DNA of 64,000 bases, from NCBI GenBank assembly GCA_024741835.1, contig JAENRP010000022.1, positions 1 through 64,000 on the forward strand, in the 5' to 3' direction. A program made the translations under genes and the position numbers. Below are positions 1 to 64,000 of this stretch, piece by piece. Under the pieces are notes generated by a model. That model saw only the letters and a list, made by a program, of their open reading frames with translations. It made no database searches and had not been told where the DNA came from. This DNA comes from Diplocarpon mali. Taxonomy: Eukaryota; Ascomycota; Leotiomycetes; Helotiales; Drepanopezizaceae. How positions within the stretch are numbered: the stretch's first letter is position 1; every line of letters begins with the position of its first letter.

Positions 1-3000
1 TCGTTATAGATAAATCATTGGCTGTACCCCCTGTATATGAGCCCTGTTAATGGAAACCGGTAGAATTACGCACAGACAGCACTTGTACATTATTTCGGGC
101 ATGTACTAAGTATGTACAAGTAGGGCTCGCTCGGTCGGACTCAGGTACGTACCGCAAAACCTTCATAGAGTCGCACGGCCCACTCACCGTCTAAGCTTTT
201 TGCACTTAATCTTCCAGACAAGCAACATATGAAAGTATAATTAACCTTGTGGACACGCCGGCTGAAGATACGCCAATGTGGTACCGTGGATACTTCGCCA
301 CCGGCCACCCCATGAAAGCCTGCCTAACCTTGCCGACGCATCTGAGACTGTCCTGAGTAGGATGGCTGCCCTGGAGCGCGTTTGGCCTGTAGTGAAGTCT
401 GTAGAGCACTCTTGATCGTTGGTTGCGCCTCCCTACCCCGCCCTCTCGTGGGCGCCTATCGGACGGCCCTATATACGAGTGGCTGTATCTACGTATGCGA
501 GACATAGCCCTCCGTCTGCGCCCATGGTGTTCAAGTTGAGACTTACCAGAGATTGTGTGGTCGAGTTGCCGCACTTGACATACTCAAGCTGCCTACTCGC
601 ACAACAGTATCAACGCGACGTGACCTATATGCACTGGGACGGAATCCTCGCGCCGAGATAGTTCGGAGCAGGCAGTGTCACGTGACCACCGAGCATATAC
701 TTAGTCCATGGCGAAATAATCTGAGGTTTTCTGTCTGTGCGCTATACTAGAACTTTCTTTTGTACAGGGGTTTCGACAGGGGGTATTTGAAGTTTAGGAA
801 TCAATAACAGTTGAGATAATTAGAGATTTGATTAGGGAAATGCCAAATAGATATAGAGCAGTGATTGACGCAAAAGTTGGCTATACAAAATACTAAGGAA
901 TTCAATAAAAGCAGCATTGCCAAGAATCTAGTGTGCACAGACAGGGAACCTCAGATTATTACGCCTTGTACGAAGTATCTGCCACTCGTCGAATGTACAG
1001 CGCGGTTGCGGGGGCATCAGCAGAGCAACCCGAAGGAAGAGGCTAGTAATACTTCGCTCGGCTCTTCCTCGTGCTCCCTCTCGTACCCGGGGATGGCTTT
1101 AATCAGATATCCCCTGGGAGCCTTGGATCCACGGAGTCGGATGGTAAGTTTCCAGAACACGATGAAAGCTTTATCCCTGTCTATATCACTATCGCGCATT
1201 GTGTATACCTTTCTCCCGCCCAGATCAATCCTTCCTGGTATCCGGTATCCTGCTACCAAGATTGCAGTAGGGGGGCCTCGCACGTCAGCGGTCATCAGCC
1301 TCTATCAACAACAGGCGCCTCCCTATCGGTAGATGCCTTGGGGAAGGCGGGAAGGGAAAAGGAGGAAGAGGAGAAGAGGAGGCTGGCAGTAGGGGCGGAG
1401 GCGCGGCCAACGATCATGTAAACAAAGACGACTCGGCCTTGGCTCTAGTGCTTGCTGTCCGTACGTTTCCAACTTGTTCACCTCGCGTTTCCTTGAGAGC
1501 TCTGCGGGCGGGAGACAAGATCGCCTTCACTTGATCTAGAGAGCTTTACCGAGGCTTACATTGCCGAGAGTTGTTCTCGCGAGCTAAACAGCTTTTGTCA
1601 TTTCCAGGATGACCGCAGCCGCCTCTGATTAGACTTCGCCAGGAGTGCTATCGCTGCAACACCCCGACTGTCGGGTCGTGCGACTCGATGGGCTTTTCAC
1701 GGTACTACTCTATCTCACGGATATCGGCACTTGCCCCGGTCCTTGGCGCGATTCTCGCCTTTCGTCTCAAGATTTATGTAAGGGGAACTTCGCGGGAGTT
1801 CAAGAGTCCGCCGCCGGCATCCTTCCCTTGTGTGCATCATGAGGAGCGACTCATCACTCTGGACATGAATCCGACTCGGTTTCTTTTTCGACCGTGCAGT
1901 CTCAGCTACCTCCTCCTACCTGAGCTCTGGACTGCCGCTTGCTTACCCGCGCCAGATCTCAGCCAGGAGAGAATTCATTTCCATAAATATCTGGATTTAC
2001 TTTTCTACAGAACCCATAGCTCGCTTTTGTTTCTAGTATCTAGGATGACGCTACTCTGCACACGAAGCGACTCAAAGACCTACATTAAATGTCCACAATA
2101 CCGGTTTCACATCAGCTGACGGGATCCAGAGGAAAAATATTCCGAGTACTTGAAAATCTCGGCCGGGCCAAACAAGGCCTTAACCGAGTGATCTAGCCAA
2201 GTAGCACCCCCTGAGCGCGATCGACACGCGTTTGGTGCCGTACTCCCATTCGTATTCGCAGGCGATGGATCACGAAGCCGACCGCAGAGCAAGAATTCCG
2301 ACCATTCGGAGGAGCACCCGATGGTTTGGGCCCTTGGGCGCGACGCTCTCTATTCTTCGTAGAGAGAAAGCAGACTCACCCCAGACGGAGAGACGTCACA
2401 TGACAGAGTCGGAACCTCCGGAGCCATCAACTTCAAGTCAACAACTGGAGAGGCCAGCTCGGGACGAGGGGGCTCTCCTACATGTGCATGTAGGCCGTGG
2501 AGGCCTGAGCCCGGACGAGTGTGATGGTCGAGTGAGCAAAAGACTGGAGAACGAGAACACGATACACGTGTCAATGTGTACACGTGATCAGGCATAAGAT
2601 CAGGGTGGTTTGTCACATCAGGTAAGCATTAACCGATGTCAGCTATCTTATTTTTTATCCTATCAATAATAGATCACGCACGATATTCCTTCTACTGAAG
2701 TGCATAGCTTTTAGCTTGTATAATGTAGAATGCTCTCTGCAAGTATATTCCATATCATAGAGCATAATTGGCAAGCATTTTCGATCCACCGTCTACCCAG
2801 TATAGTAGGGGTCATCAAACAGTACTCAAATACAAGAGATATGAGAGGAATTCCAAAGGATGCCGGGAGGTACTGAGTTGCGACTGAAGCTGATGAAAGC
2901 TCTTCCAAGTATTGTTAAAATTGTTTTCAACTGTTTGCAAACAAATCCCATTGTGAACGCGTTTTCAATATTCTCAGAAGATACTAATCTTCTATACAAA

Positions 3001-4946
3001 GCTATAAAGCCCGTGCTGCTGGGCGCTGACGATACTTGCCCGCTATACCTCTCTCTGTCAGGTTGTGCTAATCTCAGCGTGCGACTTAGCAAATGAGAAC
3101 CTCGATATATCAATACCCCAAGTAGAGTCGTATGCCAAACAGTCGTTGCTCAATCTGCAAGCGAACACTCCCTTGGTCGAGGACCAGCCTCTACTGCTGC
3201 TCATCCTGCTCGACGGGGAAATCCGCAGGAGCGACCTTCAATCCCTCACTCCAAGTCCAGTCTTGTCAGAAGATGCCGGTTCCCCGCGCAATCGTTTTTC
3301 GGGCGCCGTCATGTTGGATTTGTGCCCTCCATGAAGAACAAAGAAGTAGCGGTGGTGTATGGTCCTGGATGGTGATCCTGGAGGTGGTCTTGGAGGCTTG
3401 TATTACACAGGGGTGTAAATTAGAGGAATCACACCCGAATATATCAACTCCATTCATCACCGTCGGTAAACCCAGAGTTGCTGAGCTGGAACTCCGTCTT
3501 TTTCGACTCTGGGATGCCACTAATCCACTAGGTTCATCAGCGAGTTGAGAACGGTGAGTGGCCAAAGCCATACCTTGAGACAAAGTTGAAATAAACATTG
3601 GAATTGTATACATCCTACATGACACATCTCCGATTACTTCGGATCTATTGATTTGGCGTGTGGATTAGTCAAGGCTAAAGGTGAGACACGCAGTGCTCTC
3701 CAGGCCCGGGCAACGAAAATTCAGCGCTGGACGCTCCTCAGTATCTGAGCGCTTCAAAGTTCTGCCTTGAGATACTGCTCTCTTCCCGCTCTCTTGCTGT
3801 GAAACGGAGCCACGAAGCACTTGAGCTGGGAGTCATCGAGGAATTTCGCAAATGATATCTGGGTCTTTCATGCTGCGATTGATGAGAATTATCACGCTCG
3901 AATACTGTCGAAGCTACCCATACTAATCTGAAGGCCTCAAATTTATACTGGCTCCTTGCTCATGGGAACTTGGTCTGCATGAATTGCGAGGCTAGCACAG
4001 TTTTATGCTGCCGAGACGGGAATGAAACCACATGAAGCAGAAAAGCAATCTTTCAAACGGAGAAATTGTTCCTGCGTCGAGTTTGTTCCCAAGCTCTTAC
4101 AGCGTGAGAGTCAGCTGCTAGAAGTTCTCCAGCTCGATGTGTGATGTCGTTGCCTGTAGCAACGATTAAGCCAAGTCACGTGCCAGTGACATCTGTATCG
4201 GTTGGGAGAGGACGCTGCAATGAAGAACAATGGAGTATTCATGATGTCACCAGAAACGTGCTGAAGATGAAGATGAAAACGCAGGACTGAGAAGATTTTG
4301 AATGCGGAAACCGTGGAACTTGTTAGCCGATTTTGAGCCTCCAGGCCCAACATGAAATTCTGTCATAAGGGCGCAATAGAAAAGAATAACTACAGGAAAG
4401 GCAGTGAATTCATACACATGTGAAAAGCGGCAACAATGCCCTTGATCTATTGTGACTGATTAAAAATGAGTTCATGGAAGAAAGACTGCCCCATATGGTG
4501 TCTCCAGGTATCTCTTTGCCGGCTTCTACTCATCCTTAACTCGTTGGACATAAGTCTTAGAATGACTTCCAAATCCTGATCAGGATGAGGACATTGATCA
4601 ACAATAAAAATTGCAAGAAATCGTATGGAGTGAAAAATTTATGTCGTCGTCTATGAGGTAAGCCACGTTAGTGGCAGGTGGCCTTGGCACCACCTCAGGT
4701 TGCCGACGCATAACCTTGAATGTTGAAGTAAATAAGGGACTCTCTTGAAAAGTATCATCGAACGCCTCCACCATCCTTGTCACGGGTACTGACGTCCCAG
4801 ATCTCCATCCGAAAACCCTCCTGAGGTCAACATCAACAGGGTGAGCCAGCTGCCATATCTCGGTCGTAGGGCGATTGCTGTGACTAGCCGCACTACAGGC
4901 GCTTGAGCTTGGTTTCTTCCTACCACTACCTGTTCGACTCGACGAG
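1..4946. other. gene-poor stretch upstream of DNM1
   Basis: About 4.9 kb without a coding region I can support. Open frames here are short (at most about 155 codons), on both strands, start at arbitrary codons and show no recognisable motif. The longest candidates, around 865-1332, 1688-2119 and 3132-3625, read as low-quality peptides without a domain signature. The last several hundred bases must contain the DNM1 promoter and 5' UTR. No rRNA, tRNA or LTR-type repeat was recognised. Confidence 0.6.
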
Positions 4947-7537
4947 ATGGCAGCTTTGGGCGAAGACTTGTTAGGGATAGTCAATAAGCTGCAGGATCTT
5001 GTTTTTAACACTATCGGCAACGATAGCTTGGATCTGCCGCAGATCGTAAGGATACCCCCAATATAGATCGGTCTCGACGGTAACTAAGGAATCTCCCAGG
5101 TCGTCGTTGGCTCGCAATCCTCTGGAAAGTCCTCAGTGCTCGAGAATATTGTCGGCAGAGACTTCCTTCCTCGAGGAAGTGGGATCGTCACCCGAAGACC
5201 GCTCATTCTCCAGCTCATTAACATCCCTACGGACGAAGAAGATGCCCCCGAAGAACACAGTGCTGCGGCAGTAGCAACGCAACCAGAATGGGCAGAGTTC
5301 CACCATATACCGAATCGAAGGTTCACGGAATTCCAAGATGTCAAGCGAGAGATAGAGAACGAGACCTCGCGGATTGCAGGAAATAACAAGGGCATAAATC
5401 GATCCCCAATAAACCTCAAGATCTACTCGCCTCATGTTCTCAGTCTTACTTTGGTGGATCTGCCTGGCTTGACAAAGGTATTTTTGAATACACGTGGATA
5501 CACTGGACAGATATTGACTACCGTTTCTAGGTGCCGATTGGTGACCAGCCTACAGACATCGAGAAGCAGACCCGAAACCTCATATCCGAATATATTGCCA
5601 AGCCCAATAGTATTATTCTGGCTGTATCTCCTGCGAATGTTGATATTGTGAACTCGGAGGCTCTGAAGCTAGCACGCCATGTCGATCCCCTGGGACGGAG
5701 GACGATTGGGGTCCTTACGAAGGTTGACCTAATGGACCATGGAACAAACGCTCTTGATATACTCTCCGGAAGAGTGTATCCGTTGAAACTTGGCTTTATC
5801 GGCGTTGTGAACCGCTCGCAACAGGATATTCAAGGGAACAAGTCTCTCGCAGAGGCGCTAAAATCAGAATCGGACTTTTTCAAACACCACCCCGCGTACC
5901 GGAATATGTCAAATCGATGTGGCACACAGTTCTTGGCGAAGAGCTTAAACACAACACTGATGGCACATATTCGAGAACGCCTACCAGATATTAAGGCACG
6001 ACTGAATACTTTGATGGGCCAAACTCAGCAGGAGCTTGCAAGCTACGGCGACATGCACTTCAGCGGCAAGGAGCATAGAGGTTCTCTGGTGCTCCAACTG
6101 ATGACGCGGTTCGCATCCTCCTTCATCTCTTCAATCGATGGTACCTCGACGGAAATCTCGACTAAGGAGCTCTGTGGTGGTGCCAGGATATACTACATTT
6201 TTAACTCGGTATTCGGCAACTCGCTGGAAACCATCGACCCTACGACAAATCTTTCCGCCCTGGACATTCGAACAGCAATTCGAAATTCGACCGGACCCAG
6301 GCCCAGCCTGTTCGTTCCTGAGCTGGCATTTGATCTCTTGGTCAAGCCGCAAATCAAGCTGTTGGAAGTGCCGAGTCAACGATGCGTTGAGCTTGTCTAC
6401 GAGGAACTCATCAAGATTTGTCATACTTGCGGCTCGACAGAGCTCACTAGATTCCCTCGGCTACAAGCCAAACTCATCGAGGTCGTTTCAGATCTTCTCC
6501 GTGAACGATTGGGGCCTTCCTCATCGTACGTTGAATCTTTAATTTCGATACAACGGGCGTACATCAATACTAACCATCCTAATTTTCTTGGTGCCGCGGC
6601 CGCTATGAGCAATGTTGTGACCAATAAGCAAGAGAGGGAGCGGAAAAGACTCATTCAGGAGGAGCGAGAGAGGCGCGAAAGGAGACGTCAGAAGGAGCTT
6701 GGAGCGAACGGTGCTGATTCCCCTGAAGATCAAGAAGAAACCGAGGAAAAAAATGAAAATCCACTTCAAAGAAAGGCTTTGCACAAGGGTGCACGAAGTT
6801 TGTCACCAGTGGTTAGGGAAAACGGATCAGGGGGTATTGCCGCTACGATGAATGGCACGAGATCGGGCTCGCCACCCAGATTCAACGGACAGGCTGCCGG
6901 CGGTGCTCGGGATTCGTTTTTAAACTATTTCTTCGGTAAAGACGGTGGCCTGCCAGCTGGTGGAGCAAGTGCTGGACAAGGGCCCTCGTCAGTCCAGAAC
7001 CCAAATCTTGGTCGCCATGTCAGCCAAAGCGCGGAGCCGAGCTTTAGTCAAAGCATCCGCAGGCAAGAAGAGCGCCAAGTGCATAGGACTCCGGCTCAGC
7101 AACTGCGAGAAGATGACTACGAGTTGGGCAGATCACAAAGGGATTACGATTACAATTCTCCATTTGTAGGATCACAGAACTTAGCCCTCTCTTATATGGA
7201 GAACGCTAACGGTGTCATCCAGGGAAACAACAACGAGCCAGCGCTGACGGATCGTGAGGCCATGGAAACGGAGCTTATTCGAGCGTTGATTTCGTCTTAC
7301 TTTAATATTGTCCGAGAGTCGATAGCAGACCAGGTTCCCAAAGCAGTCATGCATCTCTTGGTGAACCACTCGAAAGATGTTGTACAAAACCGGCTGGTCA
7401 GCGAGCTTTACAGAGAGGACCTCTTCGAAGAGCTATTGTATGAGGATGATGCGGTCAAAAAAGAACGTGAGAAGTGCGAAAAGCTGCTCAAGACCTACAG
7501 AGAGGCGGCCAAGATCGTTGGCGAGGTTGGGATATAG
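4947..7537 (+). CDS. DNM1: Dynamin-related GTPase Dnm1 (mitochondrial/peroxisomal fission)
   Basis: Exons 4947-5045, 5100-5477 and 5531-7537 give 827 residues. Both introns (54 and 53 nt) are GT..AG, the first with a CTAAG branch site, and frames join exactly. The GTPase domain shows the P-loop GSQSSGKS (about 37-44), the switch-I Thr in IVTRRP (about 64), DLPG (153-156) and TKVD (222-225). The stalk carries [17 protein letters not shown], which resembles Dnm1/Drp1 more than Vps1. A charged, low-complexity variable insert ([20 protein letters not shown] and following) precedes the C-terminal GTPase effector domain. Members of this family assemble on mitochondria and peroxisomes and drive scission by GTP hydrolysis. 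The start ATG is the first in frame just before the conserved [14 protein letters not shown] segment. The TKVD motif has Val where Leu is usual. Confidence 0.95.
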
Positions 7538-8925
7538 GACTAAGGCTTGTTCTGATTGGGCCCAGGGATGCGTGCATTGCGGTACGACAAGGACGATGGC
7601 AACGAATTGTAAAATACTGTACTTGTGTTTAGCTAATTTTTCGCGCCTAGTAGCTGCACGTTCCCATCTCTGCTACCACGTTCTTAGACGCAAGCAGATC
7701 CTGTCAATGTGGACAGAGATTAGTGTGTCTTAGCTTCTTATTAAGACCAGAACGCAGGTGAAGTGGTTAGGCTCGTACATCGCTAATGCTCTTAGTCGCA
7801 AGATACTTTGCAGATGCCAACGCCGGCCCAAGTTCCTACGGATCACGATACCGGTTCGACCTCATGTCCTGATAAGGAGAATTCCTCAAGGGAGATGAGT
7901 TCTGGGCCTGTCGAGAAACGGACTGAATGTCTTGGTTGCTGTAGATGTGAAGGCTGAAGTGCATACCTCTAAGAAGCTTTGCCACGTTGAGAGTTCGAAC
8001 GCCTTCAAGGAGGTCTCAAATTCTTCCTCGGGCTTAAGCATAAAAACCTATTACCACGATTCTTATTCGCCATGCACCCCAATACTTACGAGCCCGGAAC
8101 GATCAGAACGCCGTTTCTCTCCCAAGCTTCAGCCATCGTCATCTTCCCAATTGTTGTCCCGGCTTCCCAGGGTCTGTGTAACCAGTCTACGGTTTGGATT
8201 ACATTTTATGAAGACCCCGATTGCTCATCTCTTCAGCTCAAGCAGCCTCCGAGATTGGACGTGTTTACAGCTCGCGATACCACCTGACCCAAACTTGAGA
8301 TATCAACCAATGTACTCCGTCGCATCGTGTCGTATACTTCAACGACTACCATCTCCAGCTCCACGCATCAACTTAACTGCCACCCAGCGTGAAGCTCGAG
8401 AAACTTGATCCTTCCGGGCGGACGTCAGTTTTATATCGCGTTTTCCCCGTTGAAGCGGATAATTTGAGGCGAGGCTGAGCCTGAGTTTGATAATGCGAGG
8501 GCGGACCTGGAGGCACTGGAGTCGGAACTGCACATGTTGACGCACCATGCGGTCCCGCTGGGCGCTTATTTCAGTAAGCATGGATAATTTGCGCACTCGA
8601 GGAGTTATAATCAGACCGACTCGGAGAGTTCCAGTGGGTTCCATGGGACTCCATGATCTGCATTATGAGGCACTGGGTTGAGAGACCGAGTAGAGAAATG
8701 GGAGGGTTTGTCATCCTTGTAAGAAGTTAGGTATGTTGGAGAAGTCTGTGTCGAGCCCGTGATGTCAGAACTTGGAGTGTTGATCCGGTGTGTTGTCCTC
8801 GCTTGGGAACCTAGGACCCAAGAGCTTGTACACACCAGAAACACCAATGCATTACACAGCCTATAATCAGACAGAACTTCCACAAGGCTGTCTTCTTGGG
8901 TTTCCTCGGAAGCTGCAAAAGTCTG
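7538..8925. other. intergenic, no supported gene
   Basis: DNM1 3' flank. Open frames near 7932-8408 and 8339-8644 overlap one another on opposite strands and show no family signature, so I treat them as chance. Confidence 0.5.
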
Positions 8926-9510
8926 GCCTTTTGAGCTTTACGCAGAATTAGCATATGTTGGCATTATAGCCATCAACAATGATCACATTGGCGAGTACTC
9001 GACCGGTCACGAACTGCGATAACTCTGCGTATATTTCATCTGGAGCGACTTGACATGGCTTTATCGATAAGCAGCTTCGAGACAGAAGACATGGTGCAGC
9101 GGTTATCTATGGTCGCCAATATGGTCTGTTTGTATTCGTGTATGTCCTGCTCTTTATCGGATGTCGAGTGCACCTCTAACCGAGCTTACAAGCTTACGAC
9201 GAACATGATCGAGGGCCTACATGAGATAGACACCATGCTCGCCAGCTTCCACCTCGCCTCCCGCTTCTCCACGGCTTAGTACCTGCTGCTCCCTGCGGCC
9301 GTGCATACAGTCCGAGAACTGATGATTACGCAAGCCGTCTCGTTCATAACCACTGTCCCGGGCTTCCTCTGGAGCGCCAGTATTCACGTCGAGATGCCGC
9401 AACGCCTCGCCCCAGCCTGGGTCGCAATCGGCATCGACCTCAAGGTAGGAGTGCTGGCCATCGCAGTAACCCGAGGTGGCAAGTACGTGTTCAAGACGCG
9501 GCGAAAGTGA
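8926..9510 (+). pseudogene. Low-temperature-requirement A (LtrA)-like membrane protein, degraded fragment
   Basis: Three adjoining stretches look like consecutive pieces of an LtrA-family (PF06772-type) membrane protein. About 8926-9020 reads ELYAELAYVGIIAINNDHIG, then a stop. About 9055-9276 reads SSFETEDMVQRL in another frame, so a frameshift lies near 9050, and ends at TAG 9277-9279. About 9280-9510, in the same frame as the second piece, reads ITTVPGFLWSASIHVEMP then RLAPAWVAIGIDL. The N-terminal half of a usual LtrA protein is absent. LtrA proteins are multipass membrane proteins of poorly known function. The match is from recall of family motifs, not a search. With a frameshift, internal stops and a missing N-terminus it is most likely a relic. 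Confidence 0.55.
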
Positions 9511-10199
9511 CGCGATCGAATTTTTTGAAATCTTCTCTGCGGTCAGTACCGAGCGTAAGCCTGAACGCAGAAGCGCATTTCTGGCGCTGGGTTTTGGGCA
9601 CTCGGTTGCGACGGTTGTGTACCAGAATACTGCAAATTTCTGGAGGAATGTGTTTTTTTCTTTTCTTTTTTGACAAGGCGGCGTTAGGCTTACAGCAGGT
9701 GATTGAACCGCAGTTAGGTTTCAATAGCTCGAATCTCAGTGGAGTAATTTGCTGTGAATTGAGTGGGAGAATCTATGGATACCTAGGTATCCTTCTGAGA
9801 TTACCCTGGCAAATATATTCAACCTGCATAATGATCCAAATCGGCTTGGGGAAGGCTCGCTATCATGCGCTGCGTTCCGAATTCCCCTAGCCGAGGTAGA
9901 CTTCTGATGTCGTTGCAGTTGAACATCCGCCAATTCCTAAAGAGTTCATCTAGCACCAGTGCTCTGTGGGGCATGAAGTGCTTGTTGATAGTAACTCCTG
10001 GTTGCCCAAAGCACTGTATTTCCCGTCTTTTAGGAACAACATTTTCTCAATATTTCCACAACAGTAGCTCCTGCAAAGACCTCGTGCTCAAGAACACCCG
10101 CCTGTTCCATTGGATCTCCAGTGCCGCCGTGGGGCTCATCATGACCTTTGCAGCTTTGCCAATCCCTCGAACAACTTTCGACAACCTGTGTGGCTTCAT
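9511..10199. other. intergenic, nothing recognised
   Basis: Between the LtrA relic and the 3' end of the minus-strand gene at 10200. Only short overlapping open frames without motif are visible. Confidence 0.5.
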
Positions 10200-11126
10200 T
10201 CAGCGCTGTCCCAGGTGACCCAGAATAGCATATAGTCTCCTGGTCGATTTCGAATTCACCCTTTCCTCATTAGAAACTTCTCCATTCAGCTCTTCAGCCT
10301 CTGCTCTCGCCTCCTTGATCAGTGGTAGTAGTCCGCCCCAGACCTCATCCGCATATCTATTCAAAACTCCGTCCCACTCCTCCAGATACTTCTCTCTCGC
10401 TCCCTCTTGGCCTTGAAAGTCTGGCAGGAGATTCAGGGAGTTATCGGCCGAGACACCGCGGTGAGATTCCGGAGGAGGCAAGATGTCTTTTGTTATTTCC
10501 CGTATTTGAGAGATCTGAGCAAGTGTTAGACCCCAGTCGTAGTTATCATCTTCAATCTGCGGCGGTGTTTCCATTTGAGAGTCTAGTGCCGAAGAGCCGG
10601 ACAATATTGCCATGACATCTTCGCCGTCTCGATCCTCTTGCTCCGCTATAGTCTTACTTGAAGGTTCAGACAGCAGAGCTTGAGATTGTTGCCATGCCAT
10701 GTCGAAATGGTTCATAGGCTCGGAAGCTGGATTACTGCCAAAGCTTTGGGAAGGAACGAATGAGTCGATGCCGCCTAAGAAATTCGAGAATTCTGTTTCT
10801 GAGAGTCGGGCATGCAATTCGCCATGTCCAGTTCTGAAGCCCGAGGGGCTGCTCGCTTGCATACTTGGCTGCTGTGGTGTATAAGTTGATTTAGAGCTTT
10901 CAGTCCAGGCTGTGCCACTTCCTCCAATACTTGAGACAAACTGTCCTTTATCTGAGTTGGAAATGGCAGCGCTTTGAGCACTCAACTCGTTGATTTTGGG
11001 AACCGCGAAGGCATTTCGTGTAAGTCCAGAAGCCGAGGCTGCTACACGGGACAGGAAGGCTGGGGATTCTCTGTCGGTGTCATCTGTTTCGCTTCTGGCT
11101 CGACCTTTGCCTTTGGGCGAAGACAT
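10200..11126 (-). CDS. Hypothetical protein, 308 residues
   Basis: A single-exon frame starting at ATG 11124-11126 (MSSPKGKGRARSE); the frame extends 24 nt further upstream but without an ATG. I do not recognise a family. The N-terminal two thirds are Ser/Gln/Gly-rich and probably disordered. A central acidic segment (EQEDRDGEDVMAILSG) follows, then a more ordered, Trp-bearing helical C-terminus (EEWDGVLNRYADEVWGGLLP). There is no signal peptide or membrane segment. Codon use and length of the frame argue for a real gene. It is separated by 1.28 kb from the next gene. Function is unknown; a nuclear or scaffold role would be a guess. Confidence 0.7.
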   Translation of the reverse strand: MSSPKGKGRARSETDDTDRESPAFLSRVAASASGLTRNAFAVPKINELSAQSAAISNSDKGQFVSSIGGSGTAWTESSKSTYTPQQPSMQASSPSGFRTGHGELHARLSETEFSNFLGGIDSFVPSQSFGSNPASEPMNHFDMAWQQSQALLSEPSSKTIAEQEDRDGEDVMAILSGSSALDSQMETPPQIEDDNYDWGLTLAQISQIREITKDILPPPESHRGVSADNSLNLLPDFQGQEGAREKYLEEWDGVLNRYADEVWGGLLPLIKEARAEAEELNGEVSNEERVNSKSTRRLYAILGHLGQR

Positions 11127-12408
11127 GATGTGGTATAAGGTGGTGTACAAGATGGAAGCATCGTCTTGTATATAGATATTAGGTTACCGAAAAGGTAGAG
11201 ATGATGACCGAAGAACATGTGAGGCGGGGCAATTACACGTGATAGCGAGAGGATGGGGAGACAACAACGACAACGTCAAAATGTAACTGCGTGAAATTTA
11301 GCGGAGCGTGTTACGAGTGATCAAGTGTCTAAGCTGATGCCAATGAGGAGTCTTAAACAGCTACGCGTCCTGAGATCCTTGAAAACCCCAGCATAAACAG
11401 AGATGAGAATGTGACTCAACAAATTTATTCAGTCGAGGAGGCCTTCGTTCGAAAGATCTTGTCCAAAACAGTCGAATGCCCGAATAAGGAGAGATCTGGG
11501 GCATATCGCCACTGCTATTACCAGGTACTGCTGGCCGCCATGAGGCATAATTTTCTCAAAAGGATTCCGAGTCCTGTGGCTCTCCCGGAGCAATTGACTC
11601 GCAAGACGAAGGCAGAGAGAGTCGCCTAGCTAAGAGAAGGCATAGGCAAACAAAGTAGACGGCCGTGCCCGCATGAAGTAGAGATACAGCCAGTTTATCG
11701 TGAAACCCGAATAGCTGCCACACAATATCGTCGTCTATAGAGGAGTCGAGCTGGATAGGACTGGGCTCATTTGTATCGAGAGATCGAGAACTGCTAAAAA
11801 TTGGCGGATCGACCTGGATAGCCGATGCGTGCGGATTTTACACTACCTGAAGGTATATCGTGTTTGCCCTGACAGATCATCTCATACCAAAATTAAATCT
11901 CTGCCGCTCTGATGCGGATGCAAACCGTAGCTCTTGTGTGGGTGAAGTATGGGAAGGGTGGTAAGGAGGTCGTCCACAACCAAAACCAACAAACAGCCTT
12001 TGTCATCAATGAGGCAGCTGAGGTCTCGTCACTCACCTGCCAAGCAACAACCTCCAGAGCCCCACGACAACTCGAGCATCCTCAGACCTGACGTCTAAAA
12101 ACGAAATTCCTCATCACGCCCGAAACCACCGTATTCTCGACCATTTGTCTCCTCCGCAGCATCAACCCATCTGCCAAACTTTCCGAACCTCGCACCTCCA
12201 TCGACCTACGCGCACACTGTTCCTTCCTCCGAGATCTCTTGCGCACTACTAGTGACCCTGGCCTGTCCAGATTCACACTCAGCCTCTCGACCGGAGCTCT
12301 CCAAGATCTCCACGCGTTTGATCACACACACAGTCTTTTTTGCCGCCGTCATATTTTCTTCCACAGACTTGTTGGCGGGAGCACTTCTCGTCCCACGGCT
12401 CGTAAAAG
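11127..12408. other. intergenic between divergent genes
   Basis: Shared 5' region of the minus-strand hypothetical gene and the plus-strand PP2A B subunit gene. Short open frames at 11411-11629 and 12082-12276 carry no motif. Pyrimidine-rich stretches before 12409 look like a 5' UTR. Confidence 0.5.
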
Positions 12409-14292
12409 ATGGTAGACGGGGAACCTAACTCTCCAACTTGGAAGTTCACTCAGTCAGTAGTCTCACTCTCGCCCTCCATTAACGATACATTTCTGTGTTG
12501 CTAGCATAGGTTGCTTCAAGATCTTGACCATCTGTGAAGGAACGCGCTTCGGGGACACGCACCAGAAAGCTTGTTGCTAATAGATCCAATACAGGTGTTT
12601 TGGCGATAAGGGAGATGTAGAAGATATTACAGAAGGTTAGTCAGTACGCCTTTCTTGAGGAGCTACTACCCCAGCTCGGAGTCTCCCTGTCTTCCCATTC
12701 CTGGCTCTTGTCAATCCAGTTCTTGCTGACGCACACCCCCCCCTCCCGCAGCTGATATCATTTCCACCGTCGAATTCGATCATACAGGAAATTATCTTGC
12801 TACCGGAGATAAAGGAGGGCGAGTCGTGCTATTCGAGCGCAACGAAACAGTACGTAGATCCAATACCGATTGGCCTCGAGATACCGAAGGCCTTTGCTGG
12901 TTGCAGGGCTGACGTTCTTGCTCAGAAAAAAACCTGCGAATACAAATTCCACACTGAATTCCAATCCCACGAGCCTGAATTCGACTACCTAAAGTCTCTT
13001 GAGATTGAAGAGAAGATAAACAAGATCAAGTGGTGCAAGAGGCAAAATGCATCCCACTACCTGCTTTCCACGAACGATAAGACGATCAAATTATGGAAGG
13101 TTTTTGAGAAGTCTTTGAAGGTCGTGGCAGAGAACAACCTTTCCCACGACCTTACTCCAGGGACAGCTGTAGGGGGAGGAGTTGCTGTACGACCAATCTC
13201 AAACGTTCATTTCTCCAGCTCTCACGATCTCAAATTACCCCGCCTTACACACCATGACACTGTTGTAGCAGCTGTTCCTCGACGCACGTATGCCAACGCC
13301 CATGCATATCACATCAACAGCATATCTGTGAACAGTGATGGAGAGACCTTCATCAGCAGTGATGACTTGCGGATAAATCTGTGGAACTTAAATATCCAAG
13401 ACCAAAGCTTTAACATTGTCGACATCAAGCCAGCTAACATGGAGGAGTTGACTGAGGTTATCACGGCTGCTGAATTCCATCCACAAAGCTGCAATTGGTT
13501 CATGTATGCAAGTTCTAAAGGTACCATCAAGCTTGCGGATATGCGAGAGAGCGCTCTGTGCGATCAACATGCAAAGCGTATGTGCTTGGAATATACTTTA
13601 CATCTGTCTCACTAACATTGGTTCAGAATTTGAGCAAGAAGAAGACCCTTCCGCGCGTTCCTTTTTCTCCGAGATCATCTCCTCAATTTCCGATGTCCGC
13701 TTCTCCCACGACGGCCGGTATATTCTTTCACGTGATTATCTCACAGTCAAGATCTGGGATGTCAACATGGAGAGACAGCCCGTCAAGACAATCCCAATCC
13801 ATGAGCATCTTCGTCCTAGGCTCTGTGATACTTATGAAAATGACAGTATCTTCGACAAGTTCGAAGTCGTATTTTCAGGAGATGCCAAGAATGTGATGAC
13901 TGGAAGCTATAATAACAACTTCATGATCTATCCTTCGGATCCAGACAAGGAAGTAGAAGTCGTACTTCAAGCAGACAAGTCGGCATTTAAAGCGAAGAAG
14001 GTGGGCGTGCCAACACCCATCAATTCATCTACAAGCCCGACTGCGACGAACGGTGGAAAGAAGGGTGGTTCGAGAGCTGGCAGTCCTGCGGCTGGGGCAA
14101 CTGGACAAGGTGCTAGAATGAGGAAAGAGACCGATGCAGATCAGATTGATTTCAACAAGAAGATCTTGCACATGAGCTGGCATCCATTCGAAGACAGCAT
14201 TGCGATTGCGGCAACCAATAATGTAAGTCCATGATGTTCGGTCCGTGAAATCATTCTAACGTATGTAGCTATTCGTCTTCTCAGCGTTGTAG
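12409..14292 (+). CDS. CDC55: Protein phosphatase 2A regulatory subunit B (B55/Cdc55/PabA)
   Basis: Six exons: 12409-12452, 12595-12635, 12752-12849, 12926-13577, 13627-14222 and 14269-14292, giving 484 residues. The start is [13 protein letters not shown], then [57 protein letters not shown] and [19 protein letters not shown], all hallmarks of B55 WD40 propellers. The last exon encodes only LFVFSAL. Family knowledge: B55 targets PP2A to phospho-substrates in mitosis, morphogenesis and nutrient signalling. A low-complexity insert ([19 protein letters not shown]) sits between late blades, as in other filamentous fungi. The first intron starts GTCAGT, a weak but usable donor; exon phases all agree. 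Confidence 0.93.
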
Positions 14293-15698
14293 CGCTTTCC
14301 TGCAAGGAAGGGGTCTCCCGGCTTACCAGCGGCGTTCGTAAAAGGCTCACAGCGTTCATCCCAGCACTCACCGATCCCGTTCATACTCAAGACTTTAATT
14401 AGGTCACGAGAAACGGATAAAGTATTAGGGTGGTAGAGAAGTTACCACGAATTTATAAGGATGAGTGCCAATGGTGCACTGGGTGCTGGTGCCTTTCTGG
14501 CTTGGCCGGGCATGGGGCGTCTCTGCATCTCCTGACCTTTCCTTGGAGTCTGTCCTCAGGCGGTCTGATTTGCGGATTTGCTCCCGACATTGGGGAAGCT
14601 TCCAGAAGTCGAGTAAGCTAGTCACCTCGCAGATGAGCAATGAAGAGAGATTTCAATGATTTGGAGAGTTTTGTACCTCGAGGCGTGGGTCAAGCGGTCA
14701 GCTGTGAGAAGGGAATGGGCGCTTTGATGGATCTAGCTGACTCGCCCAAGCCGCGGGAACCATAACGGTCGCTGGGAAGACTACATGTCAGAAGACGTAA
14801 AGTTGCTTTCTTTTTTCACAGCGGCTAGGCATGTTTACTCGCAAGGCGACTCACGAGTTACTTATCTGCACTGCTCTGTCCCAGGCACATCTAAGCTCAT
14901 AAGTCGGATTATTCTTTGACGAGGCTAATTCGTCGACGGTTGCAATTACAGATCGGTCTGACGTGATAAGAATATCTAGACGCTCGTACCGACTATCTTT
15001 CTCTTACTGCGAGAAACTCCCCGTCTTCCCCAAGCCCTTACGTCACTCTCTCATGAGCTCAAGACCGCGTACAAACCGTACTCGGCCTTGATTGCCCTCT
15101 TCTTCGCTGCAGAAGCCTTAGTAACGACAGCACAATGCCACAACATCCGCAAACCTTAGACTCATTGTAACCCCTGACTGCTGCAGATGCCTCGCATACC
15201 TTACAGAGTAGATGCTTGCAACCCGGGTCTTTGACAAATTGACAAAAGGGGGCAATAAATTTCTCGAAGAGAATAAGCATATTCCGGATGCGAGCATAGC
15301 GCCGGCATAGCTGTTTAAGTATGTTGGGCTCTCGGGTAAGGGATTCGCTGCTGGGCCAATTTTGACGCCTAGGATCCATGCCATCATTATTTTCCGGGGA
15401 AGACAAGTTGCAACACAAAACAGCCCCCTCCCCCCTCTCCTTCGTTAGAGAAGAATACGATACGCTCCTCTCATCGTTGTTCACCCTGAATTGTTATCCG
15501 GCACTTGGCCTAGTGCGATCTGATCTCAGCTATAGTAGGTCCTAGTCCATCCCATCTCATCTAGTAAGCTGGGCCCGTGTACTACGTGTCAGGACCGCGT
15601 TGGACTTCTTGAAGACCCTTGCGAAGATTTCCGTGCCAAAGCACAACTTCTTTTCTCCACTCCCGCCTGCCAGAAACAAGCCGCAGAATCCAGCCCGA
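14293..15698. other. intergenic, no supported gene
   Basis: Between PP2A B and the transporter gene. A 141-codon minus-strand frame (15059-15484) is Cys-containing but shows no family pattern. The open plus-strand frame from 15600 into the transporter lacks an ATG before 15699 and is taken as 5' UTR. Confidence 0.5.
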
Positions 15699-17165
15699 AT
15701 GGCGAGACGACGCAGAGCTGACTCCAGCAGTACGCAGCCGACTCCTATGAGCGCCCCGAGACGACGTTCCACGCTCCGAGACCTCCAAGCTTCGAACTCT
15801 ACTGATGGCGACATCATAACCCCAAAAATCATTGACGCGCGCCCATCTTTGGAGAAGGCTCAGATGTATGGAATAGACGACCCGCGCCCGGCCTCATCGA
15901 GGATCATGGCGTTAATTGGGCGCATTTTCATCGAGACGATTCCGCAATGGTTGACTGTGGGAGCTATGCTGGCGCTGATTTTCGGAGGTTGCTGCTCCAA
16001 TGTGAGTACTGCCTACCTCTTGCGCACTGCTTTTGCTTTCTTTATCGAGGAGGAGAGCCTAATGTTGCGTGACTAGGTCTTTGCCCTGGAAGCTATTGTC
16101 AAGTGAGTTTTGGCCCAGACGAGAAGCTTTCCGAGATACTAAAACGTTTGAGGGTCGAGCCTGATAGTGGTACCCTCTTAACCTTTGTTCAATTTCTCTT
16201 CGTTGCTTCGACGGGATACTTTTCCCAATTCGATCGAACCCGACCTCCGTTCTTCCTCAAGCCGAACCACGTTCCAATACGCCGCTGGATAATCAACATC
16301 CTACTCTTTTTCATGATCAACGTCTTGAACAACCATGCGTTCAGCTATAACATATCGGTGCCTATACATATCATCCTGCGATCGGGGGGTAGCATCACGA
16401 CTATCGCTGCTGGGTATCTGTGGGGAAAACGGTTCTCTAGGATTCAGGTGTTTGCGGTCACTCTCTTGACAATCGGCGTGATCATTGCTGCGTGGTCTGA
16501 TCAGCAGTCCAAGGTAGGAATGCAGAGTCTAAACCATAATTCTGCGCTGATCTATGATGCAGAAAGATGTTGTGACTTCCCAGGAACTCCCTCCATTCAG
16601 TACTGGTCTTGCCATACTGTTCATCGCCCAAGTCCTGTCAGCTATCATGGGTTTATACACCGAAGAAACCTACAAATCGTATGGGCCGCACTGGAAAGAG
16701 AATCTTTTTTACTCTCACCTGCTGGCGCTGCCCTTGTTCGTACCCTTCATTCCGTCAATGAAGAGGCAATTTCTCAAGCTCGCTGCTTCGGCTCCTCTCG
16801 GTCTGCCCGCCTACGACCAGATTACGAACCTCCCAGTCGATCTCCAGAAAGGCTTAGACACAATCCACATCCCCAGCCAGCTTGCCTATCTCGTCACAAA
16901 CGTCCTCACGCAATACGCCTGCATCCGCGGTGTAAATCTACTTGCTTCAGCAGCTTCAGCGCTTACGGTAACCATCGTGTTGAATGTGCGGAAGCTTGTC
17001 AGTCTGCTGTTGAGTATTTGGCTTTTTGGTAATAGACTGTCTCCTGGTACACTGGTGGGGGCCTTTATTGTATTCTTTGCCGGGGGTATGTATGGGTTAG
17101 AGGGGTCTAAGGGCTCCGGGAGGGCGAGAAACAGAGCTGGTATTGGAAACGGGAAGGTAGGTTAG
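15699..17165 (+). CDS. UDP-N-acetylglucosamine transporter, SLC35B/UAA family (Yea4-like)
   Basis: Exons 15699-16001, 16077-16102, 16153-16513 and 16563-17165 give 430 residues. The second exon is a 26-nt micro-exon encoding VFALEAIV. Recognisable family segments are LIFGGCCSN, TFVQFLFVASTGYFSQFDR, INVLNNHAFSYNISVPIHI, ILRSGGSITTIAAGYLWGKR and, near the end, GVNLLASAASALTVTIVLNVRKLVSLLLSI. There are about 8-10 hydrophobic spans and a basic cytosolic tail. These antiporters carry UDP-GlcNAc (some also UDP-xylose or related sugars) into Golgi/ER for chitin and glycan synthesis. Substrate is inferred from resemblance only. The start is the first ATG in the open frame, preceding MARRRRADSSS. Confidence 0.88.
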
Positions 17166-17784
17166 CTCTTGAGCCCAGCTTATGTAGTTGATGAGTTCAA
17201 TCAATAGAAGAATTTTCATAGTCTAGTGTCTTGTCTAAGTATTCACTTCCACCAGAGGCGTGCATTTTAAAACCTTGGTAACATGATACCCGTATGCTAC
17301 ATTTGTATTTCTCGGATTGAGTAGAATACTGCAATTGTCCAAACGTTGTTTAGACAGGGCTGTTGGAAGAAAGAATAGGCGAGCTCCGCTAATGGCTGCA
17401 AGTGTCAAGGTGAGTTTAGTGGAAGCTTGAATTTAGTGCTCTGATGAGGCCGAGGTCGTAGCACAGCATGATACAGAACTGAATACCCCATAGAGTTCAT
17501 CTTCAGTAAGTTATTTTCTCATGTGTAAAGATGCCACCCCAAACGCATGTTGCGGAAAAACGTAATTCCCGCTGTGTCTACCTGGAGTGAGCTGGGAAAA
17601 AGGATCAACAACATAACAGGCTCGCCTGCGAAGACAATTGTGATAAAGAGCTAACAAAAATCTCGCAGAAACAACATCTCCAGCTCTGCAATCGATTGCA
17701 AATTCTTCCAAGCTTGGTGTCAAAGGCAGAAGAATAGATTGAGCCAAGTCTTCAGACGACGTCTTGTACTTGGAGTATCACAGA
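17166..17784. other. intergenic (AMD1 promoter region)
   Basis: About 620 bp between the transporter stop and the AMP deaminase start. No motif beyond ordinary promoter-like sequence was recognised. Confidence 0.5.
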
Positions 17785-20700
17785 ATGGAGCAGGAGATTG
17801 GCAGGGCAGGATCAGAAGGCTCCTACGACGAGCAAAGAGACACCGAAAACGTGCTACTTCCTAGCGCTGCATTGATGCCAGATGGCAGCCCAGACGACAG
17901 TACTCCCACAGAGGAGGTAGAGGAGGGAATACTGGCTAGAGATGTCCAGCGCAAGACTGCATACTACGACTATGCTGCGGAGAAGCAGTTGAGCCAGGCA
18001 GATGCAAAGCTGTTTTACCAGCGAAGCCAACTGGAGGCCCAGATGACAGGTGGGAGTAATTGGGGCAATTCTCAGCATTCTCCTCAAGGTAGTCCGGTTC
18101 TCATGCCACGCTCGCTCTCGAATGTTTTCGAAGCCGAACAGGCTGGCATGCGGCGATCGGGAAGTGTGAACTCGATGAAAAGCTGGCACAATGCCTCCCA
18201 AAGGTCAGTGATCATCACTCCACACTTGAATTCTATTGACCCGCCTTGCTTTCATAGTTCTGCAAAATACAGAGCTGCCGCTCCATTGGGACTCGCTAGT
18301 ATGAGCAAATCTACGGAGAGCAATATAATACAAGAGCCTAACTCGTTGACTTATTCCCATAGCCCCATAGACATCCACCCAGTAGACTCTTTGCTTCAGG
18401 CAGACAAGGCTGTAAGGGCTCATGATGTACACCCAAGCATACCCCATGAGCCCAAGCCACTCCTAGAAACAGAAGGCTTACATGGAGCTGGGGCAGGGAT
18501 TGGTATTGGATCTGGAGCAGGTGGCTTTGCCCACAATGATGCCAATATCACATCCGAGCTCAGCACTATCTACACCAACATTCAAAAGATTCTGGATCTT
18601 CGACATAAGTACATGCGGTTATCCTTGCAGCAAGATGGCGATAACCCTAAGGATGACCCGAGCTGGAAAATCTACCCGCCGCCTCCAGAGCCTGCATGGT
18701 ATGAGCACGGCTATGATGAGCGAGATCGAGCGAACACTACTACAAATGGGATGAATAGCCAGGGTGGCAGTCTGTCCGATAGTATGGTGCTTCCCCAAGA
18801 TCCGGCCAAAGACAAGCGCAGCGAGCATTCCAGAAATGCGAGCGTCACATCCCAACCTGCCAAGGCACCTCGGAAAAAGCGGAAACCTGGACAAGATATT
18901 GGTGAAGACTTCTATCCTGAAGATCTCCTGCCTGTGCCTGGCGCTGATGAGATGACATTCAGTCTTGACGAGAACGGTGTATTTCAAGTTTATGAAAATC
19001 CCGAGGCAGTCGATGCCCAGACTCCCGTTATCAATATTCCAAACATCCGAGAGTACTACATGGATTTGGAGGATATCCTCCATATCTCTTCTGATGGACC
19101 AAGTAAGAGTTTCGCTTTCCGGCGCTTGCAATACCTGGAAGGCAAGTTCAATCTATACGTGCTTCTCAATGAGTACCAAGAGATGGCAGACAGCAAGAGG
19201 GTGCCCCACCGCGATTTCTACAACGTCAGAAAGGTCGATACTCACGTCCACCACTCTGCTTGTATGAACCAGAAGCATTTGCTTCGATTCATTAAGAGCA
19301 AGATGAAGAAGTGTCCTGACGAGGTTGTAATGTTCAGAGATGGCAAGCATCTTACTTTGGAGGAAGTTTTTCAAAGCATAAATTTGACTGCGTACGATCT
19401 TAGTATCGATACGCTCGATATGCATGTAAGCGGATGGACGAATTTCAACGTACCTGTTTGACTGACCCTCGCAGGCCCATACTGACTCCTTCCATCGATT
19501 CGACAAGTTTAATCTTAAATATAATCCAATCGGAGAGTCTAGACTGAGAACCATCTTCCTCAAGACTGATAACTTCATCAACGGCAGATACTTAGCCGAG
19601 ATTACTAAGGAAGTAATCTCTGATCTCGAGTCGAGCAAATACCAGATGGCCGAATGGCGTATCTCGATCTACGGCCGAGCCATAGACGAGTGGGACAAGC
19701 TGGCTGCTTGGGTCATTGATAACAAGCTCTTTTCCAACAATGTCCGATGGTTGATCCAAGTACCTCGACTTTTTGATGTTTACAAGTCCACAGGATTGAT
19801 GAACAACTTTGAACAAGTCATTGTTAACCTTTTCCAACCATTGTTTGAAGTTACGAAAGACCCGACCAGCCATCCAAAGCTTCATATCTTCTTGCAGAGA
19901 GTGATTGGCTTTGACTGCGTTGATGACGAGAGTAAGCCTGAGCGTCGGCTATTCAAGAAGTTCCCAGTACCAAAGATCTGGGACTCGAAGCAGAACCCTC
20001 CTTACAGCTACTGGATTTACTATTTGTTCTCCAACATGGCTTCTCTGAATGTCTGGCGAAAGCAGCGAGGCTTCAATACCTTCCTGTTACGGCCTCACGC
20101 CGGCGAGGCTGGTGATACTGACCATTTAGCTGCCGCCGTTCTCTGTTGCCACAGCATCAGTCACGGACTTTTGTTGCGGAAGGTTCCTCTTCTACAGTAT
20201 ATTTTCTATCTGGAGCAGATTGGAGTAGCGATGTCGCCTCTGAGCAACAATGCATTGTTCCTGGCATACGAGCGTAACCCGTTCCTGAACTACTTTAAGA
20301 GAGGTCTCAATGTCTCCTTGTCTACCGACGATCCTCTTCAGTTTGCGTTTACGAAGGAACCTCTCATTGAAGAATACTCGGTCGCTGCGCAGATCTACAA
20401 GCTTAGTGCTGTGGATATGTGCGAGTTGGCCAAGAACTCGGTCATCCAGAGTGGCTTCGAACATGCTATCAAGCAGAGATGGTTGGGTCAAGATTACCAC
20501 TTGCCCGGAGTCAAAGGTAACACCATGGCCAAGACCAACGTCCCAAATATCAGAGAGGGATTCAGGCATGAGACCTTATTACAAGAGCTTGCTATGTAAG
20601 TCGTCCAATCCAATAACAACGGGCCTATCTAACATCTGCAGGATTGCACGATACACATCTGTCGCCACACCAGCTACGGCCGTATTAAGCAAGGTAGAGC

Positions 20701-21146
20701 ATCCCCCCTACATTCCACAACAGGCCCCCCAATCCCCGGTATCCTCTATGAAGGCCAATGTCTCGACAACCGGTCACCCCGAACCCGGTCAGCAGACCTA
20801 CCAGCACTTGCCCGCACAAGCAGCCCGCATCCCAACTTCACACTCCCAGGCCCCGCTCGACATAATTCAAGCCGGCACTTCGCGGGCCTCTTCGACGCTA
20901 GCATCTCCGCATATGTCGGGACTCGGTGAGGCTTTTAACGATTTGAATTTGTCGGCTAGCGAGCCGAGAATTTTTCCGGGCGTGGTAAGTAGGACGCAGA
21001 GAAGGGACACTGCGAGGAAGAGTAGTATGAGTGAGACTGACGAGATCGTCGAGAGAAAGGGGAAGGTTGTTTCGCTTGATGGGGCGGTGGAGGAGGAGAG
21101 TGATGGTGACATGGAGGAGGCAGGGGGCAGGGATGAACAAGAATGA
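17785..21146 (+). CDS. AMD1: AMP deaminase
   Basis: Exons 17785-18203, 18258-19425, 19475-20595 and 20642-21146 give 1070 residues. The enzyme converts AMP to IMP and ammonia in the purine nucleotide cycle. The catalytic part shows [20 protein letters not shown] (metal-binding His pair, about residue 466), [52 protein letters not shown] and [12 protein letters not shown] with the catalytic Asp pair (about 810). The N-terminal 350 residues and the C-terminal 120 are Ser/Pro-rich and variable, as in fungal AMPD. The first intron (54 nt) is frame-preserving and stop-free, so its removal is inferred from GT..AG ends and is less certain than the others. The end is an acidic tail. Confidence 0.95.
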
Positions 21147-22390
21147 GTAGCATGGAGAAGAAAAGGGTTGTGGTTGATTTGGTTGCGGGCGGGCTTTTAG
21201 ATTTACCGAATGCATTTTCTCGGTTTGAATCGGGGTTGTGGTGAAAATAGAGGCAAATCTGATAAATGAAATGCCATTAGAGTAGACACCTTCGACATTT
21301 GATATATGATGTACAGGCTTGTGCGTCAAGACAGACAGAATGCACGTAATCGCATGGGGGACTTGTTCTCTCTTGTTTTTCTGTAAATGTGAATATGGTA
21401 ACTGGATGTAACATAGGTATAGTTTCAATTTAATGCTTACATAGAAAAGGTATTACGACGTCGCCAGTGACTGAGCAGCCATGAATGCTCTACAGGTATT
21501 GATTATCACCAGTGAGCATCCGCCACTTAGACGCTTTTGGACCCAAGAAAACATTGATAGTAGATATGAAAACTGAAAAAACGCAGCTTTCGCAGCTTTC
21601 ATCACGGCCGGTGATGGACTCGATGCAATAGCTGGAAGCTTTGTCGTTAGAAATACCAAGGCTTCTAGGTACATGAGAGCAATTTGGTTGCATATCTTGA
21701 TTTTCACACCGCGGCTGTGTTCTCGTTGTATGTTGGTAGGCGAACATAGAGGGCAGAAAAAGGCTGGAAGAGAATATCGACTTGAAACATGCTTTTTGAT
21801 CCCGAGGCCGAAGACAATTTCAACTAAGCTGCTCAATATTGCCTTCATATGGTTTTACTGTATGTAGAGTCCTAGTCTGAAGCAGCGCTATATGCTGGAG
21901 CATAATACTTTGTGAGAAGAATATGCCTTCAAGGATGAATCACAGTATATCCGCATTTGCAGAACCACATCATAAATATCTGCAGTGACGTCTAAGCCCG
22001 GGGCACTTTGAGAGACGGCGCTAGGCTCTTCTAGGGTTCCGTCTACGGGTGGCGGGTAGACACCGGCAGACAACCTCTCCAGTTCAAGGCATTTCACAGT
22101 ACAATAGCGTTACAAGGCTAATCACCATTCATTGCAACCTCCTCTCACTCGCTCTGTAATCACTCTCAATTCACCAAGTCTTTTGGGCTGTCTTTTGGTC
22201 TCGGCTCCCAGGAGATCTTAACGTCCTCTGCTCCTCGACTGCGGCCGTCAACAGCTCCCGGATTGCGGCGAACTGGAATTGCGGCCTCGAGCTTCGAATC
22301 GAGCAAAATCGCATGGGAGAGCCTTCAGAGTAGGTCGCTGGACAATAGACCATTGGATTAATCGCAAGAAGGCCACTGTCGGCCGTGAAG
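21147..22390. other. intergenic, nothing recognised
   Basis: About 1.24 kb between AMD1 and SLA1. Open frames on the minus strand (21453-21848, 21888-22097) have no motif. The last part is the SLA1 promoter and 5' UTR. Confidence 0.5.
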
Positions 22391-25300
22391 ATGGGATTCT
22401 TGGGTGTCTACAAAGCCATATACGACTACGTTCCTCAAAGTGCTACAGAGCTTGCAATCACCGAAGGGGATATACTGTATGTGCTAGAGAAGAGCACAGA
22501 GGACGACTGGTGGAAGGCAAAGAAAAAAGCGTCTGCAGACGATGATGACGAACCCATTGGTCTGATTCCAAACAATTACATACAAGAGGTATGTTTAGTA
22601 AAGTGGTGTCTGCGCTTTGTTTTGTGGTCTGCATGTGTCTTGAATATAAGGGACACGCAAATTCTCCGCTGAGATGCCATTCATCCTAGATCTAAAGAAT
22701 CTGCTTGAATAGGAAGCTTGCTGATTCTAGTACAGGCAGAACCTACGCATTCGGCCCACGCGCTCTATGATTACACTAGACAAACAGACGAAGAATTGTC
22801 TTTTACAGAGGACGCTACACTAGAAGTTTTCGACACATCTGATCCCGACTGGATACTAGTTGGGTTGGATGGAGGATATGGATTTGTACCTGCCAACTAT
22901 ATAGAAGTTCATAAGGGAAAGGCTCAGTCAGCCCGCTCAGAACCGCCGGCACCCAGCTTTCCAAGACGTCCACCTGCGGCTGTAGAAGATGAAGATGCTC
23001 CAGAATCACCCGCATCACCTGCAAGTCCAGTCAATAGCCCTGCGGCAGCATTAGCAGGTATCATTAACCAGCGTAAAGCCACTGCGCCAGCGGCTCGAGC
23101 TCCCCCACCACAGTTTACCCCCGAGGCTTCCGATGATGATGAAGGACCACCTCCGTCCATGCCTGCGCGTCCTATCTCACAGGCAGATGCTGGGGCAGCA
23201 GTTCCAGAGCCAAAGTATGCTCAAGCATCCTCTCCAGTATCTCCTGGAGGCCCCCGCACGTCACCTCCGTACAACAGAGCAAGTTTCAATCGGAGCATTG
23301 ACGATGAGGTCGCTTCTCATTCCCCTGGAGGATTCCACATGTACAATATCAACGAGATGGTATCGGTGATGGGTAAGCGGAAGAAGATGCCGACTACTTT
23401 GGGAATCAATCTTGCAACTGGTGTTATCCTGATTGCCCCTGAAAAATCTCGGGACGGTAAGTTACCATTCAACTACTAGTTCAGTCTTCATGGGAGATCT
23501 GGAAAGCCCCTTTGCGTTGCTCACTCTGCCCTCACTCATGAAAATCCACTAACGTTTTGGCCAGGACCAGAGCAAACGTGGACGGCCGACCGTATGGCAC
23601 ACTACTCCATCGAAGGCAAGCACGTATTTTTGGAATTGGTCAAACCAAGTAAAAGTGTAGATTTCCATGCCGGAGCTAAAGACACTGCTTCAGAGATTGT
23701 TAGTGCTTTGGGAGAACTGGCCGGGGCTGCTAGGGCAGCTGGATTGCGAGAAGTTATAATGGCTGGCACGGGCCAGTCGCAAAAGAAAGGACAGATTCTT
23801 TATGATTTCATGGCTCAAGGAGACGATGAGGTTACGGTTGCTGTGGGCGACGAAGTTATAATCGTGGACGATTCGAAAAGTGATGAATGGTGGCAAGTTA
23901 AAAGACTTCGAAATGGGAAAGAGGGGGTTGTCCCGAGCTCCTATGTCGAAGTTACGGGCACAATTCAGACACCTGATGTGTCCGGACTCAACGCGGCCAA
24001 GTCGACAGTCGATCAAAACAGGCTCGAAGAAGAGCGTCTGGCAAAAGAGTCGATGAGGGCAGCTCGTGAGGAGGAATCGCGAGGGTCACAGGTAGGCCCT
24101 GGAATGCGTTTGCCCGAAAGGGGATCCAGTTTATCGGCACGTGACAATAGTAACCGTGAGGGACAACAGAGAAGCAAAAACGGAAGTAACAGAGAAGGCC
24201 ATTCGAAATCGTCCAAGTCAAGTAAGTCTATAATATTTGGCTGAAAGGCTTGATTCCAGCTAACGTGATTTGTAGGACCCGATCCGGCAAAAGTTCGAAC
24301 CTGGACCGACCGATCGAAATCATTTAGTGTTGATGCACAATTCTTGGATTTGAAGGATGGTAAAATCCACCTGCACAAAATGAATGGTGTGAAAATCGCC
24401 GTACCGGTCATCAAGATGTCAATCGAAGATCTCGAATATGTCGAGCGCATGACGGGAGTTTCCCTCGATGAAGACAAGCCTCTATCAGGTATCAAGAAGC
24501 AGCGAGCCCGAGCTGCCGACAACTCCAGTGCCGGGGTAAGCATAGAGCCTAAAGCGACCAAGCCCGAGTACGACTGGTTCCAATTCTTTCTCTCTTGCGA
24601 CGTTGCTGTTGGATTATGTGAACGATATGCGCAATCTTTCAACAGGGATTCGATGGATGAGAGTGTATTATCTGATATTGACGCGACTGTACTGAGGACG
24701 CTTGGTATCCGTGAAGGCGATATCATCAAGATCATGAGATTTTTGGATAAGAAGTACCGCGGTGGGGGAAAGCGAAACGTCAGTTTTGGGGGTGAGCAGG
24801 TCATTGATGGGGAAGCAGTGGGAGGCTTGTTCTCTGGTCCTGGTGGGACCCTCAGAAACAATACCCGGAAAGGTCGGCCGGCGCCTGCAGTACAGACGAG
24901 CGACACCGTGGATGCCGATGCTTTCAAGCAAGAATCGAACGAGAAATCAACTCGCGAAGGTGTTGCCACCCCCCTTGCTTCAATGCCGACTCCAGCGAAG
25001 AAAGACGAAGTAAGATCCGGCTTCGACGATGATGCTTGGGACCTTAAACCTTCCAAGCAACAGCCTCAAGTACAGGTTTCTCAAGCACCTCAAACTGCGT
25101 CTGCGCCGTCGCCAGTGCCACCTACATTGCTCGGCTCTTTTGGAGACTTATCTTTGCTTTCTCAACCTCTCGAACCGACAAAGGTTCAGCCTACACCACC
25201 TTCCCAAGTTGCTCAGCTGCCACCTCAGCCACCTCAGCAGCAAGCTCAACCACAACCTCAAGGAGCCACGCCATCATTCTTCGCAGGAATTGGAGCACAG

Positions 25301-26191
25301 CAGACTGGCTTACCGCAACAGCAGACAAGCACCCAATTTAGTAACTCGCAGTTGGCTACTCAGCTGAACAATGCCCGTCAGAGGCCTGCCCCTCTAGCGC
25401 AGCTTCAGAGCCAAGGCTCGCTCATGATACCTGGTCCTCCGAGTCGGCCTCTTTCCGCGCCGCAGGCGAATCAACAGAGCGGCTTCTCACTGCCTCCATT
25501 GCAAGCTCAAAACACTGGAGTGCAGAATTCATCGGGATTTCAAGGCCAGATTGCTCCTCCTGGACAAAGTCTCAATGACCTGAGAATGCAACAACAATAT
25601 ACTGCATTCAACGGGCCTCAGAATACGAACCAGATGGGAATGATGAACCAGCCTCAGAACCTTGGCCAATTCAACCAAAATGGTTCGCAAAGTGGCTTTC
25701 AATATTCTGGACAAACTGGGCAACCGGGGATGCCTCAGCAAAATTTCATGAACAGTGGAGGTGGGCCCTTCGCTGATCCCAGATCACAACAATTTTCTCC
25801 TCTTCAGCAGCAGCCGACCGGCTTCCAAAGCTCTTTCGGGCCTTCCCAGCAACAACTTCCCCAGCCTACTGGCGTCAACTCTTTTCTACCTCTGCCACTA
25901 CAGCCTCAAACGACTGCCATGCCTCACCAAAGTCAACAGAGCGGCTTTAATTCTTTCAATCCCCCACCGGCTCCTCCCATCCCACAGAACAATACCATGA
26001 TGCCTTTGGTTCCTCAACCGACTGGGCCGCCGCCACCAGTCAGATTTGGTGTTGCCGCAGATGCCAAGAAGCTCATGCCTCAACAGACAGGGCGTAGAGC
26101 AAACTTGTCACAAGCTAGTAAGCAGGTAAAAATTTTCCATCGAGCTCTGGCTAACTCTCCAATAGCGCCCCAGAACCCTTTTGGTTTCTAG
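22391..26191 (+). CDS. SLA1: Actin patch/endocytosis scaffold Sla1
   Basis: Five exons: 22391-22588, 22736-23456, 23565-24221, 24276-26117 and 26166-26191, giving 1147 residues. It begins MGFLGVYKAIYDY. Two N-terminal SH3 domains (about 1-66 and 70-130, with ALYDYTRQTDEELSF and WILVGLDGGYGFVPANYIE) are followed by a Pro-rich linker and a third SH3 (about 381-437, KGQILYDFMAQGDDE). SHD1 (VRTWTDRSKSFSVDAQFLDL) follows, then the SAM-like SHD2 (YDWFQFFLSCDVAVGLCERY). The long C-terminus is Gln/Pro-rich with several LxxQxTG-type motifs (LQQQPTG, LVPQPTG, LMPQQTG), the known Ark1/Prk1 phosphorylation motif. The last 26-nt exon completes the ending TPQNPFGF. Sla1 links endocytic cargo and clathrin to Las17 and Pan1 at cortical actin patches. 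Confidence 0.95.
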
Positions 26192-27453
26192 ATTTGTGGC
26201 GATGTATATCCACCGGCTAGCATTTGCTTTTTCTGTAGAGTAGCAAGCATAGCAAAGCATTGAGGTGTTAATGTCTTTTCAGTTTGACTTTTCTTTTGGC
26301 ATTTTTGATAGAATTTGTCTCAAGCCTAGCTACCGAGTCAACTCTTTACCTTCAGATTCTGTCAAGACGTTTGTCTATTTCACTACAGACTTAGGCATCG
26401 CCCCTGGTCCGATGGCCTCGGCAAAATTCATGCATGGTGTAGCCACCAGGAAAATTTTCTAGCGCTTTTAATGGTACGCACGTTAATTTTTGAGGCCAGT
26501 AACCGCTTCCAAGGCATAAGCATGCATAATTGTTTGCAGGGTGTTTGTGCTAGATTTGGGTTGGGAGGAAGGGGCTTTGTCCAGCAAATTTCAGGGTCCG
26601 GTTTGTCAATCTGGCACGTAGATCTGATATTGAGTCATGAGCAAGGGCCATGACTATTCCATTAAGCATGCGAAAGCACCATTCAAATCATTCCGCAGGA
26701 GAGATGGCTTGATTTCGAAGACTTTGCGTGCACCGGCCTCGCTTTGACTCACGTAGTGTTCGGAACAGCTTTCTGCACCATAACCCTAAACATACATCTG
26801 CTACCGCACAGACATGGCTGGTATCATCTCTATGAACTCACCATCTTCTAACCTGACTCTCTTTCGCTTAAATTCATGTTTGTTTTATCAGAACGATCTT
26901 TGCCGTGGGTTGGTCGATTTCGCTCGGCAACCGAGTCGCGCGTGAGCCTCAATCGTAAGCTGTTGGAGGCTGTTACATCGATCCAACCGCTCAGTGCGTG
27001 ATTGGCGCTGCCGCTCTGCGACTGGCTCGCACAGAATATGCCTTCCTAGCTGTCAATATCTCCGGCAAGCCTAAACACGGCAATGTACTCACAACATCTA
27101 AATATACTCGAGGAAAAGCCACTCCTCTGCATGTTTAGACGGCAATATCTCGTTACGCGTCGTTGCCTTTTCTGAAAGATCTGCATCCACACGGGCTCGT
27201 TTGGGGCGGCAACCGGAAGTATGCAACGCTCGAAGTTCAGATGATACTCGAGGCGATCCACACCCGCAATGTATAAGGGCCCTCGATACATTCCGTACTC
27301 CACTGTTCATTCTCTTTTTCCTTTCCATCACAGAATCAACTCATTCTTACAGGACTTGACGTCTCAGCAGCTGGTCTCTTCGTTCTTTTCAGCTCAGCTT
27401 AACCAGACGCTCCAACTTTTCGGTTTCTACCAACTACCAACTACACATCCAAG
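26192..27453. other. intergenic, upstream of the repeat-protein gene
   Basis: About 1.26 kb after SLA1. No coding region is supported. The sequence just before 27454 (pyrimidine-rich, then CACATCCAAG before the ATG) looks like a leader of the secreted repeat-protein gene. Confidence 0.5.
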
Positions 27454-29073
27454 ATGCGTGGGTCAGCCTTCTTTACCTACGCGCTGGTCGCACTTAGCGC
27501 TGGAGTCATCGCCACTCCGAGCGAGAAGTTCGAGGAGAGAGATAGCCTAGTTCTCGCCGAGAGAGACGGAGCTGGCAACAACGGGGGCTTCTTCCAGCGT
27601 CGACAAGAGGCTCGTGCTGCGTCAGTCTAAATTCGTATTCTGAACTAGTTTCAGTACTGACGAAGATATAGCGCGGCATCAGGACCGGCTAAGGCTAAGC
27701 CTACCAAAGGGGCTGCTGCTTCCAAGGCAGCTCGCGCTGCGTAGGTTTATACTTGAATTCCAAGCTAGTTTTAATACTAACAAGAATATAGCGCGGCATC
27801 AGGGCCGGCTAAGGCTAAGCCTACCAAGGGGGCTGCTGCTTCTAAGGCGGCTCGTGCTGCGTAGGTTTATACTTGAATTCCAAGCTAGTTTTAATACTAA
27901 TAAGAATATAGTGCGGCATCAGGACCAGCTAAGGCCAAACCTACTAAAGAATCTGGTGCTGCGTAAGTTTATATTTGAATTCCCAACCTATTTTGGTATT
28001 AATAAGAGTATAGCGCGCCATCAGGACCTGCCAAAGCCAAGCCTACTAAGGAGGTTTCTGCCCCTATCGAGGCTCGCGCTGCGTGAGTTTACATTCGAAT
28101 TTTGAGCTGGCTTGAGTCCTAAAGAAGATATAGCGCGGCATCAGGACCGGCTAAGGCTAAGCCTACCAAGGGGGCTGCTGCTTCTAAGGCGGCTCGCGCT
28201 GCGTAGGTTTATACTTGAATTCCAAGCTAGTTTTAATACTAATAAGAATATAGCGCGGCATCAGGACCGGCTAAGGCTAAGCCTACCAAGGGGGCTGCTG
28301 CTTCTAAGGCGGCTCGCGCTGCGTAAGTTCATATATGAATTCTAAGCTAGTTCCAATACTAATAAGAATATAGTGCGGCATCAGGACCAGCTAAGGCCAA
28401 ACCTACCAAAGAATCAGGTGCTGCGTAAGTTTATATTTGAATTCCCAACCTATTTTAGTGTTGATAAGAATACAGCGCCGCATCAGGACCTGCTAAGGCC
28501 AAGCCTACCAAAGAGGCTCGTGCTGCGTAAGTCCGAGACAGACCAATCTGTGAAGCAGTCTTGCGCACAAATACTGACTGACATGTTTACAGAGCTGCTG
28601 CTAGTGGTGCGAAGCCAGCCAAGACATCAGCGGTTGCCTCTAAGAGATCAGAAGCACGTGCCGCGTAAGTGTATCTCCCGCAGGTAGTTTCGGACAAGCA
28701 TTTACTGACAAACTACAGAGCGCAATCTGCAGCACCTAAGAAGCCTGCTCCGTAAGCCCTGCAACCGTCCTGGTATTTGGTGTCAAAGAGCCTGACAAAT
28801 GTACAGCGCTGCCCCGAGTGGAGCCAAGCCAGCCAGAGCTGAAGCTCGTGCCGCGTAGGTCTATCATCTGCTTGCATTCTTACTGTTGAGGTGATAGAAG
28901 CTAATAAATATAAAGCGCCGCCTCGGGAGCCGCTTCAAAGAAGCCAGCTGTATCAAAGAGAGCTGCTACCGCCAGCGGCAAGAAGGCAGCGTTAGTTCTT
29001 CCTACATAGTTGATGTTGAGTGGATGCATGCTTACATATCAATAGACCCTCTGCCGTTGCCAGACGGGCATAG
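27454..29073 (+). CDS. Secreted Lys/Ala-rich repeat protein encoded by tandem exon-intron units
   Basis: I read 14 exons: 27454-27620, 27672-27740, 27792-27860, 27912-27962, 28014-28082, 28134-28202, 28254-28322, 28374-28424, 28476-28526, 28593-28664, 28719-28751, 28807-28854, 28916-28990 and 29046-29073. They give 306 residues. All 13 introns are phase 2, GT..AG, mostly 51 nt, many with TACTAAC/TACTAAT branch sites. Exon 1 encodes a signal peptide (MRGSAFFTYALVALSAGVIA, probable cut before TPSEKF) and a propeptide-like part with a dibasic site (GGFFQRRQEAR). Exons 2-9 each encode a 17- or 23-residue repeat with core SGPAKAKPTK ending ESGAA or ARAA. Exons 10-13 are diverged Lys/Ala/Pro versions with KR sites (SKRSEAR, SKRAATASGKK). 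There is almost no aromatic or Cys residue after exon 1. Function is unknown; the mature part is strongly basic and resembles histone H1 tails in composition. It could be a cell-wall or antimicrobial protein, an effector or a processed peptide precursor. Confidence 0.8.
27672..28592 (+). repeat. Tandem array of eight exon+intron units, order A-A-B-C twice
   Basis: Unit starts are 27672, 27792, 27912, 28014, 28134, 28254, 28374 and 28476. A units are 120 bp (69-nt exon, 51-nt intron). B units are 102 bp (51+51) with a diagnostic intron segment GAATTCCCAACCTATTTT. The first C unit is 120 bp; the second has lost an 18-nt piece of its exon and is followed by a diverged 66-nt intron. Introns are as conserved as exons, and exons at 28134 and 28254 are identical. 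This points to recent segmental duplication of whole exon-intron units. Confidence 0.9.
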
Positions 29074-30702
29074 GTCAAGCTAAGAAGTGATACTATGATG
29101 TGATTTAGATGAGATGGACGGCGTTCACTTGATTAAGGTATTAAAAAAAATACAATTACACTCTTTTCGCCCGTATCCGGGTATCACATACGTTTTCAAC
29201 TTGTGGGTCGTCTCGTAAACACTGCCATATCGCTAGCCACGGTATCATGGTAACTATCTTCATTCCTATCCGCATTGATAAGTATCGCTTCATAGTCTCA
29301 GATATGCGAGTTTGACCAAGGACGGACATGCAATGGGTCTTCGGGGGCCCTTCGGCTCTCAGACCTGGACTTTCCATCTCTACTCCGTCAGCACGATTCC
29401 TCCAGCCCTAGGAAGTGAGGCACCAGCTGGCAGCCTCTAGATCCCTATCGCTCCGGAGAAGAGATGTACCTCCCAAGACACCCCGAATCACCAGCTCCAA
29501 ATTGAAGGATATTCTCCAACGTCTCATTCTCCCGGTCCTCGTCTCCACTCCGCGCCGGCCCGACAGATCGGTGCCGTTGAGTGGTGCTCGTCCCCGAGTC
29601 TCTGTTCGCTCAATTCTTCCCGCAGTGGAAGAGGGAATCTGCCTCTCTTCTCCGGGTCGCTCTCGGTGTTTCTTAGGCCAGTCCGAGACAGGCCGAGTCA
29701 AGACCAGTCCACGCTTCCCTTCCTAGGAGTTGGAGTGAAGTTCGATCCGGGTTTCGCATGGAGCTGGCAAGTCCGTTCCTGTGCGCGACCCGACGTCTGA
29801 GCTCGGCCTGCCCAAGACGTGTACGTGTCGCCAGCCATGCTTTGTTTTCACAGAGGATCGTTAGGATCTAGGGACAGTAACCCGAGGGCATTGGTATCGG
29901 GCTGATGGAGGGATTTGCTTATAGCAGACAATCGTGGGGCTTCTATCGGTGAGTCTAGCAACAACTCTCCAACGTCTGGACCTAGGATCCTGGCTCGGCT
30001 GAGCAGATTTCGATGGCTGTCGCGAGCGCACCGGGGGCGAGGAAGTACTCATGCATGCTCGATAGGCGAGAGCCTGCTCGGTGTGGCGACTGCGGAGTGC
30101 GAGTCGTGACGAGCTGGGATTTGGTACGAGGGCGAGATGTGTTGAATCTGATTGTATGTAGCTACCGAGCCGTGATGAGTCGGACTCAAACATATGACTC
30201 ATCTATACCCTTAAATGAAAGGACATTCATATGCTTGCGAGATTCAACTGCCTGGACTAGACTAAATAACTTCCGTCCACGGAAGACAAGCGGGCGTGCA
30301 AGAGTATATGATAAGCACATCATGAGAGGATTCCGGGTCACTAGGTCAGCACCTGCTGGTGTTTTACTGTTTGATGTAGAAATAAAACAGCCAACCAGAG
30401 ATTTCGATTCATGAAGGATCCCAAGTCCTTGATCTTTATTCTATGCTCCTATATTGCACTTGCTTTACGACTTCACAATCGCAATTGGGAATTTCTAAGG
30501 TCATCGAAACTGCGCAGCACAGGCTGATTCCGCCATCAAGATCCAAAAAGGTGGGTTGATCCAAGTGTACAACTCCAGCAGGAATAACGGTGAGTACAGG
30601 CTCGACAACAATACAAATAAGTTAAAGGAATCGTAAGGAGTGAGCCTTATTACCGAGATACTGTTTACGAAACCACATCAAGCCTCATTTCTCTATCATG
30701 GA
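29074..30702. other. intergenic, nothing recognised
   Basis: About 1.6 kb between the repeat-protein gene and the TLC-domain gene. Overlapping short frames on both strands (29408-29726, 29861-30414) have arginine/serine-rich shadow-like translations and no motif. Confidence 0.5.
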
Positions 30703-31819
30703 TCATGAGATGACATCAACGGGCTCAGCTTCAACATTCCTTCTCCGCACCTCGGTCTTGTCAATACCGATCCTCGACTTCCCATTGGTTCCAGTGCTTC
30801 TCGTAACAACCGGCTTCTCTTTCGGCCTCGGTTCCTGTGACGGCTGGAACCGTTTGCGGACCGTCTCCACCATCTTTCCGAACCAGTAGAAGTTCAGGGT
30901 GTTGAGCACGACGTTGCTACCCAGGTACGTGAACGCAAGCCAGAGCGGGACGTACTCTTCGCCCGCAAAACGCATCATGTCGTCGTGGATGGGAGCTGCG
31001 CTTTTGCCAGCTGCTGCGGCAGTGCCGTTCAAGGCATCGATGTCGATGCTTGTGGTGACTGGCTGGTGGTGGAGTGCTTGCCAGACATCTTGGTATACCC
31101 GGACTGATTGATAAGTTCCCCACACGAGACGGCAACTAAAGAACGTGAACAGGAGTATGATACCGTTGTATAATTGAGCCTTGGAGCCGGTCATATCGAG
31201 TTTATCGAAGAACCAGTGGAAGTTCAGGAACGGAGAGGAGAGTTCGTAGAGAATGAAAGTGCATCCGTAGAAGTTCACAAATGGCCTCTGGATGATACTT
31301 TTAGCTCTGGAGGTCCGAATACATGGATTAACTTACGAATCCAAACGAGAAAACTATCAGGGCACTCAGAGCATGGGCGAGCATGCCGAGGCCAAACACT
31401 CTGACATTCTGGAGGGTGACTATCAAATCCCACAGGAAGTAGCCGGTTGCCATGCCCTGGATCATCCCCGCAGCACCAGTATAGCCCCAAATACGCTGTT
31501 GCCAGTCCATATTCTTGCGCTCCTCATCGTAAAACATCACCCATAGCGCGAGAAGGTTGATGGTCGTGCTCTGGACCAGAGAGACCACATGGACGTCCCA
31601 GTTTATCTTTCGTTCTGGCGAGAGCTTTGCATACTGGACTGGGAACAGGCGCCGCGAGAGCTTGGGCGCAACGACATCATTGATCAGCGTGTAGGCCAAA
31701 AATGATATGACAACTTCGTGGATGTGCAGAGGCAGGGTGGCAAGGTGGAAGAAGTCGGAGAAGGGCTGCACTGCTCTACTGAGCCATGGTATGGGCGAGA
31801 GAGGAAACGGATCGTGCAT
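30703..31819 (-). CDS. TLC-domain (TRAM-LAG1-CLN8) multipass membrane protein
   Basis: Exons 31819-31337 and 31287-30703 (49-nt intron) give 355 residues. Five to seven hydrophobic spans are visible. Characteristic TLC pieces are GMATGYFLWDLIVTL, LAHALSALIVFSFGF with the intron right after, and FILYELSSPFLNFHWFFDKL. These match TMEM56/TLCD4-type fungal proteins. Members act in the ER or Golgi membrane and the fold is shared with ceramide synthases, but this subgroup lacks an established enzymatic role. The C-terminal tail is basic (VETVRKRFQPSQEPRPKEK). Removing the intron joins FGF to RPFVNFYG, a junction expected for the family. The next gene upstream on the same strand is the amidohydrolase, 0.9 kb away. 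Confidence 0.85.
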
Positions 31820-32714
31820 TATCGCCGAGGAGTGAGAGGTTTGACGATGAGGAGCGTATGATAGGAGAGCAGTTTAGGAGGATAAGATAAACAAATTTAG
31901 ACACCGTGATGTGACACCGTCCTGGCCACGAGAAGGCCTCCGCTTGGATGGTGAACGGCTCGAGAGAGTGTCTTAGTCGTGGGTTAGCATGGGGTAGATA
32001 TATATAACAGCTGGTCCTAGCAGAGTGAGCGCTCGACCAGAAATACCAGGCTAGCCCTAATACAGGCAAGCGTATTGCAGGAGCCCGATGATCAGTTCAG
32101 GGTCCAAGGCACAAGGCACATGAGACATATCGGATTGTGGATTTGGCACCTCTTTGCTACAACTCATCTACATTGCTTACAACTGACACGTACGTCGAGT
32201 ATATATAGGCGCGTCGTGTCGTCGACATGATGGCGCAGGAAGCCCAGAGCTGGCTGGCTAGCCAGCGACCACCGCACTGCCCAAGGTAAGGGGTCCTTCG
32301 ACCCGAGTGAATACCGAGATACTATCATACCTGGGTTTCTTATATTGCCTTATCTCTTCCTTGAGCCTGATTCCAGCACGTGCAACGAGAAAGACTGCCC
32401 TCGTGATCCAGCGAGTCAGGGGCCACCACCTTTCGTGAGTCTTCAAATCTCACCTGCTGACTCTCCCTCCCTTGAAGAACGTTGTCCTCTCTCGGCCTGG
32501 GTCACAAACGATGTCCTGGATTGTCTTTCTTGTCCTGAATCCAGGCCCGCTTACAGGTTGATTGAAGACAATGAGGTCTGCAGGGTCTCCCACATCCATG
32601 TCAATCTCGCAAGATACCGGTAGCTCGATTCCTATGGCCAACTTGGCTCGATTTGATACGCATTGCTATGTTTGGTGAGTTAGCCGACGTTGCAAGAACA
32701 ACAGCGCCTCGGCA
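31820..32714. other. intergenic, nothing recognised
   Basis: About 0.9 kb between two minus-strand genes; it holds the TLC gene promoter and the amidohydrolase 3' end. Short frames here have no motif. Confidence 0.5.
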
Positions 32715-33948
32715 TCATCTCACCAGCAGCAAATCCATCTCTTGCTTCGTCGCGGCCTGGTACACACCGACTCCGAAGCTCGCAAGACTCAAGGGATCAC
32801 AGCTGCCGTGAGGGGTAAATGCATTGCCGACGTTGTTGATCCCGATGGCGGCGTTGAGCCCATACTTCTGGATGACATCAAGAACCTGCAGAGTTCCTCG
32901 AACTCTCTGCCCGCTCTCTTCGTCTTTCGCGGGTCTGCCCATCATGAACAGATCAGACGTCGGGAGGCCGACGAAAGCCACCGGCAGTCCTTTTATCTTG
33001 TCGCGCATCGTCAGCCATTGGCTGTCACTGAAGAGAGTAAGACGAGTGCAGTGTCCAAAGACAACAGAACGGTGCCTATGATGATTCCAATTTGAAGGCC
33101 ACTTCAAGGTGTGGAGGAGCTGTAAGGTCTCGCCGATCATACTTGGCTGTTTTGGGTCCAGGTTGTAGTCGATATGAAAGTCCAAATGAAGTCCATACCG
33201 GATCGCTGTCCTGATAGCAAACTCAATATTGGCAATCTGCTTCTTATGCTCACCATTCTCCTCAACATATGGAGTGCTGCCGAAGACCTCTACACCCGTT
33301 CTGTTTGCAGCACTGTCGAGTAACCTCATCATAGACTTTCCTTTGTCCGGGTAGCTGACAATAGGATCTTGGGCGAAGACACAGATTTGGATGTGGCATC
33401 GCCTCTTGAACTCTGCCTTGAGTGCGAGACCCGCATCGAGACACTTCATCTTGACTCCCAGATCGACTTCGACAAAGGCTCTCATGTGGGTGACTCCAAA
33501 GCTGATGCTCTCCTCGATCAGAGCGCGCCCTCGTTCCAGTAGATCATCTTGATCAAATCGAGACTTCGCTTCGCCTGTGCCGAGTATGAGACAGGGGAAC
33601 TGGTAAGGCGAAATCCGACCTACTCGTTAACTTCAATGCCTCAGCGAAGTCACCATCCTTGATCTCCAAGTCCGCGTACTTGGGATGGCTCAGCAAAAAT
33701 GCTTTGTCTAGGTGGATATGGGGATGGCACAGAGAAGGGCACACGAATTGGGCACCATGATTTTGGTTTTGATGGTGACCTATTGCTTGACCAGGCTCAT
33801 CGGGCTCATGCTTATTTAGTGACTGGATGACTCCGTTCCTGCAACTGATGTCCCATCGAGTATGATCTGGCTTTCCTGCGACATAGACTCCCTTCAAGGC
33901 TAGCTCTGAGCTGCTGTCGCCCAAGTCGGAATGGACGCGAGGCGCCAT
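32715..33948 (-). CDS. Metal-dependent amidohydrolase, cytosine-deaminase (CodA)-like
   Basis: Exons 33948-33624 and 33574-32715 (49-nt intron) give 394 residues. The TIM-barrel amidohydrolase signature is present: HPHIHLDKAF (about 75-84, first metal-binding His pair), a second His in LHLDFHIDYNLDP, VFGHCTRLT (third His) and a late Asp region (INNVGNAFTPHGSCDPLSLA). Also visible are SFGVTHMRAFVEVD and FAQDPIVSYP, as in CodA-type enzymes. The usual fungal cytosine deaminase (Fcy1) belongs to a different fold, so this resembles a bacterial-type enzyme found scattered in ascomycetes. Substrate is not determinable here; cytosine, creatinine, isopropylammelide-like or another cyclic amide is possible. 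It is divergent with COG8 across 329 bp. Confidence 0.82.
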
Positions 33949-34277
33949 GTGCGTTGTTCATGGCAAAGATTGTAGGTGAGGTGAAGAGCTCCAGTTTATA
34001 GATTTCGTATGATGAGTCAGAAGCCGGGGAAATCGTGGTTAGTTAATGCGTAGCGCCGGATATCATCGAAGATGACGCGCCTGCGTGGAAGGGAGAACTG
34101 ATTAATAAATAACCTTTGTCGGCTTGCTTCCGCTCCAGATCAAGCTTTCACATTTAGCGAACCTCCAAACCTCAGATCATCCGTTCCTTTGTCTCCAGTT
34201 CTGTCCTTTCTGTCCCATCTGTCCCAGACCGTTGCGCCTCCCAGCCGCCACAAGGTCACAGGCAATTCGCAGCAACC
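33949..34277. promoter_or_regulatory. bidirectional promoter region, amidohydrolase/COG8
   Basis: A 329-bp interval between two divergent start codons. It must hold both promoters; no specific factor site was recognised. Confidence 0.5.
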
Positions 34278-35705
34278 ATGGTAGATCCATTGTACGAGCT
34301 CCTGATCCCGTACTTCAACGCGCCCTCACCACGACCGACGCCGTCCTTGAAAGACCCGACAACCACGGGCTACCTGACGCGACTCACAACCCTCCCCCTC
34401 TCATCCCTCAGCAGCAGCGAGCCGCAATCGCTCTCACAAACCACGAATTCCCTCCTCTCCTCCCTCCAGGCCCTCTCGAAACGCTCCCACAAATCCATCA
34501 TCGACTCCTCCACCCACCTGTCAACGCTGAGCAGTACGCTCCCAGGTCTCGCTCAATCCACTGCCTCCCTGCGCGACGCGCTCCCCAAACTCGACGATGC
34601 CGCCATACGCTTCAGCGAAACCTACAACACGCGCGCCGAAAATGCACTGCTAGACCGTCGCCGGAAGGCCCTCCTGCTCTCCCGCAACATCGACCGGCTG
34701 TCTGACATTCTCGACCTGCCTACCCTCCTTTCCTCCGCAATCTCAACCTCCAATGCCGCGACCACGTCCACATCCGCCTCCAACACCACCCTCAACTATG
34801 CGTCTGCGCTGGATCTCAACTCGCATATCAGACGTCTTCATGGCTTATATCCTGACTCGGCGCTCATCTCGAGCGTGGAGAAGCAGGCGGAGGAAGCGAT
34901 GCAAGACATGGCCACGAACCTCATCGGCAGCCTGAAAACCAACTCCCTAAAACTAGCAAGCGCCATGCGTACCATCTCGTGGCTACGCCGGGTAGCCCCC
35001 GAACTCGATCCCGCACCGGCGTCCTCGCTCCCCACCGCAAGCCTCCATCACAGCGGCGCCGCAAGCCGCGAAGGCAGTCTCGGCGCCCTGTTCCTCGTAT
35101 GCCGGCTCGCGAACCTGCAGCAGATGCTCTCCGCGCTCGAACCCCTGCGGGAACTGGCCGACCAGGAAACCATACGGCTGCAGGGCGCTGCTGGCGGCAC
35201 GCCGACCACGAAGGAGAGGAGTAAATGGGAAGGCGGGCAGCAGACCGAGCGCTACCTCAAGCGCTACATTGAGATCTTCCGCGAGCAGAGCTTCGCTATC
35301 ATCTCCATGTTCCGCAGCATCTTCCCCTCCTCTCACGACGACACTACGGCCATCCTCAAAACCCTCGGCCGGGATGGGCACACGAAGGAGGATCCGCTGC
35401 TGCCGCTGCCGAGCTCGCTCGGCACGTTTCCGCTGCAGCTGGTGGGGATGCTGGAAGAAACCCTGAAGAGGTACCTGCCGAACGTGAGAGACCGCAGTAG
35501 TCGGGATAGCTTGCTCACGCAGGTCCTGTACTGTGCGGGGAGTCTGGGTCGGTTGGGGGGTGATTTTGGGGTGGTGCTTGCGTTTCTCGGGGAGGGTGCA
35601 GGGGATGATGGGGATGAGGAAGAAGAGGAGTGGGTGGAGGTGATACGAAGACATCGGGTCCTCGCTGGGCGGTTGGAATCCATGGTTGGGGCGAAGGATG
35701 GGTAG
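34278..35705 (+). CDS. COG8: Conserved oligomeric Golgi complex subunit 8 (Dor1 family)
   Basis: A single exon of 475 residues from ATG 34278 (MVDPLYELLIPYF). The N-terminal half carries the Dor1/COG8 pattern: GYLTRLTTLPLSSL, KSIIDSSTHLSTLSSTLPGL, a coiled-coil region with RAENALLDRRRKALLLSRN and the segment IDRLSDILDLPTLL. Further on are LDLNSHIRRLHGLYPDSALI, EAMQDMATNLIGSLKTNSLKL and YLKRYIEIFREQSFAIISMF. COG8 is in lobe B of the tethering complex for retrograde intra-Golgi vesicles. It ends with an acidic run and VLAGRLESMVGAKDG. Third codon positions are strongly G/C, unlike the genes to its left. The length is at the short end for filamentous fungi. Confidence 0.9.
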   Translation: MVDPLYELLIPYFNAPSPRPTPSLKDPTTTGYLTRLTTLPLSSLSSSEPQSLSQTTNSLLSSLQALSKRSHKSIIDSSTHLSTLSSTLPGLAQSTASLRDALPKLDDAAIRFSETYNTRAENALLDRRRKALLLSRNIDRLSDILDLPTLLSSAISTSNAATTSTSASNTTLNYASALDLNSHIRRLHGLYPDSALISSVEKQAEEAMQDMATNLIGSLKTNSLKLASAMRTISWLRRVAPELDPAPASSLPTASLHHSGAASREGSLGALFLVCRLANLQQMLSALEPLRELADQETIRLQGAAGGTPTTKERSKWEGGQQTERYLKRYIEIFREQSFAIISMFRSIFPSSHDDTTAILKTLGRDGHTKEDPLLPLPSSLGTFPLQLVGMLEETLKRYLPNVRDRSSRDSLLTQVLYCAGSLGRLGGDFGVVLAFLGEGAGDDGDEEEEEWVEVIRRHRVLAGRLESMVGAKDG

Positions 35706-35924
35706 ACGTGTCTTGCGTCCCGGCGACGAGCAGCGGAGGTGCTTGCATAGGAGTATTTGGAATAGACACAGTCTTTGACCCCATGGCGGTCCCTCCCGGA
35801 AGTGCCACCTGAATATTCTCTACGCCGTCGACCCGTCGATGCCCGGCACACAGGTAGACAAGAGTGCGGCCAACCTCGGGGCCTCCCTGCCTCCTTCCCA
35901 AGCCGAGCCCCACGGGCGCCGAGC

Positions 35925-36000
35925 CTTCGAGTGCCGAGTGCCGAGTGCCGAGTCCCGAGTCTCGTATGCCGAGTCCCGAGTCCCGCGTCCCGTCCCGAGC
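35925..36000 (+). repeat. CCGAGT-type microsatellite
   Basis: Imperfect 6-7-bp repeats of CCGAGTG/CCGAGTC over about 75 bp, open in several frames and producing spurious frames on both strands. Confidence 0.75.
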
Positions 36001-36480
36001 CGAGCCCCGCCGAGCCGAAACACCAGCGCCCCGTCTCCCGCTAGCTACGGGCAGAGTCACGGGGCCGTGTCGGTCGGCGCGCGAGTGCGGGTCCGAGGAT
36101 ATAGGGGAGGATGGAGGGGAGGATGTAGGGGAGAGGCAGGTCTGGCTATTGCCGTCCCTCTCTTCTCTCTCCTGATGCCTCTTTTCGAACACCCCCCCTC
36201 CCCCTCCGTTTGCTCGTGCGGGGTTCGGGGTTGGAGTGTGGTGGAGTGTGGGGTCTTTTGGGGTCTTTTGGGGTCTTTGTCTTTTTTTCTGGTTGTTGTT
36301 CTTCTGCAAGGATGACTCCACTGTCCGAGATCTGTTCGGGATCTGGGATCCAGGGTTGCTAGGGCGCATGGCATTATCTAGCCTCCCCGGACCCGAGAGC
36401 TTGTCGCAGAGTCCTCGCGCAAGAGAGTGCTCGCTTACCGCTTTCTATGGATATTTCGAGACACTGTTGTATCCCACTCT

Positions 36481-36552
36481 TGTATCCACTATTGTACCTC
36501 CTATTATATACACGATTGTATCCACGACTGTATCCACTATTGTATCCACCAT
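36481..36552 (+). repeat. 12-bp minisatellite, six copies
   Basis: Six contiguous 12-mers related to TGTATCCACTAT, three of them differing at only one or two bases from it, the others more diverged. Because 12 is a multiple of three the tract is open in all plus frames. Confidence 0.85.
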
Positions 36553-36785
36553 CATATTCCCCACACTTGCCCCCAAGCACGTGCATGGGTGCTACCACGC
36601 CGCCTCATCACCGGCTGATAGTGCGGGGATCCAGAGACGTCGTCCATCTGGCCTCCATCAGGCGACTACCGACTGGTAGACCAGGAGATCCCCTCAGATG
36701 GGCTGCCCCTCACGTCTGTCCCACCGCCTTCCAGATGCAAACCCTCCCGATCCATCTCTGCGACCCATGCCCGCGCGCGAGCCTG

Positions 36786-38090
36786 CTACGGAGAGCTCGT
36801 CCGAGCAGGCGCGGCACGTACATGCTCACGCGTTTTCGTCTCGCTGGACTCTGTCTGGCAGATACCACTGCTGACTGGACTCAAACTTGCGTGCTCCGCC
36901 CGTGATCCCGGGGCCTTGGCCTTCATGAAGGGGAGGTGGCCCTGGGTCTCCTTGTACCGCATCAGCACGAAGCCGACGATGACGGCGATCCAGTAGCAGT
37001 TGTACGAGATGACGGAGCCGTAGGTCGCCGAATTTTGCCAGCCAAAGACGGCGTTGAAGATGCCCCAGCCGCCGCCACCATTCAGCTCGGGGTTGCCGTA
37101 CTGGGCCGTGTTAATTCCCGTCCAAGGGGGGGGGGAGCGTGGTGCGGGCCGACTCACATTGACGTGCCACACGCTCTGGTCGATGTCGTAGGACCCGGGA
37201 CCGGAGCCGACTTCTGCGGCGTCCCCGCCGACTGCGTCGTTCCAGTTCTGGGCCTGGAAGAACCAGATGGCCTTGGAGAAGAGACCCGCGGCGACGAGGT
37301 AGAGGAAGCAGGTGGAGACGACCAGGAAGAACTGGAGCTTGGAACCTGCGCCCACGCTGGGTCTGGTCAGCGCCGGGGTTGCCAGGTGGGACCTGGGCAC
37401 CTACTGGTAGATGAGGAGCCCGACGACGGCCCCGGCCAGGATGCCGACGACCACGGGCAGCGGGACGGCCTTCGCCGGGGCCGAGAAAGACACGCCGGCG
37501 ATGAAGATGACGGCTTCCATGCCCTCCCGGAGCACGGTGATGAAGGGCAGCCAGGCCATGAAGTAGCGGGTGGCCCACTGCTTCCACCGGCCCTTGGAGA
37601 CGGAGCCCTCCTCGACGGCCTTGGCAATCTTGACGCGCCACTTCTCCTGCATCTTGGAGACGCGGAGCAGGGCCGCGCCGACGACGGAGATGATGAGCGC
37701 GGCGAGCAGGCCGAAGGCGCCCTCCCACGTGTATTCGGCCGAGGCCCACGAGTTCTTGCCGGAGCCGTAGAAGGCGCCGATGACACCGGCGCCGATGATG
37801 AGGGTCACCAGCAGACCGGCGGCGGTCCCGGACCAGACCTGGGGAGGGGGGGGAGAGGGAGGTTAGTCTGGAAAAGAGAGAGAGAGTTGGCCGTCCGAGG
37901 TGGGGGAGTAAATGTGTGGCGATCATCGACCTACCTGGCGCACGAGGCTCTTGTACACGGTCTTGTCCCCGTGGGGGGCGTCGAGGGTCTGTTTGGCAAA
38001 TGCGAGCAGGATGGCGACGATGATGGCGACCTCGATGGTCTCCCGGAAGACGATGAAGAAGACGGGGACGGCGAAGACGTTGGCGGTCAT
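36786..38090 (-). CDS. FTR1: High-affinity plasma-membrane iron permease Ftr1
   Basis: Exons 38090-37935, 37838-37405, 37356-37158 and 37100-36786 give 367 residues. It starts [20 protein letters not shown]; the first iron-binding RExxE motif is RETIE (16-20) and the second is REGME (156-160), inside [20 protein letters not shown]. Seven hydrophobic spans are expected. [15 protein letters not shown] and [20 protein letters not shown] are typical family segments. Near the end [20 protein letters not shown] precedes the last span ([16 protein letters not shown]). Ftr1 passes Fe3+ made by the Fet3 ferroxidase into the cytosol; FET3 is divergently placed 2.3 kb away. Codon third positions are almost all G/C. 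Introns contain homopolymer G/C runs. Confidence 0.94.
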
Positions 38091-38338
38091 GATTGTGGGG
38101 GGTAAGAATCTGATGGGAGGAAAGTCGAGACAAGTGAGAAGACGAGGGGGGAGGGGGGTTGAGGTGTTTTGGATGGGATGAGATTTGAAGCGAAATCCGC
38201 CTTTTCTCGGTTGGGTGGAGGGGGGAGAGGAGGGCAGACCGACTCGTCTTGCTCGACCGCTCGCAAATCCGGGCCGTGCGGGGGGGCCGATGATCGGAAG
38301 GGGACGAAGGTTGAGCTGGGTGGGCCGATCGGCAGCGG

Positions 38339-38347
38339 ATCAGATAA
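38339..38347 (+). promoter_or_regulatory. iron-GATA factor site ATCAGATAA
   Basis: Perfect match to the ATCWGATAA element bound by SreA/Sre1/Fep1-type GATA repressors; about 250 bp upstream of the FTR1 start. Confidence 0.75.
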
Positions 38348-38466
38348 GAGGGGGGGGGGGGTCCAATCACCGGCTCTGAGCGCGGGAACGGACTAACTCG
38401 AAGCAGACTAGGGCCAACCCGGTCCAATCCGGTCCGGTGCTGTGCTGTCCACCGACTCCATGCATG

Positions 38467-38475
38467 ATCTGATAA
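38467..38475 (+). promoter_or_regulatory. iron-GATA factor site ATCTGATAA
   Basis: Perfect match to ATCWGATAA, about 380 bp upstream of the FTR1 start. Confidence 0.75.
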
Positions 38476-38605
38476 GGCTCCCCTGCGCTGGCCTGGGCCG
38501 GCCATACTTCGGATCTCTCTAGTGCCCTCGGTCTGGGGTCCAGGATGGCACGTGCCGAGGGGTGTCTGGTCCGGTACGGGTGCCGCCGGTCGTGGCACGA
38601 GCACC

Positions 38606-38614
38606 ATCTGATAA
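38606..38614 (+). promoter_or_regulatory. iron-GATA factor site ATCTGATAA
   Basis: Perfect match to ATCWGATAA, about 520 bp upstream of the FTR1 start. Confidence 0.75.
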
Positions 38615-38622
38615 GGAGCACG

Positions 38623-38649
38623 GCCCACGCCCACGCCCACGCCCACGCC
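38623..38649 (+). repeat. CCCACG hexanucleotide repeat
   Basis: About four and a half copies of CCCACG directly after an iron-GATA site. Confidence 0.7.
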
Positions 38650-39099
38650 TCTCACTCTCCCTCCCATCCACCCGCGGCACGTGTCTCGCTCGCCCGCGTG
38701 ACGCGACGGAAAGCACCGGGAATCCTGCATCCTGCCCCCCCCCCATCTTTCCTTTTTCTTCCCGTCTCTCTCCTCTTGCGGCTCCTTCTCCCTCCTCCCC
38801 CTCCCCCTCCCCCTCCCCCTCCCCTTCCCTCCTCCGCGTGCGCGCGATGACCACGAGATTCCGTCACCCTCGCGTGATGCGCGCTCCTTCCTCTCTCGGC
38901 CGTGCTAAACTTGGCTCGTGCCTGCCCTTTTCTCCTCGATCACGTCGACGCTATCGAATGCCCGCCGGGCGGCCACTCGACCACGGCATTCTGCCCGGTG
39001 TTGGTGGGCCAGGGGTAGATGTGTCGGTGCCAACGAAGAAAATAAAAAGAAGATCGTGAGCTGAGGTAAGACGGAGGTGGTCGGTAGGCACTTGACTTT

Positions 39100-39235
39100 C
39101 TGCTCTTCCCTCGCCTCGCCCTTTTTTTTCCTCCTCTTTTTTCCTCTTCTTTCCTCTTTTTTCTTCTTCTCCTTCCTCTTTTTTCCTTCCTTTTTTCTCT
39201 CTCTCTCTCTCTCTTCCTTTCTATTGTTCCCACAC
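39100..39235 (+). repeat. pyrimidine tract (CT/T-rich)
   Basis: About 135 bases almost without purines on the plus strand, including T runs and a (CT)n stretch. The complementary purine strand makes a spurious Lys/Glu/Arg-rich open frame. Confidence 0.8.
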
Positions 39236-39341
39236 CCCCCTGTAAAAAAATGCCTTACAAAAAAGTGCGCGACGCTCCGGTGCCGCCCACCCCCCCGCAT
39301 GTGACGTAACTTGGCCCCTCGGTTAAAGCAAATCAGATCCC

Positions 39342-39350
39342 ATCAGATAA
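39342..39350 (+). promoter_or_regulatory. iron-GATA factor site ATCAGATAA
   Basis: Perfect match to ATCWGATAA, about 1.06 kb upstream of the FET3 start; an imperfect half copy (ATCAGATCC) lies 10 bp before it. Confidence 0.7.
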
Positions 39351-39475
39351 GATCCGGTCCGGTCGGTGTTAGGTAATCATCGTCGAGCCTGTCACGGCAG
39401 GACAGCCAGGCCGCCGCACGCGCCGGCGACCGCGGACGGCGAGGAGCGGGCAAGGTCGTCTGAGGGCGCCTGGTG

Positions 39476-39746
39476 GTGGTAGAAGTCGTAGGATTCGTAT
39501 TAGTATTAGTGGTAGTATTAGTAGTAGTAGTAATAGTAGTATTAGTACTAGTACTAGTACTAGTACTAGTACTACTAGTAGTACTGATATTACTACGAGT
39601 ACTATTCGTAATAATAGTACTAGCACTAATACTACTACTCTCCTTATCCTACTCTTACTCGATCGAGACTACTACTACTAACACTAGCACTACTAACACC
39701 AACACTAATACTACCAACACTACCAACACACTCCTCCTCCTCCTCC
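39476..39746. repeat. TAG/CTA trinucleotide-like tract with inverted symmetry, at gap edge
   Basis: The left half is TAG/TTAGTA-rich, the centre is ACTAGT-repeat (self-complementary), and the right half is ACTACT/AACACT-rich, ending in CTC repeats at the gap. The halves are partly complementary, so long hairpins are possible. Open frames across it are composition artefacts. Confidence 0.8.
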
Positions 39747-40316
39747 NNNNNNNNNNNNNNNNNNNNNNNNNNNNNNNNNNNNNNNNNNNNNNNNNNNNNN
39801 NNNNNNNNNNNNNNNNNNNNNNNNNNNNNNNNNNNNNNNNNNNNNNNNNNNNNNNNNNNNNNNNNNNNNNNNNNNNNNNNNNNNNNNNNNNNNNNNNNNN
39901 NNNNNNNNNNNNNNNNNNNNNNNNNNNNNNNNNNNNNNNNNNNNNNNNNNNNNNNNNNNNNNNNNNNNNNNNNNNNNNNNNNNNNNNNNNNNNNNNNNNN
40001 NNNNNNNNNNNNNNNNNNNNNNNNNNNNNNNNNNNNNNNNNNNNNNNNNNNNNNNNNNNNNNNNNNNNNNNNNNNNNNNNNNNNNNNNNNNNNNNNNNNN
40101 NNNNNNNNNNNNNNNNNNNNNNNNNNNNNNNNNNNNNNNNNNNNNNNNNNNNNNNNNNNNNNNNNNNNNNNNNNNNNNNNNNNNNNNNNNNNNNNNNNNN
40201 NNNNNNNNNNNNNNNNNNNNNNNNNNNNNNNNNNNNNNNNNNNNNNNNNNNNNNNNNNNNNNNNNNNNNNNNNNNNNNNNNNNNNNNNNNNNNNNNNNNN
40301 NNNNNNNNNNNNNNNN
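39747..40316. other. assembly gap (570 N)
   Basis: A run of undetermined bases inside the FTR1/FET3 intergenic region; the true content and length are unknown. Confidence 0.99.
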
Positions 40317-40406
40317 CCCCCCCAAACCTCGCTTTCTCTCTTCACGCTCGCCGCCCAGTCGACCGCTCGGGTAGGACGTTCGATCAATATAATTCCCCTC
40401 CCCACG

Positions 40407-42696
40407 ATGGCGCTCTCGTGGTCCGTCTTCCCGCTCATACCAGTGCTCCTCCCCCTCCTCCTCCTCCTCCTCCTCTCCACGGTCGACGCCGCCGACACGG
40501 TCACCTACGACTTCAACATCACCTGGGTCACGGCCAATCCGGATGGCGTCTTCGAGAGACCAACCATTGGCATCAACAACCGGTGGCCTCTCCCGCTGAT
40601 CGAGGCGACCGTGGGCGACCAGATCGTCGTCCACGTCAGCAACCAGCTGGGCAACCAGTCCACGTCGCTGCACTTCCACGGCCTCTTCCACAATGGCACG
40701 AATGCGATGGACGGTCCGGCGTACGTGACGCAATGTCCGATCCAGCCAGGATCCTCCTTCACCTACAACTTCACGGTAAGCCTTCCGCCCTCACCGCGGA
40801 CGCGCCACGTGCTGAGCAGGGAGTAGGCAGCCCAGTCGGGCACGTACTGGTACCACTCGCACGACAAGGGACAGTATCCAGACGGGATCCGAGGCCCTCT
40901 CATCATCCATGACCCTGCCTTCCCCTACAGAGACCGGGTCGACGAGGAGATCGTTCTCTCCGTCTCGGATTGGTACCACGAGCAGATGGCCACTCTGATC
41001 CCCAAGTTCCTGAATAAGGCCAATCCAACCGGCGCGGAGCCGGTTCCGCAGAACGCTCTCCTGAACGATACCACCAACCTCACCGTGTCGGTGCAGCCCG
41101 GGAGGACCTACCTGTTCCACGTGATCAACATGGGCGCGTTTGCGGGCCAGTACCTCTGGTTCGAGGGGCATAACATGACCATCGTCGAGGTAGATGGAGT
41201 CTTCACGGACCCGGCCGAGGCCTCGATGATCTACCTCTCGGCGGCGCAGCGCTATAGTTTCTTACTCACCACGAAGACCGACACGTCGACCAATTTTGCC
41301 TTTGTCGGGAGCATGGACACGGTAAGCAGCCTCACCACATGGCACCCCGCCTCATCCCGTGACCACGCCCCTCACGCTTTGCAGGATCTTTTCGATGTGC
41401 TCCCCGACGATCTGAACTGGAACTCCACCGGATGGCTCGTCTACGACGAGGCGAAGCCGAAGGAACCTGCTGCAACGGTCGACGAGTTTGCGTTCTTCGA
41501 TGATTTCGACTTGGTTCCTTTCGATCGCAAGCCTCTTCTACCAGACGCAGATCAGACCATCACTCTTGTAAGTACTGGGGAAGCCTGGTCTTCTTTGGAT
41601 ATGAACACGATCGGGGGGCCAGGGATTTTCCCGTGCTGAAGAGAGCTCGTATTATCGGCTCTCCAAGTCGCAAGATCTCCGAGAGACCACCCGCCCCCGA
41701 ACGGGTCCACTCCGCATCCGCATGGCCACTGCTGATGCCTCGCTACAGGACGTCGTTATGGACAATCTGGGCGATGGGAAGCCCTAGTAAGAAGCCGCTG
41801 ATCTCCTCCCCCTCCCAGAGAGTCGCACTAACCACTCCCAAGTGCCTTCTTCAACAACATCACATGGGTAAGACCCAAAGTGCCGACACTATACACCGTG
41901 ATGACCACCGGAGAAGATGCCGCCAACCCGCTGGTGTATGGGGAGTTTTCGCACTCGTTCGTCCTAGATCGGCATCAGATCATCGATATCGTCGTCAACA
42001 ACCTAGGTATCCAAGATCCCGTCCCAGGACAGCGTGAGCGTCATACTAAGTCCTGGTAGACAGCGGCAAGCATCCGTTTCATCTGCACGGTCACAACTTC
42101 CAAACCATTGCTCGTTCCGCCGACGAAGCAGGAGCATTCGACCCGACCAACTCCACCCAGACCACGTGGCCAGCGGTCCCGATGCGGCGCGACACGGTCG
42201 TGCTGCACCCCGAAGGCTACGTCGTCCTCCGATTCGAGGCAGACAACCCAGGAGTGTGGCTGTTCCATTGCCACATCGAGTGGCACATGAGTCAAGGGTT
42301 GATCGCAACCATGATTGAAGCCCCATTGGATGTCCAGGAGACCCAGACGATCCCGCAAGACCACTTTGACGCCTGCACAGCGGGCAACCTGCCCCACGCG
42401 GGCAATGCGGCGGGAAAGACGGAGGACCTCCTCGACCTGGAAGGCGCATCCAGGCCACCGAAGCCCCTGCCGGCCGGGTTCACGGCGCGCGGCATCGTGG
42501 CCCTGGCGTTTAGTGTCCTGGCGGCGGTCCTCGGATGCGCGGTTATCGCTTGGTAAGTTTCACCTGCCCGCGGCATCGCACCCGCCGGAGCCTGACGGGA
42601 CTTTGCAGGTACGGCTTGGCCGACATGGGCGCTGCTTCGATGGCAGCGGAAGAACGTCGTATTGCAGACATGGGCGCTGCGCCTGGCCTCAAGTGA
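40407..42696 (+). CDS. FET3: Cell-surface multicopper ferroxidase Fet3
   Basis: Seven exons: 40407-40775, 40827-41321, 41385-41567, 41749-41786, 41843-42006, 42060-42552 and 42609-42696, giving 609 residues. A signal peptide (1-28, very Leu-rich, ending STVDA) is followed by three cupredoxin domains. Copper motifs are HFHG (89-92), WYHSH (131-135), HPFHLHGH (421-428) and HCHIEWH (486-492). There are many N-glycosylation sequons (NITW, NQST, NFT, NLT). A membrane anchor lies near the C-terminus ([20 protein letters not shown]), followed by a short cytosolic tail, as in Fet3 and unlike secreted laccases. It oxidises Fe2+ to Fe3+ for Ftr1. The first intron's 3' end (40826) was chosen by frame and homology; the second intron (63 nt) preserves frame, so its removal is inferred. 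Confidence 0.92.
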
Positions 42697-42818
42697 CGAG
42701 GAGACGCGTACGGGGGGGGGGGGGGCATGGGGAATGGATTGAGCGGGCTCTGGCGCGGGTTGCAGAGCTGGACGAGGGGCTGCGACGCCCCCCGACGAAC
42801 ACGGATCGGCGAAGAGGA
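42697..42818. other. FET3 3' flank with poly-G run
   Basis: A short FET3 3' region holding a run of about 14 G. It is separated from its original downstream sequence by the retrotransposon insertion. Confidence 0.7.
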
Positions 42819-42823
42819 GTGGG
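42819..42823 (+). repeat. target-site duplication GTGGG (left)
   Basis: GTGGG directly before the left LTR is repeated directly after the right LTR (50368-50372), as expected for 5-bp staggered integration. Confidence 0.9.
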
Positions 42824-42958
42824 AAACACCTTCCGGAATGGAAAGGGTGGTATTAGTCAGCACCTGGGGTGCCTCAGGCACCTAGATGTACTATAAATAT
42901 CTTCCCTCGGAGGTTACTCCTCCGAGTCTAATACAACTCCCTGTCACACCAGTTATTT
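42824..42958 (+). repeat. left LTR, 135 bp
   Basis: Starts AAACACC and ends GTTATTT, without the usual TG..CA ends. It contains CTATAAATAT (TATA-like) and two perfect short hairpins: GGTGCC-TCA-GGCACC and CTCGGAGG-TTACT-CCTCCGAG. Identical in every base to the right LTR as far as I can compare. Confidence 0.95.
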
Positions 42959-43360
42959 GGTGGAGGAGCTGGGGAATTCTCGGCTTCATTTCGTTCATGC
43001 GTTTCTACTAAGGCTATTCGCACCCTCATTCCGGTTCCTCCAACTCGACGCCGTCGTCGTTCATTGTCAGGTTCAGAAAAGAAAGAGTCTTCTTCGCCTG
43101 GCCCCTAGGTCAACAGCTACCACAGCACACTATCAGATCACCCCTTCGGCCTCAAACTGAGCCACCAGATAGGCCGACCTCCATCCCGAAAAAGGAATAT
43201 ATACCAGCCAACCTAGGACCAGAATCCTCGAGGCATACGTTCGAGAACCTTCTTTGATATTTTCGCCGTGCCAAGAGGGTCATTTTCCGATATCGTCATT
43301 GTGCGCGTTATACGGGGAAGTAGCGAGACGCGTCTTCACGTGACGTCACTCCCAGAATAG

Positions 43361-46222
43361 GCGAGACAACACCAGTCCGTGCCTGCCTCAGCTATACTAT
43401 ACCACACAACAACCAAGCTGGCTTCTCAACAGAACCCTCCCTCGAACAACACCTCACAAGCAAACTCAGAGTTAATTGCCTTATTGGCAGACGTACTCAG
43501 AGACGATCACACGCTATTGCCCATTCTGGAACCTCACATCTGTGTTCCAGATTCACAGACGCCCAACGGCACTGCGACGGATCAGCTACCAGACCCCCTC
43601 ACAAGCCAGCGGTCATTATCATCATCGTCCTCGTCGTCGACCCGTTCGCCAACCAACACAAGTGAGTCGTTAAGCTCAGAACTTCGTCAAGCACTTTCAA
43701 TTGAAGCAACTTCCACCGCACCGACGTCAGCTCATCCAAGGCAACTCGAGTTTGACATCATGTCTCCCAACGATCCCCTCATACCATCAATAGGTATTAC
43801 ACTCCCTAAGTATGAGTTGTCAGGTCGATTCACGGGTGCTGAAGGCAATGCTTCCAGATGGCTTAACCGCCTGCAGTACGACTTCAAGAGTGCCGGTTAT
43901 GCAACACCAGACCCAGAGATGTTCTTCAAGGCCATTGACATCTTATTCGAAGGCCAGGCAGCTGAGTGGCTAGATTCCAGCGTCGAGTTCCGAGCTATCA
44001 TTAACGAGAAGGAGAATGCCACCGCTGATCACGTCGCCAATTTTAAACAGGCATTAAAGGCCGAGTATCCTACAAAGGTGGCCGATCATACTGAAAATAA
44101 TATCCAGTATGATATTAAAAACCTTGCCCAGAAGTCTGATGAATCGCTTGCAGCGTACTATCAGAGAACCACCCACCTGCTTCGCCGCGCATACGGCAAA
44201 GATGCTAGTCGATTAACAACCAGTCCATCACTCAGTTCCATCGAGCAGGTCGTCCTAGATAGCATTATCGCGGCATTTATCAAGGGCATTCATAATAATG
44301 AGTTACGAGTGGCTGCTCTTTCCAAGTCAGCATTATCGTCTGGCGCATTATAGAAAGCCCTAGACGTTGTCAAAGATACTCAGAACACACTAAACACAAC
44401 TCGTGAAATGGAACAGCGTCGCTAGGAAAAGCTCGAGACCGAACAGTTGCGGCAGTTGTGCCACAAGCAATACGGCATATCTGCTTCTGCGGTCTTATCG
44501 CTGCTAAATGCTAGGAAGCCTATGGTCCCGGTGAACCAAAAGTCATCGTCGTACGCACCAAGATCGACCCCCCCTAGGGAGTGGCACGGAAACACCCCTC
44601 TGCCTTCCACCACGACTAACCGGAACAGTAATCAGAATCAGAACGGTAACCAGGCTGGCCGTGGTGCTCTGCAGGAAACTAATAATGCTCAGAACATTCA
44701 GCCTGCGAGGACAAACCCTGACTAGCGTGCCCGTCAGAATGCAAGAGCCCACGCCGTCCCGCCTCGTTCACAATCGCTCCACCCGGTCATAAATAGTTCC
44801 CAGACATATGACTCCAAGAAGGATAGCGTTTTATATATACGCTGCAGTGATTTCGGCCACAAGGCCACTGAGTGTACTAGAAACGAACTTGCTGCATGGG
44901 AGAAGGCATACTTGCGACAGGCCATCTGGGGAGGTAATATTAGGTCATACCTCGCTAATATCACTGGTTCTAGCAAATGGAACCAGAGCCCAGCCTCGAT
45001 AACCGAAGGGAGCTACGAGGAATCGTCCTCGTCCTCGTCAAGCCAGCCGAAGGAGGCTACCGGCAATCAGGTGTCATTTGATAAGTATGTCAAGGCGTTG
45101 GCCTCTAACAACTGTTCCTTGGGTACATTATCGTTAGACTCCAAGATGGCCGGCCGTCCTAGGAAGCGACCACGTATATCGATTGAAGAACTGATTAACT
45201 CCAGTGATAACAAACCAGTACCAGCGCCATCTGACAAGACATCCAACAGGAGGACTGACAAGCCGGAAAAAGAGAGGGCTAATAAGGAGGATAGGGCAAC
45301 TGAGGAGCAGAAGGGAGCTCGAAAAAAGGGCAAGCGTGCCGTCCGCTATCTCAAAGAGATAGTTGCGCGTAAGGGAATGGGTCCAATGAATTACCAGGAA
45401 CTGGCAGACAGAATCAAGGTACCGCTAAGTCTGACCGAGTTCTTCCAAGTTTCGCCAGAAGGCAGCAAAGAATTCCGACGCCTGTCGACCCGCAGAAACC
45501 ACAAGTTATCGAAGCATAAGCCAGAGAAGTCGGTACACTTTTCGGCTAAGGCGAAAGTTTCTAATGATGCCCGGAGGTCAAAATCAACTACTACAGTCCC
45601 CTTGCTATCGGCTGAGAAGAAAGCCTTTCAGATCGACTGTTTTATTAAGATGCTAGGCAAAGATGGAAAACCAGTTGAGATTGCGTTGCCAACCCACCTC
45701 ACCCAAGTCGACCAAGGATCTGATATAAACGTCATATCTCACGCTCTAGTTAGGAAGCTAAGACTCAAGCCAATTCCACTATCAGAGAGGGGCTTTAGCG
45801 GACTGACAATAAATACCGCGGATGGTAGCGAGTCTGAGCTCACACACTAGGTTGAATTTGAAGTTGGTACGCATAGAATCTAGCGTAAGGATAAGGCATT
45901 TGTACGGCCTTTCGATGATGACCTGCATTTGCTACTTAGTCTGCCATAGCTATGGAAGGTGGACGGGGCGATCGATATCCGAAACTCACGAACTACAATA
46001 GGCGACTCATCGTACGGTGAGAAAAAGGTAGTCATTAAAGGTCCTAAATTCGTACCATCGAAACACCATAAGTTGTTCCTTCACCCAGCCGGCGTGCCAG
46101 ATCCAGATCTGGTAACTCCGAAGAAACCACCTATCGAAAAGTCGGGGAAACAAGAGGTGGAAACCAGCTCTAGTGAAAGCGAGAGTAAGGAAACAGATTC
46201 ATCCACCGACTCGGGAAACTAG
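43361..46222 (+). pseudogene. retrotransposon gag-protease frame, interrupted
   Basis: Open in one frame from 43361 but interrupted by TAG at 44351, 44423, 44723, 45848, 45881 and 45947, then ended by TAG 46220. There is no ATG before 43760, so the original start may be lost. The capsid-like part includes SGRFTGAEGNASRWLNRLQ and ALKAEYPTKVADHTENN. A zinc knuckle near 44834-44875 keeps CSDFGHKATEC but has Tyr (TAT) in place of the first Cys. The protease region near 45690-45850 has QVDQGSDINVISHALVRKL, with DQG where retropepsins usually have D-S/T-G. Each internal stop stands where Gln (CAR) would be one transition away. Confidence 0.85.
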
Positions 46223-49200
46223 ATGGAGATAATCGACCTGAGATCGTCACTAAAAGCATCAACAGCACGCAGTCGACTGAGGAGATCCAACCGCACTATG
46301 TGCTAAACAATAATGAGAAGAAAATCAACCAGCACTTGCAAGATGGCAGTACCATCGCTATCAAGATTGAAGCAGATGAACCCGTAGGACCAACATTTAA
46401 TGCACTGCAAGCGTCAATTGAGGAAACGTATAACTACGAGGAATCCGTCGCCCCTCGACTGACCAAGAAGAATCGCAGAAGAATAGTTGAGCCACAAATC
46501 CGCAGCCTACTAGGCTTAAGTGCGAGGTTGAATGCGCTAAGTGCAAGTCCAAACTCATTTGCCGACCCTAGGGAGTCGTCGTACTATAGGGAGCTGGACA
46601 GCGAGACTGGACCATTTCCAGACCATGTGGCAACACCATACCCAACCCATCGACGCCCGTGCCAACGAACTCTATCAGATGAATCAGATCCGATCATTAA
46701 CGAGTGGTTTCAAACGATCGGAACCAAAATTGGCAATCTGACGGACGAACAACAGGGACAACTGAAGAGGCTATTGTATACATATCGAGACCTGGATGCG
46801 AAGGAGTTGCAGAACCTACCTCCAACTGATCTGTATACCCATAGAGTCCGCTTGAAAGAGGGCACCAAACCTCACTCAGTGGCCAGGCAGAAACGATGGC
46901 CAGCCGCAAAGGAGTACTGGCTCCAACGACATATTAATGAAGGACTAAACTGCGGCTTCTATAAACGCACAATAGTAGCAAATGGCCAACTATCCGATTG
47001 GAACGCGCAAGCTGTCGTCGTCGATAAGGTAGAGAACCCTCAGCCGTAGGATGAGCCCCGGATCACATTCAATTACCGCAATGTGATTGAGCAAATGCCA
47101 GGTTGCTATATGGAGCTATCGTCGAAATTGCATAACTACTTAGGCCACCCTTCGTATAAGTTGTTCCTAAAATTCGACCTTAAGAACGCGTATTGGTGCG
47201 TGCCAGTTCACCCGGCAGACCGCTATTACTTTACGTTCACTATATCTGGTATCGGCCAACTTCAGCAAACTAGAATGCCATAAGGGTCGATGACCTCTGG
47301 CTATAGCATGACTGAACTGATGTACATTATGCTAGGCTAAATACCACCATCAGAACTAGGCCAGGACAACTTTGCTGGTCGATCATCGGTGATCGTTGCT
47401 CCGGACGAGGACTCTCTTCCTATATGCGGCTTCTATGTTGACGACATCTTTGGAGGGTGTCAAGATTTTAAGGAGGGCTATCGCTTTATGGCAGACGAAT
47501 TGTTCCTAAGAGTAGCATGGGCCCGCATGCGGCTGTCCTTTAAAAAGATGGAGTTGTTTATGGAGGAAATTGTTGCGCTAGGTGTCACTTATAAGTCCGG
47601 AGGTCTAATCTCAACCAAACCAGAACGATTGAACAAAATCCGAACTTGGCCGGTGCCTAAGTCTGCTACTCAGGTACGCGAGTTCGTTAGTGCTATTAGC
47701 ATCACCCGGCGATTCGTAAAGAACTTCGCAGAGATCAAACTACTACTATCGCGACTGATTGGTAATGTGGATTGGAGATAAGGGAAGGCTGAGCAAGTGT
47801 CTTTTGAGATACTGCGTCAGAAGTGCTTAGATGTCCTCGATATGCATGGCTGGGATGGTGGAAGGTCCGCCGTCTACTTCTATTCTAATGCAAGTAAGCA
47901 TGGAGCCGGCTGCTGCGTTACTCAACGACGAAACGGTGTGAAGGTGGCCATTCTATATAACGCTTTTACATTCACAAAGTCACAACGCAACTACAGAACG
48001 TATAAGCGCGAATTGTATGCTATCGTGGAGTTTAGCCGCAAGTTCGATTACATATTTCGCAGATCGATCACTACAACTGTGTTCACTAACCACTAACCCT
48101 TGACTTACTTTCTAAAGTCGTCAAGTATTAAGGGTATCTACGCGAGATAGGCCTCGGAGCTACGCCAGCTAAACCTTAAGATACGTTGGATTCCGGGTTC
48201 TAGGAACAAAGTGGCTGATGCCCTCTCAAGAACCATCTTCCCTAATCCAGGTAGAGAATCCGACGACTACCTTAACGACTTTGGCCATCTTGACGTGTCC
48301 GGCGCTAAGCCAGAGTGGGTCTAGAAGGATAGGAAGAATAGCTATAAAGAGCTCATCAGACAAGTTGGAAATACACTCCACAATGATGAATTGCGCAGTA
48401 TGATACTAGGGGAGTCTCCAGCTGCCTTACCGGATATATCGTCCTTTATAGCCAGACTACGCCAAGCTGATCCTATATGTATCGAACGATCAAAATCCAA
48501 ACACTTCCCAACCATCTTGCGATCTTTTGCATCAGAGGCAGTTCGGCGAAGCCACCCACCACAAGCTATATACCGCATATGCGAATGGTACTCGGAAGTC
48601 GCTAGCTTCCTTATCTCATCGGAGTATCCAAATTAGTATATTACAAGAACTCAGAGAGCTGCCTTTCATAGAAAACTCGATCGATATAACACTAATGCCA
48701 AAGGCGTATTATACGTTCAAATCCGAGGTGCAACAAAACGCTGTATCCTTCCTAGTGAGGTATCAACCGTTTTGATGGCTGCTTATGACAATGGGGGTCA
48801 CTTCTAGGCTGCGATTACTATACGCAAAATGATTGATGTCTACTGGCCTAGCATGGCGAAGGACACAAGAGACTATATACTTGGATGTCTACGATATGCC
48901 CAATATGGTACTGCTCGGCGTAACCAGACTCTTACTAAGGTTACAGTCTCTAGTATTATAGAGTTGCTTAGTGCTAATTGGATTAGTCCCTTTCCAGATT
49001 TCAGTCGACCTGATAAAGTTCGTTGGATCCTTCTAGTTATCGACTACTTCTCCCGGTATGCTTGGGCCCGAGCATTTGATACCAATGATTCGGCTGCAGT
49101 CATTTCCTTCTTATCCGACATATTTAGCGTATATGGCGTTCCAGTCGGTATATATACTGATCCGGGACCTCATTTTGGCGCAGAAGTTGTCAAGTGGGCA

Positions 49201-49977
49201 GGAGAACAAGGCATAGTCTGGACTACATCACCCTCTAGAGCAAAGAAAGCCACCGGTATAGTCGAGAAAGCGGTAGATGTGTTTCAACGAGTCCTTAAAA
49301 AGACGTGCCCTGCGCCACAACTCTGGCCCGAATGGATCAATAGAGCGCTATACGAGTTCAATAATCGCTATATTGCTCACCTAGGCTACAGCCCTTTCGA
49401 GATCATGCTTGGTTTTGATAGCTCAGATATGGTCAGCCAATAGTTTCCAGCATTCCGCCGGCAGTCCTTAGCTGCGCTTATCAACGATTCATATGACGAG
49501 CTGGAAAGTGCCCTACCGGATAGTGAGGACCATGCCAATCTGGTGGTCGATTATATAGTCAAGAGGTAGGAGATCCGAGAAACTGTCGACGCTAGATCTG
49601 ATCTTTCTCGCCAACGCACAAAGGAACGCCATGACCTAGGAGTTCACCCGGATAAAGCTCTAATTCCAGGACAGTTGGTTATGCTATTTGATGAGAAACA
49701 GTCAGGCAAGAAGTTGCGTCCTGCTTGGCGTAGGCCTTTTGTTATTGTCGGCCATGCTAGTAAGATAGGGAAATCGTATACTCTCCGCCAAATTGATGGC
49801 TCTAGTATACGTGGCCATTTTTACGGTGATCATCTAAAGGCGTTCCGACTACGGGAAGGCTACCTGGTTACATCGAACGAACAGGAGCTTCCGGTATTCC
49901 AGAATATTCGACTCGGTAACGCGGCGTTTAAACTGCCAAAGGCAGTACGTACGATTGCTAGCGCCTATCATATTTGA
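46189..49977 (+). pseudogene. retrotransposon RT-RNase H-integrase frame, interrupted
   Basis: This frame is -1 relative to gag-protease, entered near 46213-46219. It is interrupted by TAG at 47047, 48148, 48322, 48634, 48805, 49441 and 49567 and by TAA at 47281, 47338, 47779 and 48094. It ends at TGA 49975. Reverse transcriptase shows FLKFDLKNAYWCVPVHP and FYVDDIFGG. RNase H shows FYSNASKHGAGCCVTQR and YKRELYAIVEFSRKF. Integrase shows WILLVIDYFSRYAWARAF, YTDPGPHFGAEVV and a later Glu in TGIVEKAVDVFQ, a plausible DDE triad. The integrase zinc finger has Tyr at the expected first His (48784) and last Cys (48895). Catalytic motifs are otherwise preserved. Confidence 0.87.
46213..46219 (+). other. 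candidate -1 ribosomal frameshift heptamer G GGA AAC
   Basis: GGGAAAC lies in register with the gag-protease frame (GGA 46214-46216, AAC 46217-46219) and is followed at once by TAG 46220. Slipping one base back gives GGG AAA and enters the RT frame exactly, which stays open to 47046. X-XXY-YYZ heptamers of this form are established -1 sites in retroelements. No clear downstream pseudoknot was found by eye. Confidence 0.6.
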
Positions 49978-50232
49978 ACCTCCAGAGACTCTGTCATCTG
50001 TAAGGTGCCGTCGAGTAGAAAATGGAGGGAACTATAAGTGGCTTCTTGCTTGTTTTCACGTATTAAAACGGTGTCTATATTAGAGCTCTAACATACCTGG
50101 TCTAGGGCAGAGCGCAGGTTTTGACCGGTCTAGTAGCCTTTGCTTATTTTATTATATAGCTGTCTTCTTGCTAGAGTGGTAGGACATCTGGCACTGTATC
50201 ACTCAGGGGGCTTCGTGCGTGCCATGGGGAGT

Positions 50233-50367
50233 AAACACCTTCCGGAATGGAAAGGGTGGTATTAGTCAGCACCTGGGGTGCCTCAGGCACCTAGATGTAC
50301 TATAAATATCTTCCCTCGGAGGTTACTCCTCCGAGTCTAATACAACTCCCTGTCACACCAGTTATTT
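50233..50367 (+). repeat. right LTR, 135 bp
   Basis: Identical to the left LTR. Preceded by a short purine stretch (ATGGGGAGT) that could serve as the polypurine tract. Confidence 0.95.
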
Positions 50368-50372
50368 GTGGG
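50368..50372 (+). repeat. target-site duplication GTGGG (right)
   Basis: Right copy of the duplicated insertion site; see 42819-42823. Confidence 0.9.
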
Positions 50373-50930
50373 TGCTCATGAAGTGGCGCATTCACACCTG
50401 GCATCATGAGCGGACGGGTCGGGCTCCCGCGGGACTGCGTGCCTGCTTGGTCGCGGCTCGCCTCTGCTGATCTGCCCTCCCGACATGTTGCATGTAATTT
50501 TTCAGGAGATGTTGTAATATGTAATATAAGCCCCTGGGCGTGGTGTGGTGTTGCGGTCGCGAATCCGCCTTTCCGGATGCCGTGAGCTGGGTGGTCGGCG
50601 GCTCTCTCTCTACCCCTGTCCCCAGCCTCGTGCAGCCGCCGACTTGTGGAGACGCCTCGCCTTGTCCCGACGACGAGCGAGGGGCTGGCCTGGACGAACA
50701 GCCTTCACCTCTCCTCCCTCCTGCCCACCGCACCGCCGCTTCTCTCGAGCACACCATCCCGAGAGCCATCCGCCCGCCAGCTCCGACCGCGCTGCTCGGG
50801 CTCCTGCGAAGCACAATCCCGTCCCGCGGTGACGAGACGCGGGACACCCAGTCTGGTTGTATCTGGCGCTGACACTGGCACTGGCACTGGCACTGGCACT
50901 GGCACTGGCACTGGCTCGCGATCCCCTCGC
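50373..50930. other. GC-rich intergenic region upstream of the PP2C gene
   Basis: The sequence resumes after the element. Open frames extend into the PP2C gene without ATG before 50931. A CTGGCA microsatellite ends just before the start codon. Confidence 0.6.
50872..50915 (+). repeat. ACTGGC hexanucleotide microsatellite
   Basis: About seven copies of ACTGGC ending 15 bp before the PP2C ATG. It would encode a Thr-Gly run if translated, but lies upstream of the first ATG. Confidence 0.85.
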
Positions 50931-52790
50931 ATGGCACGCGCCCCCCGTCTGCTCGCCGCAGGGACACCGAGGGCCAGGCTGCCTGGGAGCGGCACTCGCG
51001 TCGTCACGATGCCGGCCTTCAGAGGGGGGCGACGGCCGTGGGGCCGGGGAGACAGCGACGGTAAGCCTCCGCCGGAACCGCGCGACGATGGTGCTCATGG
51101 CTTTTCTGCAGACCTCATCGCGACCTTCCTGCATCCGCCCCCCGCCCCGGGCCTGCGCGGGTTCCACAACTACTTCGTCACCCATCTGCCCTCCTCCTCC
51201 CTCCACCCGGACTCCCGCGCCTCGCCCGGCCCCCACCACAAGCTGCCGCGCGCTGCCTCGACTCCGCACACCCCCGGCGAGGGCCCGTCCCCCGCCGCCA
51301 TGGTCGGCCTGTCCCGCGAGATGACGGTCGTGCGCATCCCCCTCCGCAGCGCGAAGCACCACTTCGGCGTCTCGGCGGCGCGCGGCACGCGCCCGTACAA
51401 CGAGGACACCTTCCAGGCCGGCACGCTCGAGATCCCGGCCTTTGCGCGGCGCGCGCCCGTCAGCCTGAGCCGGTCGGGCAAGACGGCCAGCGCCACGTCG
51501 GCCGAGAGCGCGAGCGGGGACCCGCAGGTCTTTTACTTTGGCGTGTTCGACGGCCACGGCGGCAACGAGTGCAGCGAGTTCCTGCGGGAGGAGCTGCACG
51601 GGTACATCGAGCGGGCGGCGGGCAGCTTCGCGCTGCGGTCGAGCCTGAAGACGGGGCCGGGGCCGGGGCCGGGGCCGGGCGCCGGGGTGCCGAGTGCGGA
51701 GGCGGGGGGGGGAAGGGCGTCGGCGACGGCGAGCGCGAAGGATGCCGAGGGGCCGGCGAACGGGCCGACTCGGGATCATGGGGGGAGGCTGCTGCACCCG
51801 CGAGCGAGTCCGGCGGCCGAGCCGAACCCGCCGCCGCCGCCGAGCGAGCTGGAGCGGGCGCTGGTGGCGCGGTGGCGGGAGACGGTGGGGGGGTATTTCC
51901 GCCGCTTCCGGCCCGAGCACTTCGCTCTGCCCTCCCCGGCCGGCGAGGAGGCGCCGCGGCCCGAGAAGCCCGTCTCGGTCGAGGGCGTGCTCATGTACGC
52001 CTTCCTCCAGGCCGACCTCGACTTCGTCGCCGCCCAGGCGCAGAAACCGAGCGCGGCCCACAGCCACGACGACCGGCCCCTCAACGCCCACGACATCCTC
52101 GCCTCGCCCGCCCACCTCGCGCTCTCGGGCCACCGCATCGGGGGCCCCACCCGCTTCGTCGGCGGCTCGACGGCCTCCGTCGCCCTCATCTCCACGCCGA
52201 CGCCGACGCCCTTCTGGCACCCGGCCTCGCCGTGCACGCTCGTCGTCGCCCACGTCGGCGACACCCGGATCCTGCTCTGCGACACGGCCACCGGCCTCGC
52301 CCTCCCCGTGACCACCACCCACCACCCGAGCGCGCCGATCGAGGGCGCGCGGCTGCGCCGCTACGCGACGGCCTTCGTCACGGACTCGTTCGGCGAGGAG
52401 CGCATGTCCGGACTCGCCAACACGCGAGCCTTTGGCGACATGCGCTCGAAGCGCATCGGCGTCTCGGCGGAGCCCGAGATCCGCCGCGTCGAGCTCGCGC
52501 CGGCCGAGTTCGCGTTCCTGGCGCTCGTCTCGGACGGCGTGAGCGGCCCGCTGACGGACCAGGAGATCGTGGACGTGATCAAGGAGGCCAAGACGCCGGA
52601 GCAGGGCGCCCGCGACGTGGTGAGCTTCGCGACCGAGGTCAGCCGCGAGGGCGACAATGCGACGTGCCTGGTCGTGCGGCTGGGCGGCTGGGAGCGGCGG
52701 ATCGAGGGGGGCATGGGGAGTCTGGGGACCAAGGAGGTGAGGGATTTCCGCAAGGGGGATGCGCTGGATCCGAGGAGGGGGAGGACCTGA
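50931..52790 (+). CDS. PP2C-type protein phosphatase (Ptc6/Azr1-like)
   Basis: Exons 50931-51060 and 51112-52790 give 602 residues; the 51-nt intron preserves frame and is inferred from GTAAGC..CTGCAG. The N-terminus (MARAPRLLAAGTPRARLPG) is Arg/Ala/Leu-rich with few acidic residues and fits a mitochondrial presequence. PPM motifs in order are RPYNEDTFQAG, FYFGVFDGHGGNECSEFL, LVVAHVGDTRILLC, LANTRAFGDMRSKRIG, LALVSDGVSGPLTDQEI and EGDNATCLVVRLGGWERR. Metal-binding Asp residues sit in NEDT, FDGHGG, VSDGV and GDNAT. A Gly/Pro/Ala-rich insert (about 210-270) interrupts the fold after the DGHGG motif. Ptc6-type enzymes act on mitochondrial targets and mitophagy in yeast; the assignment here rests on resemblance. 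The high-GC sequence gives a long spurious antisense frame. Confidence 0.88.
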   Translation: MARAPRLLAAGTPRARLPGSGTRVVTMPAFRGGRRPWGRGDSDGKPPPEPRDDGAHGFSADLIATFLHPPPAPGLRGFHNYFVTHLPSSSLHPDSRASPGPHHKLPRAASTPHTPGEGPSPAAMVGLSREMTVVRIPLRSAKHHFGVSAARGTRPYNEDTFQAGTLEIPAFARRAPVSLSRSGKTASATSAESASGDPQVFYFGVFDGHGGNECSEFLREELHGYIERAAGSFALRSSLKTGPGPGPGPGAGVPSAEAGGGRASATASAKDAEGPANGPTRDHGGRLLHPRASPAAEPNPPPPPSELERALVARWRETVGGYFRRFRPEHFALPSPAGEEAPRPEKPVSVEGVLMYAFLQADLDFVAAQAQKPSAAHSHDDRPLNAHDILASPAHLALSGHRIGGPTRFVGGSTASVALISTPTPTPFWHPASPCTLVVAHVGDTRILLCDTATGLALPVTTTHHPSAPIEGARLRRYATAFVTDSFGEERMSGLANTRAFGDMRSKRIGVSAEPEIRRVELAPAEFAFLALVSDGVSGPLTDQEIVDVIKEAKTPEQGARDVVSFATEVSREGDNATCLVVRLGGWERRIEGGMGSLGTKEVRDFRKGDALDPRRGRT

Positions 52791-54572
52791 TCGTTTGTAC
52801 ATACTGGGGGGGCAAAAGCTCGGGTTCGACGCCCGTCCACGGCATGTATATCTGTTTCCAACTTCTCACCCCCCCAATCCGATATCCTCGCTTCCAAAAG
52901 GTTTCGCACTGGTTGGCTCCGTCTCTGCTGAGATGAACACCTCACCATCCGGAAGCCGCGCTCTGGCCCTCGTCGGAGGGAGTAGCTCGCGGGATATGGG
53001 GACGCGGCTCCCCGCCCCGCCGTGTCTCGCCCGGGCGCCGGCAAGCCTTCCCGACACGAAGCGCGCCAGGCGGGTCGGCAGGTCGGCGGGTCGGGTGCGA
53101 GGCCAGAGCGGCCGCGCCTTGCCTGGGCCGAGTGCCGCTCTCGCTTCGTGCCGGGCGCATCGCGGTCGGCCCGCGACCCGGCCGTGCGTGCGCCTAGCCA
53201 TCCCGACCGCGTGATCCTCGAGCTCATTCTCCATGTACACGCACCTCACTCGCCGATGTCCTTCTCCTTCTCTCCCCTCGGCCTTTCGTGCGTCTGTACC
53301 ATCCGCCGTGTTCGCCACCTCCAGAGGGCTCCGCTCCCCCGCTCCCCCGCACCTCCCTGCGCGCCTGCGCCTGCGCACTCCCTGCCCAGACGCCGCGGCA
53401 CATCGCGTGGTGGTCGGGGTGGTGGTCGGTGCTCCTGTGAGCAGCGGCAGACGGAGATGGTGGCCTAACGCGTCTCTCTCTTGTGTGGGGGGGGTAGGTA
53501 GGTGGGTTGGAGAAGAGGGAGAAGAGGGGAGGGGAGAGGAGGGGAGAGGAGGGAGAAGATGGAGAAGAGGGAGAAGAGGGAGAAGAGGGAGAAGAGGGAG
53601 AAGAGGAAGAAGAGGAAGAGAAAAAAAACCAGAGGCCTCGAGTCGGTACCGCTGCGCAGGCCGACCCATGTCCCGAGCCGACAAACAGGAAGAGGCTCGC
53701 AGCTCGTGCCGCGCCTCACTTTGCGAAAGGTCCGCCGGCAATGTTCGCGGAGCCTGGGAGAGGGGGTGTCCGCGGAGTTGCGTTTGGGGGCTGGCATTGG
53801 GGCGTGGAGCCGGACACGCGCAGGGAGAACGAGGCCTCCCTGTGCCCGGGGAGGGATATGCTAAGTGTCTGTGGACTGGACATCCCAGGTCGCCATGGAC
53901 GAGCGCAGGCTGGGCGGGCGACCCGTTGGGGGAAGGGAGGAGTCCCCGGGACAAGAGGCGAGGGACGACGCGGTCTATAGTCACGTTGACCAGATCATGC
54001 AGCTCGCTGTCCCGGCCTTGTTCTTTCCTCTGCACCGGTCACACTGCACAGGAGCATCTTGAGCATGCGCAAGCATACCCCAAAGAGCCGGAGTCAAGTG
54101 CGAAGATCCATACACTCCAACATCCACCTCAGCCTCCCCTCCGCGAGGAAACCCCCTCCAGCTCCCCCGCCACCGGCTATCCTGCACCGTCTCGCCACAG
54201 CACGTTGGAAGGGGGAGGCCCCGCAGCGCTACCTCACATCCGTCCGGGACGGGGGCGGCTTGCTAGTTTGTGGGCGAGGGGCGTACCAGAGCCCGAGCTG
54301 GAATCTGCAGATGGAGGAGGGGAGAGGAAGGAGGTCGTGAGGAAGAAGCCCTGTATCTGGGAGAGCGGGCCGTGAGCGTCGGTGCGGGGACAGAGTGTTG
54401 GGTCGGCAGTGTGGATGGCGAGGAGGGAGGCGTGTTCGCCTGTGTTTCCATGTCAATACAGAGCACGTGATTCATATTCTTCACTCCCACTCTGCTCCTC
54501 AACCAAATGCTGGTGGGAGAATCCGGACCTGGGACAGAGGTCGGGCTGGCCTACGGCGAAGATAACCCCGCT
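52791..54572. other. GC-rich intergenic region with purine repeats
   Basis: Open frames of several hundred codons exist on both strands (for example 52866-54035 minus and 53233-54375 plus). They are Arg/Pro/Gly-rich, overlap each other and have no domain. I see no gene. Confidence 0.6.
53512..53635 (+). repeat. GAGAAGAGG-type purine minisatellite
   Basis: About 120 bp of nearly pure purine, period about 9 (GAGAAGAGG and variants), giving a Glu/Gly/Lys/Arg frame artefact. Confidence 0.85.
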
Positions 54573-54737
54573 ATCCCTTCGCCCAGTCTTGACGAAGAGA
54601 AGTTGGGCCTCTCCATCTTCTAGCGTGCTGGTCAGCCGGAAGGTTGAGGAGAAGCCGCTGCCGCCGTGGGGAACGATCGTTGCTTCAGCATCGAGAGGCA
54701 GCGCTTTGGGGGTTGCGCGATCGATTTCCGAGGGCAT
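54573..54737 (-). pseudogene. fructosamine-3-kinase-like remnant (N-terminal part only)
   Basis: Reading from ATG 54735-54737 gives MPSEIDRATPKALPLDAEAT, then VPHGGSGFSSTFRL, then LEDGEAQLLFVKTG. The glycine-rich loop and the VAIK-like Lys strand resemble fructosamine/ketosamine-3-kinase family proteins (PF03881-type), which phosphorylate sugar adducts on proteins. After FVKTG the frame runs on about 45 residues without similarity to a stop at 54453; the kinase body is not found between here and 52.8 kb. It is either a truncated relic or an exon whose partners I cannot find. The match is from memory of motifs. Confidence 0.5.
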
Positions 54738-55034
54738 AGTCTTGAGCCTACGGACTTGGATGAAAAGAGACGAGGCAGAGACGGAATCAGACAAAAGATC
54801 TCGAGGTACGTGAGGTAGCTGTACACGTGACAAGGTGCTAGCCGACTCACTCAAAAGGGGCTCAGCTGATCCTCTGGAGATGTGTCGGGCGAAATGGTCA
54901 TCAATATCAAGAAAGGGTATGCTCCTACGTGCAAATTAACGCCAGTAAGTAAAATCCTCAGCGCCATGCCCCGAGGCATTACCTCCACTTGTACCCAACC
55001 AAAAGAATACACGATTTTGGGAGTTGATACCAAT

Positions 55035-57287
55035 TTACTGGCTCTCGCCAACCCCAGCCTCTCCGATGTTTTCGCATCCTTGCGAGAAGAATATCCTGGC
55101 TGGCTTATCATGTTCGTTTTCGATGCTGTAGAAGTTTCCTGATAAAAGTCAGAATACAGGCCGATTTTGGGGGGGTGGATGCTGAGATCTCACCTCTCGG
55201 AACTTGCCACATCCCACCCTTTCCAATAGTGAATACGTTATCATTGACAATAACCTGAACCCTGCCGAAAAATACAAAGAACACCATCTGCATCTTCCTC
55301 GAATTTTTGGCCTTCTTCATGGACCTCGGGGGAAGATCTACCATCCCAGATCCAAAGAAAGGTAATGTAAGTGTCTTGGCGAATTTGAAATCCGCATTGG
55401 GAATGTCGCGGGTGATAATAGCAGCGGAAGACAATGCAATCTCTTCTTGGACTTCCTCTGCTTCCGCCCCGCTCGGGTCTTCTGGATTCCAACTTTTAAC
55501 TTCGCCGAAGATACGCCCAGGTTCCAATTCCCATGGTTCGGCATCCTCATCCTCTTCATCGGATTCAGGCTCTACTGTCTTTGACTTTGGTGCCTTTGAC
55601 TTGTTTCTGGCTACCTTCCGCCTCGGCTGGGATACCTCTTCGGCACGCACAACCTCCTTGATCCTAGGCAGCAAGAAATCTCCCGGGCCATTGTCATTTC
55701 CATCTTCTGACCATTCTACTCGTTCGTTCTTCCAGTAAGCTAGCGGCTTGATTGAATTGCGACCAGAACGTGTCTGCTTGAAGCCAGCTCCTTCCTGTGG
55801 AGTTTCTCGTCGAAGGATAAACAAGCCACGATTGTTCCTTGGCAAAGGCGGACCACGTCGGTATTGCGGAGATTCAGCTTCAGCAACCGGAGCCAGCTTC
55901 GGCAACCGGGCCGGGGCCTTGGATTTGGCTTTTGTTGTATCTGTTTCAGGATCCTCGACTGCCTTCCCCTTGCCCTTGGGTTCTTGTGTGGATGCGCTGG
56001 CCACCGCCTTCTTCGCTTTGCTCGCAGTCTTGACAGCTTTAGCTTCAGATACGTCAAGAGAGCGTCTGGTCCTTTTTGCCGGCCTCTCCTCCTCCTCTGG
56101 CTCTTCTGGCACATCCTCGACTTCCGGCTCCGGTTCCGGTTCCACGACTTTCTTGGCCCTGCCACGTTTCTTCTGTGGCTTAGGGGCACCATCTACCTCT
56201 TCCTCTGGCTCTGGCTCAATAACATCTCTTGGCTTAGTAGCCTTCTTCTTTGCAGCTGCAGGGGCTTCCAAAGACGGTCGGCCTCGCTTAACGGGCCTTA
56301 CGACCCCTGGTTCCGGGCCGGCGTCCTCTTGGACCGTCTGGAGAGCCTTCTTCGCTCTGCCCCTTTTCGCAGCAGGCGCCGAGACTTGTATAGCCTTTCC
56401 CTTTCCGTTTGATTTCTTCGAAGGTTGTGGTTCTCGCTCTTCCTCGGCTTCGGGGCTCTCATTCCGCGATTCTTCTGGAGCCTCGTCGTCCTCACCATTG
56501 ACCATGGGGAGAGAGTCCTGGTTCACAAATCCAATATCTTCCAGAGCAGTATCATCTTGCTCATCGACTCCATTATCAGAGGAAACTGACTTGAAAGGCG
56601 CCAAAAGTTTGCTGCTGGTGAGCCTGGCCACGCTTTTCGCAGGACGCTCGGAAGCTGCTCGATTGTGTGGCAAGCCATTGATCATCTCAGAATCCCCGTT
56701 GCTATCAAAGCTAGTGTTCGAAAAATCCAACTTCCTCCGGACCGATGCTGTTGTAGCCACCTTGGGTTCCACAATAGAGCCTCGAATGGGCGAGGATACT
56801 GGGCCAAGGGATGGATTTCTTCGCGCTGGTGATTGTAGGAACGTTTTGATGGGAGACTTCGCCCTCGGCGGAGGTAGCCGACTGGTTGCTCGTGATCTTT
56901 CGTTGAGAACATCGTTTGGTTCAGGGATCGTGCCTATTGTAGAGTCAATATTGATAGCTGTGCGCGATCGAACCTGCCGTGACATACTGTCGCCAACATC
57001 CATATCTGCCTCGCTCGAAATCGTGGAATTCGCATTTTTGCGGGCGCCGTTTACCTTGCGCGCCGGTACTGCCGTGGGTTTCTCAGGGGAAGAGAACAAA
57101 TGATCCATTGGCTCCATCCCATTTTCATCTCGGATCCCAGTGTCGGGGAGCGTGATGCCGGTTTTCCTGCATCCGGATCAGCTATGATCGTGCAGCATAT
57201 TGCATGTCCTTACCGGCCTTGCACGCCCACGTTGAATAGATACTGATTCTCAGTTGGCTTGCGCCGAGTTGCTGCTTCTGGTGCCAT
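55035..57287 (-). CDS. MIF2: Inner kinetochore protein CENP-C/Mif2
   Basis: Exons 57287-57214, 57166-55194 and 55138-55035 give 716 residues. The N-terminus has the fungal Mif2 block: ENQYLFNVGVQGR across the first intron into KTGITLPDTGIRDENGMEPM. A long charged, Pro-rich, disordered centre with AT-hook-like GRP/GRA-K motifs follows. The CENP-C motif TRSGRNSIKPLAYWKNERVE lies near residue 488-507. The C-terminal cupin fold (FVFFGRVQVIVNDNVFTIGK then GGMWQVPRGNFYSIEN) mediates dimerisation. Mif2 binds CENP-A nucleosomes and recruits the outer kinetochore. Without removing the last intron (55 nt) the cupin would lack its final strands; the joined end FFSQGCENIGEAG fits the family. Confidence 0.93.
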
Positions 57288-58438
57288 CTTGCAGAAGATG
57301 CGCAGGCGCGCGATTGCTGATGTGGGAAGGTTTTCTAGAGAAACGATGTGTGCTCAAGCGCCGCGAGGGAATGCAACATAGAGCATGGTACGAGGATGAG
57401 GGTTTGCGATACGATGCGCAAGGGGTCTCAGCAAGGCGGTTAAGTCGCGTTTTGGTCCGTGCGGACGCGTCGTGAGCCTCCCAGCACGGTAAGGCCTTTC
57501 TGATGCACGAATGCGGCGTGGTTGATTACGGCTCGTGGATGGTCTTATTATATACGTTGCTCCGGATGCTTTCAGAGTTCTTGTGAATCCAGAAAATCTA
57601 TTCTTGTTTTCAAAGACGTACGCCGCTCTGGTTCGATTGCTGTCGAGGGCCGCTTCAAACTCCTGTCATTGTGTAAGACCATGTTATATTCAGCTGTGGT
57701 TATCACTTTCGATCGATTACCTTTCATAACCCTTAGTCAATGTTGAGTGCGCTCGTTGTGATTTACTGAGTAGTACTCAATTGTATCTTACTCAACTCTA
57801 TTGCACCGTCGTATTCTGCTAATATCCAATTCTGTTACAATAATCTGCTTATCCGTTTGTAAGTTTTTCTCTGCGTTTATCTTGATTGCCACAGATGCTG
57901 TCGACTCTGCTGCACGACAATCCTGTCAGATACATACTGTGTCTCCCCGCAAGACTGTCCAGCGCATACTCCCGTTTTCCATTGTGGTTGTATTCCCAGA
58001 GCAGCCAGTGACCTACTACTTCCAACCGACTACAGGACCACTTTCTATCCGGTACGGGTGGCTGGCTATTGGCCGTCGAAACTAAAAGGCGCAGATGTCT
58101 CTCCTTTACGGTAGACAATCAACTACAGAGTAACTGTAAAACCACATATTATATGGTCGCTCTCAATGCCCACGGGCCCACCATACCGTCAATTATCCTC
58201 TGTACGCTTCCAATTTGAGAACCACGTCTTTTGTAGCTCCATGGCCTGTCTAATTTGATATCTCTATGCTTTGGGTGTGCGAGTTCCAAGTTGGCTTTAG
58301 CATTGCCTTCTGTTGTATTTCCGCGCCCGAGTCTTGTTCCCTTTCCCTCCAGGCAACCCAGACGCTGACGGCGTTTTAAGGAAGACCTCAAGCAGAGAAA
58401 CCCACCATCAAGTAAGGCAGACAACCCAGGACGACGTC
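57288..58438. other. intergenic, nothing recognised
   Basis: Region between the MIF2 start and the FucU 3' end. Short frames on both strands have no motif. Confidence 0.5.
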
Positions 58439-58885
58439 TCAGAATTCAGTTTTTGCTGCTTTGACAACGCCCTTCTGCAACAGTAAGTTTCCGTATAGCC
58501 TCGACTCGCTCGTCGAGACGATACAAAACGCCTTGCTCGCCTCCCCGTAGAATCGGAATCTCTCCAGGCTGCTCAACTTGAACTTCTCGCCCTCATGCTT
58601 CTCTATCGCCTCCCTGAACTCCTTCATAATAGGCAAGTCCGCAGACGCATCCCCCACGACTTCCATACACCACGCTGACTCCGGGACGAAGTCGTCTAGA
58701 GGAAGAACAGAGAGGATAGCATGAGCGGCTTGGGTTGCGCTGGCTCCGGCGAGACGAATGACTGGGGGGCCTAATGAGGCGGCGGGGAAGTTCGAATCGA
58801 CGATGGCTATTGTGTTGCCGTGGCCCATGGCACGCAGGGCTTGGAGCAGCTCCGGAGTCAAGAGAGGGTCGATTCCTTTGAGCAT
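58439..58885 (-). CDS. FucU/RbsD family sugar mutarotase
   Basis: A single exon of 148 residues: MLKGIDPLLTPELLQALRAM then GHGNTIAIVDSNFPA. The His in MGHGN (about residue 22) and the Asp in VDSNFP are the family's active-site positions. The end includes FYGEASKAFCIVSTSESRLY then GNLLLQKGVV, typical of the C-terminus. FucU/RbsD proteins catalyse anomer interconversion (fucose or ribose) and form decamers. The length matches the family and there is no signal peptide, so it is cytosolic. The physiological sugar is not known from sequence. Confidence 0.92.
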   Translation of the reverse strand: MLKGIDPLLTPELLQALRAMGHGNTIAIVDSNFPAASLGPPVIRLAGASATQAAHAILSVLPLDDFVPESAWCMEVVGDASADLPIMKEFREAIEKHEGEKFKLSSLERFRFYGEASKAFCIVSTSESRLYGNLLLQKGVVKAAKTEF

Positions 58886-59412
58886 TTTGCCAGGATGCAG
58901 TTAGTTGTCTTGAGTCCGTGCAACGAGTTGGCGAGAGGCATGTATAGGGGGTTGATAGTACAATAATCGAAATCAAAAGCTTCAAAATTGCTTCGTCGTA
59001 TACTCAGTCTATTCGAAATTCAGTAGTCACGTCATGCAAGGGTGAAAGCAGCAGGGAGACAGAGAACCTCGGCTGTAAGATAAGATATAAGGCAGAGAAA
59101 AAGGTGACCACCACAGAAGTTCAGGGGAGAAATTTGTTTTGGATATTTCTGGATGCTGGTTAATCAGAGAGAGATCAATTCTAAGAGCGTTAATCGATGC
59201 GGGTTCCATGCAGAAAAACACTCGCATCGACTTGATCACATGAGGAGCTCGAAGGTAGTGGCGACGACAACAGACCCAAGCGAAGTGGCATGGTCAAAGC
59301 GGATCGCGTCGTCGCGTCTGCCCAACAGTGCCGAGCCAAGGGACGAGGCTGAAGATTCCACCTTCAGAATCTCAACCCGACTCCCAGCCGGAGAAAAACT
59401 TCCAGCGTTACA
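58886..59412. promoter_or_regulatory. divergent promoter region, FucU/RNH201
   Basis: A 527-bp interval between divergent starts. No specific site was recognised. Confidence 0.5.
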
Positions 59413-60480
59413 ATGGCAGATTCTCAGATGGAAGACGACGTTTCCCCCGAGACTCCCGCAGCAGAAGTGTTCATCGCGCCGTCTATCAACCCCGAGCTTC
59501 TCGTCGCCGGCGCTTCCTACACACACTTCTCCGCCGTGCCCCCCTCTCTCCTCCCAAAGCCCTCGCCCGGAACGCCCGAGAAACCAATCTCAGGCCCAGC
59601 GTGTGCCCTCGGCGTCGATGAAGCTGGACGCGGCCCTGTTCTCGGCCCCATGGTCTACGGGCTGTTCTACCTGCCGCTCCCCCTCTCCGACCCTCTCCTG
59701 CGAAATACGCACCACTTCGACGACAGCAAAGTGCTCACCCCCACCGTGCGCTCCAAACTCATGGAGAAGCTCTGCACCGCGAACACAGACCTGCACACGC
59801 AGTGCGGCTGGGCGGTGGAGGTTATGTCCGCGCGCGACATCGGCGCAAACATGATGAAGCCGGCCGCGACGTACAACCTTAACGCGCAAGCAATGGACGC
59901 GACGATCATGCTGATCGAGGGCGTGTACGCGCGCGGTGTTAATGTGAAGGAGATCTTCATCGATACGATCGGCAACCCGGCGACGTATCAGAAGAGACTT
60001 GAGCGTATATTCCCGACTGCCCAGGTGACGGTTGCGAAGAAGGCGGATAGCCTGTACCCGTGTGTGAGTGCGGCGAGTGTGTGTGCAAAGGTCACGAGGG
60101 ATGCTGCATTGGAGGTTCTGTATGAGAACTACATGCCCACGCAGGACCAGGCTGAGGGCGTGGAGATGAAGGGCACGAAGCCGGCAAAAGCTGCGGAAGA
60201 GAACTCGTGGGGCTCAGGATATCCGTCTGACGCGAGGTGCACGTCGTGGTTGAAGCGAAATATGGATCCGGTCTTTGGATGGGGGCCTGAGTGCAGGTTT
60301 AGTTGGGGCACGGCGAAGGATATGCTGGATGCCAGAGGGGTGGCGGCGAAGGTTGAATGGCCAGTTGCGGAGGATGAGGAGACGAATCGCTTGACAGATT
60401 ACTTGAGGGCGGGGAAAGAGAAAGATGTTGATGAGTTGGGAGGCTGGTTTGGGAGACCAGTTGGGACAGACGTGTTTTAG
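59413..60480 (+). CDS. RNH201: Ribonuclease H2 catalytic subunit A
   Basis: A single exon of 355 residues from MADSQMEDDVSPETPAAE. The catalytic start motif DEAGRGPVLGPMVYG (Asp69, Glu70) is followed by FDDSKVLTPTVRSKLMEKL, the second catalytic Asp region IFIDTIGNPATYQKRLERI and the family's conserved KADSLYPCVSAASVCAKVTR. GSGYPSDARCTSWLKRNMDP and FGWGPECRFSWGTAKDML complete the RNase HII fold. It cleaves RNA of RNA-DNA hybrids and single ribonucleotides in DNA, with subunits B and C, in the nucleus. The N-terminal 60 residues are a variable extension. It converges with SEY1 (438 bp between stops). Confidence 0.96.
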   Translation: MADSQMEDDVSPETPAAEVFIAPSINPELLVAGASYTHFSAVPPSLLPKPSPGTPEKPISGPACALGVDEAGRGPVLGPMVYGLFYLPLPLSDPLLRNTHHFDDSKVLTPTVRSKLMEKLCTANTDLHTQCGWAVEVMSARDIGANMMKPAATYNLNAQAMDATIMLIEGVYARGVNVKEIFIDTIGNPATYQKRLERIFPTAQVTVAKKADSLYPCVSAASVCAKVTRDAALEVLYENYMPTQDQAEGVEMKGTKPAKAAEENSWGSGYPSDARCTSWLKRNMDPVFGWGPECRFSWGTAKDMLDARGVAAKVEWPVAEDEETNRLTDYLRAGKEKDVDELGGWFGRPVGTDVF

Positions 60481-60918
60481 GGTATTTGTTGGATTAGGAG
60501 GCGTTTTAAGGAGTCTGAGAAGGTACCTGGGCGATTCTCTGGTCGCCCATCGGAGTTGAAGATATGTAACATACCTTGATTGATTATCTTTGCAATCACC
60601 ACGGAAGATTTGGGTGTCAAAATCTCTGTCGAGACGGTCAGTTAGTTTTATGGGGAAGGAATTCTAGATTTGGTAAATAGTTTGGTGATTATTCACCCAC
60701 GATTCTTTCAAGCAACTCCTTACAAAAGAGAATGAGTGAGAGCAGTCTGCTAGAAGGCTATCATCACGTCACGCACCGAGAGCCTAAAGCCAACAAACAT
60801 TCTGAATGATACCTATAATTACATCCGCGGCCTGTGCCTTTCTAGAATACACGCCGCTATGCCGAGAGCCGCCTACCGTCCAATTTACATTTTCCCATCC
60901 AGAAAGAAACAGCCAGCA
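60481..60918. other. convergent intergenic region
   Basis: 438 bp between the stops of RNH201 and SEY1; nothing beyond 3' UTR-like sequence was seen. Confidence 0.6.
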
Positions 60919-63727
60919 CTATATCTCGTTGTCATCATCGTCCTCTGCAGCAGGCTGCCGCTTACCACTGCTATCCAGAGTGTTGAGACCGATTGCGTTG
61001 TCACTTCTTCCTTTCAGAGCCAGAGCCTGTCGTCCCGTATCGGAACTTTCCAAAAAGTCTCGAAGCTTTTCTTTGCCGATTTCAACGGCCTGTGAGGATG
61101 CTGCATTTGCCATACGGAGCATCGGCCCCCAGAGGTTGAGGGTATAGGTTACGTAGGCGGCAACGCCGAGAAGGATCAGAAAGATGAAGTAAACAGGGTT
61201 TCGCAGGACTAGAAATTAATTAGGAATCAAAGAAGAAAATTTCAACCCGGAAACTCACCAGCGACAATCTCGTTCCACCCTAGCGCGAAAAGTAGGGCAT
61301 AGAAATAGAGTGGGACTTGAGCGACACCTCCAATAGCGCTGCGTTTGGCCTCGACGTATACCCCGTCAGCTGTCTTCTTGAATCTCACGACAAGATCTTG
61401 ACGTTTGGCTTCGCTAAGGATGGTCATTTCTTCCTCGAGACTCTTGCCTTCCTCTTCGTCTACGCCGCCAATGGAAGTAAGGTCTTCCTCATCCTTTGAA
61501 TCGACGCTTCCCGGAGCACTACCAATCCAGCCGGGGAGTTCGGGCGGCGCATATGTTGCAGCCAGTCTGAATCTGGAGAGTAGGGGTATCAGGGTAAGAG
61601 TCGACTCTTTTGCTTTCGTGTACACCCCCTCGATATCATCAGTTGGCCTCCAAATTCTCGGAACACCAGCTTCATCATAACGGAATTTGTCCTCGAAGTT
61701 TTCGCGAAGTTTGAGAAGGATGTTACCTTCCATGACTTCTTCCTCGATTCTGGCTCGTAAGACAGCCCAGCTCTTGCGCCTTAACCGCCATAGTCCAACG
61801 TCGATTTCTTCTTGATCGGCATCGAAGCTCTTGGCTCGTTCTAGCAACCGTGTCTCGGCTTCCGTGACAGTAGCCACGAAGAGGCTCCATATCCTATCCC
61901 ATAAGTTCTTCTCGGTTGGAGGTTTCTCGCCCGTTTCAGGCGCTCCGCTTCCGCCACGACCAGAGCCCAGCTTATTGAACTCAAGTCCTACCGAATCCCC
62001 CAGCCTAGATCGAACCCACCTTTCGACTCTGGTGGCAAGACGCCGCATCTCCTCCTTTCGTAATCGAGAGCTGACCTCACCCAAGTCCTTCTCATACAAC
62101 ACAGATTGTTGCTTAAAGTTAGTCCATGGAACTCCTTCAATAGCCAGGCTTCGCGCCTCAGCCTCAAATTGTGCAAGTGCAACCTTCGTCTCGCGCTCCA
62201 CAATCTCGGCAAATTCGTAAGAAGCACCTTTCTTCTGGCCAGCTTTGACCGCTGCCGAAACCGCATCGCTGAAAGATGCAACACCTGCTTTGTGTGCTGC
62301 AGTGAGTTGCCCACTGTACAAGGCCCGCAATCTAGTATCAATCTTTCCTTCCAGCTCCACCCGCTTTCTGGCGTAGACCCCTTTGTGATATCTGCTGGCT
62401 TCAACTTCGAAAGCCTTGATGCTCTTCAGACGCGCCTCTGATCCAGCTGCACCGAGATCCTTTAGTACAGCGGGCTTTCCACGTCTCACGCCTTCAGCTT
62501 GTCTCTCCTCAAGTGGCTGGATAGCTATGTCGAAGGCTTCCAGGACCTCGCGGGAGATCTCGTCGCAACGAAACTGTGCCAACAGCTCCTGTTGCGTAGG
62601 CAGGTCCAGGTCCTTGTTACTGACAATTTGGTCCCAAACCCCTTGGGCATAGACGGAAAATCCATCGGCAGGAATTCTGCGATGGTACTCCGGGAGGAAA
62701 ATCCCACCCTGGAGTTCATGCGCCGCATCGAAGCCGTGCTCCTTTGCTGTTCGGTATCCAGCCCTGAATCTCGTTCCCAGACTAGCTACCTCCGTCAAGA
62801 ACAGGTCTGGTTGCAGTATCTTATGCGGTAACGCGGCAAACCCGAAATCGAAATAATCTTCTATTCGGGAGCTCTCAAGACCTTTTGGTTTCGATAGGCT
62901 AGTCCATATGTTTGTCAAATCGGCGATCAGTGTGTTGCGCAGGTTCGTGAGGGGAGTCGTTCCGAGATGATCGCGAATAACGAAAAATAACAGAGACCGA
63001 GGATTGGATCTGGGAGTGTTAGAGCTTTTGTAGATCTGGGATCAGTCACATACTGCTTATCTTTCAAGAACAACTGCAGATTGACTTCGAAAACTGTCTT
63101 CAGTAAACCCATGTTGGCACCTTGGTACAATCCGACCTGGTGCTCCCAGATGTTGATAATCAAAACCTCGCTGGTAGCCAGGGCGAACAGGGCGCTTTTT
63201 CTTTCGAAATCTTGGTCTTCCCCACGCTCACGACCATCGGTACCTTCTACGTCCATTACCAGTATATTATCCGCCATTTTCTGCGAATCCGGGAGTTGCG
63301 CCTGATCCCGCTTGTTCTTGGACATCCATATCCCTTTGGTGGTCTGCCGCCGCTCTGTCTCGGACATAACCCCAAACTGAGTCCCGAATAAGTGGTTGAG
63401 TAGGGTTGACTTCCCCGTGGATTGCGAGCCAAAGACGGATATGAGATGGTAATTGAAGCCAGATTGTGCAATCTTGGTGAGTTGGAGGTAGGAGTTCAGA
63501 TGAGGGCTACAGACTTGTCAGTTGGAATTGAAAAGCTGCCGGAGAACCGCGTACTTGAAGTCCTTGTCTTCGTCGATTATCTGGACGCCATGTTCGTACT
63601 GCTCCTTGGTCGGCGCATCACCAACCGCAGCAAAATGCCCATTCATGGTCATGATAGAAGGGGCGGTTGGGAATCGAGAAGCTGCAGAGGGCCTTCCCGC
63701 ATCTTGTCCGTTCGGTTGCGAGGCCAT
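60919..63727 (-). CDS. SEY1: ER membrane fusion GTPase Sey1 (RHD3/atlastin-like)
   Basis: Exons 63727-63555, 63506-63054, 63009-61259 and 61208-60919 give 888 residues. The GTPase domain shows [20 protein letters not shown] (P-loop about 84-91), [26 protein letters not shown] (G3) and [13 protein letters not shown] (G4-like RD). A helical-bundle middle domain follows, with [20 protein letters not shown]. Near the C-terminus two membrane spans form a hairpin ([19 protein letters not shown], then [19 protein letters not shown]), followed by a cytosolic amphipathic tail. Sey1 fuses ER tubules homotypically. The start [14 protein letters not shown] precedes the conserved [10 protein letters not shown]. 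All introns are 44-51 nt. The length is typical of the family. Confidence 0.95.
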
Positions 63728-64000
63728 AGTGACTCTTCACAAAACCGGTTATAGATGTTGATGTGACGTTGCGAGCTTGTCCTCTGTCCGGGTCACACAT
63801 GTATGGGCACCGGATGGCATCTGAAGAGACAGGGGGGGTCAACAGGTACGCTTTGCCGGATCCGGCTACAAGATGAGATCTCACGTGCCGCCAGTAGGCT
63901 GGCAACTTTGAGGTACGAGGACGCAGTACAGTAATTCCAGATGGTTGATATCTTTGCTTCCATTTCTTTTCCGGCATTCCAATGTCCAGAGTTATGTTGT
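63728..64000. other. SEY1 upstream region
   Basis: 5' flank of SEY1 to the window edge. An open frame on the minus strand runs through it but has no motif. Confidence 0.5.

Follow-up and report, generated by a model that had tools for sequence, protein, structure and literature searches.

Can a fungal gene lengthen its protein by copying exons together with the introns that separate them? The question is raised by a locus of Diplocarpon mali on contig JAENRP010000022.1, within the 64,000-nt stretch of DNA analyzed here (the window). A first-pass annotation of the window had described at this locus a secreted repeat protein made by tandem duplication of whole exon-intron units. The reading favored below, which is given a probability of about 0.7, is that of a real, single-copy protein gene that grew by copying first units and then a block of units, and that most likely encodes a basic protein that is secreted and disordered. 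It would represent a small fungal example of repeat-gene growth by whole exon-intron units. Synonymous sites, introns, and amino acids lend themselves here to unit-by-unit comparison, so that copying, homogenization, and selection become separable in one gene.

Gene anatomy and the intron set

The gene model was obtained by a regular-expression search for splice junctions, followed by splicing and translation, and the unit number is as assembled (Table 1). The 14 exons and the uniform phase 2 of the introns agree with the first-pass annotation, at the coordinates it stated for the gene. The spliced frame comprises 306 codons plus a stop, and the exon sizes of 69 or 51 nt that it gave for exons 2–9 are likewise confirmed (69 nt in exons 2, 3, 5, 6, and 7; 51 nt in exons 4, 8, and 9). 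Each of the 13 introns splits an Ala codon at a unit boundary, and all internal exons have lengths divisible by 3; units can therefore come or go without a frame shift. In this respect the earlier proposal, that the protein grows while each junction stays splice-competent, holds for the frame, and splicing at the 13 junctions is predicted from the sequence. Exons 2–9 encode AASGPAKAKPTK followed by a short tail, with an ARAA end in most of them. The 3′ part keeps phase 2 throughout and is still Ala/Lys-rich. The weaker parts of the gene model are located there, namely the acceptor of intron 12 (AAAG) and intron 13 with exon 14, which were placed from splice signals alone.

Table 1. Coordinates of the repeat gene and its parts in the window.
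Feature	Position	Strand	Description	Basis
Possible TATA element, TATAAG	27272..27277	+	~180 bases 5′ of ATG; CT-rich stretch downstream	read by eye
Whole coding region	27454..29073	+	14 exons, 13 phase-2 introns, 306 codons plus stop	splicing and translation
Exon 1	27454..27620	+	likely signal peptide in a hydrophobic N-terminus; then acidic stretch, RR 49-50, first EARAA	translation, hydropathy
Intron 1	27621..27671	+	51 nt; nearest is intron 5 (76%)	splicing, alignment
Exon 2	27672..27740	+	69 nt; AASGPAKAKPTKGAAASKAARAA	splicing and translation
Intron 2	27741..27791	+	51 nt	splicing, alignment
Exon 3	27792..27860	+	69 nt	splicing, alignment
Intron 3	27861..27911	+	51 nt; identical to intron 6	alignment
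Exon 4	27912..27962	+	51 nt; 96% identity with exon 8	alignment
Intron 4	27963..28013	+	51 nt; 90% identity with intron 8	alignment
Exon 5	28014..28082	+	69 nt	splicing, alignment
Intron 5	28083..28133	+	51 nt	splicing, alignment
Exon 6	28134..28202	+	69 nt; identical to exon 7	alignment
Intron 6	28203..28253	+	51 nt	splicing, alignment
Exon 7	28254..28322	+	69 nt	splicing, alignment
Intron 7	28323..28373	+	51 nt	splicing, alignment
Exon 8	28374..28424	+	51 nt	splicing, alignment
Intron 8	28425..28475	+	51 nt	splicing, alignment
Exon 9	28476..28526	+	51 nt	splicing, alignment
Diverged 3′ part	28527..29073	+	introns 9–13 of 66, 54, 55, 61, 55 nt; exons 10–14 of 72, 33, 48, 75, 28 nt	
Higher-order block A	27607..28068	+	four units, 462 nt	TRF, alignment
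Higher-order block B	28069..28530	+	414/462 identity to block A	TRF, alignment

The set of 51-nt introns consists of introns 1–8, which align without gaps and, in keeping with an origin as copies, are more alike than expected. The first-pass annotation had omitted intron 1 and had let the set run to the intron after exon 9, which is 66 nt long. Its description of the introns as near-identical is accurate for introns 2, 3, and 6 (mutually 98–100%) and less so for intron 7 (84–86% to those three); it does not extend to introns 2–8 as a whole, whose pairwise identities span 61–100% and include the 4/8 pair at 90%. Intron 1 shares 63–76% identity with introns 2–8, intron 5 being the closest. Four motifs had been reported in fixed places. 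In introns 2–8 (motifs counted by eye, GAATTC positions computed), GTRRGT is present in 7/7, GAATTC at position 15 in 6/7, ATATAG in 5/7, and TACTAAY in 4/7. Introns 9–13 (54–66 nt) are diverged and not clearly alike; when they were compared with introns 1–8, the observed scores were reached by 2, 4, 16, 1, and 2 of 1000 shuffles, respectively, figures inflated by common splice signals.

Near-identical introns are a hallmark of introners. The likeness of several introns could accordingly be attributed to mobile, introner-like elements that inserted singly between pre-existing repeats. However, all introns of the gene occupy the same codon position, and introns share their copying pattern with the adjacent exons (units 2/6 and 4/8). 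Moreover, a 63-base query composed of intron 6 and an exon start found four places in the genome, all four in this gene; the query represents one intron type, and the search skips very common words. Because the queried intron type is found in this gene only, membership in an introner family fails, and this origin is very improbable.

Coding status and growth of the array

The array looks coding and under constraint. Among the 28 pairs of exons 2–9, differences at codon positions 1, 2, and 3 number 39, 28, and 163, each of 534 compared sites. Variable columns make up 16/23 of the third positions versus 9/46 of the first and second positions (Fisher p = 1.2e-4). In introns 2–8, 28/51 columns are variable; third positions do not differ from this level (p = 0.31), whereas first and second positions do (p = 3.9e-4). 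Pooled pS is 0.344 and pooled pN 0.062 (pN/pS 0.18), beside a mean intron difference of 0.246; the exon pairs are non-independent, and these substitution figures are thus descriptive. The frame stays open in 2/20000 base shuffles of the spliced sequence, a crude estimate given non-independent repeats. Since the spliced +1 frame contains one stop only and is open over most of its length, openness of the frame alone is weak evidence, and it is the third-position pattern that picks the coding frame.

These data also bear on the idea that the locus is a noncoding tandem repeat, or a decayed gene, that merely looks spliced. With unit lengths of 120 and 102 nt, both divisible by 3, open frames come about easily in such an array, and a homologue was not found among annotated proteins. 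On the other hand, the excess of third-position changes in the spliced frame, the pN/pS value given above, and the splice ends kept in 13 introns, the diverged ones included, speak against this idea and leave the noncoding or decayed state improbable. An unspliced frame that stays open for 153 codons but has no ATG (27644-28102, + strand) spans exons and introns of the first units, as a result of unit lengths divisible by 3. Each third position of the spliced frame is a second position of this unspliced frame, whose changes would consequently be mostly amino-acid changes.

That the duplicated unit is an exon plus its intron, as first suggested, is borne out by the pattern shared between exon and intron copies. 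Units 4 and 8 (exon 96%, intron 90%), 2 and 6 (96%, 98%), and 3 and 7 (97%, 86%) form pairs, and introns 1 and 5 match at 76%. The array has a period of 462 nt, which is also reported by TRF and had escaped the first-pass annotation; the pairing of exons and introns fits a single copying of this four-unit block. Introns 2, 3, and 6 are more alike than one block event predicts, a sign that unequal crossing-over or conversion may have followed. Exons 6 and 7 are identical, and introns 6 and 7 share 86%.

Tests of the relation of the 3′ exons to the unit gave a mixed result. For exons 10–13, respectively, 5, 1, 0, and 0 of 1000 shuffles reached the observed score at the DNA level, and 113, 4700, 1455, and 262 of 5000 at the protein level; for the protein sequence of exon 14, the figure was 3324/5000. 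Likeness to the unit at the protein level is thus seen for exon 10 and marginally for exon 13, and is lacking for exons 11, 12, and 14. Exons 10–13 probably derive from the same ancestral unit as exons 2–9, the case being weak for exons 11 and 12 at the protein level.

The ancestral unit may have been an exon of 51–75 nt (coding for about AASG-AKxAK-...-ARAA) with a phase-2 intron at its end. Tandem copying of this exon-plus-intron unit would have come first, duplication of a whole block of four units second, and evening out of some units by unequal crossing-over or gene conversion third; this is the probable order of the copying events. Selection would have held the amino acids as synonymous and intron sites drifted. 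Because the exons are multiples of 3 and the introns are in phase 2, a break at any intron point leaves a readable gene. Comparison of strains or sister species would make unit turnover directly measurable.

Precedents, relatives, and surroundings

The first-pass annotation knew of no described fungal family with this layout. That claim is not supported, because a study of Argiope silk genes (PMC9779670) cites a fungal gene, SOWgp, as a case of homogenized introns. According to the part of that study drawn on here, introns that delineate repeat units are found in several proteins and are homogenized in some cases, for which its authors cite tenascin-X and, from Coccidioides immitis and C. posadasii, SOWgp (Johannesson 2005); they propose that introns help to homogenize coding repeats. 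In Argiope MaSp2, as in the present gene, similar-sized exons alternate with nearly identical short introns, the units are delimited by introns, and homogenization is seen (PMC9779670). This intron-delimited arrangement, with an intron in one fixed codon position at each unit boundary, is found here at 13/13 introns. In some MaSp2 genes the higher-order unit comprises two exons and two introns, compared with four units here, and MaSp2 differs further as an animal silk with larger arrays and a mean within-gene intron identity of 97.6% (PMC9779670). The Diplocarpon gene has 51-nt introns that are more diverged, and its product is a small polycation. SOWgp, as cited for homogenized introns, is similar in being a fungal surface repeat protein with concerted repeat evolution. 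The layout therefore has precedent, one of them fungal by citation, and is already known in kind; the protein itself, with no relative found, is an orphan. In SOWgp the repeats have another sequence and the unit is larger, which sets it apart. The words intron and exon are absent from the main text of one review on repeat-containing effectors.

The SP7-like effectors of Glomeromycotina, which are mycorrhizal fungi, offer another comparison, and the product could be such a host-directed effector, with secreted hydrophilic repeats that act in the plant nucleus. These proteins share with the present one a signal peptide (inferred here), imperfect hydrophilic repeats, and an intron that precedes the repeats (PMC11333574), and the basic residues of the repeats would also suit this role. 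However, the portion of that paper used here names one conserved intron, compared with one per repeat in the present gene. The motif that marks the repeat ends in this family, Y[KR]Rx[AP]x[AP] (PMC11333574), is absent because no Tyr occurs after residue 21: the sole Tyr among 306 residues lies in the N-terminal hydrophobic stretch, which makes the motif impossible. A role of the SP7 type is unlikely.

A search of annotated proteins with the spliced protein gave no match at E ≤ 0.001 among 8000 scored candidates, and the exon-1 region gave none at E ≤ 10 among 280. The collection includes proteins of Diplocarpon rosae. According to the first-pass annotation, its gene should be given up if there were no transcript and no orthologue retaining the frame in related species; the search of annotated proteins, those of D. 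rosae included, turned up no orthologue, which counts partly in that direction. The absence of annotated relatives either argues against a conserved family or means that automatic annotation misses such genes. No family or chain was matched in Pfam, NCBIfam, or PDB, and scanning the window for Rfam families and tRNAs gave no hit. Within the 49.4 Mb genome of the fungus itself, 8 of the 10 matches to the N-terminal 119 residues lie in the gene, the other two having E values of 0.22 and 0.53. An ARAA-donor pattern has 9 of its 13 sites in the gene and 4 elsewhere, the same number as in a reversed control, and the 3′ part (28527..29073) matches itself only. The gene is a single locus in the 49.4 Mb assembly, in which a second copy was not found.

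Its upstream neighbor is a gene of the Sla1 type that carries SHD1 and SAM domains, and its downstream neighbor, on the other strand, is a TLC-domain gene. A neighboring RNase H2 reading frame at 59353-60477, of which 280 residues were used, shares 92% identity with a D. rosae protein and at most 83% with the others listed; this one gene points to Diplocarpon or close kin as the origin of the window. At 43361-49974 (+), frames were recognized by eye that resemble the gag, protease/reverse transcriptase, and integrase of a Ty3-type retroelement. A run of N, which may be an assembly gap or a withheld stretch, occupies 39747-40316 and is directly followed by an open frame with multicopper oxidase domains. 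The G+C content is 0.61–0.69 at 34000-38000 and 50000-54000, and mostly ~0.5 in the rest of the window.

The predicted product

The N-terminal hydropathy maximum (2.18 over residues 11-21) points to a secreted product. It is followed by an acidic part and then by RR 49-50, where a single Kex2-type cut may perhaps occur. The chain after RR 50 has 256 residues, a pI of 11.8, and a net charge of +44.7, and consists of 42% Ala, 15% Lys, 10% Pro, and 10% Ser. Ala/Lys-rich basic chains of this kind are disordered and bind to acidic polymers with a strength that increases with the number of units. Most likely, the gene encodes a strongly basic protein rich in Ala, Lys, and Pro that is secreted and disordered. 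Each copied unit would add a site at which an acidic partner, for example pectate, cell-wall phosphate, or DNA, could bind; polycation binding made multivalent in this way is a tentative guess at the function.

The introns may have a bearing on the product as well. Retention of any one of introns 2–12 (11/13) would place a stop right after the last residue of the unit, and retained intron 1 or intron 13 would add 2 or 5 residues, respectively, before the stop. The introns could thus serve as punctuation, with regulated retention yielding a ladder of secreted proteins that end at unit boundaries. Such stops follow in part from phase 2 combined with GTRAGT-like donors and may be a by-product, and regulated use of them is a long shot; with the stops so placed, a length ladder produced by intron retention would nevertheless be testable.

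Dibasic sites invite a comparison with KEX2-processed repeat proteins (KEPs), in which secreted fungal repeats likewise occur with KR/RR sites (PMC6339444, PMC9769878). The gene might then encode a KEP precursor from which a Kex2-type protease releases many short peptides, or else a GigA- or UstA-like multicore RiPP precursor, the exons being peptide modules. A signal-like N-terminus, the repeats, and four KR/RR sites (residues 49, 239, 287, and 304) are compatible with this, and UstYa-family genes exist in the genome, with at least eight matches on contigs C85, C162, C13, and C110. The position of the sites is not. By a published rule, a KEP has three or more similar fragments delimited by KR, RR, or KK sites (PMC6339444). 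Here, all four KR/RR sites fall outside exons 2–9, as do the KK sites (253, 281, and 295), and the four main KR/RR fragments are unequal in size and are not mutual repeats. The repeats of exons 2–9 thus differ from KEX2-processed ones in having no Kex2-type dibasic site between them (PMC6339444, PMC9769878), and equally from those of GigA, the epichloecyclin precursor, which kexin sites separate in the accounts cited (PMC8982410, PMC9233826, PMC6374014). KEP membership was rejected on these grounds. A dikaritin or epichloecyclin RiPP cluster was also rejected, as a UstYa gene beside the precursor was not found: none of the eight best candidates from an intron-blind search lies on the window's contig (C22). 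There is accordingly only a slim chance that the exons are peptide modules, and a secreted polycation remains the preferred reading. Elsewhere in the genome, four UstYa-family matches fall within 4 kb of one another at C13:132618-136388, a possible RiPP or related cluster.
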